From: Laspinema olomoucense D3b
Lineage (GTDB): Bacteria; Cyanobacteriota; Cyanobacteriia; Cyanobacteriales; Laspinemataceae
DNA length: 49,982 nt
Direction of reading: 5' to 3'
NCBI RefSeq assembly: GCF_025370785.1
Contig: NZ_JAMXFA010000046.1
Location: forward strand, 1-49,982
Shown here: positions 1 to 49,982 of the stretch, one piece after another
How the letters are laid out: every line of letters begins with the position of its first letter
How positions within the stretch are numbered: position 1 is the stretch's first letter
Notes under the pieces: generated by a model
What the model was told of the DNA's origin: nothing
Seen by the model: only the letters and a program-made list of their open reading frames with translations
Database searches by the model: none
Position numbers and translations under genes: made by a program

Positions 1-77
1 CTCCCCATCCTCCCCATCCTCCCCATCCTCCCCATCCTCCCCATCCTCCCCATCCTCCCCATCTCCCCCATCCTCCC
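1..77. repeat. 9-bp tandem repeat (CCCCATCCT) minisatellite
   Basis: About eight tandem copies of the 9-nt unit CCCCATCCT run from the window edge, with minor variants near position 61. The same unit recurs at 16656-16799. No gene is associated with it inside the window, and the array probably extends to the left of position 1. Confidence 0.9.
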
Positions 78-667
78 ACCCCGATCGCCTTTCTTTACAA
101 TCCCATGGTCTGTTCCTGGGTATCGCTTTGTAGTAGACTACAAACGTTCGAGCATCTGACGTCCGAGGGGAAGCGAAGGCCAGTTTGCCTCACTCCCTCC
201 TAAGTATTTTTGCTCATTAAAGTAGTAACAATACTCGGCGATCGGTCCTGTTGTTGCTCGAATCTGGATAATGCACAACACTCTCATTGACACCAGAGTA
301 AGGATTTAATCCGATATTTGCCCGCCATCTGCGGATAATCGGGTAAAATCTCCAAAGAGAGTTGAAAATGGATCCGCCAAGAAGCGCCCTCCATAATATT
401 TTTCCGCCCTACCTTTGAGACTTCCTTGCTTGGTTGCCGAGGTGACGTGGATTCTTAAGTCTAAGAGGGTACGAGTCTAATAAGACGAATCGACCTTAAA
501 CCATCTTGCGCTTTTGGAATCTTTCTAAAAGCTTTGCGGGATACCGCCATAGTCGCCTTCAAGGGTGATAGTGCCATCGCTGCATTGTCCAGCAATAGCC
601 GGACAAATGTCGCATAAATGTATCAAGTAGTAAACCATCTGTTGACACTGTTGGGAGAAGAAATTTA
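78..667. other. Intergenic region upstream of apcF
   Basis: No convincing coding region is seen. The only recognisable element is a Shine-Dalgarno-like GGGAGAAG about 8 nt before the apcF start. The length fits a long 5' leader or promoter region, as expected for a phycobilisome gene, but I cannot place the promoter. Confidence 0.5.
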
Positions 668-1177
668 ATGCGGGACGCCATCACAAGCCTGATAAAAAAC
701 TATGACGTCACAGGTCGCTATCTCGATCGCGACGCCATTGATAACCTGAAGTCCTATTTTCAAACCGGGACTGTCCGGGTACAAGCGGCTGGAATTATTA
801 ATGCCAATGCAGCCGCACTGGTTAAACAAGCCGGGATCCGTTTATTTGCGGATTTACCTGAGTTGATTCGTCCGGGTGGAAATGCTTATACGACCCGTCG
901 CTATGCCGCCTGTCTGCGGGATATGGACTATTACCTGCGGTATGCCAGTTATGCCTTAGTTGCAGGAAATACCGACGTTCTTGATGAACGAGTTCTACAA
1001 GGATTACGGGAAACTTACAATTCTTTAGGAGTCCCCATTGGACCGACTGTGGTCGGAATTCAAATCCTTAAAGAAATGGTCCGAGAACAGGTTGCCGCCG
1101 CCGGAATTCAACCCGGTGATTGGTTAGATCAACCTTTTGATCATATTAGCCGCGAGTTAAGCGAACGCGACATCTAG
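668..1177 (+). CDS. apcF: Allophycocyanin beta-18 subunit (ApcF), phycobilisome core
   Basis: This is a minor beta-type allophycocyanin subunit of the phycobilisome core. In the known core structure ApcF pairs with the phycobilin domain of the core-membrane linker ApcE and helps pass excitation energy to the photosystems. The 169-residue length is exactly that of the family and the whole protein is a globin-like phycobiliprotein. The chromophore-attaching cysteine is Cys82 in the segment RRYAACLRDMDYY. The stretch ALVAGNTDVLDERVLQGLRE is typical of ApcF, and the first residues MRDAITSLIKNYD separate it from ApcB. The ATG is preceded by GGGAGAAG. It stands alone and is followed by a strong terminator, so it is probably monocistronic, as apcF usually is. 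Confidence 0.95.
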   Translation: MRDAITSLIKNYDVTGRYLDRDAIDNLKSYFQTGTVRVQAAGIINANAAALVKQAGIRLFADLPELIRPGGNAYTTRRYAACLRDMDYYLRYASYALVAGNTDVLDERVLQGLRETYNSLGVPIGPTVVGIQILKEMVREQVAAAGIQPGDWLDQPFDHISRELSERDI

Positions 1178-1212
1178 TCGGAAGACTTTAAAACCGAATT
1201 TTAAATCTCGGG

Positions 1213-1242
1213 AAGTCCGCATTGGCGGACTTTATATTTTTT
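1213..1242 (+). terminator. Rho-independent terminator of apcF
   Basis: A perfect 8-bp stem, AAGTCCGC / GCGGACTT with loop ATTG, is followed by TATATTTTTT. It begins about 35 nt after the apcF stop codon. Confidence 0.85.
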
Positions 1243-1452
1243 GGGGGTTAGGGGTCTGCATCAACCCCTGAATTTTTCCCTGATTAACTTGATAAAAGGT
1301 CAATCAGGGAAATCCCCAATCCGGGTGAGTAATCCTTACGGTGAATTTTATATCCTCAGACTGTTGTAGAGAGGAGAAAGGAGCATTTCTACATCTTCTT
1401 TTGATTTGAGGTTATGTACATCAGATTTTGGATGACTCGCTCTCCCTTTGTT

Positions 1453-1650
1453 TTAAAAAGCAGCCAGGTCGCCCCAGACCTGGCAACGGTGAAGCAAGTT
1501 TTTAATGCGCGATCGCTCTAAAAATTGACTGGCGATCGCTTCTACCTTGCCATTGGGATAAACAATATAAATGCTATCTCCACTCAGAACCGCTAATAGA
1601 TTTTCTGAGGGTGTGAAGGAATCACGGTCGGTCGCTTGTGAGAAGGCCAT
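1453..1650 (-). CDS. Small hypothetical protein (65 aa)
   Basis: A short ORF with an ATG start, in a stretch with no competing gene. The product begins MAFSQATDRDSFTPSEN. It has a compact hydrophobic middle (LLAVLSGDSIYIVYPNGKVE) that could form a beta hairpin, and a basic C-terminal part containing one cysteine. HIP1 sites lie inside it, as in other genes here. No signal peptide or membrane segment is seen. I do not recognise a family. It is kept because composition and isolation fit a small conserved cyanobacterial gene, but it could be spurious. Confidence 0.45.
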   Translation of the reverse strand: MAFSQATDRDSFTPSENLLAVLSGDSIYIVYPNGKVEAIASQFLERSRIKNLLHRCQVWGDLAAF

Positions 1651-1999
1651 ACCTGAATTTGCCTAGAACGTCAATATTGGTTCTGAAATTGTTGCCCGTC
1701 TCAATCATCAAGCCATTTCTATATTTGCTAAGTGATCTTACTTAACAAATTAGGCGATCGAAAACAGCTACAAAGGCGATCGCGATCGTTTCTAAAATGG
1801 ACAATATCTGATATAGACGCAAAAGTTCCCTGCCTTCTAACTTCCCAGAGAATTCCCCGACTCTGGAAAAGGTCACACTCTTTTCAGGGCATGACGTGGG
1901 GATATAAGGGTCATCGGACCCAGGATGATTTTAAAAACTGAGTTCGTAATGTTGTGATAGCTGCAAGGGAATTTTCAGTCTATGGGTAGATTTAAACTA
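1651..1999. other. Intergenic, no gene seen
   Basis: The plus-strand ORF across 1732-1941 has no protein-like composition and no ribosome binding site. Only scattered GCGATCG motifs are visible. Confidence 0.5.
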
Positions 2000-2503
2000 T
2001 TAATAAGTATCGTGTTCCCCCAGTACACTCCAGGGAGTTAGGGTTTCCACCTGCCCAACCAGGGTTTCAGGCAGGGTTTGAACGGCAACTAAGGGGATGA
2101 GTCCACAGAGAAAAGAGGTGAAGACAACCAGGGAAACGGTTAGGAATCGATTCGGGCGATCGCCAGGAAAATCATTCCAATGGTGTTTATTTCCCGAATT
2201 TTCTCCGGTGATACTGCACTCATTTAGTAATAATTCCAGGGAAGGTTGCTCTAGCAATCCAGGCATTTCTTTCCGTAAAACCGATACGGTGACTTCTGTT
2301 TTGGCGATCGCCACTGCTGCATATTCTTTTAATTGCTGCAAGGCTTCAAAAATTTCGCGATCGCTATAAGGATGGTCCCGATATTCCGAGGTCCAGGCTT
2401 TAAAATCTTGCAAATCCACCTTAACAGGTGATTCTCCGCTTCCTCTGCGCTGAATCCAGCCATACAATAAATTGGCGCAGGGGTTGAGTTTTGCTTCTAA
2501 CAT
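2000..2503 (-). CDS. Hypothetical protein with one C-terminal membrane segment
   Basis: A 167-residue protein of unknown function. I chose the ATG at 2503 (MLEAKLNPCANLL) because GGAGAGG lies 6-7 nt upstream; a GTG 15 nt further out would lack proper spacing. Residues 1-100 look soluble and mostly helical, with a segment (YSDREIFEALQQLKEYAAVAI) that could be a small winged-helix or regulatory fold. A polar linker follows, then one hydrophobic segment at about residues 121-141 (LTVSLVVFTSFLCGLIPLVA) and a short acidic tail. This suggests a tail-anchored membrane protein. It stands alone between two long non-coding stretches. Confidence 0.6.
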   Translation of the reverse strand: MLEAKLNPCANLLYGWIQRRGSGESPVKVDLQDFKAWTSEYRDHPYSDREIFEALQQLKEYAAVAIAKTEVTVSVLRKEMPGLLEQPSLELLLNECSITGENSGNKHHWNDFPGDRPNRFLTVSLVVFTSFLCGLIPLVAVQTLPETLVGQVETLTPWSVLGEHDTY

Positions 2504-3120
2504 TGAGTGCCTCTCCACTGTAAATTCAACTGCGGATCCAAGCTAATTCCTTGTCTTAATCCAACTCCCTAACCCGCTTGAATTAAACCTCGTCTCTCCA
2601 GACTCAAGGGTTCAAGAGTGGGATGAAGAACAGGGGTCATTTTTTTTGGATTTCTCCTTAATGGTAACATTGGTTACAGTTCCGTCAAGAATTGTGTGCA
2701 TGATTTTTCGTGAAAAAATATGAAGCCTTCACCGTTAAAGGATTCTATAGAGCTTTTGCAGAAGGAGGCTCATCCCAGGCCCCTCTTTTTAAATGAAAAG
2801 TTCGGTCAGGATCCAAAATCTTAAATTGTCAAGGATTCCTGACAATTTAAGATTTTTAATCATTCAGCATGGCTCAAAATTTACCCCTCTTGAACCAGGG
2901 GATTAAACATACTTGGTTCATTCTAAAAAAAATTAAAGATGAAGAATTTAAAGCGCTTCATCTTATCTTTAAAAACAGGAAAACTTGAGTGATTGATGAA
3001 GGATTCAAGGTTGAGGGGGTTGGCCGGATACTCGCCATTGCTACGGAGCGATCGCCTAAATTTTGGCCCAAAAAACGGTAAAATCAGGTATTGCAAATCC
3101 GTCTGCACCCCTGAAATCCC
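2504..3120. other. Intergenic region with a long hairpin
   Basis: About 600 nt without a convincing ORF. It contains the 17-bp perfect inverted repeat listed separately and is AT-rich around it. The minus-strand ORF at 2923-3132 overlaps the tlyA start and has no coding character. Confidence 0.5.
2815..2856. repeat. 17-bp perfect inverted repeat (orphan hairpin)
   Basis: Arms AAAATCTTAAATTGTCA (2815-2831) and TGACAATTTAAGATTTT (2840-2856) flank an 8-nt loop. The A- and T-rich ends could make it a bidirectional terminator, but no gene ends close to it. It could also be a remnant of a small mobile repeat. Confidence 0.75.
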
Positions 3121-3969
3121 GTGGCTAAACAACGACTCGACACCCTGTTAGTAGAAAGAAACCTCTGTTCCTCTAGGCAGCAGGCACAGCGTTTCATTCG
3201 GGCTGGGGAAGTCAGGGTGAATGGGCAACTGCTGGATAAACCCGGTACCGAAGTGGATATCAATGCTGAACTTCAGATCAAAGAGCGATCGCGGTTTGTC
3301 TCCCGAGGCGGCGAAAAACTCGCCAAAGCCCTGGAAACCTTTCCCATTACCGTCAGCAGTCGCTGCTGTCTCGATGGCGGCATTTCCACCGGAGGCTTTA
3401 CCGACTGCTTGCTGCAAGCGGGGGCTAAACTCGTCTACGGCATTGATGTCGGCTATGGTCAAGTGGATTGGGGACTGCGTAACGACCCCCGGGTAATTTT
3501 GCGGGAACGCACCAATTTACGGTATTTGAGCAAAGCAGATTTGTATGAGTCTGAAGAGAATCTGCCAGATTTAGGGGTGGTGGATGTCTCTTTTATTTCT
3601 CTGACCAAGATATTACCGGCCTTATGGGAATTGCTGGTATCTCCCCGAGAATTAGTGTTATTGGTGAAACCTCAGTTTGAAGTGGGGCGATCGCGGGTGG
3701 GGAAAAAAGGCGTAGTGCGGGACCCAGCGGACCATACCGATGCAATTTTTCAAGTCTTGCAAGCAGCACTAGAACTGGGTTGGGGTTATGGGGGGTTAAC
3801 TTGGTCTCCCATCAGTGGTCCAGCCGGAAATATCGAGTATTTACTGTGGTTAAAAATGGCAAGCGATACCCCTGCACCGGATCAAGTAGCGATCGCCCTG
3901 ATGGCAAAACAGGCGCAACAAATATCCAAAAAACCCGCAGCGTCAAGCCCGGAGGCTACACGGACGTAG
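3121..3969 (+). CDS. tlyA: TlyA family rRNA (2'-O-)methyltransferase
   Basis: Predicted S-adenosylmethionine-dependent ribose methyltransferase of the TlyA/hemolysin-A family, which modifies 16S and/or 23S rRNA. The start is GTG (VAKQRLDTLL). Residues 2-60 form an S4 RNA-binding domain (RLDTLLVERNLCSSRQQAQR). From about residue 60 it is an FtsJ/RrmJ-like Rossmann fold, with a SAM loop near residues 84-92 (LDGGISTGG; the family usually has LDVGASTGG), a VDVSFIS strand and LVKPQFEVGR with the conserved lysine. The last 20 or so residues (after about 265) read into a dispersed palindromic repeat whose relatives lie just downstream and at 34.3 kb, so the native C-terminus has probably been replaced. 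Confidence 0.9.
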   Translation: MAKQRLDTLLVERNLCSSRQQAQRFIRAGEVRVNGQLLDKPGTEVDINAELQIKERSRFVSRGGEKLAKALETFPITVSSRCCLDGGISTGGFTDCLLQAGAKLVYGIDVGYGQVDWGLRNDPRVILRERTNLRYLSKADLYESEENLPDLGVVDVSFISLTKILPALWELLVSPRELVLLVKPQFEVGRSRVGKKGVVRDPADHTDAIFQVLQAALELGWGYGGLTWSPISGPAGNIEYLLWLKMASDTPAPDQVAIALMAKQAQQISKKPAASSPEATRT

Positions 3970-4078
3970 ACGCGCTAGAGGCTTCCCGAAGGGTAGCCCG
4001 CCTGCGCGGGCTGAAGAGAAAACTTGTTTAGGTGCGATCGCATCAATTTTGGATGATTTATTTGTTGGAATACCCTAG
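3917..4078. repeat. Dispersed palindromic repeat element, copy 1
   Basis: It starts inside tlyA (AATATCCAAAAAACCCGCA), includes the palindrome AGCCCGCCTGCGCGGGCT and ends with a unique-looking tail (GTGCGATCGCATCAA to GGAATACCCT). The same order of blocks recurs at 34315-34436. The inverted sub-blocks recur at 4107-4396. Confidence 0.8.
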
Positions 4079-4106
4079 GCTGTTGCTGTAGAGGCGATCG
4101 CCCCTT

Positions 4107-4198
4107 ATACCAAATCCAGTTGTCAAAAGTCGGTTTTCTCTTCAGCCCGCGCAGGCGGGCTTTGTCCGTGTAGCCCCAGGCTTTAGCCTGCGGGTTTT
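4107..4198. repeat. Dispersed palindromic repeat, inverted copy 2
   Basis: It begins ATACCAAATCCAGTTGTCAA, continues into AGCCCGCGCAGGCGGGCT and ends in a GCAGGCTAAAG-type palindrome plus GGGTTTTTATAGACC. It is nearly identical to the copy at 4229 and is the reverse complement of part of copy 1. Confidence 0.85.
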
Positions 4199-4228
4199 TA
4201 TAGACCTATCAGAACCGAATTCCGTATC

Positions 4229-4322
4229 ATACCAAATCCAGTTGTCAAAAGTCGGTTTTCTCTTCAGCCCGCGCAGGCGGGCTTCGTCCGTGTAGCCTCC
4301 GGGCTTTAGCCTGTGGGTGTTT
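4229..4322. repeat. Dispersed palindromic repeat, inverted copy 3
   Basis: A second nearly identical unit, starting again with ATACCAAATCCAGTTGTCAA. It is spaced 122 nt from the previous unit and differs from it by only a few substitutions. Confidence 0.85.
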
Positions 4323-4335
4323 ATTTCACGCCCTC

Positions 4336-4394
4336 AGCAGCAGGCGGGCTTCGTCCGTATAGGCCCACCCTTCAGGGTGCGGGTTTTTATAGAC
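4336..4394. repeat. Dispersed palindromic repeat, partial copy 4
   Basis: A partial unit starting at GCAGGCGGGCTTCGTCCGTA and ending GGGTTTTTATAGACT, immediately before the stop codon of the convergent ATPase gene. The variable stem here is CACCCTTCAGGGTG. Confidence 0.75.
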
Positions 4395-4395
4395 T

Positions 4396-6330
4396 TCAAT
4401 CCCTCAGCATCCGCAAACCGTTGAGGGTGACCAGCAAAGTCGAACCTTCGTGGCCCAGCACCCCGATGGGTAGGGTGAGTTCCCCCAGGAAATTGGCCAC
4501 CATCAGTAGGCTAATGGAAACCAGAGCCAGGGTGATATTTTGCCAAATGATGCGCTGGGAGCGTTGGCCGATGACAATAGCCTGCTCTAGCTTTTCTAGG
4601 CGATCGGCCATCAGCACAATATCGGCAGTCTCCAGGGCCACATCTGACCCGGCGGTGCCCATAGCAATGCCCACCGAGGCTTGGGCCAGGGCCGGGGCAT
4701 CATTAATGCCATCCCCCACCATAGCTACGGTGCCGTACTGCTGTTGCAGAAGCTTTATCACCTTAACTTTATCTTCGGGCAGCAGGTCGGCATAGACCTC
4801 TGTGACACCCGTTTCAGTCGCCACAGTTTCGGCGGTGGCGCGGTTGTCACCAGTCAACATCACCGTGGCCATAATGCCTCGCCGACGCAGAGTTTGTAGT
4901 AACTGGGCCGACTGGGGCCGCACCTGATCGGCCACGGCCAGCAAGCCTAAAACCTGCTGCTGGCGGCGCACCCAAATCACAGTTTTGCCCGCAGCCTCTA
5001 GCCGTTGACTGGCTTGCACCAAGGTCGGGTCTACGGGGGTAGCCAGGTCAGTGGAGATATAGACCAGCTTGCCCACCTGCATCGGTAGCCCATCCAGTTC
5101 GCCGCTAATGCCTCTGCCGACGCTGGCTTGGACTGCGGCGGCTGGGTGTAGGGGAATCTGGCGCTGGTGGGCGGCAGCGACCACGGCCTGGGCGATGGGG
5201 TGTTCGGAGTAGGTTTCTAGGGATGCGGCGATTTGCAGCAGTTGTTCGGGGGTTACGCCAGGGGCGGGAATTTGGTCGCTGACGTTCAACAAGCCGGTGG
5301 TAAGGGTTCCCGTTTTGTCAAAGGCGATCGCCTTGACCTGACCAATGGTTTCTAGCAGGGCTCCGTCTTTGAAGAGAATCCCCTGTCTCGCCCCCCGGGC
5401 AATCCCCGACAGCAAGGCGGGCATAATCGACGCCATGAGGGCACAGGGGGAGGCGACTACCAAAAAAACTAAGGCGCGGTAGATGGTGATGTCCCAAGCC
5501 CAGCCCAGGATCAGCGGCGGCAGGGTGGCCAGCAGGACCCCGGCCCCAACAATCACCCGAGCGTAGCCCCGCTCAAACCGTTCTAAAAATTGTTGGGAGG
5601 GGGGTTGAGTGGTTTTGGCTTGCTCGACTAGCTGAATCACCCGCTGAATCAGACTGCTTTCGGGGGGTTTATGCAAATCAACCAGCAGCACACCGCTGCC
5701 GTTGATGGTGCCCGCAAACACTTCATCGCCCAAGGTTTTTTCCACGGGAATCGATTCCCCGGTGATCGGGGCTTGGTTGACGGTGCTATCGCCTTGGGCT
5801 ACTAAGCCGTCGGTGGGGATGAGGTCGCCCGGTTTGATTAAGATGCGATCGCCCACCCGCAAATCTGCCGTGGCTACCTGCTTTTCCTGCCCCTGCACCA
5901 GCATCCGGGCGGTATCCGGCGTTAACTGCATCAAGCTACGAATATTGCGCTCAGTGCGATGCATGGCGATGTTTTCCAGGGCACCGCTGAGCGCAAAAAT
6001 CAAGATCAGCACTGCCCCATCCACCAGCAAGTGGTAATCCTGCTGCCACAGCCCCAAGGCCGCCGCCCCTAGGGCCGCCACAATCATCAGCAAATCTACA
6101 TCTAGCTCGCGCTCTTGCCACAGAGTGGTTAAGCCCTCCCGGGCACTGGCATACCCGCCAATCACGTAGGCAGCAAACAGCATCCAGACTCCCAGCCCCA
6201 GCCACTGCATCTGGAGCGCCAGCCAGCCCAACATCGTTAACCCAGCGCAGAATCCTGCGGCGATCGCCTCTGGGTAGGTCTGCACCCAAGGGGGTAGCCT
6301 TTTTTGCAAGGGGATGGGAATGTAAACCAT
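4396..6330 (-). CDS. Heavy-metal P1B-type ATPase with SPC motif (CoaT-like)
   Basis: Integral membrane pump that exports a transition metal by ATP hydrolysis. In order: two N-terminal membrane hairpins (residues 20-120), actuator loop with TGES (190-193), membrane segments around 260-310, metal-site motif SPC (294-296), phosphorylation motif DKTGT (338-342), an SEHPIAQ motif in the nucleotide domain and GDGINDAPAL. The last membrane helix holds HEGSTLLVTLNGLRML. SPC plus the HEG(S/G)T motif defines the P1B-4 subgroup, usually Co, Zn or Fe; the 644-residue length without an N-terminal metal domain also fits. The gene is visibly more GC-rich than its neighbours and has few HIP1 sites, suggesting recent transfer. 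A MerR-type promoter lies upstream. The substrate cannot be fixed from sequence alone. Confidence 0.9.
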   Translation of the reverse strand: MVYIPIPLQKRLPPWVQTYPEAIAAGFCAGLTMLGWLALQMQWLGLGVWMLFAAYVIGGYASAREGLTTLWQERELDVDLLMIVAALGAAALGLWQQDYHLLVDGAVLILIFALSGALENIAMHRTERNIRSLMQLTPDTARMLVQGQEKQVATADLRVGDRILIKPGDLIPTDGLVAQGDSTVNQAPITGESIPVEKTLGDEVFAGTINGSGVLLVDLHKPPESSLIQRVIQLVEQAKTTQPPSQQFLERFERGYARVIVGAGVLLATLPPLILGWAWDITIYRALVFLVVASPCALMASIMPALLSGIARGARQGILFKDGALLETIGQVKAIAFDKTGTLTTGLLNVSDQIPAPGVTPEQLLQIAASLETYSEHPIAQAVVAAAHQRQIPLHPAAAVQASVGRGISGELDGLPMQVGKLVYISTDLATPVDPTLVQASQRLEAAGKTVIWVRRQQQVLGLLAVADQVRPQSAQLLQTLRRRGIMATVMLTGDNRATAETVATETGVTEVYADLLPEDKVKVIKLLQQQYGTVAMVGDGINDAPALAQASVGIAMGTAGSDVALETADIVLMADRLEKLEQAIVIGQRSQRIIWQNITLALVSISLLMVANFLGELTLPIGVLGHEGSTLLVTLNGLRMLRD

Positions 6331-6360
6331 GAGAGACAGCTTTGAGGAAGAACACTTCCA

Positions 6361-6391
6361 AGGTAAACCTTGACATTAATGGCAATGTCAA
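6361..6391 (-). promoter_or_regulatory. MerR-type promoter/operator of the metal ATPase
   Basis: Reading the minus strand: -35 TTGACA (6391-6386), a 19-bp spacer, and -10-like TTACCT (6366-6361), 30 nt before the start codon. The perfect dyad TTGACATT-N6-AATGTCAA (6370-6391) overlaps the -35 element and most of the spacer. An overlong 19-bp spacer carrying a dyad is the hallmark of promoters untwisted by MerR-family metal sensors (compare E. coli copA). In Synechocystis, coaT is controlled by the MerR-like CoaR. Confidence 0.75.
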
Positions 6392-6466
6392 GCTCAAGGG
6401 GTAATATCCTCGCTATTGGTTGGGCTAATGGCGAAAAACAGCAACCCTTGACCTTGAACATTGACC

Positions 6467-6488
6467 TTGACATTGCCATTAATGTTAA
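6467..6488 (+). promoter_or_regulatory. Second MerR-type dyad, inverted
   Basis: TTGACATT-N6-AATGTTAA is the same operator in the opposite orientation with one arm mismatch. Twenty bases of it (6466-6485) are an exact inverted copy of 6373-6392. Placed like this it would serve a divergent gene, but no regulator ORF follows. Confidence 0.6.
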
Positions 6489-6645
6489 TGCACAAAATGG
6501 CCAATTTTACCTCTTTTTTTCAGGTCCTCTGTGTCCTTTGTGGGCTTTTTTCCCCACCCTTTCCTAACAGAACGCGACAGGAACAGGCTGGGGGTTTTTT
6601 GGAAATTTTATTTCAGGGAGTTCCCTAAAAAAAATGGGTAAGTCA

Positions 6646-7347
6646 TCAGGGGGACTGGTGAAATAGCTGCTGACTTTCTGCATCGCCCACCCAGCGCCAG
6701 TGCCAGGGTTCATAGTTGACTGAGGGATGATTTTCAGGGAAAGAAAGTTCAAATCCAAAGGTAGCGGCGTTGGCGGTTAACCAGCGAAAAGCGGGGGTAT
6801 TTTCAAAGCTGACCCGCAGATCATGGGTGGGTGCTGCTCCATCGCCGATATCCAGAGCATAGCCGGTATGGTGTTCGCTGTGGCCGGGGGGTGCGGCATA
6901 ACGCGCGCGTTGTTGTAGGGTTTGGCCCCGTTGGTCGGCGATCGCATAAAAAACGTGATGTTGAGCCTCGCGAGTGCGAAATCCGGAGAGGGGAACCAAC
7001 TGGACTCCATCGGCTGCCGCTGCACTTACCATTGCCTCAAACTGGAATGCTGCACTTTGACGCAATGTTTGCCCATTTCCCACGGCGACTAAATCTCCAT
7101 CCGGGGCTTCGGCGTAGGCTAAATGACCATAGAGGGTTGCGCTGGGAGTGTGAGTGGGCAAAGGAATGTAGAGACTAGAATCGAGGAGGGGTGGCAAGGG
7201 GGGCGGAGTTAAATTCAGCAGGGATTTCCACGATTCCTCAAGGGTAACCTCTGGGGGAATCGCTGGGGGTGGGGTCAGGGCGAGGATGGGGCTAGGGTTG
7301 GGGAATAGGAAGGCGATCGCGCCGAGGGGAATCAAACGTCCAATCAT
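6646..7347 (-). CDS. D-alanyl-D-alanine carboxypeptidase, M15B/VanY family
   Basis: Predicted zinc peptidase that trims the terminal D-Ala from peptidoglycan stem peptides outside the cytoplasmic membrane. The N-terminus (MIGRLIPLGAIAFLFPNPSPILA) is a signal peptide, followed by a proline-rich linker to about residue 65. The M15B catalytic core is clear: GFRTREAQ, then SEHHTGYALDIGD, which supplies the His and Asp zinc ligands, and EPWHWRW near the C-terminus with the last His ligand. The 233-residue length matches cyanobacterial VanY/DdcY-like proteins. It is not linked to vancomycin-resistance genes, so a housekeeping cell-wall role is likelier. Confidence 0.88.
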   Translation of the reverse strand: MIGRLIPLGAIAFLFPNPSPILALTPPPAIPPEVTLEESWKSLLNLTPPPLPPLLDSSLYIPLPTHTPSATLYGHLAYAEAPDGDLVAVGNGQTLRQSAAFQFEAMVSAAAADGVQLVPLSGFRTREAQHHVFYAIADQRGQTLQQRARYAAPPGHSEHHTGYALDIGDGAAPTHDLRVSFENTPAFRWLTANAATFGFELSFPENHPSVNYEPWHWRWVGDAESQQLFHQSP

Positions 7348-7705
7348 TCATTTTTAGGGCAAATCATCCGATAGTTTCAGAATATCTGGACCGCCCTCCC
7401 CCGGCATCGCCCCCCTGACAGAAATTCCCCGGGATCAATTGAAGAAAATTACCCCAGGGGGATCTATCCTCCGAAAGAGCGCTGAGTCTCAACGGCATCC
7501 GGGCATCGGGTGATCCAGCGTTCCCGAAGTGTCCCTACAAATAGAGCCGTTCAAAGTATTAAACTCCTGGGAGTGCCTGTTCATTCTGATATAGCATGAG
7601 TTTAGAGACGCTGGCTGCGCCAAAGATTTGAAAGCCCCAAGCTTGATGGTATTCTGGCGAGTTGAGGTCACCTTAATATTAAGATTGAAATCATAAGGTA
7701 CGAGC
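7348..7705. other. Intergenic region between divergent genes
   Basis: It separates the minus-strand carboxypeptidase from plus-strand gatA, so it should hold both promoters. I see no clear -35/-10 pair and no repeat. The gatA start has AAGGT about 6 nt upstream. Confidence 0.4.
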
Positions 7706-9163
7706 ATGGCATCCATCCGCGAGTTACACAAACAACTAATCCGAAAAGAACGCTCGGCGGTAGAAATTACCAAAGAAGCCCTAGAGCGGATTGATTCGTT
7801 AGAACCCAAACTACATAGCTTCTTACTCGTGACACCCGATCGCGCTTTGGAACAAGCGAAACGGGTGGATGCCAAAATCGCTGCCGGTGAGGAAATCGGT
7901 ATGCTCGCAGGCATTCCTATCGCGATTAAAGACAATATGTGCACTGAGGGGATTCGCACGACTTGCGGATCTCGGATGTTGGAAAACTATGTGCCGCCCT
8001 ACGAATCTACCGTGACTGAGCGTTTAATTGAGGCAGGCGCGGTGATGGTGGGTAAAACCAATATGGACGAGTTTGCGATGGGCAGTTCTACGGAAAACTC
8101 AGCCTTTCAGCTCACCTCGAACCCTTGGGACCTCAGCCGGATTCCTGGGGGGTCTTCTGGCGGGTCAGCGGCAGCCGTCTCCTCGGGAGAATGCATTGTG
8201 GCCCTCGGTTCGGATACGGGGGGTTCTATTCGGCAACCGGCATCGTTTTGCGGCGTAGTGGGGATGAAACCCACTTACGGATTAGTATCCCGGTATGGAT
8301 TGGTCGCCTATGCCTCTTCCCTGGACCAAATCGGACCGTTTGGGCGCACGGTAGAAGATGCAGCAATTTTGCTTAAGCATATTGCTGGATATGATCCCAA
8401 GGATTCGACGAGTCTGAAGGTGACGATCCCCGATTATATGAAATTCGTGAAACCGAATTTAAAGCCGAAGGGTCAGCGACGGATTGGGATTATTAAGGAA
8501 ACCTTTGGGGAAGGGTTAGATGGGGGAGTGGAAAAAGCCGTCACCAAGGCGATCGAGGTGTTGCAAGAGTTAGGGGCGGAGATTCAAGTCGTATCCTGTC
8601 CTCGGTTCCGCTATGGGTTGCCGACTTACTACATTATTGCGCCTTCGGAAGCTTCGGCGAACCTAGCCCGTTATGATGGGGTGAAATATGGGTTCCGCGC
8701 TGAGGATAGTGAAAGTTTAATTGAGATGTATGGGAAGACTCGGGCCCAGGGATTTGGGGCTGAGGTGAAGCGCCGGATTGCGATCGGGACTTATGCGCTA
8801 TCGGCGGGCTATTATGATGCGTATTATCTCAAGGCACAAAAAGTTCGCACCCTGATTAAAGAAGATTTTGAACGAGCGTTCGCCCAGGTGGATATTTTAG
8901 TCTGTCCGACTGCTCCTTCTACGGCATTTAAGGCGGGAGAAAAGACGGCTGACCCGTTGAGTATGTATTTGTCGGATTTGATGACAATTCCGGTCAATTT
9001 AGGGGGGTTACCGGCCCTGAGTATTCCTTGTGGGTTTGATGACCAAGGATTGCCGATTGGAATGCAGATGATTGCGAATGTTTTGCGGGAAGATTTACTG
9101 TTTGAAGTGGCCTATGCTTATGAACAGGCGACAGATTGGCATAACCGCAAACCGCAAATTTAG
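7706..9163 (+). CDS. gatA: Asp-tRNA(Asn)/Glu-tRNA(Gln) amidotransferase subunit A
   Basis: Glutaminase/amidase subunit of the GatCAB complex. GatCAB converts misacylated Glu-tRNA(Gln), and Asp-tRNA(Asn) where present, into Gln-tRNA(Gln) and Asn-tRNA(Asn) in the cytoplasm. The protein is 485 residues, the usual size, and is an amidase-signature enzyme throughout. The Lys/cis-Ser/Ser triad is visible: [26 protein letters not shown] and [15 protein letters not shown]. The C-terminal part ([16 protein letters not shown]) is also typical. gatB and gatC are not adjacent, as is common in cyanobacteria. The next gene starts 82 nt downstream on the same strand. Confidence 0.97.
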
Positions 9164-9245
9164 AAGGGCGATGCTGGGATTTTCTAGGAAACTGGTGATG
9201 CTCCGAAGGTTCATCTAAAATCAAAAGTCTAAGGTTGCAATTGGC

Positions 9246-10163
9246 ATGAATGGAATGGGACTGCCGACTTCTGTAAAAGGACCTGTTTTGATTGCGGGGA
9301 TTTTGGCGATCGCCTACTTCGGTGCTTGTTTGTTTCTTTATCTGCGGCAAAATCGGTTTATCTTTTTCCCCGCACCTGTTATAGAAACAACTCCGGCTGA
9401 GCTTGAACTCCAGTATGAAGAAGTTTGGATTCCTGTAAGTCGGAAAAATGGCAAAGTAGAACGCATTCATGGATGGTGGATTCCCTCAGAAACCCCCAGC
9501 GATCGCGTCTTGTTGTACCTGCATGGAAATGGGGTGAATATTGGGGCGAATGTCAATCATGCCGCCCGGTTTCATCAATTGGGGTTCTCCGTGTTGTTAA
9601 TTGATTACCGGGGGTATGGACTCTCGGAAGGGTCATTTCCCACGGAGAATACTGTATTTGTAGATGCAGAAACCTCTTGGAACTATTTAGTTCAGGACCG
9701 AGGGATATCACCGGAACAGATTTTCTTGTATGGACATTCTCTCGGGGGGGCGATCGCCGTTGACTTGGCAAGTCGCCAACCCGATGCCGCTGGGGTGATT
9801 GTTCAAAGTTCCTTTACCACCATGCGGGAAATGGTGGATTATCGCTTCCATTTTTGGATGTTTCCCATCGATTTATTGTTGACCCATCGCTTTGACTCTC
9901 GGGCTAAAATCAGCAAATTACAGACTCCTGTTTTGTTCATTCATGGCATGGCTGATCCAGAAATTCCCAGTGAAATGAGCGAACAACTTTATCAAGTGGC
10001 ACCGGAACCAAAACGCATTTTTTTAGTGCCGGAGGCGGGACATAATAATGTGGCATCGATTGCTGGTGAAGCCTATTTTCAAGCGGTGAGAGACTTTATC
10101 ACCCTTGCTGAAGAGGACCTCAGTGCAGAGATTTCTCGGGATGGAATCCAATCTTTCCGATAA
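9246..10163 (+). CDS. Alpha/beta hydrolase, membrane-anchored
   Basis: Predicted serine hydrolase of the BEM46/ABHD13-like group with unknown substrate. The N-terminal segment (residues 12-30, LIAGILAIAYFGACLFLYL) is a likely membrane anchor. The core has the oxyanion segment LLYLHGNGVN, the sheet motif LLIDYRGYGLSEG, the nucleophile elbow GHSLGG, the acid at HGMADPEIP and the catalytic His at EAGHNN. The 305-residue length fits the family. It follows gatA by 82 nt on the same strand and may be co-transcribed, though no functional link is evident. The start is the first ATG; the ribosome binding site is weak. Confidence 0.88.
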   Translation: MNGMGLPTSVKGPVLIAGILAIAYFGACLFLYLRQNRFIFFPAPVIETTPAELELQYEEVWIPVSRKNGKVERIHGWWIPSETPSDRVLLYLHGNGVNIGANVNHAARFHQLGFSVLLIDYRGYGLSEGSFPTENTVFVDAETSWNYLVQDRGISPEQIFLYGHSLGGAIAVDLASRQPDAAGVIVQSSFTTMREMVDYRFHFWMFPIDLLLTHRFDSRAKISKLQTPVLFIHGMADPEIPSEMSEQLYQVAPEPKRIFLVPEAGHNNVASIAGEAYFQAVRDFITLAEEDLSAEISRDGIQSFR

Positions 10164-10234
10164 CTTGAGTGAAGCCTTCAAGGAAGTTTATCTAGTAAAA
10201 TCCGGCAGCCTAAAGGGTGCAGCGATCTGAATCA

Positions 10235-10275
10235 AGCCCGCCTGGGCGGGCTACCCTGAAAATCGGGGTTTGACA
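10235..10275. repeat. Degenerate copy of the palindromic repeat
   Basis: AGCCCGCCTGGGCGGGCT followed by TGAAAATCGGGGTTTGACAA resembles the reverse complement of the units at 4107 and 4229. It lies in the leader between the hydrolase and dnaE. Confidence 0.6.
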
Positions 10276-10405
10276 ATTTGATAGGGTCTGATTCTCAAGA
10301 ACTCCGGAAAGCGTTAAAATAGGACTAACCGGGGGATAAATTTCTCAATCGGGAATATCAAAACTCTATTTATTTCATCATCAAACTTCAATTAAACGTA
10401 GCCTT

Positions 10406-13400
10406 ATGTCATTTGTTGGTTTACATATTCACACCGATTATAGCCTGCTTGATGGCGCCAGTCAGATTCCGCAACTGATTGACAAGGCGATCGAGTTGGG
10501 AATGCCCGCGATCGCCCTGACGGATCACGGGGTCATGTATGGGGCGATCGAACTCATTAAAGTCTGCCGAGGAAAGGGAATTAAACCAATTATCGGCAAT
10601 GAAATGTATGTGATTAATGAACCCTTAGATACAAAAGCCCGTTGCCGTCGCTATCATCAAGTTGTTTTAGCCAAAAATACTCTAGGCTATAAAAATTTAG
10701 TTAAATTAACCACAATTTCTAGTTTAGAAGGGATTCACGGCAAAGGAATTTTTGCTCGTCCTTGTATTAATAAAGAACTCTTAGAACAATATCATGAAGG
10801 GTTGATTGTTACCAGTGCTTGCTTAGGGGGAGAAATTCCCCAAGCGATTCTGCAAAACAAAGTAGATGTCGCCCGAAAAGTGGCGAAATGGTATAAGAAA
10901 CTGTTTGGGGATGATTATTATTTAGAACTCCAGGATCATGGGTCTCAGGAAGACCGGATCGTGAATGTGGAACTGGTGAAAATTGCCCGAGAACTGAATA
11001 TTAAACTGATTGCCACCAATGATTCCCATTTTATCTCGTGCTACGACGTAGAAGCCCATGATGCGCTGTTGTGCATTCAAACCGGCAAGCTGATTAGTGA
11101 AGATAAGCGGATGCGCTATAGCGGGACGGAGTACATGAAATCCGCCGAAGAGATGGCGTTGTTATTTAGAGATCACTTGTCTGATGATGTAATTCAAGAG
11201 GCGATCGCCAATACCCTAGAAGTTGCCAGTAAAATCGAACCCTACCACATTCTGGGCGAACCTCGGATTCCTGATTTCCAATGTCCTCCGGGAGAAACTC
11301 CTAACACCTATGTGGAATGGATTGCCAAAGAAGGACTGAAGGAACGCTTCAAGGTTAAAAGCTACGAAGAAATCCCCCAGGTGTATCGGGACCGACTGGT
11401 TTATGAAGTGGAAATGCTGCAAAAGATGGGGTTTGCGGCTTATTTTCTAGTGGTTTGGGATTACATCAAATATGCACGCGATCGCGGCATTCCTGTCGGT
11501 CCCGGTCGAGGGTCTGCCGCCGGGTCTCTCGTCGCCTATGCCATGCAAATCACCAATATTGACCCAGTACATCATGGACTCCTATTTGAGCGCTTCTTGA
11601 ACCCCGAACGGAAGTCTATGCCCGATATTGATACAGATTTTTGCATCTCTCGCCGGGATGAAGTCATTCAATATGTCACCGAAAAATATGGCAAAGAACG
11701 GGTCGCCCAAATCATCACCTTTAACCGCCTCACTTCCAAAGCTGTGTTAAAAGATGTCGCCCGGGTGTTAGGGATTCCCTACAAAAAATCCGATGAAATG
11801 GCGAAATTAATTCCCGTCGCCCGAGGGAAACCAGAAAAATTAGCAGTGATGATTTCCGATAAATCCCCTGCCCCGGAATTTCGAGAAGCTTATGTTAAAA
11901 ACGAAGAAATACTCCGAGAAGATGGGACAGTAGTCAGATTCCAACAATGGTTGGATATGGCAATTAGAATTGAAGGAACTAACAAAAGTTCTGGGGTTCA
12001 CGCTGCCGGAGTCGTTATTTCTGCCGACCCTTTAGATGAAATTGTTCCCCTCCAAAAGAATAACGACGGTGCAACCATTACCCAGTATCCGATGGAGGAT
12101 TTAGAATCCCTGGGTTTATTAAAAATGGACTTTTTAGGGTTGAAGAATTTAACCATGATTCAGAAAACTCTAGACTATATCAAGGAAACCAAAAATTTGG
12201 ATTTTGACCCTTATCAGTTTCCTTCGGAAGAACGACGAGCACAAGAAGTTCGAGGCAGAGGGGTGAAAAAATTCCCCAAAGATATTGAAAATACCTACAA
12301 GATTTTAGAACGAGGGGACCTCGAAGGAGTTTTTCAATTAGAATCCTCGGGAATGAAACAGATTGTGCAAGAATTGAAGCCTTCCAGTTTGGAAGATATT
12401 TCTTCAATTTTGGCTTTGTATCGTCCGGGTCCGTTGGATGCGGGACTGATTCCCAAATTTATCGATCGCAAACATGGACGAGAAGCGATTCAATATGAAC
12501 ATCCCATGTTAGAAACGATTCTGAATGAAACCTACGGGATTTTATGTTTACCGCAAGGGACGCAGATTAATAAACCTGATGGGTCTACCGTGGCGATCGA
12601 AGACATTCAACCCGGAGACTGGGTAATGACCTCAAATGGTCATCAAGTTTGGAACGCTAAGGTTGCCAAACAATGGCGCAGTGGGTGCAAAGAAATCCTC
12701 AAAATTACCCTCTCTAGCGGGACGGTGATTTATACCAGTAAATCCCACCGATTTTTAACTCCAGAAGGAGACAAAGAAGCGGGGGAATTGAAGGCTGGAC
12801 CTGGAGGATTGAAAAATGCTCATATCTATAGTTCAGTTCTCTATGAACAATGGCCGATTTCTAACAATTCCAAACAGCTTAATGCCAATGAAGCCTATCT
12901 GTTAGGGTTGTTCATTGGCGATGGCAACCTGGTTTCATCTACTCCGAATATTGCTTGTTCGCGAGAAGAAACTGCCCAATATGTGGCAAATCTAATCGGG
13001 TCAACCTGGGGAGGTGAACCGAAATATTATTTCCATACGCGATGCTGGTACGCTTACTCTAAATTCAAGACGCAACCGAAACCGACTCCATTAACCCAAT
13101 TTATGGATGGGTTGTATGGCGGACGGAGTTGGAAGGTGAAATCGCAACAGAAACATTTACCGGCAGATGTGTTGGATTATTGCGAAGGCGATCGCCTCGA
13201 TTTGTTACGAGGTTTATGGGATAGCGATCGCTGCTATCATCCCACCTTATTATTTTTCCGCAGTTCCTCTCCCCAGTTATTACAACAAGTTGGGTTATTG
13301 TTAGGTAGCCTAAAAATCTCTTATGCGGTGTTGGACAATTATGTTTATGTCCTCGATCGCACGCGGTTTAAATCCCTGTTAGGCAAATCTCAACTTCCCG

Positions 13401-14287
13401 CAAAACTGGATGAAGGGATTGTTGACAATTATTTGGCAGTCGCTGCCAATCGGTTTAGCAAATTGCTCACCGAGGCGATCGCCACTACCGATTCCAAAAC
13501 CAGGCAGGCGATCACCACCTCCCTCCAAAATGCCACCCTATTTAAACCCAAAGCATCCCAATACAAACAAAAGTTAGACCGCTGGGACGAATTTTATCAC
13601 CATCTTTATGCAGAAACCTATCTGCAAGATGCCCGCTATGTGTATGTCATGGCAGTAGAAGAGGCAGGCGTCGCCGAATGTTTTGATATTCAAATGGAAG
13701 ACCAATCCTCACCCTATTTTCTAGCCGAGGGCGTGGTTACTCATAATTGCTATCAAGAGCAAATTATGAAAGTCGCCCAAGATTTAGGAGGATATTCCTT
13801 GGGTCAAGCGGATTTATTACGCCGTGCAATGGGGAAAAAGAAACCCGAAGAAATGAATAAACATAGGGAACTTTTTCTGGATGGCGCAACAAAAAATGGC
13901 GTTTCCAAATCCATTGCCGAAAACTTGTTTAATCAGATGCTTTTGTTTGCAGAATATTGCTTAAGCTACGATACGGAGATCTTGACCGTAGAATATGGCC
14001 CAATGGCGATCGGTCAAATTGTAGAAAAGCAAATCCCCTGTACCGTTTATAGTATCGATTCTAATGGGTATGTTTATACCCAGCCTATTGCTCAATGGCA
14101 TCATCGAGGTCAGCAAGAGCTTTTTGAGTATGAACTCGAAGACGGTACAGTAATTCGCGCGACGAAAGACCATAAATTTATGACTGAATCAGGTCAGATG
14201 TTCGCCATTGACGAGATATTTGAGAAAGGATTAGAGTTGAAGCGCGTAGAGGGGATAGAGAAATGGCAATTTCCTACAGCAAGTTAA
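10406..14287 (+). CDS. dnaE: DNA polymerase III alpha subunit, N-terminal part (DnaE-N) with an internal intein and split-intein N-half
   Basis: N-terminal portion of the replicative polymerase. The PHP domain starts at residue 1 ([12 protein letters not shown]). The catalytic acidic pair is in PDIDTDF (residues 406-412), with a further palm motif [12 protein letters not shown] contiguous intein fills residues 714-1114, between ETYGIL and CYQEQIM. After 70 more extein residues ([20 protein letters not shown]) the chain reaches Cys1185, first residue of the DnaE split intein N-half ([14 protein letters not shown]), which runs 109 residues to a stop. The polypeptide must splice in cis once and in trans once to give active DnaE. 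It ends inside the next ORF (25-nt overlap). Host extein length here is about 783 residues. Confidence 0.96.
12545..13747 (+). other. Contiguous intein in DnaE-N with LAGLIDADG endonuclease domain (401 aa)
   Basis: It starts with Cys at [11 protein letters not shown] and ends VVTHN|C before [10 protein letters not shown], so both splice-junction residues (Cys1, terminal His-Asn, +1 Cys) are intact. The block A/B region includes GDWVMTS and SKSHRFLT. Two dodecapeptides, [12 protein letters not shown] and LLRGLWDSD, mark a LAGLIDADG endonuclease with acidic residues in both. Block F is ECFDIQMED. The insertion point lies in a highly conserved polymerase segment. In Trichodesmium, DnaE is also known to carry contiguous inteins besides the split one. 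Confidence 0.9.
13958..14284 (+). other. DnaE split intein, N-terminal half (Int-N, 109 aa)
   Basis: [14 protein letters not shown], then [10 protein letters not shown], then [10 protein letters not shown] (TxxH motif), then [12 protein letters not shown]. It is closely similar to the well-studied Npu DnaE Int-N and about seven residues longer; the extra residues (WQFPTAS) are the part that overlaps the endonuclease ORF. Confidence 0.95.
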
Positions 14288-15063
14288 CACCTCAGTATCG
14301 ACAACAAATTATTGAAGCGTTCCATAAAGGTATGGAATGTCGTGATATTCCTACTTATTTGGAAGTGAGTGAGCGTTCCGTTTCCCGAGTGCTTGCTGAA
14401 GCAGGCATCAATACCAAGCGCAGAAATCGCTATACCCTGAATGAAGGCTACTTCGATGTCATTGATTCTCAAATTAAAGCCTACTTGTTAGGGTTAATGG
14501 CCGCTGATGGTTGCGTTACCTCCACTAACTATGTGGTTTTTGAATCCGTTCAACGGGAATTGGTCGAACTGCTAAAAGCCGAATTACAATACACAGGTGA
14601 AATCCGAGTAATTGATCCTCCTGGTGGTTATGCTTCTCATTACCGCATTAATTTTTCTTCGGAGGGATTAGCGACGGCTTTATCCCGATATGCAGTAATT
14701 GCCGGTCGAGGAATATCCGGCGTTTATTACTTCCCTGAATCAGATTATCTTGGGTCTTACCTCTTGGGGTATTTTGATGGGGATGGTTGTGCGTATGTCA
14801 ATAAAAATAGAACTGGTGGATTGGTTTGTATCGTTGGTTCCCGACCCTTTACTTGTGAGTTAGCCAAACAAGTTGACATGGGTAAAGTTGTGATTCATCA
14901 ATCTCAATCGGTATATTATTGGCGGATTTATAGTCGAACTCATATCCAAAAATTTTATGATTTGGTTTATGCAAAAAATAAATTAGACCCAGACAAAACA
15001 TTTGGACTGCAATATAAAAAGACAAAAATAGAAGAAATTTTAGGGAGTTACTCTCGTGGTTAA
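14263..15063 (+). CDS. Free-standing LAGLIDADG homing endonuclease between the DnaE intein halves
   Basis: A 266-residue predicted DNA endonuclease. The N-terminus carries a helix-turn-helix-like segment (residues 25-50, [20 protein letters not shown]). Two dodecapeptides follow: [12 protein letters not shown] and [14 protein letters not shown], each with the catalytic acidic residue. The ATG has its own Shine-Dalgarno AGAGGGG (14248-14254), 8 nt upstream. The ORF is in a different frame from both dnaE parts (which share one frame), overlaps dnaE-N by 25 nt and dnaE-C by 8 nt, and so looks translationally coupled. It occupies the place where a contiguous intein would carry its endonuclease domain. 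By analogy it would cut an intein-less or endonuclease-less dnaE allele; this is inference. Confidence 0.88.
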
Positions 15064-15163
15064 AATCAAAAGTAGAAAATTAGTCAGCACTCAAGAAGTT
15101 TATGATATTGGCGTTGAACGCGACCATAACTTTATTCTTGAAAATGGGTTAGTTGCTTCTAAC
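15056..15163 (+). other. DnaE split intein, C-terminal half (Int-C, 36 aa)
   Basis: Exactly 36 residues, as in Npu DnaE Int-C. Conserved EVYDIGVERDHNF and a terminal Ser-Asn before the nucleophilic Cys and Phe-Asn of the C-extein. Confidence 0.95.
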
Positions 15164-16570
15164 TGCTTTAATAAATCCCATTCCACTGCCTATGGCTACG
15201 TTACCTATCAAACTGCTTATTTAAAAGCGAATTATCCCGTCGAATATATGGCGGCTTTGCTGACTTCCAATAGTGGGGATCAGGATAAAGTTCAGAAATA
15301 TATCGCCAACTGTCAAGAGTTAAATATCACCGTCCAAGGACCGGATATTAATCGGTCGGGGGTAGATTTTACTCCCGTGGATGCGAATCCAGAAAAGGGA
15401 ACGATTCTGTTTGGATTGTCGGCAATTAAAAATATTGGAGACAATGCAATTCATTGCATTTTGGCAGAACGAGAGGCGAATGGGCCGTTTCACTCTTTGG
15501 CAGATTTGTGCGATCGCATTAATCTACATACGGTCAACAGTCGTGCCTTAGAAGCCTTGATTAAATGTGGGGCTTTGGATGGTCTCAATTCTAACCGCAA
15601 ACAAGCCCTTGAATATATGCCTTTGGCAATTAAATGGGCGCAGGACCGGGCCAAGGAACAAGAAACAGGCCAGCTTAATTTATTTGACCAATTAGCTGTA
15701 ATGACCGAGACTTCGACCTTTGAGTCAGCGCCGGTTCCCCCCAATGTTGCTGATTTTCCCGTGGAAGAAAAGCTGCAATTTGAAAAAGAATTGCTAGGGT
15801 TTTATGTGTCCGAACATCCCTTAAAAAATGCGGGAAGAATTGCCGAACACTTGGGAATAACGGTAGTGAGTTTGGGGAAACTGGATGAACAGAAATCCCG
15901 AACCAAAATTAATGTACTGGTGGTGTTGACGGAAGTTAAACAGATTCTAACGAAAAAAGACGAACGCCGCATGGCCTTTTTGCAAATGGAAGATATTGAA
16001 GGCAAGGCGGAAGCGGTGGTATTTCCCGATACTTATGAACAAGTGCAGGAGTTGCTAATTCCCGATACGCCAATTCTGATTGAGGGGAAAGTCGATCGCC
16101 GGGACGATCGCACCCAATTAATTGTAGAAGAAGCCAAAATTTTGAAATTGGATGAGTTAACCCCACTGCGTCCGGCGATCGCACCGACGAGGATAACGGA
16201 GATGATATTGCTAGAACTGACCACCGATCGCATCAATACCCCTGAAGTGCTCGATCGCCTGAAAGTGCTTTTGGAAGAACATTCCGCAGACAAAACCAAA
16301 GCAACGGTCCCAGCAGTCGCCATCATCGTTAAGTCCGGCGATCGCCATCGCGCCGCTGCCATTTGCGGACCCAATTTTTGGGTCCAGGATTGTCATAATG
16401 TGGTCACAGCCCTCAATTCGGCGGGATTCCCGGCAGTAGTGTATTCTCTTCCTCCCCTGAACGGGATGGGGAATTTACCCCCATTCCCGGACCAGATTCC
16501 GTTTCAACACATTACCGTCCCCTATCTCAACTCGATTCGGTCAATTTTGCAGCAGTTCGATGAGGCATGA
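15056..16570 (+). CDS. dnaE: DNA polymerase III alpha subunit, C-terminal part (DnaE-C) preceded by split-intein C-half
   Basis: The start is GTG at 15056, with AGGGAG (15042-15047) 8 nt upstream. Residues 1-36 are the split intein C-half, ending GLVASN before the +1 Cys of CFNKSHSTAYGYV. The C-extein of 468 residues continues the polymerase: YQTAYLKANYPVEYMAALLTS, a helix-hairpin-helix region (INLHTVNSRALEALIKCGAL), then an OB-fold segment (INVLVVLTEVKQILTKKDER) and a C-terminal domain. Trans-splicing to DnaE-N restores the full alpha subunit. In other cyanobacteria with this intein the C-part is encoded at a distant locus; here it is the third ORF of one operon. No terminator is visible before the downstream repeat. 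Confidence 0.96.
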   Translation: MVKIKSRKLVSTQEVYDIGVERDHNFILENGLVASNCFNKSHSTAYGYVTYQTAYLKANYPVEYMAALLTSNSGDQDKVQKYIANCQELNITVQGPDINRSGVDFTPVDANPEKGTILFGLSAIKNIGDNAIHCILAEREANGPFHSLADLCDRINLHTVNSRALEALIKCGALDGLNSNRKQALEYMPLAIKWAQDRAKEQETGQLNLFDQLAVMTETSTFESAPVPPNVADFPVEEKLQFEKELLGFYVSEHPLKNAGRIAEHLGITVVSLGKLDEQKSRTKINVLVVLTEVKQILTKKDERRMAFLQMEDIEGKAEAVVFPDTYEQVQELLIPDTPILIEGKVDRRDDRTQLIVEEAKILKLDELTPLRPAIAPTRITEMILLELTTDRINTPEVLDRLKVLLEEHSADKTKATVPAVAIIVKSGDRHRAAAICGPNFWVQDCHNVVTALNSAGFPAVVYSLPPLNGMGNLPPFPDQIPFQHITVPYLNSIRSILQQFDEA

Positions 16571-16574
16571 TGGG

Positions 16575-16640
16575 GATAACGACAGCAAGCCGTTACAACG
16601 ACCGGGGAAGGGGATAACGACAGCAAGTCGTTACTACAAA
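16575..16640. repeat. Short dispersed repeat (AACGACAGCAAG family), two units
   Basis: Two imperfect copies of AACGACAGCAAGTCGTTAC follow the dnaE stop; the second continues into TACTACAAAC. Related copies lie at 32894-32922 and 43747-43863. Confidence 0.7.
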
Positions 16641-16655
16641 CTTGCTGGTTTCTCC

Positions 16656-16799
16656 CCCATCTTCCCCATCCTCCCCATCTTCCCCATCCTCCCCATCCTC
16701 CCCATCCTCCCCATCCTCCCCATCTCCCCCATCTTCCCCATCCTCCCCATCTTCCCCATCCTCCCCATCTTCCCCATCTCCCCCATCTCCCCCATCCTT
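16656..16799. repeat. 9-bp tandem repeat (CCCCATCYT) minisatellite
   Basis: About sixteen copies of CCCCATCCT or CCCCATCTT, with occasional 1-nt changes giving CCCCCATCT. The unit is a multiple of three and stop-free in all six frames, which creates meaningless long ORFs. It lies between dnaE-C and the convergent kinase gene. Confidence 0.92.
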
Positions 16800-16801
16800 C
16801 A

Positions 16802-18700
16802 TCACGGTGCCTGCCACAACTTAATCGTCTCATCCCCTGCAGCCGTGGCGAGGGTTTTGCTATCGGGACTGAATGCCACAGCAAAGACGCGATCGCTATG
16901 GTCGGTCAGAGTACAAATCGGCTTACGCTTGCGGATATCCCAGAGGATGACGGTTTGATCCCGGCTGCCACTGGCGAGTAATTTGCCATCGGGACTAAAG
17001 GCGACAGTATTGATCCGTTCAGAATGTCCTGGTAAGCGGGTGATTTGTTCACCCCGACCCACATCCCACAAGACCAGAGTGCCGTCAAAATTGCCGCTGA
17101 CAATGGTTTTGCCATTGGGACTGAAAGCCACGGCATTAACGAGGCCCGAATCGCCGTAGAGGGTAAAAAATTGCTTGCCAGTGTGGACATTCCACAGCAT
17201 CAGGGTAGTGTCGCGACTGCCGGAGGCGAGGGTAATGCCATCGGGACTAAAAGCGAGGGAATAGACCCAGCTTGAGTGGCCCCTAAGCTTGCGAAAGGCT
17301 TTGCCGGTGTAGGGATTCCACAGAATGATTTTCCGGTCCCAACTCCCAGAAGCCAACATGGTCCCATCGGGACTGAAGGCCAGGGCGTCTACTAATTCAG
17401 AATGGCCGGAAAACCATCCTCCCAGGTTCCGAATCCGTTCCCCGGTTTCGGCGTTCCAGAGAATGATACTTTTATCTCGGCTGCTACTAGCCAATAAAGG
17501 AGATACAGGACTAAAGGCGACGGAGAGGACTAAATCGGAATGACCCTGTAGGGTGCCGAGGCGATCGCCGGTGATGGGATTCCAGAGGATTACGCTTTGA
17601 TCTGCGCTACCACTGGCTAAGGTTTTGCCATCGGGACTAAAAGAGATCGCCCAAACCCAACCTTGATGACCTTTGAGGGTGCGGATGCATCTCCAGGCAT
17701 TGGGATCTTCTACCAGGGATGGGGTTGCCGGTGGGGTGGGGGTGGGGACGGTGGGCGGTAAACTTTCCTCTTCTAACGGGTTCAAAAAGGTCGGTCGGTG
17801 GGAATGCAAATCAGCCATAACTTCCGTGACAGACTGATAGCGTTCATTCACTCGGTCCTGCAAAAGTTTCTCTAGGATTTGGGCTAAACGGTCACTTACA
17901 TCGGTCCCAATTTTCCAGAGTCGTTCTCTCCAGATCCATCTTCCCTCCAGGGGGTCGTACAAATCGTCAACCCACTCTCCGGTTAACAATTGAATACAGG
18001 TGACCCCTAGACTATAGAGGTCGCTGGCGGGATAGGCGAGTCCTCCCCGGATCTGTTCTGGGGGCGCATATCCTTCGGTGCCAATGGTGCTCCCGGTGCG
18101 GGCGAGTCCCAGACTGGCTAAATGTTTAGAGATGCCTAGATTGGTCAGGACTAATTCCCCGTTATGGCGGCGGCGAATATTCTCCGGTTTGATATCTCGG
18201 TGAATAATATTGCCATCGTGAATGGTTTTAAACACGGGTAAGAGAAGATCAAGCAGTTCCCAGATTTGGGGTTCTCGGAACGCCCCATGTTGTTCCATCT
18301 CTTCGAGCAAACTTTGCCCGTCGATAAACTCGATCGCCATGTACAGGCGTTTGTCTTGCTCAAAATAATCTAGCAACTGCGCAATCTGCTGATGATCTCC
18401 GAGTGCCTGCCGCCGTTGAGCATCGTGATGGAAGACTTCAATCGCTTTTTCCAGGGTACTACTGTTGTTTGCGGAGGCTTCTAAGCCGGTTTCGATTGGC
18501 AGCAGTTGCTTGATAATGCAGTAACTGTCTTGTTTCTGTTGATCCACCGCCAAAAACGTTCGTTCCATCCCCCCTTCTCCCAGAAGTTGGATGGTACGGT
18601 AGCGCTCTTTCAGCAGCAAATTCGATCCACAACTTAGACAAGTCTGGATATTCGTTGGGTTTTGGGGATTTTGGCAAGCGGGATTTACGCAATAAGTCAT
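16802..18700 (-). CDS. WD40-repeat Ser/Thr protein kinase homologue, probable pseudokinase
   Basis: The ATG at 18700 gives the family N-terminus MTYCVNPACQNP; a GTG lies four codons upstream. Residues 1-30 form a four-cysteine zinc-ribbon-like module (YCVNPAC ... CLSCG). A Hanks-type kinase domain spans about 35-300: glycine loop LGEGGMERTF (third Gly replaced by Glu), IIKQLLP with the ATP-site Lys, catalytic loop HRDIKPEN intact. The metal-binding DFG, however, reads NLG (18134-18142). Seven WD40 blades follow (for example SFSPDGKTLASGSADQSV), enough for one closed propeller. The loss of the DFG Asp predicts weak or no phosphotransfer and a scaffold role. It is the last of four related tandem genes. 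Confidence 0.9.
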   Translation of the reverse strand: MTYCVNPACQNPQNPTNIQTCLSCGSNLLLKERYRTIQLLGEGGMERTFLAVDQQKQDSYCIIKQLLPIETGLEASANNSSTLEKAIEVFHHDAQRRQALGDHQQIAQLLDYFEQDKRLYMAIEFIDGQSLLEEMEQHGAFREPQIWELLDLLLPVFKTIHDGNIIHRDIKPENIRRRHNGELVLTNLGISKHLASLGLARTGSTIGTEGYAPPEQIRGGLAYPASDLYSLGVTCIQLLTGEWVDDLYDPLEGRWIWRERLWKIGTDVSDRLAQILEKLLQDRVNERYQSVTEVMADLHSHRPTFLNPLEEESLPPTVPTPTPPATPSLVEDPNAWRCIRTLKGHQGWVWAISFSPDGKTLASGSADQSVILWNPITGDRLGTLQGHSDLVLSVAFSPVSPLLASSSRDKSIILWNAETGERIRNLGGWFSGHSELVDALAFSPDGTMLASGSWDRKIILWNPYTGKAFRKLRGHSSWVYSLAFSPDGITLASGSRDTTLMLWNVHTGKQFFTLYGDSGLVNAVAFSPNGKTIVSGNFDGTLVLWDVGRGEQITRLPGHSERINTVAFSPDGKLLASGSRDQTVILWDIRKRKPICTLTDHSDRVFAVAFSPDSKTLATAAGDETIKLWQAP

Positions 18701-18887
18701 ACGAGCAAACACTCAGAAGTGGTTATATAATAATCAGTCTTTACCAGCATTTTGGGTCGGCGCGGTTACAAAACGGGTCCATTGGGATTGATTTTTGCTA
18801 ATTATTGGTATTGCAGACTACCAAGAGTCGGGAATTTAATCGGCTTTTTTTGGAGGGGACTCGTCTTGTGGATGGCCTATTTTATGT

Positions 18888-20759
18888 TTATGTTTTATTT
18901 TCAGTTGACAAGACAGCTTGCCAAATTTTGATTGTATTATCCCAACTGCTACTCACTAATTTGTTGCCCTCTGGACTAAAGGCCACAGAGGTAATAGGTC
19001 CAGAATGCCATTTTAAGGTGCACAGTTCTTGTCCGGTTCTCAAATGGAACAATCTAATCAGGCGATCGCGACTGCCACAGGCTATGATTTCTCCATCGGG
19101 ACTCACGGCGATCGCTTGTACCCAATCCTTTAGAGTCGGCAAGCTGTAGGTCGGGCTGTGGGTCTGTAAATCCCACAGTTTCACGGTTTTGTCTTCACTG
19201 CCGCTGACTAACTGTTGACCGTTGGGAGTAAAGGCAATGGCCCTGACCGAGGCCAAATGCCCCTGGAGGGTGGTTTGCTCCAGTCCGCTGCTCAAGTCCC
19301 ATAATTTGATGGTATGGTCATCGTATCCACCCCCACTCGCCAAGGTTTTCCCGTCAGGGGCGATCGCCACACATTCCACATACCCCGTATGTCCCATCAG
19401 GGTCCCCACTGCCATCCCCGTTGTCAGGTCCCACAGTTTCACGGTACTGTCAAAACAACCTGCTGCCAGTATTCCCCCATCGGGACTGATCGCAATCGAC
19501 AACGGATAAGCATTTAATCCATCCCAGGTCTGCAATAAGTTCCCACTGCCCAAATCCCACAGTTTTAGGGTGTTATCCAAACTCCCACTAACCAGAATTT
19601 GTCCGTCGGGACTAATGGCAAGGCAACTCACCCACCCGGTATGAGCGCTTAAAGTCCCGATCGCATTCCCGGTTGCCAAATGCCAGACCTTGATTGTTTT
19701 ATCATAACTACAACTGGCTAAGGTTTCTCCATTGGGACTAATCGCTACGGCGATCGCATAGTTCTGATGACCTGTCAAGGTATGAATACATTTCCAGGTA
19801 GTCGGAATAGCTGGGTTAATCGTCGGAGTGGCTGTTAGGGATTTGGACATAAACCCTTGGGGAAGCGACCAATAAAGGTCTACCAGCGCCCCTGACGCAC
19901 TTTCGTAGCGATCGTTCACCCACTCCTGCACCATCTTATCAACTACTTTTTCTAAGCGGCGATCAATACTCATTCCTTTTTTGATTAATTCTTCTCGCCA
20001 CAACCAGCGCCCCCTCATGGGATCGTACAATTCATCCGGGTTTGTATCGGTCATCAAATGAATACAAGTCACCCCTAAACTGTACAAATCACTGGCCGGA
20101 TATGCTTTTCCTCCCCGCAGTTGTTCAATCGGTGCATAGCCTTCGGTCCCGATTTTGGTTCCCGTTTTAACTAAAACATTATTACTAAGTTGTTTAGCTA
20201 CGCCAAAATCAATCAAGACATATTTTCCATCTAATTCTTGTCTTAAAATATTTTCCGGCTTAATATCTCTATGAATTACATTACGGTCATGAATAAACTG
20301 TAAAACAGGTAATAAATCTAATAATAAATTTTTAATTTTATCGCTCGAAAATGCTCCATTTTCTTCCAACTCCTGCAACAAAGTTTTGCCCTTGATGAAC
20401 TGTTGTACCAAATAGAGCCGCCCATCGATGGCAAAATCTGCAAATAAGGTGGGTATCTGAGGATGATCCCCCAGTTGTAACAGTCGTTGGGCTTCCTGGG
20501 CAAACATTTTAGTTGCCGTTTCTAATAAGTCAGAATTTTGCTGAACTTGGGGTAAGGGCAAAAATTGTTTGATCACGCAGGTGGCATTTAAGCGATCGGC
20601 ATCTTCTGCGATGAAGGTACGCCCAAATCCCCCTTCCCCCAGGAGGGAAAGTGCTCGATATCGCTGATTGAGTTGCAACTCATTGCCACAACTTTGACAA
20701 AACTTGATACCGGCTGGATTCTCTGGAGTTTGACAGTGGGGATTGAGACAATAGCTCAT
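18888..20759 (-). CDS. WD40-repeat Ser/Thr protein kinase, canonical
   Basis: A 623-residue Hanks-type kinase with all main motifs. The N-terminal zinc-ribbon-like module is MSYCLNPHCQTP ... CQSCG. Then come glycine loop LGEGGFGRTF, CVIKQFLP, HRDIKPENIL, IDFGVAKQL and GTEGYAPIEQLRGG. A short linker (about residues 300-330) leads to seven WD40 blades ending TIKIWQ, a complete propeller that likely binds substrates or partners. No membrane segment is predicted, so it should be cytosolic. It lies 187 nt upstream of the pseudokinase gene and 396 nt downstream of the third kinase, all on the same strand. The target is unknown. Confidence 0.93.
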   Translation of the reverse strand: MSYCLNPHCQTPENPAGIKFCQSCGNELQLNQRYRALSLLGEGGFGRTFIAEDADRLNATCVIKQFLPLPQVQQNSDLLETATKMFAQEAQRLLQLGDHPQIPTLFADFAIDGRLYLVQQFIKGKTLLQELEENGAFSSDKIKNLLLDLLPVLQFIHDRNVIHRDIKPENILRQELDGKYVLIDFGVAKQLSNNVLVKTGTKIGTEGYAPIEQLRGGKAYPASDLYSLGVTCIHLMTDTNPDELYDPMRGRWLWREELIKKGMSIDRRLEKVVDKMVQEWVNDRYESASGALVDLYWSLPQGFMSKSLTATPTINPAIPTTWKCIHTLTGHQNYAIAVAISPNGETLASCSYDKTIKVWHLATGNAIGTLSAHTGWVSCLAISPDGQILVSGSLDNTLKLWDLGSGNLLQTWDGLNAYPLSIAISPDGGILAAGCFDSTVKLWDLTTGMAVGTLMGHTGYVECVAIAPDGKTLASGGGYDDHTIKLWDLSSGLEQTTLQGHLASVRAIAFTPNGQQLVSGSEDKTVKLWDLQTHSPTYSLPTLKDWVQAIAVSPDGEIIACGSRDRLIRLFHLRTGQELCTLKWHSGPITSVAFSPEGNKLVSSSWDNTIKIWQAVLSTENKT

Positions 20760-21155
20760 GCCATTTTTAAGTAAAACGCTTCAGGATGCGGGCAGGTCTT
20801 CTACTTTTCTATTTTAATCCCAATTTTAAAAAATTAACCGCTGGCTGGAAAAATTAATGGAGTTACTACCGCAGGGTTTTATCAGGCGTCTACATCATTA
20901 TAATCAGAGGATTTAGAAGGGGGATATCGGGTTTCCTAGCAGCAGTAAATAACCAGATATTTCCCCCCTTAAAAAAATCATTCATTTATTATTCTAGCTT
21001 GGTTCTTAAAAATTGGGGGTAATTTAAGCCGATTAAATGGGTTTTAACCCTAAAGAAATGGAGGGTTTAGCCCATTGAATGCGCGGTTTTATTTTCAGGA
21101 GAGGGAATTTATGTTTATTCGGGATAAACCGGGGTGTTTTCAGGTTTCTCAGAGA
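20760..21155. other. Intergenic, between kinase genes
   Basis: About 400 nt without an ORF, AT-rich. It probably holds the promoter of the kinase gene at 18888-20759. No repeat or hairpin stands out. Confidence 0.4.
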
Positions 21156-22307
21156 TTAAAGTTCTTCTCCAAATTCTGAGCGTAAGGCTTCTAATTCAGC
21201 GGAGATCGGGTCAAATCCTGGGGGTTTAGTGGGGGGAGTTGGGCTGGATTTGGGTGGGGGAGATGCAGGGGGTGGAGCATTCCCCGGTTGTCCTTGACTG
21301 AAATGTGTTTTAATCGCTTGTAAATCCAAAGAAACCGGGTCAAATTTTCCCGGTTGAATGGGGATGGAGGGGGGAGTTTGGGCAGCAGCAGAAGCGGGTT
21401 TGAGGGGAGGGGAGGAGACTGGATTGGGTTGCAGTGCCTGTAAAACCTCTGCCGCTGATTGATAGCGATCGCGCACTACTTCTTGCAACAATTTATCTAA
21501 AATTTGCGCTAAAATTGGAGAGGTACTTTTCCCTTGCTTTGCCAGTTGTTCTTTCCACAGCCAGCGGGCATTCATCCCATCATATAAATCATCGGGCATT
21601 TTTGCCGTTAATAACTGAATACAAGTCACGCCCAAACTGTATAAATCACTGGCGGGATATGCCTGACCCCCGCGAATTTGTTCCACCGGAGCATACCCAT
21701 GAGTACCGGCGCGTGTTCCCATTTGAGCGAGGGCAGTCCCCGTCCCTTCTTTAGCCACGCCAAAATCGACTAAAACTAGCTTATTATCCTTGCGCCGCCG
21801 TAAAATATTATCGGGTTTAATATCTCGATGAATCACATTATTTTTATGAATAAATTGCAGAATTGGCAATAAATCCAGTAACAGGGATCTAATTTGAGTT
21901 TCGCTGAAAGCTCCCTGTTGTTTCAGTTCATTTAACAGGTCTGATCCCTCAATTAATTCCTGGACTAAATACCAGCGTTTATCCTGTTCAAAATAAGCAT
22001 AAAGGGAGGGGATTTGAGGATGTTCCCCGAGGTGAAGCAGTTGCACTGCTTCCCGTTGAAACAGTTCTGTCGCTTTTGCTAAGGCAGTAGTGCCTTGAAT
22101 TTGGGGAAAAAACTGTTTAATCACACAGGGTGCATTGAGGCGGTCTTCATCAACGGCGAAAAAGGTGCGACCCATCCCCCCTTGGCCCAGGGGTTGTACT
22201 GCCCGATAGCGCTCTCGCAACAGCAATTTAGTACCACAAGTTAGACAAAATTTGGTAGAGGGGGGATTGGAGGGGGTGGGACAGTTTGAATTGAGACAAT
22301 AGGTCAT
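21156..22307 (-). CDS. Ser/Thr protein kinase without WD40 domain, proline-rich tail
   Basis: The ATG at 22307 gives the family start MTYCLNSNCPTP; an upstream in-frame extension to 22373 is probably untranslated. The zinc-ribbon-like module (CLTCG) precedes a complete kinase domain: LGQGGMGRTFFAVD, CVIKQFFP, HRDIKPDNIL, VDFGVAKEG, GTHGYAPVEQIRGG. In place of WD40 repeats the last 95 residues are proline/alanine-rich. They contain two copies of one motif, FDPVSLDLQAIKTHF and FDPISAELEALRSEF, separated by a proline linker. The kinase should be active. The tail may be a docking peptide; I do not know its partner. It lies 102 nt downstream of the fourth kinase gene. Confidence 0.92.
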   Translation of the reverse strand: MTYCLNSNCPTPSNPPSTKFCLTCGTKLLLRERYRAVQPLGQGGMGRTFFAVDEDRLNAPCVIKQFFPQIQGTTALAKATELFQREAVQLLHLGEHPQIPSLYAYFEQDKRWYLVQELIEGSDLLNELKQQGAFSETQIRSLLLDLLPILQFIHKNNVIHRDIKPDNILRRRKDNKLVLVDFGVAKEGTGTALAQMGTRAGTHGYAPVEQIRGGQAYPASDLYSLGVTCIQLLTAKMPDDLYDGMNARWLWKEQLAKQGKSTSPILAQILDKLLQEVVRDRYQSAAEVLQALQPNPVSSPPLKPASAAAQTPPSIPIQPGKFDPVSLDLQAIKTHFSQGQPGNAPPPASPPPKSSPTPPTKPPGFDPISAELEALRSEFGEEL

Positions 22308-22409
22308 AATCTTACCGGAATTGACAGAATGGTTATTCTTCTTCGGTGATGAGTGGCGATCGCACCGACACAAGTCAACCGCAGTCCAAACTAGGCTAAT
22401 CGGCCCAGT

Positions 22410-24401
22410 TTAAGACAAGACTTGCCAAATTTTAATCGTTTCGTCCCAACTGCCACTAATCACCAGTTTACCATCAGGAGCAAAAATCACCGCATTCACC
22501 GCCCCAGTATGTCCATTGAGGGTGGTAACAGGGTTCGTGAAGAACTGGCCTTTTTCCTGGCGAATTTGCCACAGATTTAACGTTTGGTCCGTACTGCCAC
22601 TGACGATATGTTTGCCATCGGGAGAAAAGGCGACGGAATTCACCATCTCCCGATGACCGGATAAGGTGGTAATCAGCTTTCCGGTGGCAAAATTCCAGAG
22701 TTTAAGGGTTTTATCTTTACTGCCACTGATCAGAAGTGTCCCATCGGGACTGATGGCTAAACAGTTTACCGATTGGAGATGTCCCCCCAGGGTATAGAGA
22801 ACTTTATGCTGTTTTAAATCCCAAATTTGGATGGCGTTATCGAGACCGCCACTGGCTAAATGTTGACCATTGGGTGCGATCGCAATTGCTTTAATCATCC
22901 CCGAACGACCGGCCAAAGTACACAAAGGTGAGACGGAAACGCTGTCTTTTGGTCCCGTTCCTAGCTGCCAAAGTCGCACGGTTCTATCTTCAGAACCGGA
23001 GGCTAAAATCGTGCCCGTGGAGTTAAAAGCTAGGGAATTTACATCCCGTAAATGTTCCGTGAGGGTGGCAATTTCCTGGCCCGTATTCAGATACCAAAGC
23101 TTGATGGTATCATCATCGCTGCAACTGGCTAAAAGAGTCCCATCTGGCGAGATCGCCAGGGCATTAATGGATTTGGTATGACCGGAGAACCCGCGTAGAG
23201 TTTCCCCGGTAAAAAAATTCCAAATCAGGATGCGATCGTCGAGACTGCCACTGGCGAGAATGTGACTGTTAGGCGCGATCGCCAGACAGGTTACCCAAGA
23301 GGTATGGCCCGTGAGGGTCCGCACACACCGAGGTCTACTGTGGGTTGAGGCGCGATTGCTAATCGGGGGTTTGGAAAAAAGGGCCACCGGACTCACCCTC
23401 TGTGCAGGGGGAAGTAAATTCCGGGTGGAGGGGGTTTTCATAAACTGGGGGGTTTGAATCCGGGTGGCGGCGTTGGGGAGTTCCGGGCGATCGCCCTGGG
23501 GTAAAAGTGCGGCCAAATCGGTCAATACCGCCAGGGCAGACTGATAGCGATCGCCCAAGTTATCTTTAATCATTTTATCCAAGATATCCCCCAGGCGCGG
23601 GGCGATCGTCCGCCCTCGATTTGCCAAATACTCCCGCCAAATACATCCCTTAATTGGATCAAACAGTCCATCGGGTTTTGCACCCGTAAGCAAGTGAATG
23701 CAGGTCACCCCTAACCCATATAAATCACTGGCGGGATACGCTTTCCCGCTGCGAAGTTGTTCGATCGGTGCATAACAAGTGGTCCCGACCCTTGTCCCGG
23801 TTTTAGCAAATGAAGCGTCCGTCAGTTGTTTGGCCACCCCAAAATCAATCAAAATCAGTTGACCATCGCGCTTCCGTCTCAACAGATTCCCCGGGGTTAT
23901 ATCTCGGTGAATCACATTTTTGGAATGGACAAATTGTAGAACCGGCAAGACTTTGGCCAGGAGTTCGCAAATTTTCTCTTCCCGAAATGGACCTCCCTCT
24001 TTGAGTTCATGCCACAGGGTTTTCCCATCAATATACTCTTGCACCAAATACAGGCGTTTGTCCTGTTCAAAAGAGGCCAGCAGGGTGGGAATTTGAGGGT
24101 GTTCTCCCAGTTCGTAAAGTCGCACCGCTTCTTGGTTAAATAGGGCAACGGCCTTCTCGAACAATCCTTGTCTAGATTCACTACTGCCTTGTAGGGTCGG
24201 CAGCAGTTGTTTAATGGCACAGGGCGTATTGAGGCGGTCTTCATCGATCGCAAAAAAGGTTCGGCCAAATCCCCCTCGGGCGATCGGTTTAATCGCTCGA
24301 TAGCGGTCTTTAAGCAGTAACTTTGAGCCGCAACTTTCACAAATTGAAGTCTTCGGCAGATTTTGGGGATTTTGACACCGGGGATTTAGGCAGTAGCTCA
24401 T
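22410..24401 (-). CDS. WD40-repeat Ser/Thr protein kinase with altered catalytic loop
   Basis: A 663-residue protein starting MSYCLNPRCQNP, with the same zinc-ribbon-like module (CESCG). Kinase motifs: IARGGFGRTFFAID, CAIKQLLP, IDFGVAKQL, and GTTCYAPIEQLRSG in place of GTEGYAP. The catalytic loop reads HRDITPGN, so the conserved Lys (two after Asp) and the following Glu of HRDIKPEN are replaced by Thr and Gly (23888-23911). The catalytic Asp and the DFG are kept, so activity may be reduced or altered rather than lost. Seven WD40 blades follow a proline-rich linker (about 300-355). It is the first gene of the four-kinase run, and about 480 non-coding nt precede it. Confidence 0.92.
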   Translation of the reverse strand: MSYCLNPRCQNPQNLPKTSICESCGSKLLLKDRYRAIKPIARGGFGRTFFAIDEDRLNTPCAIKQLLPTLQGSSESRQGLFEKAVALFNQEAVRLYELGEHPQIPTLLASFEQDKRLYLVQEYIDGKTLWHELKEGGPFREEKICELLAKVLPVLQFVHSKNVIHRDITPGNLLRRKRDGQLILIDFGVAKQLTDASFAKTGTRVGTTCYAPIEQLRSGKAYPASDLYGLGVTCIHLLTGAKPDGLFDPIKGCIWREYLANRGRTIAPRLGDILDKMIKDNLGDRYQSALAVLTDLAALLPQGDRPELPNAATRIQTPQFMKTPSTRNLLPPAQRVSPVALFSKPPISNRASTHSRPRCVRTLTGHTSWVTCLAIAPNSHILASGSLDDRILIWNFFTGETLRGFSGHTKSINALAISPDGTLLASCSDDDTIKLWYLNTGQEIATLTEHLRDVNSLAFNSTGTILASGSEDRTVRLWQLGTGPKDSVSVSPLCTLAGRSGMIKAIAIAPNGQHLASGGLDNAIQIWDLKQHKVLYTLGGHLQSVNCLAISPDGTLLISGSKDKTLKLWNFATGKLITTLSGHREMVNSVAFSPDGKHIVSGSTDQTLNLWQIRQEKGQFFTNPVTTLNGHTGAVNAVIFAPDGKLVISGSWDETIKIWQVLS

Positions 24402-24886
24402 ATAGGGGCAGGCGATGAACCGATCTAGTTTTATTTTGCCTTGTCAGCGTCCAAGTATTTCGACCATCCTGAGCAAAACCCCTCTACCTCTGTGGTCGTT
24501 TTATCTTTATTTCCCGCGATCGCGGGGAGTTTTTTGGCCCTCCTCTGAGTCCCCTAACGGCTAACCTGTCGGGGCTTTCTTGGGGTAACTACCCCTCGGG
24601 ATCAACAGATTTTTAGCCCAAATTTTACACTTCTTGAATATTTATTAATTTTTATGGATTAACCACCTAAGTCCCTATTGTTGTATGCTATGATTGAGTT
24701 TGAATCAAATCTTAAATTTTGTTAAAGGCTTGCCCTCTTCTCCTCCAACAATTTTCCCTCTTCCCCTTTGCTTGAAGCAGTCCGAGGACTTGGTTTCCCC
24801 TCAGAGCCTCCTCTGGCAATGCCGCCTGGTTTTTCGGGGAATTATTTGAGAAGAATTTATCAATAATCCTCCCCCGAACTTGTAGA
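24402..24886. other. Intergenic, no gene seen
   Basis: It separates the response regulator from the kinase cluster. The ORF at 24712-24960 overlaps the regulator in another frame and looks like a shadow. No clear terminator. Confidence 0.4.
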
Positions 24887-25294
24887 TTAGTCCGCAACGT
24901 GGGAAGGATGATTACTATTAATAAAATTTCCCACAACTTGACGCAGTTGGGCGGCATCAAAGGGCTTAGTTAAATATTCCGTTGCTCCCGCTAACCGGCC
25001 TTGAACCTTATCAAATAGACCATCGCGAGCCGTTAGCATGACGATGGGCAGTTCTTGAAATTGAGGAATATTCCTCACAGTTCGACACAGCTCTAAGCCA
25101 TCAATTCCCGGCATAGAAACATCGAGCAACAAAATTGCCACCTGCTCATGGTAAATCATCGACAAAGCATCCACGGCATTATCTGCCACGAGGACACGAT
25201 AATCCTGAGCCAATGCTCGCTTGACTAAATCTTGCATGACGACACTATCATCGACGGCTAGAATTGTGGCTACGGGACTATTATTTTCAGACAT
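24887..25294 (-). CDS. Single-domain response regulator (CheY-like receiver)
   Basis: A 135-residue stand-alone receiver domain. The acidic pocket is Asp15-Asp16 (AVDDS), the phospho-acceptor is Asp58 (LLLDVSMPG), the switch Thr is at 88 (MLTARDG) and the conserved Lys is 110 (YLTKPF). There is no output domain, so it should act by protein-protein contact, as do the PatA/PilG/CheY-type regulators of motility and kinase phosphorelays. The ATG is preceded by GGAGAG. No histidine kinase is adjacent; the neighbours are Hanks-type kinases on the same strand. I cannot assign its partner. Confidence 0.92.
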   Translation of the reverse strand: MSENNSPVATILAVDDSVVMQDLVKRALAQDYRVLVADNAVDALSMIYHEQVAILLLDVSMPGIDGLELCRTVRNIPQFQELPIVMLTARDGLFDKVQGRLAGATEYLTKPFDAAQLRQVVGNFINSNHPSHVAD

Positions 25295-26015
25295 TTTTCT
25301 CTCCAGTCCTTAAAAACACTTCAGACGGACAGGTTAGAATCGCAACAACTTGACCGGCTTTTCGGCCAAATCTTTCTTGACTCAATCGGACGATACTCTA
25401 TCCCCTGAACGATGGGCAGATCTCTATTTAAACTTTACCCTATTTCTCCCCTGAAATAACGAATAGGGTCCAGAAACAAAATTCGGGGTTTTGGTAGATG
25501 AGGCTACAGTGGGTTTACCTTGATTAAACGCCCAGAACAACCGCCCTTCCCACCGGGAGGGCGATCGCCCTCTACTCCGTCGATCAAACCTCGGTATTTT
25601 CCGCCTAGGTTCATCGTTCGTAAAGCTTTGATAAAGTTGGCTCAAGTTGACCGCCGGATGAATCAGAGAGGGTCAGGAACTGACCGAGGACGGACTCAGA
25701 TTTTTGACCCTTTTTTAACCTCAGTTATGCCATCCGTCCCCTTTCTTTTTGTCGAATTGACTCGGGGAATGTAACCCTTGGGGTTGCTATCAGGTGTTCC
25801 CTCTCTCCAAAGGCGTGTTCCGGAATTTTCACCTTGTAAACTTTACAGTTATTGGAGGCAGAAAGCCCTCCTCTGGGTCTTGACTCTGTGGGGAAAGGGG
25901 GTTAGGTCCAATTCCCCAACGGAGTCAGGAAAAACTGTTCTGAACCCGTCACAGGGCCCCGGTGATCCACAGTCCAATCTGGATGAGAGACTGGGTACTC
26001 TGGGGATACCAACCT
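25295..26015. other. Intergenic region, 720 nt
   Basis: No ORF with convincing composition. A palindromic stretch around GGGAGGGCGATCGCCCTC (25554-25573) combines a HIP1 site with GGGAGGG/CCCTC arms. Otherwise nothing recognisable. Confidence 0.45.
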
Positions 26016-26873
26016 TTAACCCCCAAGATTAGCGGTTTCCGGTTGGGGTTTTTTGGCCTTTGGGGGTTTGCGCTGACCCATTCCCAAGGCGGGTAACAGT
26101 TTGTCTTTTAAAAAGATACTAACGGTCACAAATAAGGCAATGATTAATGCCCCAATCCCTATGGGACTTGGGACCCAGAATCGGGTCTCCAGATGATTCA
26201 GTTGTCCCGGTTGCAGGATCCAGACCAGTTGCCGCCCATTGTTGCGAATCTCTGGCATCAGTGCATTGTCGGAGACGAGGGCTGTTGCACCCCAGGGCGT
26301 ATTTAAGGTAAATTCCAGATCTAAAAGCACCCCCGGACTGACAATCACGGTGCCATTAGAGGAAATCACCCCGAGCGATCGCAAATCTAACTCATAATTT
26401 AGGTGATTATAAATCGCCAGTAAAAAGTTTCTTTGTCTGAGCGCCATCTGGGAAGAAATATCCGGAATTTGCGCCTCTGGGGAACTCGCTAACTGCCCTG
26501 GACTCCCCTCATCGGGATTAAAAAATTGGTTGAACTTGTCTACTAATTCTGCCCCATTATTAAACGGAATGTTCACCGTAATTTCTCGGTCTGAACTGCG
26601 CTTAACCTGCCCGTGCAATTGGCGAGTGCGGCGATCGATACTCTCTAACCAGGCTTCAGCGGTAGAACTACTAAAGGCTTTAAGTCGTTCTCCCAGTTGG
26701 ATATGTTGGACAATTTCTCCGTGAGTTTGACTCTCGAAGTTAATCCCCACATCATATTCCACACAGCCGGTGAGCAACAGGGGGACCAGTAAGAGGACGA
26801 GTCCGACTCGCGATCGCCTCATGCTACCCCAAATCCACTCCCCGACAATCCTCCCAAAAACTGCTAATTTCAC
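26016..26873 (-). CDS. DUF3153-like lipoprotein
   Basis: Cyanobacterial envelope protein of unknown function, resembling the DUF3153 family. The GTG at 26873 is chosen because GGAGGGAGAG stands just upstream; an internal ATG at 26822 (MRRSRVGLVLLLVPLL) is the alternative. Hydrophobic LVLLLVPLLLTGC is a lipoprotein signal with a lipobox, so the protein is probably lipid-anchored at Cys37. The soluble part (about 40-235) includes INFESQTHGEIVQHIQLGER and a Trp-containing beta-rich region. Residues about 245-262 (IGIGALIIALFVTVSIFL) form a C-terminal membrane helix, followed by a basic lysine/proline tail. The neighbour upstream is TldE/PmbA-like, 53 nt away on the same strand. Confidence 0.75.
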   Translation of the reverse strand: MKLAVFGRIVGEWIWGSMRRSRVGLVLLLVPLLLTGCVEYDVGINFESQTHGEIVQHIQLGERLKAFSSSTAEAWLESIDRRTRQLHGQVKRSSDREITVNIPFNNGAELVDKFNQFFNPDEGSPGQLASSPEAQIPDISSQMALRQRNFLLAIYNHLNYELDLRSLGVISSNGTVIVSPGVLLDLEFTLNTPWGATALVSDNALMPEIRNNGRQLVWILQPGQLNHLETRFWVPSPIGIGALIIALFVTVSIFLKDKLLPALGMGQRKPPKAKKPQPETANLGG

Positions 26874-26926
26874 AAATTTCTCTCCCTCCGGTCAAATCAT
26901 TAAATCATCTTTTACAAACCCGAAAT

Positions 26927-28234
26927 TTAACCTTGTCTGGCAGAAACTCCCAGTTTTCCAAACAGCATACTTGGCAAGAATGCACCACCGCCTACCCAAA
27001 CCCGTTCCTGACTAAAATCTACTAAATTGTCAAAGGCTTCAAAAATACTCCCGGCAACCATTGTATTTTTGACTCGCCCGACAATCTCGCCATTTTCGAT
27101 TTTATAACCTAAATCTAAGTTAACCGAAAATTCCCCGGCCAGTTGATTGGATTGACCGGCCCCTAGCACTTGCTCGACGATCAATCCTTCCTTCACTCCC
27201 GCAATTAAATCCGCCGTGGAGGTACTCCCCGGATTCACGCAGAGATTGACCAAATCCGGTCCTGGACGCGAAAGTCCACCGCGAAACCCGTTCCCGGTCG
27301 ATTGTAACCCGGCACGGGCGGCCCAGCGTCTGTCCCAGTAAAACCCGTTCACCACGCCGTTCTCAATCAGGGTGTTTGGACTGGTGGGAGTACCCTCATC
27401 GTCAAACTCACAAGCTGAGGGACCCAGGGTGGGGTCTTCAAACAGGGTCAGGCGCTCATCAAATACTTTTTCGCCGACTTTATCCATGAGGGGGGATGCC
27501 TTTTGGACCACCGCTTGACCGGATAAGATGGTATCGAATAGACTGCCCAAGGTACTCGCTGCCGCTCTGGGGGTAAAGAAGACGGGGAAAGAACCACTGG
27601 TGATGGTGGCGGGACGTTCGGCGAGTTGGTATTTTCTGAGGAGGTCTTTGAGGAGGAGATCGAAGTCAGGAAGGCGATCGCGGGCGACATCATAGCTATA
27701 AACTTGCAGAAAGTCTTCCCCTTTGACCAAGTTACCACTGATACTGGAGCTCACCATCTGGCTCGATCGCGTGGCATACAGATCTTGGGTGGTCATAATT
27801 TTGACCGTCCCACTGCGAATATGAAAGCTGACATCCACCAGAATATCGGGGTTGTAAGCATGAACTTGCTCAATTTGATTTCGACCCACTTCCAGCAATG
27901 CCTGGGTAGTTGGGGGTTGAAATTCCGAGGTTGGGGAGGACAGATGGAGGTTACTGGCAAACTCAAATTCCGCACTGTCCCCTATTTCCGAGGTTTGGAC
28001 GGCAGCATCGACTAAATCATCGAGGCGGGTGAGGTCCGTGGAACTGGCAAAGCCAATTTTGCCCTGGGAAATCACACGGAGGGCAACCCCTTGCAGGGCT
28101 TTGGTTTGCAGGGATTTCAGGCGGTTGTTTTCAAATTCAATCGGGGTATCTTGACTGGAGACATAGTAAACCTCGGCAGAGTCTACCCGAGATTTTGCCA
28201 AGTCGAGAATTTTCTCAAGAGTCGAATCACTCAC
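26927..28234 (-). CDS. TldE/PmbA family protein (metalloprotease accessory subunit)
   Basis: Member of the TldD/TldE (PmbA) family, whose heterodimers cleave unstructured peptides, for example in peptide-toxin maturation. The zinc-binding HExxxH of TldD is absent, so this is the TldE/PmbA type. Typical segments: AVVQKASPLMDKVGEKVFD, EFDDEGTPTSPNTLIENG and VNLDLGYKIENGEIVGRVKN. I prefer the GTG at 28234, which gives 435 residues as in the family. The reading frame is open to a TTG at 28339, but that extension is arginine-rich and unlike relatives. TldD is not in the window. The start is uncertain because neither codon has a strong ribosome binding site. Confidence 0.85.
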   Translation of the reverse strand: MSDSTLEKILDLAKSRVDSAEVYYVSSQDTPIEFENNRLKSLQTKALQGVALRVISQGKIGFASSTDLTRLDDLVDAAVQTSEIGDSAEFEFASNLHLSSPTSEFQPPTTQALLEVGRNQIEQVHAYNPDILVDVSFHIRSGTVKIMTTQDLYATRSSQMVSSSISGNLVKGEDFLQVYSYDVARDRLPDFDLLLKDLLRKYQLAERPATITSGSFPVFFTPRAAASTLGSLFDTILSGQAVVQKASPLMDKVGEKVFDERLTLFEDPTLGPSACEFDDEGTPTSPNTLIENGVVNGFYWDRRWAARAGLQSTGNGFRGGLSRPGPDLVNLCVNPGSTSTADLIAGVKEGLIVEQVLGAGQSNQLAGEFSVNLDLGYKIENGEIVGRVKNTMVAGSIFEAFDNLVDFSQERVWVGGGAFLPSMLFGKLGVSARQG

Positions 28235-28373
28235 AATTTCTGTCGTTGTTACTGGTTTTCTTCTCGATCTTAGGCCGGATCGGCCTGCGATCGCTACCCG
28301 TCTGGATCGGAATCTGGGAAGAACATCGGTAATGAGCAATAATACTAGATTTTTTTCCTGAAATTCCGGGAAA

Positions 28374-28562
28374 TTACTCCGGTTTGGGCGGTTTGCTTTG
28401 ACTGCGACGGGATTTGTCCGGCTGTTTCTGTCGTTTGAGGCGCTGAATCTCCCCGAGCACCTGTTGCCATTGTGCGTTTAACTCCCGAGAAGCATCATCG
28501 CTGTGAAAATCTAAATAAGTAACAGTTTTGCGAATTAAATACTCAAATTCTGGCAAGTTCAT
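28374..28562 (-). CDS. Small conserved-looking hypothetical protein (62 aa)
   Basis: A short ORF starting MNLPEFEYLIRKTVTYLDF. The first 45 residues are amphipathic helix (ELNAQWQQVLGEIQRLKRQ); the last 17 are basic, rich in Lys, Ser and Pro, suggesting nucleic-acid or acidic-partner binding. It lies 139 nt upstream of the TldE gene (35 nt from the open frame extension) on the same strand, so both may share a transcript. Amino-acid composition looks genuine. I do not recognise a family. Confidence 0.6.
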   Translation of the reverse strand: MNLPEFEYLIRKTVTYLDFHSDDASRELNAQWQQVLGEIQRLKRQKQPDKSRRSQSKPPKPE

Positions 28563-28731
28563 AGGTGCTATCTTTTAAATAATTTTTGTGAGAATCTTCA
28601 AGGAAATCCCCGAATCCCCCCTGATATATATTAAACTAAATTTTCCCACAGGGAACTTCCCTCAATTCTTAATCGGGGAAATCCTAGGCGTAAAACTTTG
28701 CCAGCTTTCGGAGCCCTTCTGTGGAAACAAC

Positions 28732-28761
28732 GCGACCCTCACTAAGGAATTAGTGAGGGTC
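28732..28761 (-). terminator. Hairpin at the end of the ABC transporter operon
   Basis: A 12-bp perfect stem, CGACCCTCACTA / TAGTGAGGGTCG, with a 6-nt loop, 50 nt beyond the stop of the ATPase gene. There is no long U-tract on either strand, so it may act as an mRNA 3' stabiliser as much as a terminator. Confidence 0.6.
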
Positions 28762-28811
28762 GGTTTGACCCTTCTCTCCCTCCCCTAAGTCAGGAGCAAT
28801 TTCCTACAGCA

Positions 28812-29654
28812 TCAATCATCCTGAGTGAAATAGCGATCGAGAAAAGCCAGGGCATGATTTCGTAACTCGTAATACCGCTTATCATCCCGCAACGCTGCGC
28901 GATCGCGCGGATGAGCAAACGGGACTTTCAAAATTTCCCCGATTTGGGCTTGGGGACCATTGGTCATCATCACAATTCGGTCCGACATAAACAGCGCCTC
29001 ATCTACATCGTGAGTAATCATCATCACCGCCTGGGGATGGTGTTCCCAAATGTCAAGTACCTGCCGTTGTAATTTCCCTCGGGTCAGGGCATCCAACGCC
29101 CCAAACGGTTCATCCATTAACAACATCTTAGGTCGAATCGCCAAAGCCCGAGCAATTCCCACCCGCTGCTTCATTCCTCCGGAAATTTCATCGGGGTATT
29201 TCTCCGCTGCTGCAATGAGATTCACCATTGCTAAATGTTCATTGACAATTTCGCGCTTCTCGACTTTTGACAAACGAGGCATCACTTCATCTACCGCTAG
29301 GCGCACATTCTCCCGCACTGTCAGCCACGGCAACAGGGAATACTGCTGGAAAACCATCATTCTTTCTGCTCCGGGCTTAGAAATAGGTTTTCCTTCCAAG
29401 GTAACTTGGCCTGAGCTGGCTTGCTCTAGCCCTGCTACAATCTTGAGTAAGGTAGATTTGCCACAGCCGGAGTGACCAATAATCGAAATATACTCATCGG
29501 ACTGTACTGTTAAATCGATGCCGTCTAAAATAACCGACTGACTGCCATTCGTGGTGGGGTAAGCTTTGACTAAATCACGAATGACTAAAAAATCCTCAGT
29601 TGGACGAGTTTCAGTATTATCACTATTAAAGGAATAGTTACTGGGTTTAACCAC
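28812..29654 (-). CDS. ABC transporter ATP-binding protein, NrtD/CmpD/SsuB type
   Basis: ATPase of an importer in the nitrate/bicarbonate/sulfonate/cyanate group. The GTG start at 29654 has GAGGTG a few nt upstream. Walker A is GHSGCGKST, the Q-loop VFQQYSLLPW, the signature SGGMKQR, Walker B MLLMDEPFGALD and the H-loop ITHDVDEAL. At 280 residues it is a single ATPase domain, without the substrate-binding-like C-terminal fusion found in NrtC or CmpC. It is the last gene of a three-gene unit (permease, binding protein, ATPase) behind a riboswitch leader. Substrate is not deducible from this subunit. Confidence 0.93.
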   Translation of the reverse strand: MVKPSNYSFNSDNTETRPTEDFLVIRDLVKAYPTTNGSQSVILDGIDLTVQSDEYISIIGHSGCGKSTLLKIVAGLEQASSGQVTLEGKPISKPGAERMMVFQQYSLLPWLTVRENVRLAVDEVMPRLSKVEKREIVNEHLAMVNLIAAAEKYPDEISGGMKQRVGIARALAIRPKMLLMDEPFGALDALTRGKLQRQVLDIWEHHPQAVMMITHDVDEALFMSDRIVMMTNGPQAQIGEILKVPFAHPRDRAALRDDKRYYELRNHALAFLDRYFTQDD

Positions 29655-29798
29655 GATTCACCTCGGTAAATGTATTTGAATAAAACAGAAGGTTAGGATA
29701 AACAGAAACAGCCCTAGGGCTGCCGCCGATCGCCATGCCATAAACATCGAATTTGATAGGAATGCTAACGGCTGAATATCTAATATCCAAACAGGTAT

Positions 29799-31208
29799 CT
29801 AAGATAGAAAAAATTTCACTGGAGCTTTAGCCCTAATCTCAAAACTGTTGAGATAGCCCACGGGGTTGCTAGGGTCAAATGCCTTGCGATCGATAAATAA
29901 CTCCCCGGGTTCTAATTTGTAATCCTCCGCAGGACAGGGAATCCCCATCTCGGTGGCAATCTCACGATAAAGGTCCGTGCGCCATGCGCGACGAGCCAAT
30001 GCCTCCGCATCTGCGGGAAACTCTTTAACCTGTCCCCATCTGGCCGCCTGGGTCATTAGCCAGAGGCCCTGAGACTGCCACAAAAAGGTAGAATGATCTC
30101 CCGGAGGGTGAGGGTAATCATCGGGCAGTACATCAAAGATGGTGGTGTCAATATTAGAAACTATCCGCTCTTGACCATCAAAACCTCCATAGTTGTAGTT
30201 GCCCACAATACCGGGACGAGTGAATTTCGCAGGTGCGCCGGTAAAGGCGCGGGCTGAAATAATCTCCGCCACTTCTTCCCGATTGCGGGGATCGCCGCAA
30301 TACTGACAAGCCTCAATCATGGCCTTTACTAAAGAGCGATAAGTGCGGGGATTTTCATCAATGAAAGACTCCATTACAGCCAAAATTCGGTCAGGATGGC
30401 CGCGCCACAGTTCTTTGCCCTGAGCAAAGGTAAAACCGACGCCTTCATTGCCCGTAATCGCTCGGGTATTCCAAGGTTCAGCTACCATATAACCCTGCAT
30501 CGCCCCGATTCGCACATTGGAGACCATTTGAGGGGGTGGAATGATCATGATCCGAAAGGTAGTTATCGGGTCGATACCTACTGCTGCTGCCAGATAGCGG
30601 GCGAAGTATTCATAAATAGCAGAACTCAGTACCACTGCCCAGATTCGCTCCTGTGAGGGCAATCCTTCAAAGTAAGTGCGAAAGTCCCGCGCAAACTGAT
30701 CGAGGTCTCCGTTGTAGTCTCGCAGGGGTCGCAGTCCGCTATCCCACATACGGCGATTCATGGTCATGGCATTGCCGTGGCGGTGAATGGTCATGGCACC
30801 ACACATGGGCGCATGGCGTGCGCCCTCTGCTCCTAGACGAGCATTGGTAACGGAACCGGATACGACGGGGGCAGCATCCAAGCGGCCAAAGATGAGACCG
30901 TCTCGGGATGTGCCCCAACTGGCTTCTCGGTTGAGGGTGACGTTGAGTCCGTACTTGTAAAAAAAGCCTTTTTGGGCGGCTACGGCAAAAGGGGCACAAT
31001 CGTTGACTGGCACATAGCCTACGCGAATATTGGGCTGTTCTAAAGTGCTGGGGTTAATTACTTGGTCAATTTCAAAGGTTTGAGATGCAGCATTTGTGCG
31101 GGAGTTGCTGGACTTTCCAGAGAAGGCTTGACCGCAGGCTCCAAGGGCTAATCCCGCAGAAAACCTGGCTACTCCCTTAAGCAGCGATCGCCGACTGATA
31201 TTACTCAT
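29799..31208 (-). CDS. ABC transporter substrate-binding protein, NrtA/CmpA family
   Basis: A 469-residue solute-binding protein. The N-terminus ISRRSLLKGVARFSAGLALGAC has a twin-arginine motif followed by a lipobox, so it is probably exported folded and lipid-anchored. The mature part is NrtA/CmpA/SsuA-like: IRVGYVPVNDCAPFAVAAQKG, DAAPVVSGSV, YMVAEPWNTRA. Nitrate, bicarbonate, cyanate and sulfonate binders share this fold, and I see no decisive ligand motif. Flanking gaps of 218 and 144 nt are long for an operon and could hold processing sites. Control by c-di-AMP (see riboswitch) argues that the ligand may be relevant to osmotic or ionic balance, but that is inference. Confidence 0.9.
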   Translation of the reverse strand: MSNISRRSLLKGVARFSAGLALGACGQAFSGKSSNSRTNAASQTFEIDQVINPSTLEQPNIRVGYVPVNDCAPFAVAAQKGFFYKYGLNVTLNREASWGTSRDGLIFGRLDAAPVVSGSVTNARLGAEGARHAPMCGAMTIHRHGNAMTMNRRMWDSGLRPLRDYNGDLDQFARDFRTYFEGLPSQERIWAVVLSSAIYEYFARYLAAAVGIDPITTFRIMIIPPPQMVSNVRIGAMQGYMVAEPWNTRAITGNEGVGFTFAQGKELWRGHPDRILAVMESFIDENPRTYRSLVKAMIEACQYCGDPRNREEVAEIISARAFTGAPAKFTRPGIVGNYNYGGFDGQERIVSNIDTTIFDVLPDDYPHPPGDHSTFLWQSQGLWLMTQAARWGQVKEFPADAEALARRAWRTDLYREIATEMGIPCPAEDYKLEPGELFIDRKAFDPSNPVGYLNSFEIRAKAPVKFFLS

Positions 31209-31426
31209 AGGTTTTAAGAAGATTTAAAGTTCAGTAAGCTGCGTTAACAAATCTGGGTATAAACAAACTCTCCATTAGGGAGGTACCCCCAGACGGAATG
31301 TAGGATAGTCAATTCAGTGAGGTAGAGACCAGGCTGAAGGTTGTTTCACCAGACTGAGCTTTCACTCTCTAGGTATAGGGCGATCGCCCCCATATCAAGA
31401 AGCAAATATACGGCAATCCAGCCCTA

Positions 31427-32266
31427 TTAAACCTGGGTAGCGGGTCGATGGGTGGCCCATTGCTGAAGTCGTGCCAGCAGGTAGTCCAGAATCAGACCCG
31501 TCACACCAATGACGAGGACGGCGAGAAATACCGAACTCAAGTTCAGACGGTTCCATTCATCCCAGACGAAAAAGCCAATGCCTATGCCGCCCGTGAGCAT
31601 TTCAACTGCCACAATGACGAGCCAAGCAATCCCTAAACTGATTCGCAATCCGGTGAAAATATAAGGGAGACTCGCGGGCCACAGAATCTTCGTCATCCGC
31701 CGCCAGGGGGACATCTCCAGAACCTCGGCGACCTGAATATAGTCCTTCGGTACACTGGCAACTCCCAGGGCGGTGTTAATCAGGGTGGGCCATAGGGAGG
31801 TAATGAAAATAACAAAGATAGCGGAAGGCTCGGCAAGGTTGAAGATTGCTAGGGCGATGGGTAACCAAGCTACGGGAGAGACCGGTTTAAAAATCTGTAC
31901 GAGGGGGTTAATTGCCTTCATGGCCCGGGGAGAGAGCCCAATCCAAAACCCCACGGGAATGGCAACCAAAGTACCCAAGCCGAAACCCAACAGGACCCGG
32001 CGTAAGCTGGCTAACAGTAGCCAGCCAATGCCTAAATCTCCGGGTCCCCGGCGATAAAAGGGATGGAGAATGTAGTCCATATTCGCCACCAATGCCTCCC
32101 ACGGATTCGGCATCAAGGTGGTAAAAAAGGTGGCGATCGCCCACCACAGGGCAATAATCGCCGCAAAACCAATCCCTGGGAGCAGCACTGTGTCTAATTG
32201 GAGCAGGCGACGACGCGGTGCGGATGAAAAACGGCTGCCCTTACGGGTAGCTATACGTGTACTCAT
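31427..32266 (-). CDS. ABC transporter permease, NrtB/CmpB/SsuC type
   Basis: Inner-membrane permease of 279 residues with about six membrane helices, the first at residues 32-50 (IGFAAIIALWWAIATFF). The cytoplasmic coupling loop is clear: YIQVAEVLEMSPWRRMTKILWPASLP. The protein is close to NrtB/CmpB in length and layout. It is the first gene of the transporter unit, although in nrt and cmp operons the binding protein comes first. About 200 nt of leader separate its ATG from the end of a c-di-AMP riboswitch aptamer, so expression of the whole unit is probably switched by that RNA. Confidence 0.92.
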   Translation of the reverse strand: MSTRIATRKGSRFSSAPRRRLLQLDTVLLPGIGFAAIIALWWAIATFFTTLMPNPWEALVANMDYILHPFYRRGPGDLGIGWLLLASLRRVLLGFGLGTLVAIPVGFWIGLSPRAMKAINPLVQIFKPVSPVAWLPIALAIFNLAEPSAIFVIFITSLWPTLINTALGVASVPKDYIQVAEVLEMSPWRRMTKILWPASLPYIFTGLRISLGIAWLVIVAVEMLTGGIGIGFFVWDEWNRLNLSSVFLAVLVIGVTGLILDYLLARLQQWATHRPATQV

Positions 32267-32465
32267 CTAATTTAAACCTCAGAGTCTAGGACCAAATGGA
32301 GTCATGTCAGAATAAGCTGAACAATTTTTACCCGGAAGCATTATGCAGCTACCATTTCGGATAAAATTTGTACAACTGATTTTTACATGATGCCTATAAG
32401 GGAGTAAGTCGTAGCGATAGTGGGCCTAGGACACTAAAGCAGTCAGGTTATAGATATCCTGTACT

Positions 32466-32612
32466 TCAGTCTCCTCTCAATGCCTACGAAGTTAGCTGCC
32501 GGGCTAGAGCTGAGAGATGCTCTTCTTTCTCATTCACGATGGATTCAACGAAAGATTCGCCCCGATATATGGTTCCCCCGCTTTAGGACGATCGCAGACA
32601 AGCTACGGATCC
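32466..32612 (-). ncRNA. c-di-AMP riboswitch (ydaO/yuaA motif)
   Basis: On the minus strand the conserved ydaO/yuaA core occurs in order: AGCGGGGGAACC (32582-32571), CGGGGCGAATCTTT, a variable stem, then GCAGCTAACTTCGTAGGC (32499-32482) and GAGAGGAGACTG (32478-32467). These match the B. subtilis ydaO aptamer blocks (GCGGGGGACC, GGGGUGAAUC, CAGCUAACCUCGUA, GAGAGGAG). It lies in the 5' leader of the ABC transporter. No obvious intrinsic terminator is seen in the 200 nt before the permease start, so the expression platform is unclear. Exact ends are approximate. Confidence 0.88.
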
Positions 32613-32642
32613 TAAATTAGGCTGACTTACTCTTGTCACCCA

Positions 32643-32671
32643 TTCTTACGAAAAATTTTCAGAATTGTCAA
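32643..32671 (-). promoter_or_regulatory. Sigma-70-type promoter of the riboswitch-ABC transporter unit
   Basis: Minus strand: -35 TTGACA (32671-32666), 17-bp spacer, -10 TAAGAA (32648-32643). Transcription would begin around 32635, just before the riboswitch aptamer, which supports both assignments. Confidence 0.75.
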
Positions 32672-32892
32672 GGGGGGGTAGAATTTAATTTCCTGGCTGC
32701 TAGGGGCCGGACCTAACCCCATCGGAACTCATCCATTTCGCCGCTGACTAGGGTGGTTCCGTTGGGGCCTTGTCAGCGATTTCCGTGGTTATCCCCGGTT
32801 CACCGTCCCGCCTTGCAGTGGTTATCGCTCTTATTTCGCAGTAACATCGCTTGGTTATCCCAATTTTTATCTTTCCTACACCCTCGGATCAC

Positions 32893-32922
32893 AGAACGAC
32901 AGCAAGTCGTTACTACAAACTA
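32893..32922. repeat. Dispersed repeat (AACGACAGCAAGTCGTTACTACAAAC)
   Basis: One copy of the short palindrome-containing repeat (AACGAC-AGCAA-GTCGTT core, then ACTACAAAC) also found after dnaE at 16.6 kb and, partly, at 43.8 kb. Confidence 0.7.
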
Positions 32923-32945
32923 GGAAACGGGCGGATTTATCTAAG

Positions 32946-33419
32946 CTAGGATTTAGGGGATTTGAGGAGTTTTGCCTGTAAAATTGTTACGCCTAACGGC
33001 AAGAATTTGGAAACGAGTTGTCCTAAGAAAAACTTTATTTTTAAAGGTTTGGGTAATTCTGCCCAGGAAATTTTTACAAATCCCAAGTGTTCATAAAACT
33101 CCACCAACCACCCCATACATTCCACGTAAACCGGGGCGATCGCCTCGGAGACTAGATGCTCAACCAGATAGGACCCTAAACCGCGATCGCGCCAAGGCTT
33201 TTTTACCACTAAACTCCCCAACTCTTGACAGCCGGAAAATTGGCGTAACTGTCCACAAGCGATGACTTGTTCCTGAAGTTCAATTACGGAAAAATTCTCC
33301 CATCGCAACTGTGTAGGATCGAGTTTTGCCTGGAATACTAATTTACGAATCGCCCCCAAATCTTCTGGAGTTGCGGGGCGCAAAATACAGCCCAAAGGCA
33401 GAGATTTTGGTGCAGCCAT
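32946..33419 (-). CDS. GNAT family N-acetyltransferase
   Basis: A 157-residue GCN5-related acetyltransferase that would move an acetyl group from acetyl-CoA to an amine. The beta4 and acetyl-CoA pyrophosphate loop region is ELGSLVVKKPWRDRGLGSYL (R/Q-x-x-G-x-G/A type: RDRGLG). The C-terminal FYEHLGF is typical. The N-terminal ILRPATPEDLGAIRKLVF begins the fold. The last 30 residues (KFFLGQLVSKFLPLGVTIL) are hydrophobic and could contact a membrane or partner. The substrate is unknown. It stands alone between the transporter unit and the coiled-coil gene. Confidence 0.85.
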   Translation of the reverse strand: MAAPKSLPLGCILRPATPEDLGAIRKLVFQAKLDPTQLRWENFSVIELQEQVIACGQLRQFSGCQELGSLVVKKPWRDRGLGSYLVEHLVSEAIAPVYVECMGWLVEFYEHLGFVKISWAELPKPLKIKFFLGQLVSKFLPLGVTILQAKLLKSPKS

Positions 33420-33656
33420 GACTTAACTCAGTCCCCATGATTAACCCGAATCCAGGGTCATTAAAAATTAATGATTCATCCCTTTTTATTGGAATAAACT
33501 GGGTTTTAAATTCTCTTAAAACCCCAAGTAATTAAACATTTATTCTTCGGCCCTCCCCTGGGATAAGGGTGACTATCCGGGGAGCTGAACGGGGGGTGAG
33601 CGGGTTTTTTACGGGATGAAACCTTTCCTGTTTAATAACCACCCCCCTCGTCATCA

Positions 33657-34232
33657 TCACCGTTTTATATTGCGCTTCAACCGTTCCAATTCTTCATCAG
33701 CTTCCCAGCGGCGAAATTCCTGATCTAAAGGGTCGGCACCACTATTAAAACTGCGGTTATAACTTTTATTCCATCCCGTATCCCAACTTGTGGGAGTTTT
33801 CGTTTGAACACGGGCTGCCTCTGCCTCAACGGATTTGGCTTTGACTTCGCGACGGCGAACTTGAATCTGGCGATACAAATCCTTCGCCTTTTCAATCCGC
33901 TCTTTAACCCCTTGCATTTGCCCCCAGAATTGGTTGCCTTCCCGGAGTAAAGAGGCTTCTCGTTCTTGGGCAGCACGGACTAAATCTTCGCGATTAGCAG
34001 CTTTGGCTTTACTGACGCGATCGTGCCAGAGTTGAATTTCCTGAGCTGTGGAGAGAATGCTCTCCTGCAATTGCTTTTCTTTCCGTTGTAGCTCCAGAAT
34101 TAACTTGAGGGTATCCTCCTCTTGCTCCCGCAGTTGCTCTTCTAGCACCTGCAATTCAAGATGAGGATTGTTTCGCATAAACTCCTCTAATCTGGTTTCT
34201 AAGAACCGGCTCATGTCTTCAAATAGACCCAT
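33657..34232 (-). CDS. Coiled-coil protein, TIGR04376-like
   Basis: Cyanobacterial coiled-coil protein of unknown function, resembling TIGR04376. The ATG at 34232 (MGLFEDMSRFLETRLEEF) is chosen because GAGGGAG lies 8 nt upstream; a GTG three codons earlier would sit on that site. Residues 25-145 are a long charged coiled coil (EEQLREQEEDTLKLILELQR ...) that resembles the PspA/IM30 hairpin. The tail has a Trp-Asn-Ser-rich linker (SWDTGWNKSYNRSFN) and ends LERLKRNIKR. The N-terminal amphipathic start would suit membrane association, by analogy with PspA; this is inference. Confidence 0.75.
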   Translation of the reverse strand: MGLFEDMSRFLETRLEEFMRNNPHLELQVLEEQLREQEEDTLKLILELQRKEKQLQESILSTAQEIQLWHDRVSKAKAANREDLVRAAQEREASLLREGNQFWGQMQGVKERIEKAKDLYRQIQVRRREVKAKSVEAEAARVQTKTPTSWDTGWNKSYNRSFNSGADPLDQEFRRWEADEELERLKRNIKR

Positions 34233-34314
34233 TGCAGGCACTCCCTCGCTCAGGTTTCACTTCTTCTATCTATGGTAGGACAATTTTTCGTGAGGTAACT
34301 CCAAAAAATAAAAT

Positions 34315-34436
34315 ATCCAAACAACCCGCACCCTCAAGGGTGGGGCTATACAGACGAAGCCCGCCTGCGCGGGCTAAACGAATCTTGTTAGGTGCGATCG
34401 CATCAAAGTTGGACGATTTATTTCTTGGAATACCCT
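34315..34436. repeat. Dispersed palindromic repeat element, full copy
   Basis: It has the same block order as 3917-4078: ATATCCAAACAACCCGCA, a variable stem (CACCCTCAAGGGTG), ACAGACGAAGCCCGCCTG, the GCCCGCCTGCGCGGGC palindrome, then GGTGCGATCGCATCAAAG through GGAATACCCT. It lies between two minus-strand genes. Confidence 0.85.
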
Positions 34437-34512
34437 GAGTGTTTTCACGGCTAGGGGCGCATGAGCTGCACCCCTACTGCTTCATGAACTACAGAGTCTT
34501 ACGAGAAATTCT

Positions 34513-35841
34513 CTATAGAGACTGTCCCGTATAGATTGAGCGCACTTCGCCATTGCGACGAATGATGGCTTCGCCGTCTTTGACTTCGACTAAACTCCAG
34601 CCGCTTGAGCCGATTGTCTCGCCAATATTCACGCGACGGGGAACGCCATCGACTTCAAATAAGGCAACGGAGCGATCGCCCAGTTCCAGAATTCCCACTA
34701 ATTTATGCTTGAGACCGGAAACGCTAGAACTGGATGCCGCAGCGGCGGGGACGGGTTCGGATTCTTCCGCTGCGGGATTTTCCGCCCGTTCATTATTCCC
34801 AGGGGCTTCTTCTGCCGTGGGGGGGGCGGGTTGGGGAACGGGTGGGGGTGGGGCTGCCACCTGGGGTGGGATGTTAACTGTTCTGGGCGGTTGGGTGGGA
34901 GTGGGAGTGGGGGCCGGTTCTGGGGTAGGCGTTTGAGTTGCGGTTGGTGCGGGTGCCGCTGGTTTCGGAGATGCCGCCGGTGCTGGTGCTGCGGGTTTGG
35001 GAGATGCTGCTGGTGCTGGTGCTGCGGGTTTCGGCGCTGCTGCAGTAGTTTGAGGCGCTGGCGGGGTCCGAGGAATGGTAACCGTCAGATTGGGTTGAAC
35101 CAGGGTCGGATTGATGCCACGTTCCAAGGCGATCGCAATCCGATTAAGCACTTCGGCAAGATTCCCTTGATGGGGGGTATTCACTGTCACTTGGGGAGCC
35201 GGGACCATCACATTCGGCGGATTAACCGTGACATTCACCGGAGGCGGTGGCGGGGGAATGGGTAAGGCGGTGTTGGGTGGCACTACAGGTTCGGTCGGTT
35301 GACCCGCTGCTTGGCGGTCCATGACATCAAGCGATCGCTCCATATAGGCAGCAAAATCCGCGTCTGCCTCGGCTTTCAACTGTTCCGCCGTTTTCGGAGG
35401 AGCTACGGCTTCAGGCTGTGCCGGGGCAATTTTTGCCCAGAATTGCTGCAAATATCCCCGATTCCACAACCATAAACCCAGGGTAATCAGGAGCAATCCA
35501 CAGGCGGACCCTAATAAGAGGCGATCGAATGATTGTCCCTTGCGTCGTTTATCCGTGCGGGTTGCCTTGGCATCCACCGTCGCTTCTGCCGCAGTTTTGG
35601 GCATCATCGTCGGCGGGAGGATGATTTGCGGCACCTGCACCGATTGCAAGGTTACCAAATCCGGGGGGGCTGGTTTGGGTTTGCGCGTGCCTCCATCTAA
35701 AATCCGGTCTACATCTTGAAACAGGTCATTCATGAGGCGATCGGCGTAGGCATCCACCGACCAATTCGGGGTGCCCACCCCACCTCGCTCCTGTTCCGCC
35801 TGGGGTGAGTCTATGGTTTTGGTGCTGATATCCTGAGACAT
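34513..35841 (-). CDS. Proline-rich single-pass membrane protein with GspC/PilP-like C-terminal domain
   Basis: A 442-residue cyanobacterial protein. Residues 1-105 are cytoplasmic and acidic to basic, ending in KRRKGQSF. One membrane helix follows at about 107-127 (LLLGSACGLLLITLGLWLW). The large outer part is a Pro/Ala-rich extension with perfect repeats (ASPKPAAPAPA, three times). The last 65 residues form a small beta domain (GILELGDRSVALFEVDGVPR ... RRNGEVRSIYTGQ) that resembles the homology-region domain of GspC/PilP, found in type II secretion and type IV pili. This suggests an envelope-spanning tether. No pilus gene is adjacent, so function remains open. Confidence 0.75.
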   Translation of the reverse strand: MSQDISTKTIDSPQAEQERGGVGTPNWSVDAYADRLMNDLFQDVDRILDGGTRKPKPAPPDLVTLQSVQVPQIILPPTMMPKTAAEATVDAKATRTDKRRKGQSFDRLLLGSACGLLLITLGLWLWNRGYLQQFWAKIAPAQPEAVAPPKTAEQLKAEADADFAAYMERSLDVMDRQAAGQPTEPVVPPNTALPIPPPPPPVNVTVNPPNVMVPAPQVTVNTPHQGNLAEVLNRIAIALERGINPTLVQPNLTVTIPRTPPAPQTTAAAPKPAAPAPAASPKPAAPAPAASPKPAAPAPTATQTPTPEPAPTPTPTQPPRTVNIPPQVAAPPPPVPQPAPPTAEEAPGNNERAENPAAEESEPVPAAAASSSSVSGLKHKLVGILELGDRSVALFEVDGVPRRVNIGETIGSSGWSLVEVKDGEAIIRRNGEVRSIYTGQSL

Positions 35842-36061
35842 GGCCTTTTTTTTATAAGGGTTAGGGTTAAAGATGCGATCGCAATCATTGGGCGACTACT
35901 GGCAACCGGGCAGTTCCCCTCCGATTTTATAACCTAGTTTAGACAATCCGACAGTCCTAATTTTTAGGGCCTAATCCGTTTCAACGAGTTGCACCCATTT
36001 ATTGTCCTCGCTTTTGCCAGAACGGTCAACCGTGTTTTTGTTACAAACTATTGACAAATTC

Positions 36062-36223
36062 TGTGGTCATTGGTCATTGGTCATTGGTCCCTCGTGACTT
36101 GGCTCTGCCGAGTCATGCGCTCTAGTAGGCTCTGCCTCCTGCTCTCTCACATCGCACCAGAACAGGCGGCAGAGCCGCAAGATGTGCGTGTCACGGCTTC
36201 AGCCATGACACGAGACGGAAAGA
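36062..36223. repeat. Heptamer repeat plus palindromic repeat cluster
   Basis: Three or four copies of TGGTCAT(T) (36063-36089) are followed by interleaved palindromes: TGACTTGGCTCTGCCGAGTCA, GGCTCTGCC with inverted GGCAGAGCC, and GTGTCACGGCTTCAGCCATG with its closing ACAC. It sits directly downstream of the mnmG stop codon. Confidence 0.75.
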
Positions 36224-36229
36224 GATATA

Positions 36230-38143
36230 CTAAACCGAGGCACTCGTCGCCAACTGTCGCCCTTGTAACTCCAGATAAATCAACAAGGCATTAATATCCG
36301 CCGGATTCACCCCGCCAATGCGACAAGCTTGACCAATCGTCAAGGGTTTCACTTTGGCTAATTTTTCCCGCGCCTCTTTAGACAATGTGATAATGTTGGC
36401 ATAATCTAAGTCTGGCGACAGTTTCCGATGTTCTTCCCTTGCCACTTGGTCAATTTGATGTTGCTGCCGTTGGATGTACCCGGAATATTTGATATCAATT
36501 TCCGCGCCTTCCCGTTCCTCTAAACTCAAATCCAGATTACTCAGTCCATAACGGTTGAGGTCAACATAATGGAACCCAGGACGGCGCAACAACTCGGCTA
36601 GGGTAATTGAGCCTTTAATCTTTTGCTGAATATCAGCGGCGATCGCCACCCCCAATTCCTCATGTTCCTTAATGCGCGTCGTCTCCAACCGTTGTTTTTC
36701 TGCTGCGATATTCTCCTGTTTTTGGGTGAATAATTCCCAACGGCGATCGTCAATCAACCCAATCTCCCGTCCCAACGGCGTCATCCGCTGATCCGCATTG
36801 TCCGATCGCAACAACAACCGATACTCCGATCGCGAAGTCAACATCCGATACGGTTCCCGCAAATCCTTCGTACACAAATCATCCATCAGCGTCCCCAGGT
36901 AACTTTGTTCCCGAGGAAAAATAACTGCATCCTCACCGCGCACTAACCGCGCCGCATTAATCCCCGCCACAATGCCTTGTGCCGCAGCTTCCTCATATCC
37001 CGTCGTACCATTAATCTGACCCGCACAGAATAACCCCTCAATTTTCTTCGTCATCAAGGTTGGGTAACACTGCGTCGCCGGTAGATAGTCATACTCCACC
37101 GCATAAGCCGGACGTAACATCGTACAATGTTCCAAACCCGGAAGACTCCGCAAGAGTTCCAACTGTAAACTCTCCGGCAGACCCGTAGAAAATCCCTGAA
37201 TATACAACTCAGGAATATCCCGCCCTTCCGGTTCAATAAAAATCTGGTGCGATTCCTTGTCCGCAAATCGCACAATTTTATCTTCAATACTCGGACAATA
37301 GCGCGGACCTTTCGCATCTACCCAGCCCCCATAGACGGGAGATAAATGCAAATTTTCCCTAATCAGGCGATGAGTTTCCGCCGTTGTGCGAGTGAGATGA
37401 CAAGGCATCTGTTCCCGTTCCACCCAAACCTCTGGGTCAAAACTGAACCAGCGCACCTCCGCGTCCCCCGGTTGCGGTTCCATCTTGCTGTAATCCACCG
37501 ATCGCCGATCCACTCGCGCCGGAGTCCCGGTTTTCAGCCGTCCCGTCTCAAATCCCAGGCGGTTCAAGGTGTCCGTCAATCCCACCGCAGCAAATTCCCC
37601 GGCACGTCCCGCACTCATGGACTTGTTCCCCACCCAGATCGTCCCACCTAGGAACGTCCCCGTGGTTAAAATCACCGCCTTGCAACCAAAGGAGACACCA
37701 AAATAGGTTTCCACCCCGATGACATCATCATTGTCACCGAGAACCAGATCCGTGACCATGCCTTCGCGGATAGATAAATTCTCTTGATTTTCGACAATCG
37801 TTTTCATAACGTGAGCATATTCCCGCTTATCCGTCTGAGCGCGTAACGCCCAAACAGCGGGACCTCGGGAAGAGTTGAGGACCCGTTTTTGCAGATAAGT
37901 GCGATCGGCCATTTTGCCAATTTCGCCCCCGAGTGCATCCACCTCATGAGTGAGTTGGGACTTCGCAGGGCCACCCACTGCGGGATTGCAGGGTTGCCAC
38001 GCAATCTTATCCAAATTCAACGTCAGCAAAAGGGTGCGACACCCAAGACGTGCCGTAGCGAGTGCTGCTTCACATCCCGAGTGACCCGCACCCACAACAA
38101 CGACATCAAAAACATCTTGAAACTCTGGTGTTGGCATGGTCAT
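36230..38143 (-). CDS. mnmG: tRNA uridine-5-carboxymethylaminomethyl modification enzyme MnmG (GidA)
   Basis: FAD-dependent subunit of the MnmE-MnmG complex, which installs the (carboxymethyl)aminomethyl group at wobble uridine 34 of several tRNAs. The 637-residue length is as expected. The N-terminal dinucleotide-binding loop is [20 protein letters not shown]. Family hallmarks follow: [43 protein letters not shown] and [20 protein letters not shown]. The C-terminal helical part that contacts MnmE and tRNA ends with [20 protein letters not shown]. mnmE is not adjacent. The gene is alone on this strand and ends at a repeat cluster. Confidence 0.97.
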
Positions 38144-38502
38144 TCTGTCTGGATGGTGTTGGACTCTTTCCTAATCATAGCCCTTCTCATCCCCTTCTAC
38201 ACCGGGATGATGGGGCGCGTCTGGCTCCCTACTCATCTAGTCAGCGAGCCAGATGCTATTATTATCCTAGCCAGCAAGATGCTACAGTCAGCAAGATGTG
38301 ATGGCCGTAAACCTGTGCGTGGTCCACTTAGCTCTTGCTCGCTAAAATGATTCGATGATTCGATGTAAATGCGTAAGCCGCTTATCACCTTCAATAAAAT
38401 AGGACGTCGATACAGTAGAGATCACAAACCCAGTTTTTTCCTGGATTAAATTCTGTATCGCCGCCCTAGATTGGAGAGTTAAATTTCGTTCTTAAACGGG
38501 TT
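38144..38502. other. Intergenic, no gene seen
   Basis: Contains short repeats of AGCAAGATG/AGCCAGATG (38228-38305) and ATGATTCG (38347-38361). No coding character. It separates mnmG from the TPR gene, both on the minus strand. Confidence 0.4.
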
Positions 38503-39726
38503 TTAAGACCGCATCAAGTTATCAAAGAGTTCTGTATCGCGAACGGAGTTAAAGTCAGACTCATGTTGAGCCATCTCTCTAATTTCCGGGTTGAGAGAAA
38601 TGGCCTGCCGGAGGTTATCCACTGCCATATCTGTATCACTTTTCAAGGCATAGCAGCGGGCTTTTCCGTACCAGGCATCGGCTTTGTCGGAACTGGTGCG
38701 AATGGCTTTGTTATACGCTGCGATCGCCTCGTCGTAGCGTTGCAATCGAGTATAGGCCACTCCCTGGCCTAAAAATGCTTCATAACAATCGGGATTAATT
38801 TCCGTGGCTTTGTCATACATCTCCACAGCATTTTCATATCTCCCTTCCCGAAATAGCTCATTCCCTTGCTTGACATAAATGCCAAAAATTTCCTGGAATG
38901 GTTCCTCCATCCGGGTTTGCATTTTCATCGACTCTTCCAAGGTTGTGCGAGCTTCTGCAATTAAGTTTTGAGTCGCTAAAGCCATTGAAATCAACTCGTT
39001 TAATTGAGCTGTACTCTTGGGTTCTTCAGAAAGAGCCAGAGGCATTCCGCTATTCTCACTTTTGACCAAACTCCCCCCTCTTTGTGAGGCCGGGAGTTGA
39101 GCTGGAACGGTTGGGCCAAGTTGTTCCCTAACCTCACTTGCAACTTGATTGGCGACGCTTTTTTTCAGCAGCGAAATTCCCGCTAAGGTGGCTGCCACGG
39201 GAAGCACCACTAACCCGGCGATCGCAGCCGCTAAGGGACTCACCGTCCGCATAAAGGCACGGTCTACTTCGTCTTGAATCTGCTGTTGAATGGCTGGATC
39301 GAGTTCTGAACTTTGTTGTAACACCTCTTGCTGGGCAGCTTCCGATTCCGGGGCCTTCTCCGACTGCTCCTGGCTCTCATTGACTGGAGTGGCTGCCGGA
39401 GTGGTTTTAGCCGGTGGGGTGGGGTCCGCAGAGGGGGACGGTTTGGCCGCTTCCGGGGTGGAGGATGCCGGAGTCGGAGCCACGGGGACGAGGGGTTTGG
39501 GTGGAGGCGGAGGGCTCGGACGTTGTGCCGTCGCTGCACCCACAGACAGCAAGAGCGTAACCAGGACCAGGGTGCTTTGTCCAGCGATCCTCGCGCACAG
39601 CGCGGTGAGCGGCGCTAGATTCAGAGCAGGCGACATCCCTGGATGAACCGCCTGCTTCGACATAAAAAAGGTGAGCCTTACCCTGCGCGGCCCCCTTGTG
39701 TTCCCGACTCGATTTTTCATGGTCAT
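38503..39726 (-). CDS. TPR-repeat protein with signal/anchor segment and proline-rich linker
   Basis: A 407-residue protein. The ATG at 39726 has AGGTGAG 6 nt upstream, although the second ATG at 39663 would leave a shorter signal region. The hydrophobic segment LVLVTLLLSVGAATAQ (about 53-68) looks like a signal peptide with a cleavage site. A Pro/Ala-rich linker follows, then a second membrane helix near residues 163-182 (SPLAAAIAGLVVLPVAATLA). From about 285 there are three tetratricopeptide repeats (GNELFREGRYENAVEMYDKA, YEAFLGQGVAYTRLQRYDEA, ADAWYGKARCYALKSDTDMA). TPRs bind other proteins. The role is unknown; no functional partner is adjacent. Confidence 0.8.
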   Translation of the reverse strand: MTMKNRVGNTRGPRRVRLTFFMSKQAVHPGMSPALNLAPLTALCARIAGQSTLVLVTLLLSVGAATAQRPSPPPPPKPLVPVAPTPASSTPEAAKPSPSADPTPPAKTTPAATPVNESQEQSEKAPESEAAQQEVLQQSSELDPAIQQQIQDEVDRAFMRTVSPLAAAIAGLVVLPVAATLAGISLLKKSVANQVASEVREQLGPTVPAQLPASQRGGSLVKSENSGMPLALSEEPKSTAQLNELISMALATQNLIAEARTTLEESMKMQTRMEEPFQEIFGIYVKQGNELFREGRYENAVEMYDKATEINPDCYEAFLGQGVAYTRLQRYDEAIAAYNKAIRTSSDKADAWYGKARCYALKSDTDMAVDNLRQAISLNPEIREMAQHESDFNSVRDTELFDNLMRS

Positions 39727-40147
39727 GGAAATCTCACCTATTAATCGCTCGACGACTTCACCACTTTGGCATTACTGTAGACGATTCTACCGATTTCTCA
39801 GGTCTTAATTTCATTATCTTTAAGGCCAAAAGTCTGCCAACCAAGACAATACAGGACCGGAGCAATGCTGAGTAGGTTATCTTTTTTATCAGTCAAGTTT
39901 TTAATCATATCATTACCTCGATCGCCTATCAAGAGGGTCAAAATCCATCTCCCAGGGGGTCGGGGTAGATATTAAATAAACAGGACAAGACACCGAGTTT
40001 CTAGCCCAGATTTGGTGCTAATTGGCAGAGCTTTGGTAAAAAAACCCGGTTGTCTTCCCTAAACTGAAGCGATCCCAGACTCTGCTATAAAGGGGATGGA
40101 AAGTCAATATTCTATCTAAATTCCAGCGATGGAGGGCGGGGCAAAAC
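39727..40147. other. Intergenic region between divergent genes
   Basis: Promoter region for the TPR gene (minus) and the DUF3598-like gene (plus). No repeat or RNA motif recognised. GGAGGGCGGGG stands upstream of the plus-strand start. Confidence 0.4.
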
Positions 40148-41002
40148 ATGGGAACGCAATGGGAAAATTTCCTGCAAAATCTGGGAGAGTGGGAAGGGTC
40201 GTTCACGCGACTCTCACCCACTGGAACCGTACTCGAAGACACCCCCACGCGACTTTCATTGGAGGGATTAGACGAAAATCAACGGGTGCGCTTCACCCTC
40301 CAATTTTTTGCCCCAGGGGCGAACCGGGAGACGGACCAACCCGTTAGGGAATTGGTCCAAGATTACCAATCCTTGGGGCGGCATATTTTATTTTTTGACT
40401 CGGGGGCGTTTTCCCAGGCGTCGATGCAACTCTCCCCTGTTTCTACTTTGCTGATTGAGTTTGGATTCATCTGGGGTAACCGTCGCCTGCGGGCAGTGCA
40501 TCAATTTGCGGTGGGGGGTGAGGCGGAACGATTTACCCTGGTGCGAGAAAAGCGGGTGGGTGCGGGGGCGACGGAAAATCCGCCCCTGACCCTAGAGCAA
40601 CTGTTGGGACGGTGGGAGGGGGAAGCGCAAACGCTTTTTCCAGATTTGCGAAATCCGGAGACTTTCAAAACGACTCTGGAGGTGCAAAGAACGGGGACGG
40701 AGGGTGTGGAGCAACGGATTACTTTGGCGAGTGGCAATCATCGCCCTCATGAAATCCGGTCTAGGGGGCGGGTTGAGGGGTCGATGCTGGAGTTTGAGGG
40801 GGGTGCTCGTCCGGTCCGGGTGTTGATGCTGCCGGATGGGGCTTCTCTGACTTTTCCTCACCGGGTGGAGGTGGGGCAGATGTTCTTTTTAGAGGCGGGT
40901 TGGTTAATTGAACCCAACCTGCGGCAGCGGTTAATGGGTAGTTACAATCAGAGGGGAGAATGGACGAGTGTGACTCTAGTGACTGAGCGCAAGGTTGGAT
41001 AA
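40148..41002 (+). CDS. DUF3598 family protein
   Basis: Cyanobacterial protein of 284 residues resembling DUF3598, whose fold is lipocalin/calycin-like (two beta-barrel halves). The N-terminal TQWENFLQNLGEWEGSFTRL and the second half LLGRWEGEAQTLFPDLRNP both show the W-E-G motif that opens each barrel, so the protein looks like an internal duplication. Many arginines and glutamates alternate with beta strands. No signal peptide or membrane segment is present, so it should be cytosolic. The ligand is unknown; some related calycins bind bilins or lipids. It converges with aat, with only 19 nt between their stops. Confidence 0.8.
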   Translation: MGTQWENFLQNLGEWEGSFTRLSPTGTVLEDTPTRLSLEGLDENQRVRFTLQFFAPGANRETDQPVRELVQDYQSLGRHILFFDSGAFSQASMQLSPVSTLLIEFGFIWGNRRLRAVHQFAVGGEAERFTLVREKRVGAGATENPPLTLEQLLGRWEGEAQTLFPDLRNPETFKTTLEVQRTGTEGVEQRITLASGNHRPHEIRSRGRVEGSMLEFEGGARPVRVLMLPDGASLTFPHRVEVGQMFFLEAGWLIEPNLRQRLMGSYNQRGEWTSVTLVTERKVG

Positions 41003-41021
41003 GGTGGGGAAGGGGTGGGGG

Positions 41022-41600
41022 TTAGACTAATGAACAGGAGCGTTGTAGGGCTTTTTGGAGTAAGGCTTGATATTCCCGATCGCTGATGGTGTAGGCTCCA
41101 AATCGGTCCAAATGGGGGTTGCTCATTTGGGCATCAAACAAGATAAACTGGCGATCGCGCAGTCGTTCCACTAGCTTCACCATCGCTACTTTTGACCCTT
41201 CCGGAATTCGATAAAACATCGACTCGCCAATAAAAGCTCCCCCGATCGCAATTCCCAGAATCCCCCCAGCGAGGGTATCTCCTTGCCAGGTTTCAAAACT
41301 ATGCGCCCAGCCTTGGGAGTAAAGTTCCCAATAAATTTCTTTTAATTCAGGAGAAATCCAAGTCGTCTGGCGATCGGAACAACCTTCTACCACCGCCTTA
41401 AAATCTCGGTCGATCGCCACGGTGAACCGTTCTTGATTCAGGGCGCGATTCAGGGATGAAGGATAGCGGAAGCGATCGTCTAGGGGAATCAGCGCTCGCT
41501 TACGACTGGAGTACCACCCTACGCTCTCATCGCCCACATTCGCCATTAAAAAATAGCCTTGGGCGTAACCTTGGATGATTGACGGAATATCAAATTCCAT
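41022..41600 (-). CDS. aat: Leucyl/phenylalanyl-tRNA--protein transferase
   Basis: Transfers Leu or Phe from aminoacyl-tRNA to the N-terminal Arg or Lys of proteins, marking them for ClpAP/ClpS degradation (N-degron pathway). The protein is 192 residues, shorter than the E. coli enzyme and as in other cyanobacteria. Family motifs are [69 protein letters not shown] and FIGESMFYR. The C-terminal [20 protein letters not shown] is typical. It is alone on its strand; the next upstream region is non-coding. Confidence 0.95.
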
Positions 41601-41877
41601 GAACTTAGCCGGTTAAAAAATGGAGAAATTGCAGACAGACACAAGAGAGGAACGGCTTAAAAAGGGAAGAAAGTGCTGCCCTCAAACCGGCTCACGACTT
41701 AAAAATATCATGAAACTGAGGGAATACTCTGACTCAGAATGAAGAATCAAGGATCAAGTCCAACGTCCCGACTTGCTATCGTTCTCTTCTGTTTGTAGTC
41801 AGGACTTACCCATGAACACTATATCTAGCGTAGCGATCAAGGCTCCTAAATTCTACCCCGTTTTGATGCATCCGCTC

Positions 41878-42006
41878 TCACTCTTCTACATCTTCGATGT
41901 CTTCCAGTCGTTCCAGCATTTCTTGGTATTCGTCAATATGCTAAATGACCGCCACTGGTTTGCCGTCTCGCAGAACAATTTGCGGTTTTGAGCGTTTGGT
42001 CTCCAT
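41878..42006 (-). pseudogene. Phd/YefM-type antitoxin remnant with in-frame TAG
   Basis: Reading from the ATG at 42006: METKRSKPQIVLRDGKPVAVI, then TAG (41943-41941), then HIDEYQEMLERLEDIEDVEE and TGA. The two halves match the usual small antitoxin pattern (KPQIVLRDGKPVAVILDIDEYQEMLERLED), so a Leu codon appears to have mutated to TAG, with Asp to His beside it. No intact toxin ORF follows; only a 22-codon stub starts near 41869. It is interpreted as a decayed type II toxin-antitoxin pair. Confidence 0.75.
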
Positions 42007-42095
42007 GCCGATCGCCTCCTGTTTTTCTCATGCTTTATTCTATCATGCGATCGCTTTCTATATCCCCTGGGATTTCCTGTTGGCAAAAGCTAAAA

Positions 42096-42180
42096 CTGTG
42101 GGTGGCTCTTGTTGGGAGACGCGCTCTTATCGGCGTCTCTACAGGAATTTTTCTGTGGGGGGTTCTTGTTGGGAGACGCG
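42096..42180. repeat. Direct repeat, two 28-bp copies
   Basis: CTGTGGG(T/G)GG(C/T)TCTTGTTGGGAGACGCG occurs at 42096-42123 and 42153-42180. A GAGACGC...GCGTCTC inverted repeat (42115-42139) lies between them. The intervening sequence is 29 nt. This is non-coding. Confidence 0.8.
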
Positions 42181-42276
42181 ATCCTATTATTTGTGCTGAA
42201 TTAACCTTAATAAATTAGTCCGCGAAGGCAGAATGATACTGTGTAAACGCGATTTCAATCGCCCCGGTTTATCCGC

Positions 42277-42723
42277 CTACGGTAACTTATAACTGGAAAT
42301 TCGCATGGTTAATTTTCCTTGGCGAGGGTCTCTGTTTGACACAAATGCCCCCTCTTCTGTCTCTCCTTTGGCTAAAAATTCGATTTCTTGTTCTCCCATT
42401 GAATAAGTAATTCCATCAATTTCTAATTCGGCAATCACATGAACTGAAGCGACGGTTTCTCCCCCTTCGTTTTGTACCCGAAAGGGGACGTAAAATTGCT
42501 GGTTGCGTTCTTGAATCTGTCCCTTTGGCGTTACGGAGAGAATCGGCGGGCGATCGCCCTGGGTCATCCAGTCATAACTCACCAATCCAATCAGAATCGC
42601 CACGATTGACAAAGCAATGCTAAATGTCACCCATTCCGCAGGCGATCGCCCTGCAATTTCTTGGCGTCGTCTATCGTTTTGTTGCGTCTGTTTGCTTTGC
42701 GTCTCTTTCATTTCTGATGTCAT
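42277..42723 (-). CDS. TIGR02588-like membrane-anchored protein
   Basis: A 148-residue protein with a basic, glutamine-rich N-terminus (residues 1-28). One membrane helix follows at about 30-50 (WVTFSIALSIVAILIGLVSYD), then an outer beta-rich domain (QFYVPFRVQNEGGETVASVH ... TMRISSYKLP). Size and layout fit the TIGR02588 family. Its ATG overlaps the stop of the upstream gene by 4 nt (ATGA), and the partner resembles TIGR02587, a pairing seen in many bacteria. The pair is therefore probably a two-subunit membrane complex of unknown function. Confidence 0.8.
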   Translation of the reverse strand: MTSEMKETQSKQTQQNDRRRQEIAGRSPAEWVTFSIALSIVAILIGLVSYDWMTQGDRPPILSVTPKGQIQERNQQFYVPFRVQNEGGETVASVHVIAELEIDGITYSMGEQEIEFLAKGETEEGAFVSNRDPRQGKLTMRISSYKLP

Positions 42724-43616
42724 ACCGCTAACCTCCCCGCTGCACCGCCGATCGCTGCTGGAAGTCCCAATATTATACTATGACTCAGCCAAATTTGCCA
42801 AGGATCGCTAAAGTTAAGTTTCTGGAAAAACCACAACATCACCACCGATGCACCCAAAGATACTAAATAGCAAATTAAGGTTTCTCCTAACGGATCTTGA
42901 AATATCCCTCGCTGTTTATATCGTCTTTTTTGTCCCCGAAATCCCGCTGCAAATACAATACAGTAAGAAATCAGCAAAGAAGAAACCACAACGGCAATTT
43001 GCCAAGGGGGAGAACTCGCCGCCGCCAGCATGGAAACTTCATCGGTAGGTGCGATGTTAAAGGCAATAAAAATTGCCCCGATTAAAGTGGCACCCAAATC
43101 GGCTAAATTGTTTTCTATTTCTGTTGGTTTTGTTGAATTGCCTTTGGTGTTATTATTCTCCAAATTTAATTCAAAGCGATCGCCACTCATCAATGACGTT
43201 GCCAGCGCTACCCCTAACGAAAAGGGCAATCCTTCAAAAATCGCTTTTCCCAGTGCTTCATTCAGAGGCGTGTGAATATCGATTTGTCGCAATAATATCA
43301 ACACCACTGTTGCCGAAACCAAGCCGATCGCGATCGCTTCCACACTCTCCATCGCCGTATCCCGCCATCGCATCTCGATATCTTGGTTGCGCCGAAATCC
43401 CGCCGTGCGATTGAAGAAAAACACCACCAAATAGGTAATCGCCAGCGCCACCAGTCTCATCGACGCTTTACTATACGAACCGATCCACCACACTTCCATC
43501 GTGTACAATAGGGGAATTCCAAACAAAAATCCTCCAGAAATCCCCCGAATTAGCTCATCCGATTCTTCCGCCCATTCCCATTTTTGGTGAGACTTTCCCT
43601 CGCGCTTTCCCATCAT
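42720..43616 (-). CDS. TIGR02587-like integral membrane protein
   Basis: A 298-residue polytopic membrane protein with about seven hydrophobic segments (for example LVALAITYLVVFFF and IAIGLVSATVVLILL). The segments ISGGFLFGIPLLYTMEVWW near the start and IILGLPAAIGGAAGRLAV at the end are the recognisable family features. A small Glu-rich start precedes the first helix, and loops contain FEGLPFSLGVALATSLM. It is translationally coupled (4-nt overlap) to the single-helix TIGR02588-like partner downstream. No transport or enzyme motif is visible, so the function is not assigned. Confidence 0.82.
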   Translation of the reverse strand: MMGKREGKSHQKWEWAEESDELIRGISGGFLFGIPLLYTMEVWWIGSYSKASMRLVALAITYLVVFFFNRTAGFRRNQDIEMRWRDTAMESVEAIAIGLVSATVVLILLRQIDIHTPLNEALGKAIFEGLPFSLGVALATSLMSGDRFELNLENNNTKGNSTKPTEIENNLADLGATLIGAIFIAFNIAPTDEVSMLAAASSPPWQIAVVVSSLLISYCIVFAAGFRGQKRRYKQRGIFQDPLGETLICYLVSLGASVVMLWFFQKLNFSDPWQIWLSHSIILGLPAAIGGAAGRLAV

Positions 43617-44012
43617 CTTTCAAAATTTCAACCTTGCTTTTTACTACAGGAATGATTCATTTTCTATTTTTTATAGTTTTATATTTTATAATTATATTCT
43701 GCCCTATGGCATCATCCTTCCGATAGATTTTTGCAGCTCTTTTCGGGACTTTGAATAGAGATAAGATAAGGAGATTAAGTTGTTACTACAAACGGGAAGA
43801 TAACGGCTGAAGTCGTGATTTTGAATAGAGATAAGATAACGAAATCAAGTCGTTACTACAAACATCGGATCACGACTCATATTGTGATTTGGAACTAGGG
43901 GAACGACTGAAATTGTCACACCGAACTGGAGGGGTCATTTTTCAGGGTTCATCTTTGATCGCGGTTTAGGGTGGGTATGAGGGAGAATGTACTATAAAAT
44001 TGGGAAATAGTA
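43617..44012. other. Intergenic region with direct repeats
   Basis: A very AT-rich 60-nt stretch (43660-43700) is followed by the two direct repeats listed separately. No gene is seen. Confidence 0.5.
43747..43863. repeat. Two 47-bp direct repeats, 70-bp period
   Basis: Both copies run from GACTTTGAATAGAGATAAGA or GATTTTGAATAGAGATAAGA to (T/C)GTTACTACAAAC (43747-43793 and 43817-43863), with five or six differences. The last 15 bases are the tail of the repeat seen at 16.6 and 32.9 kb. Confidence 0.85.
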
Positions 44013-44360
44013 ATGTCACATTCAATGCCCATGAGTGAACCCATTAAACCGATTACGTTGCCCCCAATGAGTAATCCTCAACAGGAGGGGAAATGGTTGC
44101 AGGCTGCTTTACATCAGTGGCTCGATCGCGAGTTTATTCCCGAGGCAGTCAACCACCAGATTGCGGAACGAGCGACGCAAATTTTTGTCCGTCAGCGACT
44201 CGAAGGCGAGAATGACCTAGGGTCTTTGGTGATTGCGATCGTGACTGAAATGCAGGCGTTTGATTTTTCTAAAAGTTTTTATGGGGAATTTGCGATCGCG
44301 AATGCCGTCAGTGACTTACTGTTGGATAGTCTGGGGATTGATCGCTGTTGTGGACAATAA
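44013..44360 (+). CDS. Hypothetical protein (115 aa)
   Basis: A small soluble protein of unknown function. The first 20 residues are polar and contain several Met codons, so the true start may be one of the internal ATGs. The body (WLQAALHQWLDREFIPEAVN through YGEFAIANAVSDLLLDSLGI) is predicted all-helical, with a HIP1 site in the coding sequence. There is no signal peptide. The C-terminus ends DRCCGQ with two adjacent cysteines. Amino-acid composition supports a genuine gene. It converges with rpsN across a short T-rich repeat. Confidence 0.65.
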   Translation: MSHSMPMSEPIKPITLPPMSNPQQEGKWLQAALHQWLDREFIPEAVNHQIAERATQIFVRQRLEGENDLGSLVIAIVTEMQAFDFSKSFYGEFAIANAVSDLLLDSLGIDRCCGQ

Positions 44361-44370
44361 CCTGGGGAGC

Positions 44371-44403
44371 GTCGGGATTTTAGATTTTAGATTTTAGATT
44401 TTA
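44371..44403. repeat. Short tandem repeat (GATTTTA)n
   Basis: Four tandem units of GATTTTAG/GATTTTA, followed by an imperfect inverted stretch (CTAAAATCCAAAATCC). It lies between two convergent genes and may act as a bidirectional terminator. Confidence 0.6.
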
Positions 44404-44449
44404 AAAGTCTGATCTAAAATCCAAAATCCACGCTCTATATAGCTTTGGA

Positions 44450-44752
44450 CTACCAGCTAGACTTGACAACCCCAGGGAGGAGTCCTTCGTGGGCCATTTC
44501 GCGAATCACGTTCCGAGAGAGTCCGAAATCGCGATAAAACCCTCTGGGACGTCCCGTCAGCCAGCAACGGTTGCGGACCCGGTTTGGGGCGCTATTGCGG
44601 GGGAGTTGTTGAAGTTGGCGGTGAATTTGCAATTTTTCTTCTGGATCCGTCGCGGCGGCAAATTGCGCTTTTAACTCAAATCGCTTATCGATGTACTTGT
44701 CAACGAGCGCTTTGCGTTTCTTTTCCCGCTCGATCATGGATTTCTTAGCCAT
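44450..44752 (-). CDS. rpsN: 30S ribosomal protein S14
   Basis: Small-subunit ribosomal protein that binds the 3' major domain of 16S rRNA. The ATG at 44752 gives [20 protein letters not shown] and exactly 100 residues, the usual length of the zinc-free (long) S14; the frame is open 11 codons further, but that extension is not conserved. The C-terminal RNA-binding part is typical: [21 protein letters not shown], then [20 protein letters not shown]. The CxxC pairs of the zinc-type S14 are absent. It is a single gene outside the main ribosomal operon, as usual in cyanobacteria. Confidence 0.96.
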
Positions 44753-44810
44753 GTAATGATTCTCATCCCTTAAAAAAGACAGCATCTTTCACTGTACATC
44801 ATTTCACCTC

Positions 44811-44847
44811 AAAAAAACAATCCCTCTCAATAGTTAGAGAGGGATTG
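44811..44847 (-). terminator. Rho-independent terminator between the IS110 transposase and rpsN
   Basis: On the minus strand, CAATCCCTCTC and GAGAGGGATTG form an 11-bp stem with an 8-nt loop, directly followed by TTTTTTT. It lies 17 nt after the transposase stop and shields rpsN from its transcription. Confidence 0.88.
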
Positions 44848-44863
44848 CTTTTGCTTTACCGGG

Positions 44864-46255
44864 TCAGGATTTTGGGTGCAATTCTTTCATGAGTTCATTG
44901 AAAAGCAGTTCTACACCTTTCGCGGCAGTCTGGGAACATATCAGCTTTCCAAAACGCTTTTTCGCCTCACCCTTTTTTACCGGGGCCGTCGCTTTGCCAT
45001 CAGTTCCCAGTAACGCAGGGAGATCAAGAGTAAGGTTTAGACTTTGCTCTAGTTGACTGAGGATAGCAGGGGAAAGCAAGGGCCCGAGTTGAGTCTTGAG
45101 AGTTGCGATCGCATCCTGTTTCTGTTTTTCCAATAACCGGGAATGGTAAATCTCAGGGTTATCGTTATATTGCCGAGTCCGGGTATCGTAGAACTCAGCC
45201 AGTTGTTTTGAGATCTCGGTATCGGGGCGAGCTTTCACGGGTGCGATCGTCGTGACAATCCATAAATAGAGCATTTGGCGCGATATCTTGGATCCGCTTT
45301 TCTGGGTTGATTCTTTATCACCGGATGAGTGTTCAATCCCACCATAGCCCAGACGCTGTTTAAAACGGGCTCGCCAATTGCGATAATCACCGGAACCCAT
45401 GAACCGCTCGATCGGGAAAATGTGGGAGATGACCCAACAACGAGTTCTCATCCCCATCCCTAACTCTTCCATCACTCGGTTATAAACCCTGAGTTCTGGT
45501 TGTCTCAAGAGAGCCCCTAGCTTTTCCTCTATCTGGATCTCCCAGTCGGTTAACTGGCAGAGTTGACGGGCTAGATTACGGGAATATTCAGAGATTTCAA
45601 TCCCATAAGTAGGGGCGATCGAGATCTCGTAAAGTTTTTCGTAATAGCGATGATTGGTTTTGAGGTTTCGCTCTCGACCGGCAAGAAAACACCATAACGG
45701 GACCTGTCCATCTATAGCGCGTTGTGAATCTTTCAACGCTGCCTCTGGAAATTCCCGGGCGAGTTGCTGCCTGAGTCGGTTGATAATCGGACTCTGGATC
45801 CGATTTAAGCTTTGAAGTTGGTGACATCCATCTCTCATTGGCACGATGAAATTCTCATGCTCATATCCCAAAAATGCCTCTGGATAATTCCAGAAACCGA
45901 GGGCATAAGCGGCGAGGGCGAGCGCGTCAGCAGCATCATTCTTATCGGGTAACTTTTTAGATTTCCGAAAGGATGCAACTTCCGAGTGCCCGACCCAGAG
46001 TATTTTCACCCCGTGACTTTTTAAAACATGAGCCCATATCCATGAGTAATGTACTCCCGTGGGTTCCATTACCACCGCGTCAGGGTTTAGGGCGAGCAAT
46101 TCTTTGATTCCGTCCCGGTTAGAATATAACCGAGGGAATGATTTTGAGTTCTCTTTAAAATAGAGTTTGAGGTTGTAAGGTGCTTCTGTTAGCGGGCAAG
46201 CTACAACATTATCCTTACTGACGTCAAGCCCAATAACGACTGATTTTGATTCCAT
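44864..46255 (-). CDS. IS110 family transposase (DEDD type)
   Basis: A 463-residue recombinase. The N-terminal RuvC-like DEDD catalytic domain starts VIGLDVSKDNVVACPL, continues with AVVMEPTGVHYSWIW and reaches NDAADALALAAYAL (third and fourth acidic residues). After a helical region comes the C-terminal transposase_20-like part with the conserved Ser region (RARFKQRLGYGGIEHSSGDK, SKISRQMLYLWIV). The gene is full-length with no frameshift, so the element may still be mobile. IS110 elements insert without typical inverted repeats and are guided by a structured RNA from their own non-coding end. Here a 345-nt structured flank lies upstream of the start codon. Confidence 0.92.
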   Translation of the reverse strand: MESKSVVIGLDVSKDNVVACPLTEAPYNLKLYFKENSKSFPRLYSNRDGIKELLALNPDAVVMEPTGVHYSWIWAHVLKSHGVKILWVGHSEVASFRKSKKLPDKNDAADALALAAYALGFWNYPEAFLGYEHENFIVPMRDGCHQLQSLNRIQSPIINRLRQQLAREFPEAALKDSQRAIDGQVPLWCFLAGRERNLKTNHRYYEKLYEISIAPTYGIEISEYSRNLARQLCQLTDWEIQIEEKLGALLRQPELRVYNRVMEELGMGMRTRCWVISHIFPIERFMGSGDYRNWRARFKQRLGYGGIEHSSGDKESTQKSGSKISRQMLYLWIVTTIAPVKARPDTEISKQLAEFYDTRTRQYNDNPEIYHSRLLEKQKQDAIATLKTQLGPLLSPAILSQLEQSLNLTLDLPALLGTDGKATAPVKKGEAKKRFGKLICSQTAAKGVELLFNELMKELHPKS

Positions 46256-46600
46256 GAATTTTCAAGGTTGTAACTGGGTGGGATTGCGCTAAATTTCCCC
46301 TTTCTTTCAGGGCCACGAATCACCCGAATAGGAAACAATTCACTGTCAAGCCTCTAAAGGGTTAGGCGCTATAGAGGCAATAGTCTGATCCACGAAAGAT
46401 GTAAACCTTAAAAGGTCATTTCATTCTCAAGACCCCGATCTATTGCCAAGCACCACCGGGTCAAAGACCCGGGCGGTTCAATTGCGCTATCTCCCCGCGA
46501 TCCTCCCTTTGGGGGAAGATTTCGATCCAGCGATAGCTATGGATCAGGCGATCGCCATCAGTGCGATCGCCTCTGGCAGAAGCCAGTCATCAGGCGGGGA
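46256..46600 (-). ncRNA. Candidate IS110 bridge RNA region
   Basis: Non-coding 345 nt directly upstream of the transposase. It holds a strong 7-bp stem CCGGGTC-AAA-GACCCGG (46456-46472), a second stem GCCTCTA/TAGAGGC with a 15-nt loop (46350-46378), and HIP1 sites near 46550. In IS110 elements the flank upstream of the recombinase encodes the bridge RNA that pairs with donor and target DNA through internal loops. The assignment is by position and structure only. Confidence 0.5.
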
Positions 46601-46843
46601 TTAGGGGATTAAAATCTTGGATACCCTCTCCTCTATGGAATCGCGTGCTTCCTCAAGAGCTTCAACCAAATAGAGTGCTTGCTCATCCTGGAAAATGGCG
46701 CGGTTTCCATTAGCCCAAATAACACGAGCTTCACAAGCGGTATCAGACAACTGAACCTCGGCAATTTGGGCTAAATTAACCCAACGGTTGCCCGGTAATA
46801 AAACCATCCAAGTGCTTGGTACTTTCACAATTGTTGTAGTCAT
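46601..46843 (-). CDS. Hypothetical protein (80 aa), accessory region
   Basis: A small soluble protein, MTTTIVKVPSTWMVLLPGNR through EERVSKILIP. The middle (WVNLAQIAEVQLSDTACEAR and VIWANGNRAIFQDEQALYLV) reads as a small beta-sheet, and a C-terminal helix is rich in Glu. No family recognised. It is the last of four short minus-strand genes (to 48170) of similar character, possibly one transcription unit, next to the IS110 element. Confidence 0.55.
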   Translation of the reverse strand: MTTTIVKVPSTWMVLLPGNRWVNLAQIAEVQLSDTACEARVIWANGNRAIFQDEQALYLVEALEEARDSIEERVSKILIP

Positions 46844-46922
46844 GATAGGATTAGATTTAGGAAAGCGAATTGATTTACTAGGGAGCCTTTTAGGGGGGTC
46901 CCTTTCCCCGTTTTAATCAAGG

Positions 46923-47111
46923 CTAAATTTGGGGACGGTATGCAACCTTAAGGTTGCGATTAGGGTAGAGACGCCGATATGCACAAAGTACGTTATCTAC
47001 CTCTTTTCTTTTAGCGAGTTGAGCGTGAATAACCTCCAATCCTTTATCGTCAGTTGAGATAACAAGCCAAGGATAGAGAGAATCTTTTTTAGGGTTGTAT
47101 TCTTTCATCAA
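46923..47111 (-). CDS. Hypothetical protein (62 aa), accessory region
   Basis: A short ORF starting MMKEYNPKKDSLYPWLVIST. The segment DDKGLEVIHAQLAKRKEVDN is a probable helix, and the C-terminus is basic (RRLYPNRNLKVAYRPQI). No recognised family, no membrane segment. It lies between two other small genes on the same strand, 79 nt upstream of one and 130 nt downstream of the other. Confidence 0.5.
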   Translation of the reverse strand: MMKEYNPKKDSLYPWLVISTDDKGLEVIHAQLAKRKEVDNVLCAYRRLYPNRNLKVAYRPQI

Positions 47112-47241
47112 AGTTGCACCTGAACAAACTGTATAAATACAAAGTGAGATAAGCTAGGTAAGGGTTTGAGACTGAAAGTGCTATACTGTATAACAGTACA
47201 ATCACAGGATAATTAACTTCCAAAGATGACGTTATTTAGAC

Positions 47242-47556
47242 TCATCTTTTGCTGTAAAAGTAGTTAACTATCGCCATTTTCTCATGAGGAGAAAGGGATA
47301 ATGCCTCCGCAGAGGCAGCACTCAAAAAAGAGCTATGCACTTCTTCCGTTGAGCATTGCAACAGCCTCGCCAGTGCCTCGGATAATCGCAAGATTGCAAT
47401 GAGTTGAATTGCCGTGAACTCGAACTGATTCCCCTCTAACTCAGCAGGAATCATGGATTCTAAAACTACATCTAACCCTTCAGAATTCATCGCATCTACG
47501 AAGCGCTTATAATCCTCTGGGGTCCCTTTGAACTTCCTGCGTTGATATTCATTCAT
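47242..47556 (-). CDS. Hypothetical protein (104 aa), accessory region
   Basis: A soluble, acidic, all-helical-looking protein (MNEYQRRKFKGTPEDYKRFV, then FEFTAIQLIAILRLSEALAR). Its start overlaps the stop of the upstream gene by 4 nt (ATGA), so the two are translationally coupled. No recognised domain. Context suggests a plasmid- or phage-like module. Confidence 0.6.
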   Translation of the reverse strand: MNEYQRRKFKGTPEDYKRFVDAMNSEGLDVVLESMIPAELEGNQFEFTAIQLIAILRLSEALARLLQCSTEEVHSSFLSAASAEALSLSPHEKMAIVNYFYSKR

Positions 47557-48170
47557 CTCATTAACCCCTTGCCTTGATCGTGACTACTGGGAAGGGGATT
47601 AATTCGAGACCCGGGGAAGATTGAGCTAAAGCCGTGGCTAGATTTTGGGTATAGGTCGTTTATCAGTCGGTCATGACCCAAGGATGATCGGGGTATGTCA
47701 GGGTCATGACCCGCGCATACCCCAAGGATATTCGCCGGATACTCGCAAGATACTCGCGGCATAACCGGGGGATAACCTGGGGATAACCCGGTTATCCCAT
47801 TAGGATGACTCTGGGATAACTCTGGGACAACCAGGGAGTCTAAGCACAGATCAGTTTTGTCTAGAGTCGGGGATACCTGGGAAGGATCTGGGTTGATCGG
47901 GGATACCGGGGACAGCTCTGGGTGGATCTGGGTGGATGCGATCGCATCTGGGGAACTCTCAGCGCGATCGCCTTCCAGTTCCTCGGTAGGGGCCTCTAGT
48001 AAATTTTCCTCCAAAAAAGCGTCGATGCTGTCTAGGACGCTTTCAACATAAGCAATCAAGTCACTCTTGCGGGTATAGCGCGAGTAGCCAGTAATCTCGC
48101 GATCGCGGCAAAACTGCTTAATCGCTTCAACGGTCATCGCCTCCAAGTTGGGGCGCGAGTAGGTGCTCAT
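47553..48170 (-). CDS. Hypothetical protein with SAP/Rho-N-like N-terminus
   Basis: A 205-residue protein. The first 55 residues (MTVEAIKQFCRDREITGYSR then YTRKSDLIAYVESVL) look like a SAP- or Rho-N-type helix-extended-loop-helix, a fold that often binds DNA or RNA. The rest is disordered, rich in Ser, Pro and Gly, with short degenerate repeats of YPP/EYPA/HDPDIPRS type encoded by a repetitive stretch at 47690-47880. It is the first gene of the minus-strand set, opposite the XRE regulator across a palindromic control region, and is coupled to the next gene by a 4-nt overlap. Confidence 0.65.
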   Translation of the reverse strand: MSTYSRPNLEAMTVEAIKQFCRDREITGYSRYTRKSDLIAYVESVLDSIDAFLEENLLEAPTEELEGDRAESSPDAIASTQIHPELSPVSPINPDPSQVSPTLDKTDLCLDSLVVPELSQSHPNGITGLSPGYPPVMPRVSCEYPANILGVCAGHDPDIPRSSLGHDRLINDLYPKSSHGFSSIFPGSRINPLPSSHDQGKGLMR

Positions 48171-48353
48171 CTTTTTTCTCTCCTGACAGAAAGGTGATAT
48201 AGACAGAGGAAAGGACAGGTCGCATCAATGCACCCTGATAACGGACAGCATCTCGCTGCCTGTCCATTCGTGTTGTTTCTTGTATGTCATTCTGGCATGA
48301 CACACTGACTTCTGTCAACCTGTCACGCCAAAATGTCATGCCAATAAGTCATA
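48171..48353. promoter_or_regulatory. Divergent control region with repeated operator-like palindromes
   Basis: It contains TGTCAT-TCTGGC-ATGACA (48285-48302), GGACAG-N11-CTGTCC (48243-48265) and two direct TGTCA(C/T)GCCA copies (about 48322-48347). Repeated TGTCA half-sites between two divergent gene sets suggest an operator, plausibly for the adjacent XRE-type protein. Confidence 0.6.
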
Positions 48354-48626
48354 ATGAAAAGAGAACAAAATGCTGAAAGACAGGAAGGTGGTTCCCTATT
48401 GGAGGCACTACGAATTGACCGAACTCAGTTAACTCAGGAGGAACTATGCAGGAGATGCGGGATCCCCCTGAGAACTTATGCTCGTTGGGTTTCAGGTGAA
48501 ACCCAGGGACGGCCTACAATTTCCCAGGTCAAAGCCCTATGTCGTGAGCTGGGAGTGTCGATCGATGAGTTGCCGGATGACTTCGGACCGATAGTGCGAT
48601 CGCACTCCCAAGAGGAGGGCGAATAA
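48354..48626 (+). CDS. XRE-type helix-turn-helix regulator (90 aa)
   Basis: A small DNA-binding protein with a Cro/CI-like fold: LTQEELCRRCGIPLRTYARW is the helix-turn-helix, followed by PTISQVKALCRELGVSIDEL. The length equals one HTH domain plus a short acidic tail (SHSQEEGE). It opens the plus-strand gene set, with a strong hairpin directly after its stop. Such regulators control plasmid, prophage and integrative-element genes. The palindromic region just upstream is the likely binding site, so autoregulation is probable. Confidence 0.8.
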   Translation: MKREQNAERQEGGSLLEALRIDRTQLTQEELCRRCGIPLRTYARWVSGETQGRPTISQVKALCRELGVSIDELPDDFGPIVRSHSQEEGE

Positions 48627-48633
48627 AAACAAA

Positions 48634-48665
48634 CCCTCTGTCGTTCGTGACAGAGGGCCCCTTTA
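48634..48665 (+). terminator. Hairpin terminator after the XRE gene
   Basis: A perfect 9-bp stem, CCCTCTGTC / GACAGAGGG with loop GTTCGT, followed by CCCCTTTAG. The U-tract is poor, so it may attenuate rather than stop transcription. Confidence 0.7.
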
Positions 48666-48699
48666 GATTGCGATTAAGACAGAGGAGGATTTTGGAGCA

Positions 48700-49227
48700 A
48701 TGCTAGGGAACGAGTCGAGTCAGGATCCATCGGTTGAAATTATCACAGAGGCTATCGAGGCCCTGTACAGGGATTGGTATTACCTCCCCTGCTCTTGCGG
48801 CACAAGCCATCGGCGGCTATTTTTCCCTAGGACTAAAACGGGATGGAGAGAATTTTGCTCTTTCTGTAATGGTCTTGGTTTCCGTGCGATGAGGGTTGAG
48901 CAGATGGCTGAAAAAATCGAATGCCCTCGTTGCGAGGGAACCGGGGAATATCGCGCCTATTACCGGGTGCAAGATGACGCAGAGATTACCGGCTACGAGA
49001 TTACCGGGGAACTTCACTGGATCCGGTACAGTTGTGGGTTTTGTGACGGGACCGGGGAGGTAGATCCGGATACCGCTTATTGGTGTGACGAGTGCAACGG
49101 AACCGGCGTGGATTCAGAGGGTGAAGAGTGTTCAGCTTGCCATGCTACAGGGATTGATGAAGATGGACCTTGGGCTGATGACTTTATAGAGGATACCGGG
49201 AACGATGAACCAACTTTCTCTGTTTGA
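48700..49227 (+). CDS. Zinc-finger protein with multiple DnaJ-like CxxCxGxG motifs
   Basis: A 175-residue protein with an acidic C-terminus. After a helix (residues 7-26) come CSCGTSHRR, CSFCNGLGF, CPRCEGTGEY, CGFCDGTGEV, CDECNGTGVD and CSACHATGID. At least four of these match the CxxCxGxG zinc-binding repeats of the DnaJ central domain; no J-domain or chaperone C-terminus is present. Such orphan repeat proteins may bind unfolded proteins or nucleic acids. It overlaps the next gene by 23 nt, so both are coupled. Function is not recognised. Confidence 0.8.
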   Translation: MLGNESSQDPSVEIITEAIEALYRDWYYLPCSCGTSHRRLFFPRTKTGWREFCSFCNGLGFRAMRVEQMAEKIECPRCEGTGEYRAYYRVQDDAEITGYEITGELHWIRYSCGFCDGTGEVDPDTAYWCDECNGTGVDSEGEECSACHATGIDEDGPWADDFIEDTGNDEPTFSV

Positions 49228-49918
49228 CCCTGAAAAATACTCAACCCCATCAAGCGATGGTAAACCGGATTGGTTCTACGACACGCATGATGGGGAGGAG
49301 TATGTTCCCTCTGTTAGCCCGAAAAAAGAAGAAAACGGATCTACCGAAACTTCCAAGGCAAGGGTGGATAGGTCTCAGGATGATGACATCAGCATACCCG
49401 GTCAATTCTCTCCAGTCAAATCAACCCAGAAAATCACCGGCGGGGGAAATTCAACGCCAGGGGAAGAAGTTATCCCCAGTGCGATCGCTTTCCCTTCCCC
49501 AGGGGTTGAAAGTTTAGACAGCAGCGCCAGCGGCGATCGGCATATTGGAATCTGTCGCACCGCTGGGGAAAATCTTGACAGCAGCGGCGAGGGCGATCGT
49601 CAGGTCACCGGGGATCGCACCGGCGCACCACAGGACTCTAAAAATCTGGGAATGCTAGGGAACGTCAGTGGCGATTGCTCCTGTTCTATAGCATCAAACT
49701 CAAACCCTTTAACCGAGATGGAAGGGAAGGCTATCTGGGATAACCTGATTTTTGGCCGAAAAACAGAGAATCCCGGTAGAGTCGCTTGTAAAACTACCGG
49801 GAACTCAGGCGATCGCAACCCAGGGAGGAACGATCATCAAAGGGTGGAATCCCACGATTCTACACTAGATATGGTGTCAGATGACAGCTCCAGGAGCGCT
49901 ATATCTAGGGTTTGCTGA
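49205..49918 (+). CDS. Hypothetical protein (237 aa), mostly disordered
   Basis: It starts MNQLSLFDPEKYSTPSSDGK, a motif common at the N-terminus of proteins on cyanobacterial mobile elements (QLSLFD followed by a Trp-Phe/Tyr-Asp segment, here PDWFYDTHDGEEY). The remainder is low-complexity, rich in Ser, Gly, Asp, with GEGDRQ/SGDRH repeats partly generated by GCGATCGC-like sites in the coding DNA (49530-49615). No domain recognised. It begins inside the preceding gene (23-nt overlap) and ends 64 nt before the window edge. Confidence 0.6.
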   Translation: MNQLSLFDPEKYSTPSSDGKPDWFYDTHDGEEYVPSVSPKKEENGSTETSKARVDRSQDDDISIPGQFSPVKSTQKITGGGNSTPGEEVIPSAIAFPSPGVESLDSSASGDRHIGICRTAGENLDSSGEGDRQVTGDRTGAPQDSKNLGMLGNVSGDCSCSIASNSNPLTEMEGKAIWDNLIFGRKTENPGRVACKTTGNSGDRNPGRNDHQRVESHDSTLDMVSDDSSRSAISRVC

Positions 49919-49982
49919 AAAAGTTATAAAAAGCAGGGGGGGTAAATGAACAAGAGGCCCCTATTCCTGCACCAATAAACAG

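Follow-up and report, generated by a model that had tools for sequence, protein, structure and literature searches.

Introduction

How does a replicative polymerase gene come to lie in two pieces, with the halves of a split intein at the break and a homing endonuclease gene (HEG) between them? The question is raised by a stretch of 49,982 nt from Laspinema olomoucense D3b (contig NZ_JAMXFA010000046.1 of GCF_025370785.1, forward strand), referred to here in its entirety as the window. DnaE split inteins are in standard use wherever proteins are to be joined, and the textbook form is not known to carry an endonuclease. A review describes that form as two genes at different places and proposes a break in a mini-intein as the origin of the split (PMC7765530). 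In a tree study, the DnaE intein was assumed to have been gained once and lost later (PMC5029880). An earlier inspection of the bases, the sequence-only reading, had suggested that the locus holds adjacent split halves in a fractured-gene arrangement and may be an intermediate between a contiguous intein and the dispersed split state.

Results

All features of the locus lie on the forward strand. The upstream gene, dnaE-N (positions 10406 to 14287; 1293 amino acids; stop codon TAA at 14285 to 14287), encodes the PHP domain, polymerase core, and fingers and ends in Int-N, which together with a short tail overlapping the HEG start spans 13958 to 14284. Int-N matches the N half of a solved DnaE intein (4qfq chain A, E 1.1e-46) and keeps Cys1 and an ATKDH block (the block-B T..H). 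The free-standing HEG, of the LAGLIDADG type (14263 to 15063; 266 amino acids), is in a different frame from dnaE-N. The third open reading frame (ORF), dnaE-C (15056 to 16570; 504 amino acids; GTG start), begins with Int-C, 36 amino acids with a terminal Asn and Cys at +1 (15056 to 15163), and continues into the HHH and OB fold regions; Int-C matches the corresponding solved C half (4lx3 chain B, E 3.4e-12). Both solved chains are presumably Npu proteins. Homologous halves, Cys1, block-B T..H, terminal Asn, and Cys+1 identify a DnaE split intein, whose halves are separate ORFs in the window. As the sequence-only reading had described, the three ORFs overlap, by 25 bases (dnaE-N/HEG) and 8 bases (HEG/dnaE-C), and the inner two have Shine-Dalgarno-like sites of their own, read from the bases as AGGGG upstream of the HEG start (14250 to 14254) and AGGGAG for dnaE-C within the final HEG codons (15042 to 15047). 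A purine run like AGGGAG occupies the same place in other loci (16 shown, 15 with the 3' end, the window's included). The frame common to dnaE-N and dnaE-C, also pointed out there, is real in the window but incidental: with dnaE-N as reference, the HEG and dnaE-C frames were (2,0), (1,2), (0,1), or (2,1) across the seven loci compared.

Outside the fractured cassette, and absent from the earlier inspection, dnaE-N carries a first intein that is contiguous and has its own LAGLIDADG domain (12545 to 13747; Intein_splicing 50.3 bits, LAGLIDADG_3 26.1 bits). The dnaE of two other genomes, G006 and G007, gave no match to this intein; in G004, an apparent Int-N match was left out as spurious, being that genome's first intein.

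Relatives were searched for the same order. Strong HEG matches were obtained in 25 genomes, and in 23 of these, representing at least 11 genera and two orders, a related HEG lies between Int-N and Int-C on one contig. In the other two, a contig break falls at or within the HEG, which adjoins Int-N at a contig end (G634) or is in two pieces, each adjoining its own intein half (G546). In this one disrupted gene, a homing endonuclease gene with its own ORF stands between the two intein halves, as in a fractured gene. The position of the HEG is the same in all genera compared, and among the genomes searched, strong matches of its clade occur only at dnaE. No cassette examined has the HEG fused in one ORF to both intein halves.

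Two explanations would reduce the three ORFs to one. A sequencing or assembly error could split a continuous intein-containing dnaE, and the genome is indeed a draft (7.02 Mb, 104 contigs, 99.99% complete), with breaks inside the HEG in a few relatives. However, the same junctions occur in the 23 genomes, on contigs of 4.4 to 7.5 Mb in five of them (G321, G421, G441, G494, and G505), relative frames differ between genera, and a continuous protein would require both junctions to be wrong in every genome. Because the same order with a related HEG is found on one contig in 23 genomes, the arrangement in the window is not an assembly error, and we reject this explanation with near certainty. Programmed frameshifting could instead yield a single precursor, making the intein functionally contiguous with an endonuclease domain, and the overlaps of the ORFs would suit it. 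Yet the relative frames vary, starts and Shine-Dalgarno-like sites are kept, and Int-N ends upstream of the HEG start in several relatives (e.g., G014 and G370); this too is rejected as very improbable. The sequence-only reading had also named a second dnaE as evidence that would count against it. The DnaE core family has one match in the whole genome and the C-half family HHH_6 has two, one above the cut-off; no second dnaE was found by these searches, so the adjacent halves lie in the only DnaE found.

The HEG itself, for which there is likewise one match in the whole genome, matches LAGLIDADG_3 at 43 bits (cut-off 22.5) and consists of a helix-turn-helix-like N terminus followed by two LAGLIDADG motifs (D82 and D174). 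For an AlphaFold2 model (pLDDT 84.4), the 50 solved chains listed as structural matches are homing endonucleases, a maturase, or endonuclease inteins, at modest TM-scores of 0.38 to 0.54. Two motifs, catalytic acidic residues, and a matching fold assign it to the LAGLIDADG homing endonucleases. Both catalytic aspartates are present in all 24 HEG rows; 18 are free of stops, frameshifts, or inserts when read by hand, and 6 are damaged. Its dN/dS is mostly 0.1 to 0.3. Judging by sequence, the HEG is a separate gene for DNA cutting and is probably selfish. It matches PHROG 4645, which comprises phage intron-encoded and free-standing LAGLIDADG proteins (E 7.2e-36), and is about 25 to 30% identical to the phage LAGLIDADG enzymes listed, Staphylococcus phage enzymes among them (20 of 142 records). 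Unlike those enzymes, its clade is confined to dnaE in its strong matches within the genomes searched. A close phage or plasmid source was considered and rejected, as viral, phage, and plasmid searches (the best 80 loci in one, 20 of 142 records in another, and 5 records in the third) gave distant enzymes only, at no more than about 35% identity among the matches listed.

Within single genera, the site is polymorphic. Genus g1 (n = 8) includes 2 fractured, 3 contiguous, and 2 intein-free alleles and 1 genome without a match. Microcoleus (n = 29, including UBA9251, whose record reads Microcoleaceae only) includes 10 fractured alleles, 4 adjacent without HEG, 1 contiguous, 13 intein-free (five called from a single search), and 1 unassigned. 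Genus g63 (n = 10) includes 1 fractured, 2 contiguous, and 3 dispersed alleles and 4 genomes without an intein match, called intein-free from the match pattern alone. Such mixing of intein-free, fractured, and contiguous alleles in three genera is expected of a homing element. Two Microcoleus loci, G425 and G436, had appeared contiguous from a long open frame; stops lie between their halves, and they are counted as adjacent without HEG.

To compare divergence, third-position distances were correlated among 10 HEG-bearing Microcoleaceae genomes (9 Microcoleus, 1 Microcoleaceae). Intein and HEG distances covaried (r = 0.55, p = 0.0006), whereas extein distances followed neither the intein (r = −0.02, p = 0.54) nor the HEG (r = 0.20, p = 0.14); the left and right flanks agreed with each other (r = 0.79). 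In a hand-picked set of 11 genomes, one per genus, r was 0.83 for intein-HEG and 0.34 for intein-extein, with a partial r of 0.81 that none of 3,000 permutations reached. Over all 22 HEG-bearing genomes compared, the values were 0.93 for intein-HEG, 0.82 for intein-extein, and 0.79 for the partial correlation; given this intein-extein value, it is inside Microcoleus and from one genus to another that the signal is independent of the host. G438f, for which the N extein was not available, was left out of the Mantel set. The intein and its HEG diverge together, and at these two levels both follow the host gene poorly, as expected of a mobile element. Single pairs depart from the host gene in both directions: in G370/G441, dS is 0.17 for the intein and 0.22 for the HEG versus 0.60 for flanking dnaE, and in G388/G428, it is 0.45 and 0.37 versus 0.13. 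No co-conversion tract was seen in the Microcoleus dnaE flanks, where net divergence between intein-bearing and intein-free alleles is near zero in every interval scanned.

Remains of the HEG were then sought at Int-C loci. In the three dispersed alleles of g63, dnaE-N lies 1.6 to 2.3 Mb from dnaE-C or on another contig, and all three dnaE-C genes carry an HEG fossil upstream of Int-C, in register, scoring 27 to 33 bits against a maximum of 7.5 in 2,720 shuffles. The dispersed split in this genus thus descends from the fractured form. Among the loci scanned (71 less L270, L291, and L302, where the Int-C start was not located), no fossil was detected in 51 others where Int-C lies 30 kb or more away or on a different contig, in 8 with halves about 6 to 14 kb apart, or in 2 other adjacent loci. 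The four HEG-less Microcoleus loci include one, G420, scoring 5.9 bits, above the 99.9th percentile of the shuffles and below their maximum.

An unrooted intein tree places the contiguous inteins on three branches; its 44 rows include 10 hand-picked loci with no retrieved Int-C, and the extein tree had 43 picked rows. In g1, dS between contiguous and fractured inteins is 0.60 to 0.86 versus 0.34 to 0.41 for host genes, so the contiguous form there is not a recent product of the window's own allele.

Discussion

The anatomy of the locus, its recurrence, the association of the HEG clade with the intein, their joint divergence, low dN/dS, the decay series, and the g63 fossils suggest that the DnaE split intein of cyanobacteria is present here in a form that is both fractured and mobile, with a separate homing endonuclease cistron, a reading to which we assign a probability of roughly 80%. 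A cassette of Int-N, LAGLIDADG endonuclease cistron, and Int-C would be inserted at the DnaE intein site and its three overlapping ORFs translated separately, with Int-N and Int-C associating to give one DnaE by trans-splicing. Homing would proceed by cleavage of intein-free dnaE at the empty site, upon which repair would copy in the entire cassette. Decay of the endonuclease would leave an adjacent split without HEG, from which refusion could give a contiguous mini-intein and separation a dispersed split dnaE.

It is unlikely, but deserves some weight, that the HEG has ceased to drive homing and is carried along passively or has been domesticated, with patchiness due to vertical inheritance and repeated intein loss. 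The genera concerned have many intein-free alleles, a quarter of the HEG rows are damaged, the flanks lack a co-conversion tract, intein and extein correlate over all 22 genomes, and the tree study reads the DnaE intein as one gain with convergent loss (PMC5029880). Against this, intein and HEG distances covary within Microcoleaceae and between genera while the host gene hardly follows, the intein and HEG dS falls well below that of flanking dnaE in some pairs and well above it in others, and catalytic residues and low dN/dS persist. The reverse order, in which an endonuclease gene inserted between halves that had come together from dispersed loci, would account for the many intein-bearing genomes with separated halves among the matches listed. 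It is distinctly less probable still, given the in-register fossils before dispersed Int-C in g63, the constant position of the HEG among the genera compared, and the distance of its listed relatives outside dnaE. The proposal of an intermediate is supported in one direction: fractured to dispersed in one related genus, at the three g63 fossil loci. Contiguous to fractured gains no such support, since contiguous inteins occupy three branches and the G426 linker, by eye and as a hint only, looks like a fused-over intergenic region (G426 dnaE-C has a later frameshift, and the assembly is 84% complete). The arrangement is recurrent and apparently mobile rather than a single intermediate.

Compared with the Ssp/Npu DnaE split intein, the window has the same Int-N and Int-C and a break at about the same place, but its halves are adjacent with an endonuclease cistron between them. 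In full-length inteins with an embedded endonuclease (e.g., PI-PfuI), an intein and a structurally similar LAGLIDADG enzyme also share one site, but the window's enzyme is a separate ORF. The fractured genes of Dassa et al. (2009) likewise consist of two gene pieces, with intein halves on either side of a homing endonuclease gene that stands by itself; they are reportedly phage or metagenome genes with endonucleases of a Vsr-like family. The locus is of this known kind, here with a LAGLIDADG rather than a Vsr-like enzyme and in a chromosomal replicative polymerase gene, and the DnaE case adds successive stages of decay, contiguous forms, and fossils left by dispersal.

More tentatively, and at rather less than even odds, the whole cyanobacterial DnaE split intein may be what is left of a fractured element that was mobile. 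The split would have arisen together with the LAGLIDADG gene between the halves and been spread by it, HEG decay would later have given rise to both dispersed split dnaE and contiguous mini-inteins, and the best known split intein would have been born split, not broken from a resident contiguous one. Our results suggest that a homing element targets the gene of a replicative polymerase on the chromosome, and that the cassettes, decayed remains, joined versions, and empty sites of relatives bear on the origin and spread of a protein-joining tool. Since living HEG-bearing cassettes, intermediates, and fossils coexist, the origin of a chromosome-split polymerase gene becomes directly testable.

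Relatives also supply natural contiguous DnaE inteins. There are two hints, by eye only: the linker of the three contiguous inteins in g1 has an AGGAGT, and G196 and G581 show what may be a one-base scar where the start used to be.

The dnaE locus of the window and its endonuclease

The locus comprises three overlapping reading frames: dnaE-N with Int-N (10406-14287), a free-standing LAGLIDADG homing endonuclease ORF, HEG, of 266 amino acids (14263-15063), and Int-C with dnaE-C (15056-16570). Each window half, Int-N and Int-C, has a match among DnaE intein halves of solved structure. The sequence-only reading had left room for a complete dnaE elsewhere; within the source genome (G000, contig C51; 7.02 Mb, completeness 99.99%), there was no second match to the DnaE core beyond dnaE-N, no second above-cut-off match to the dnaE C half, and no further match to HEG. 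A second intein, contiguous and carrying a LAGLIDADG domain, lies in dnaE-N at 12545-13747; the dnaE genes of the congeners G006 and G007 gave no match to it, which makes this site polymorphic as well. Just 3' of dnaE-C, a long simple repeat (16522-16958) translates as WGRWGG/PILPIFP.

The predicted HEG protein has an HTH-like N-terminus followed by two LAGLIDADG motifs. Its AlphaFold2 model (pLDDT 84.4, pTM 0.77) was compared using Foldseek. The 50 matches listed comprise homing endonucleases, a maturase and inteins that bear an endonuclease; their TM-scores are modest (0.38-0.54). Matches included I-Tsp061I (6.8e-9), E-DreI (4.8e-7) and an I-AniI variant (TM-score 0.52). Both catalytic aspartates are kept in all 24 aligned HEG rows holding those columns; by manual reading, 18 of the 24 have no stop, frameshift or insert, the damaged ones being G001, G321, G435, G441, G468 and G574. 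dN/dS was mostly 0.1-0.3, reaching 0.4 for G421/G441, a pair in which the G441 HEG is interrupted.

Recurrence of the fractured arrangement

When named genomes were scanned using the HEG alignment, 11 loci were recovered, all with HEG between Int-N and Int-C plus dnaE-C; the contig of L055 starts just before Int-N, and the HEG of L063 is interrupted. Names among them include Phormidium pseudopriestleyi FRX01, Microcoleus, Lyngbya, Microcoleaceae and Oscillatoriales. HEG was present in 5 of 386 sampled genomes of the phylum, and a profile search of the order was positive in 28 of 388 sampled genomes: 20 with one match spanning most of HEG, three with HEG in pieces (G441, G468, G546), three with short remnants (G290, G535, G607) and two with distant enzymes not at dnaE (G613, G663). 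The 20 near-complete and three broken HEGs, together with G321 from the phylum sample and the Microcoleaceae genome UBA9251 from the named-genome scan, form a set of 25, in which Int-N, HEG and Int-C share one contig in 23 (11 genera plus UBA9251). The contig of G634 terminates at HEG, and the HEG of G546 is divided between two contigs.

HEG occupies an identical position in 16/16 loci compared, and a Shine-Dalgarno-like site of dnaE-C lies within the last HEG codons in all 15 loci whose 3' end is shown. Reading frames relative to dnaE-N differ among seven loci compared; therefore, a programmed frameshift is not conserved. A group II intron maturase domain adjoins the HEG break of G546 (L246:147-806). 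In the G441 HEG, ~2.5 kb of interrupting sequence (L196:4222-6704) includes an IS66 transposase gene and, by eye, another transposase-like ORF pair.

Mixed alleles and probable mobility of the cassette

Allele states are mixed within genera. The window's own genus (n = 8) has two fractured, three contiguous (a 133-amino-acid intein in one ORF) and two intein-free alleles, and one genome without a match. Microcoleus (n = 29) has 10 fractured (one with an insert within HEG), four adjacent without HEG, one contiguous, 13 intein-free and one not classed, while genus g63 (n = 10) has one fractured, two contiguous, three dispersed and four without an intein match. The Microcoleus assembly G438, counted as fractured, holds fractured and intein-free dnaE contigs together (L201, L202), a sign of sample mixing or of two alleles.

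Distances of intein and HEG were correlated (r = 0.55, p = 0.0006) among 10 HEG-bearing genomes (nine Microcoleus and UBA9251); in this set, flanking dnaE followed neither intein (r = -0.02) nor HEG closely (r = 0.20), and the two dnaE flanks agreed (r = 0.79). Between genera (one hand-picked genome each, n = 11), r was 0.83 for intein-HEG and 0.34 for intein-extein; the partial intein-HEG correlation given extein was 0.81, and 0/3000 permutations were as high. Across all 22 genomes compared, simple correlations were 0.93 (intein-HEG), 0.82 (intein-extein) and 0.89 (HEG-extein), with a partial intein-HEG correlation of 0.79. Silent divergence departed from that of the extein in both directions, being lower in intein (0.17) and HEG (0.22) than extein (0.60) for G370/G441 and higher (0.45 and 0.37 versus 0.13) for G388/G428. 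Counting against mobility, no co-conversion tract was found in Microcoleus dnaE flanks. From these comparisons of sequence, the cassette looks mobile. The fractured DnaE intein is real and recurrent, probably mobile, and of the fractured-gene kind; overall, we give this explanation a confidence of about 80%. Among the papers listed by full-text literature searches, none announced HEG between DnaE intein halves or a natural contiguous form; an earlier report of either may exist.

HEG decay, contiguity and dispersal

The sequence-only reading proposed an intermediate between contiguous and dispersed inteins. HEG decay is visible in Microcoleus: G420 retains ~45 bases from the 3' end of HEG ahead of Int-C (HMM score 5.9 bits, above the 99.9th percentile of shuffles and below their maximum), G425 and G436 have short stop-containing gaps with ~16 such bases, and G427 has no more than a few bases of each HEG end. 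The G426 intein is contiguous, with a linker resembling, by eye, a former ribosome-binding region and Int-C start; its dnaE-C has a frameshift further downstream. Between the adjacent halves of G066 lies a Uma2 putative nuclease gene rather than the LAGLIDADG HEG (L176:4777-5451), perhaps a replacement.

On the unrooted intein tree, from which contiguous G581 is absent, contiguous inteins fall on three branches. G002, G003 and G006 group with G000 and G001 (100/95), contiguous G196 groups with dispersed G290 (99/96), and G426 is placed without support. A fractured allele may have become contiguous in G426, and also at other loci; the usual view, contiguous to fractured, is neither shown nor excluded.

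For the dispersed state, all three dispersed dnaE-C loci of g63 (G290, G535, G589) carry an in-register HEG C-terminal fossil terminating at the Int-C start, scoring 32.5, 29.4 and 27.3 bits; the highest of 2,720 dinucleotide shuffles reached 7.5. When their last 38 bases were removed, scores were 10.2, 11.2 and 7.4 bits versus a shuffle maximum of 8.1, and in DNA alignment the fossils plainly resemble the intact HEG of congener G651. In G290 and G535, Int-N is on the same contig at distances of 1.6 Mb and 2.3 Mb, respectively; in G589 it is on a different one. No such fossil was found in any of 51 further loci whose Int-C is at least 30 kb away or on a separate contig, nor in eight with dnaE halves ~6-14 kb apart. 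A change from fractured to dispersed is well supported in g63, where the fossils offer direct sequence evidence that dispersed split dnaE, in this one genus, descends from the fractured form. Among listed ORFs adjoining the G535 and G589 fossils, no transposase was seen by eye; a DDE transposase gene lies near that of G290.
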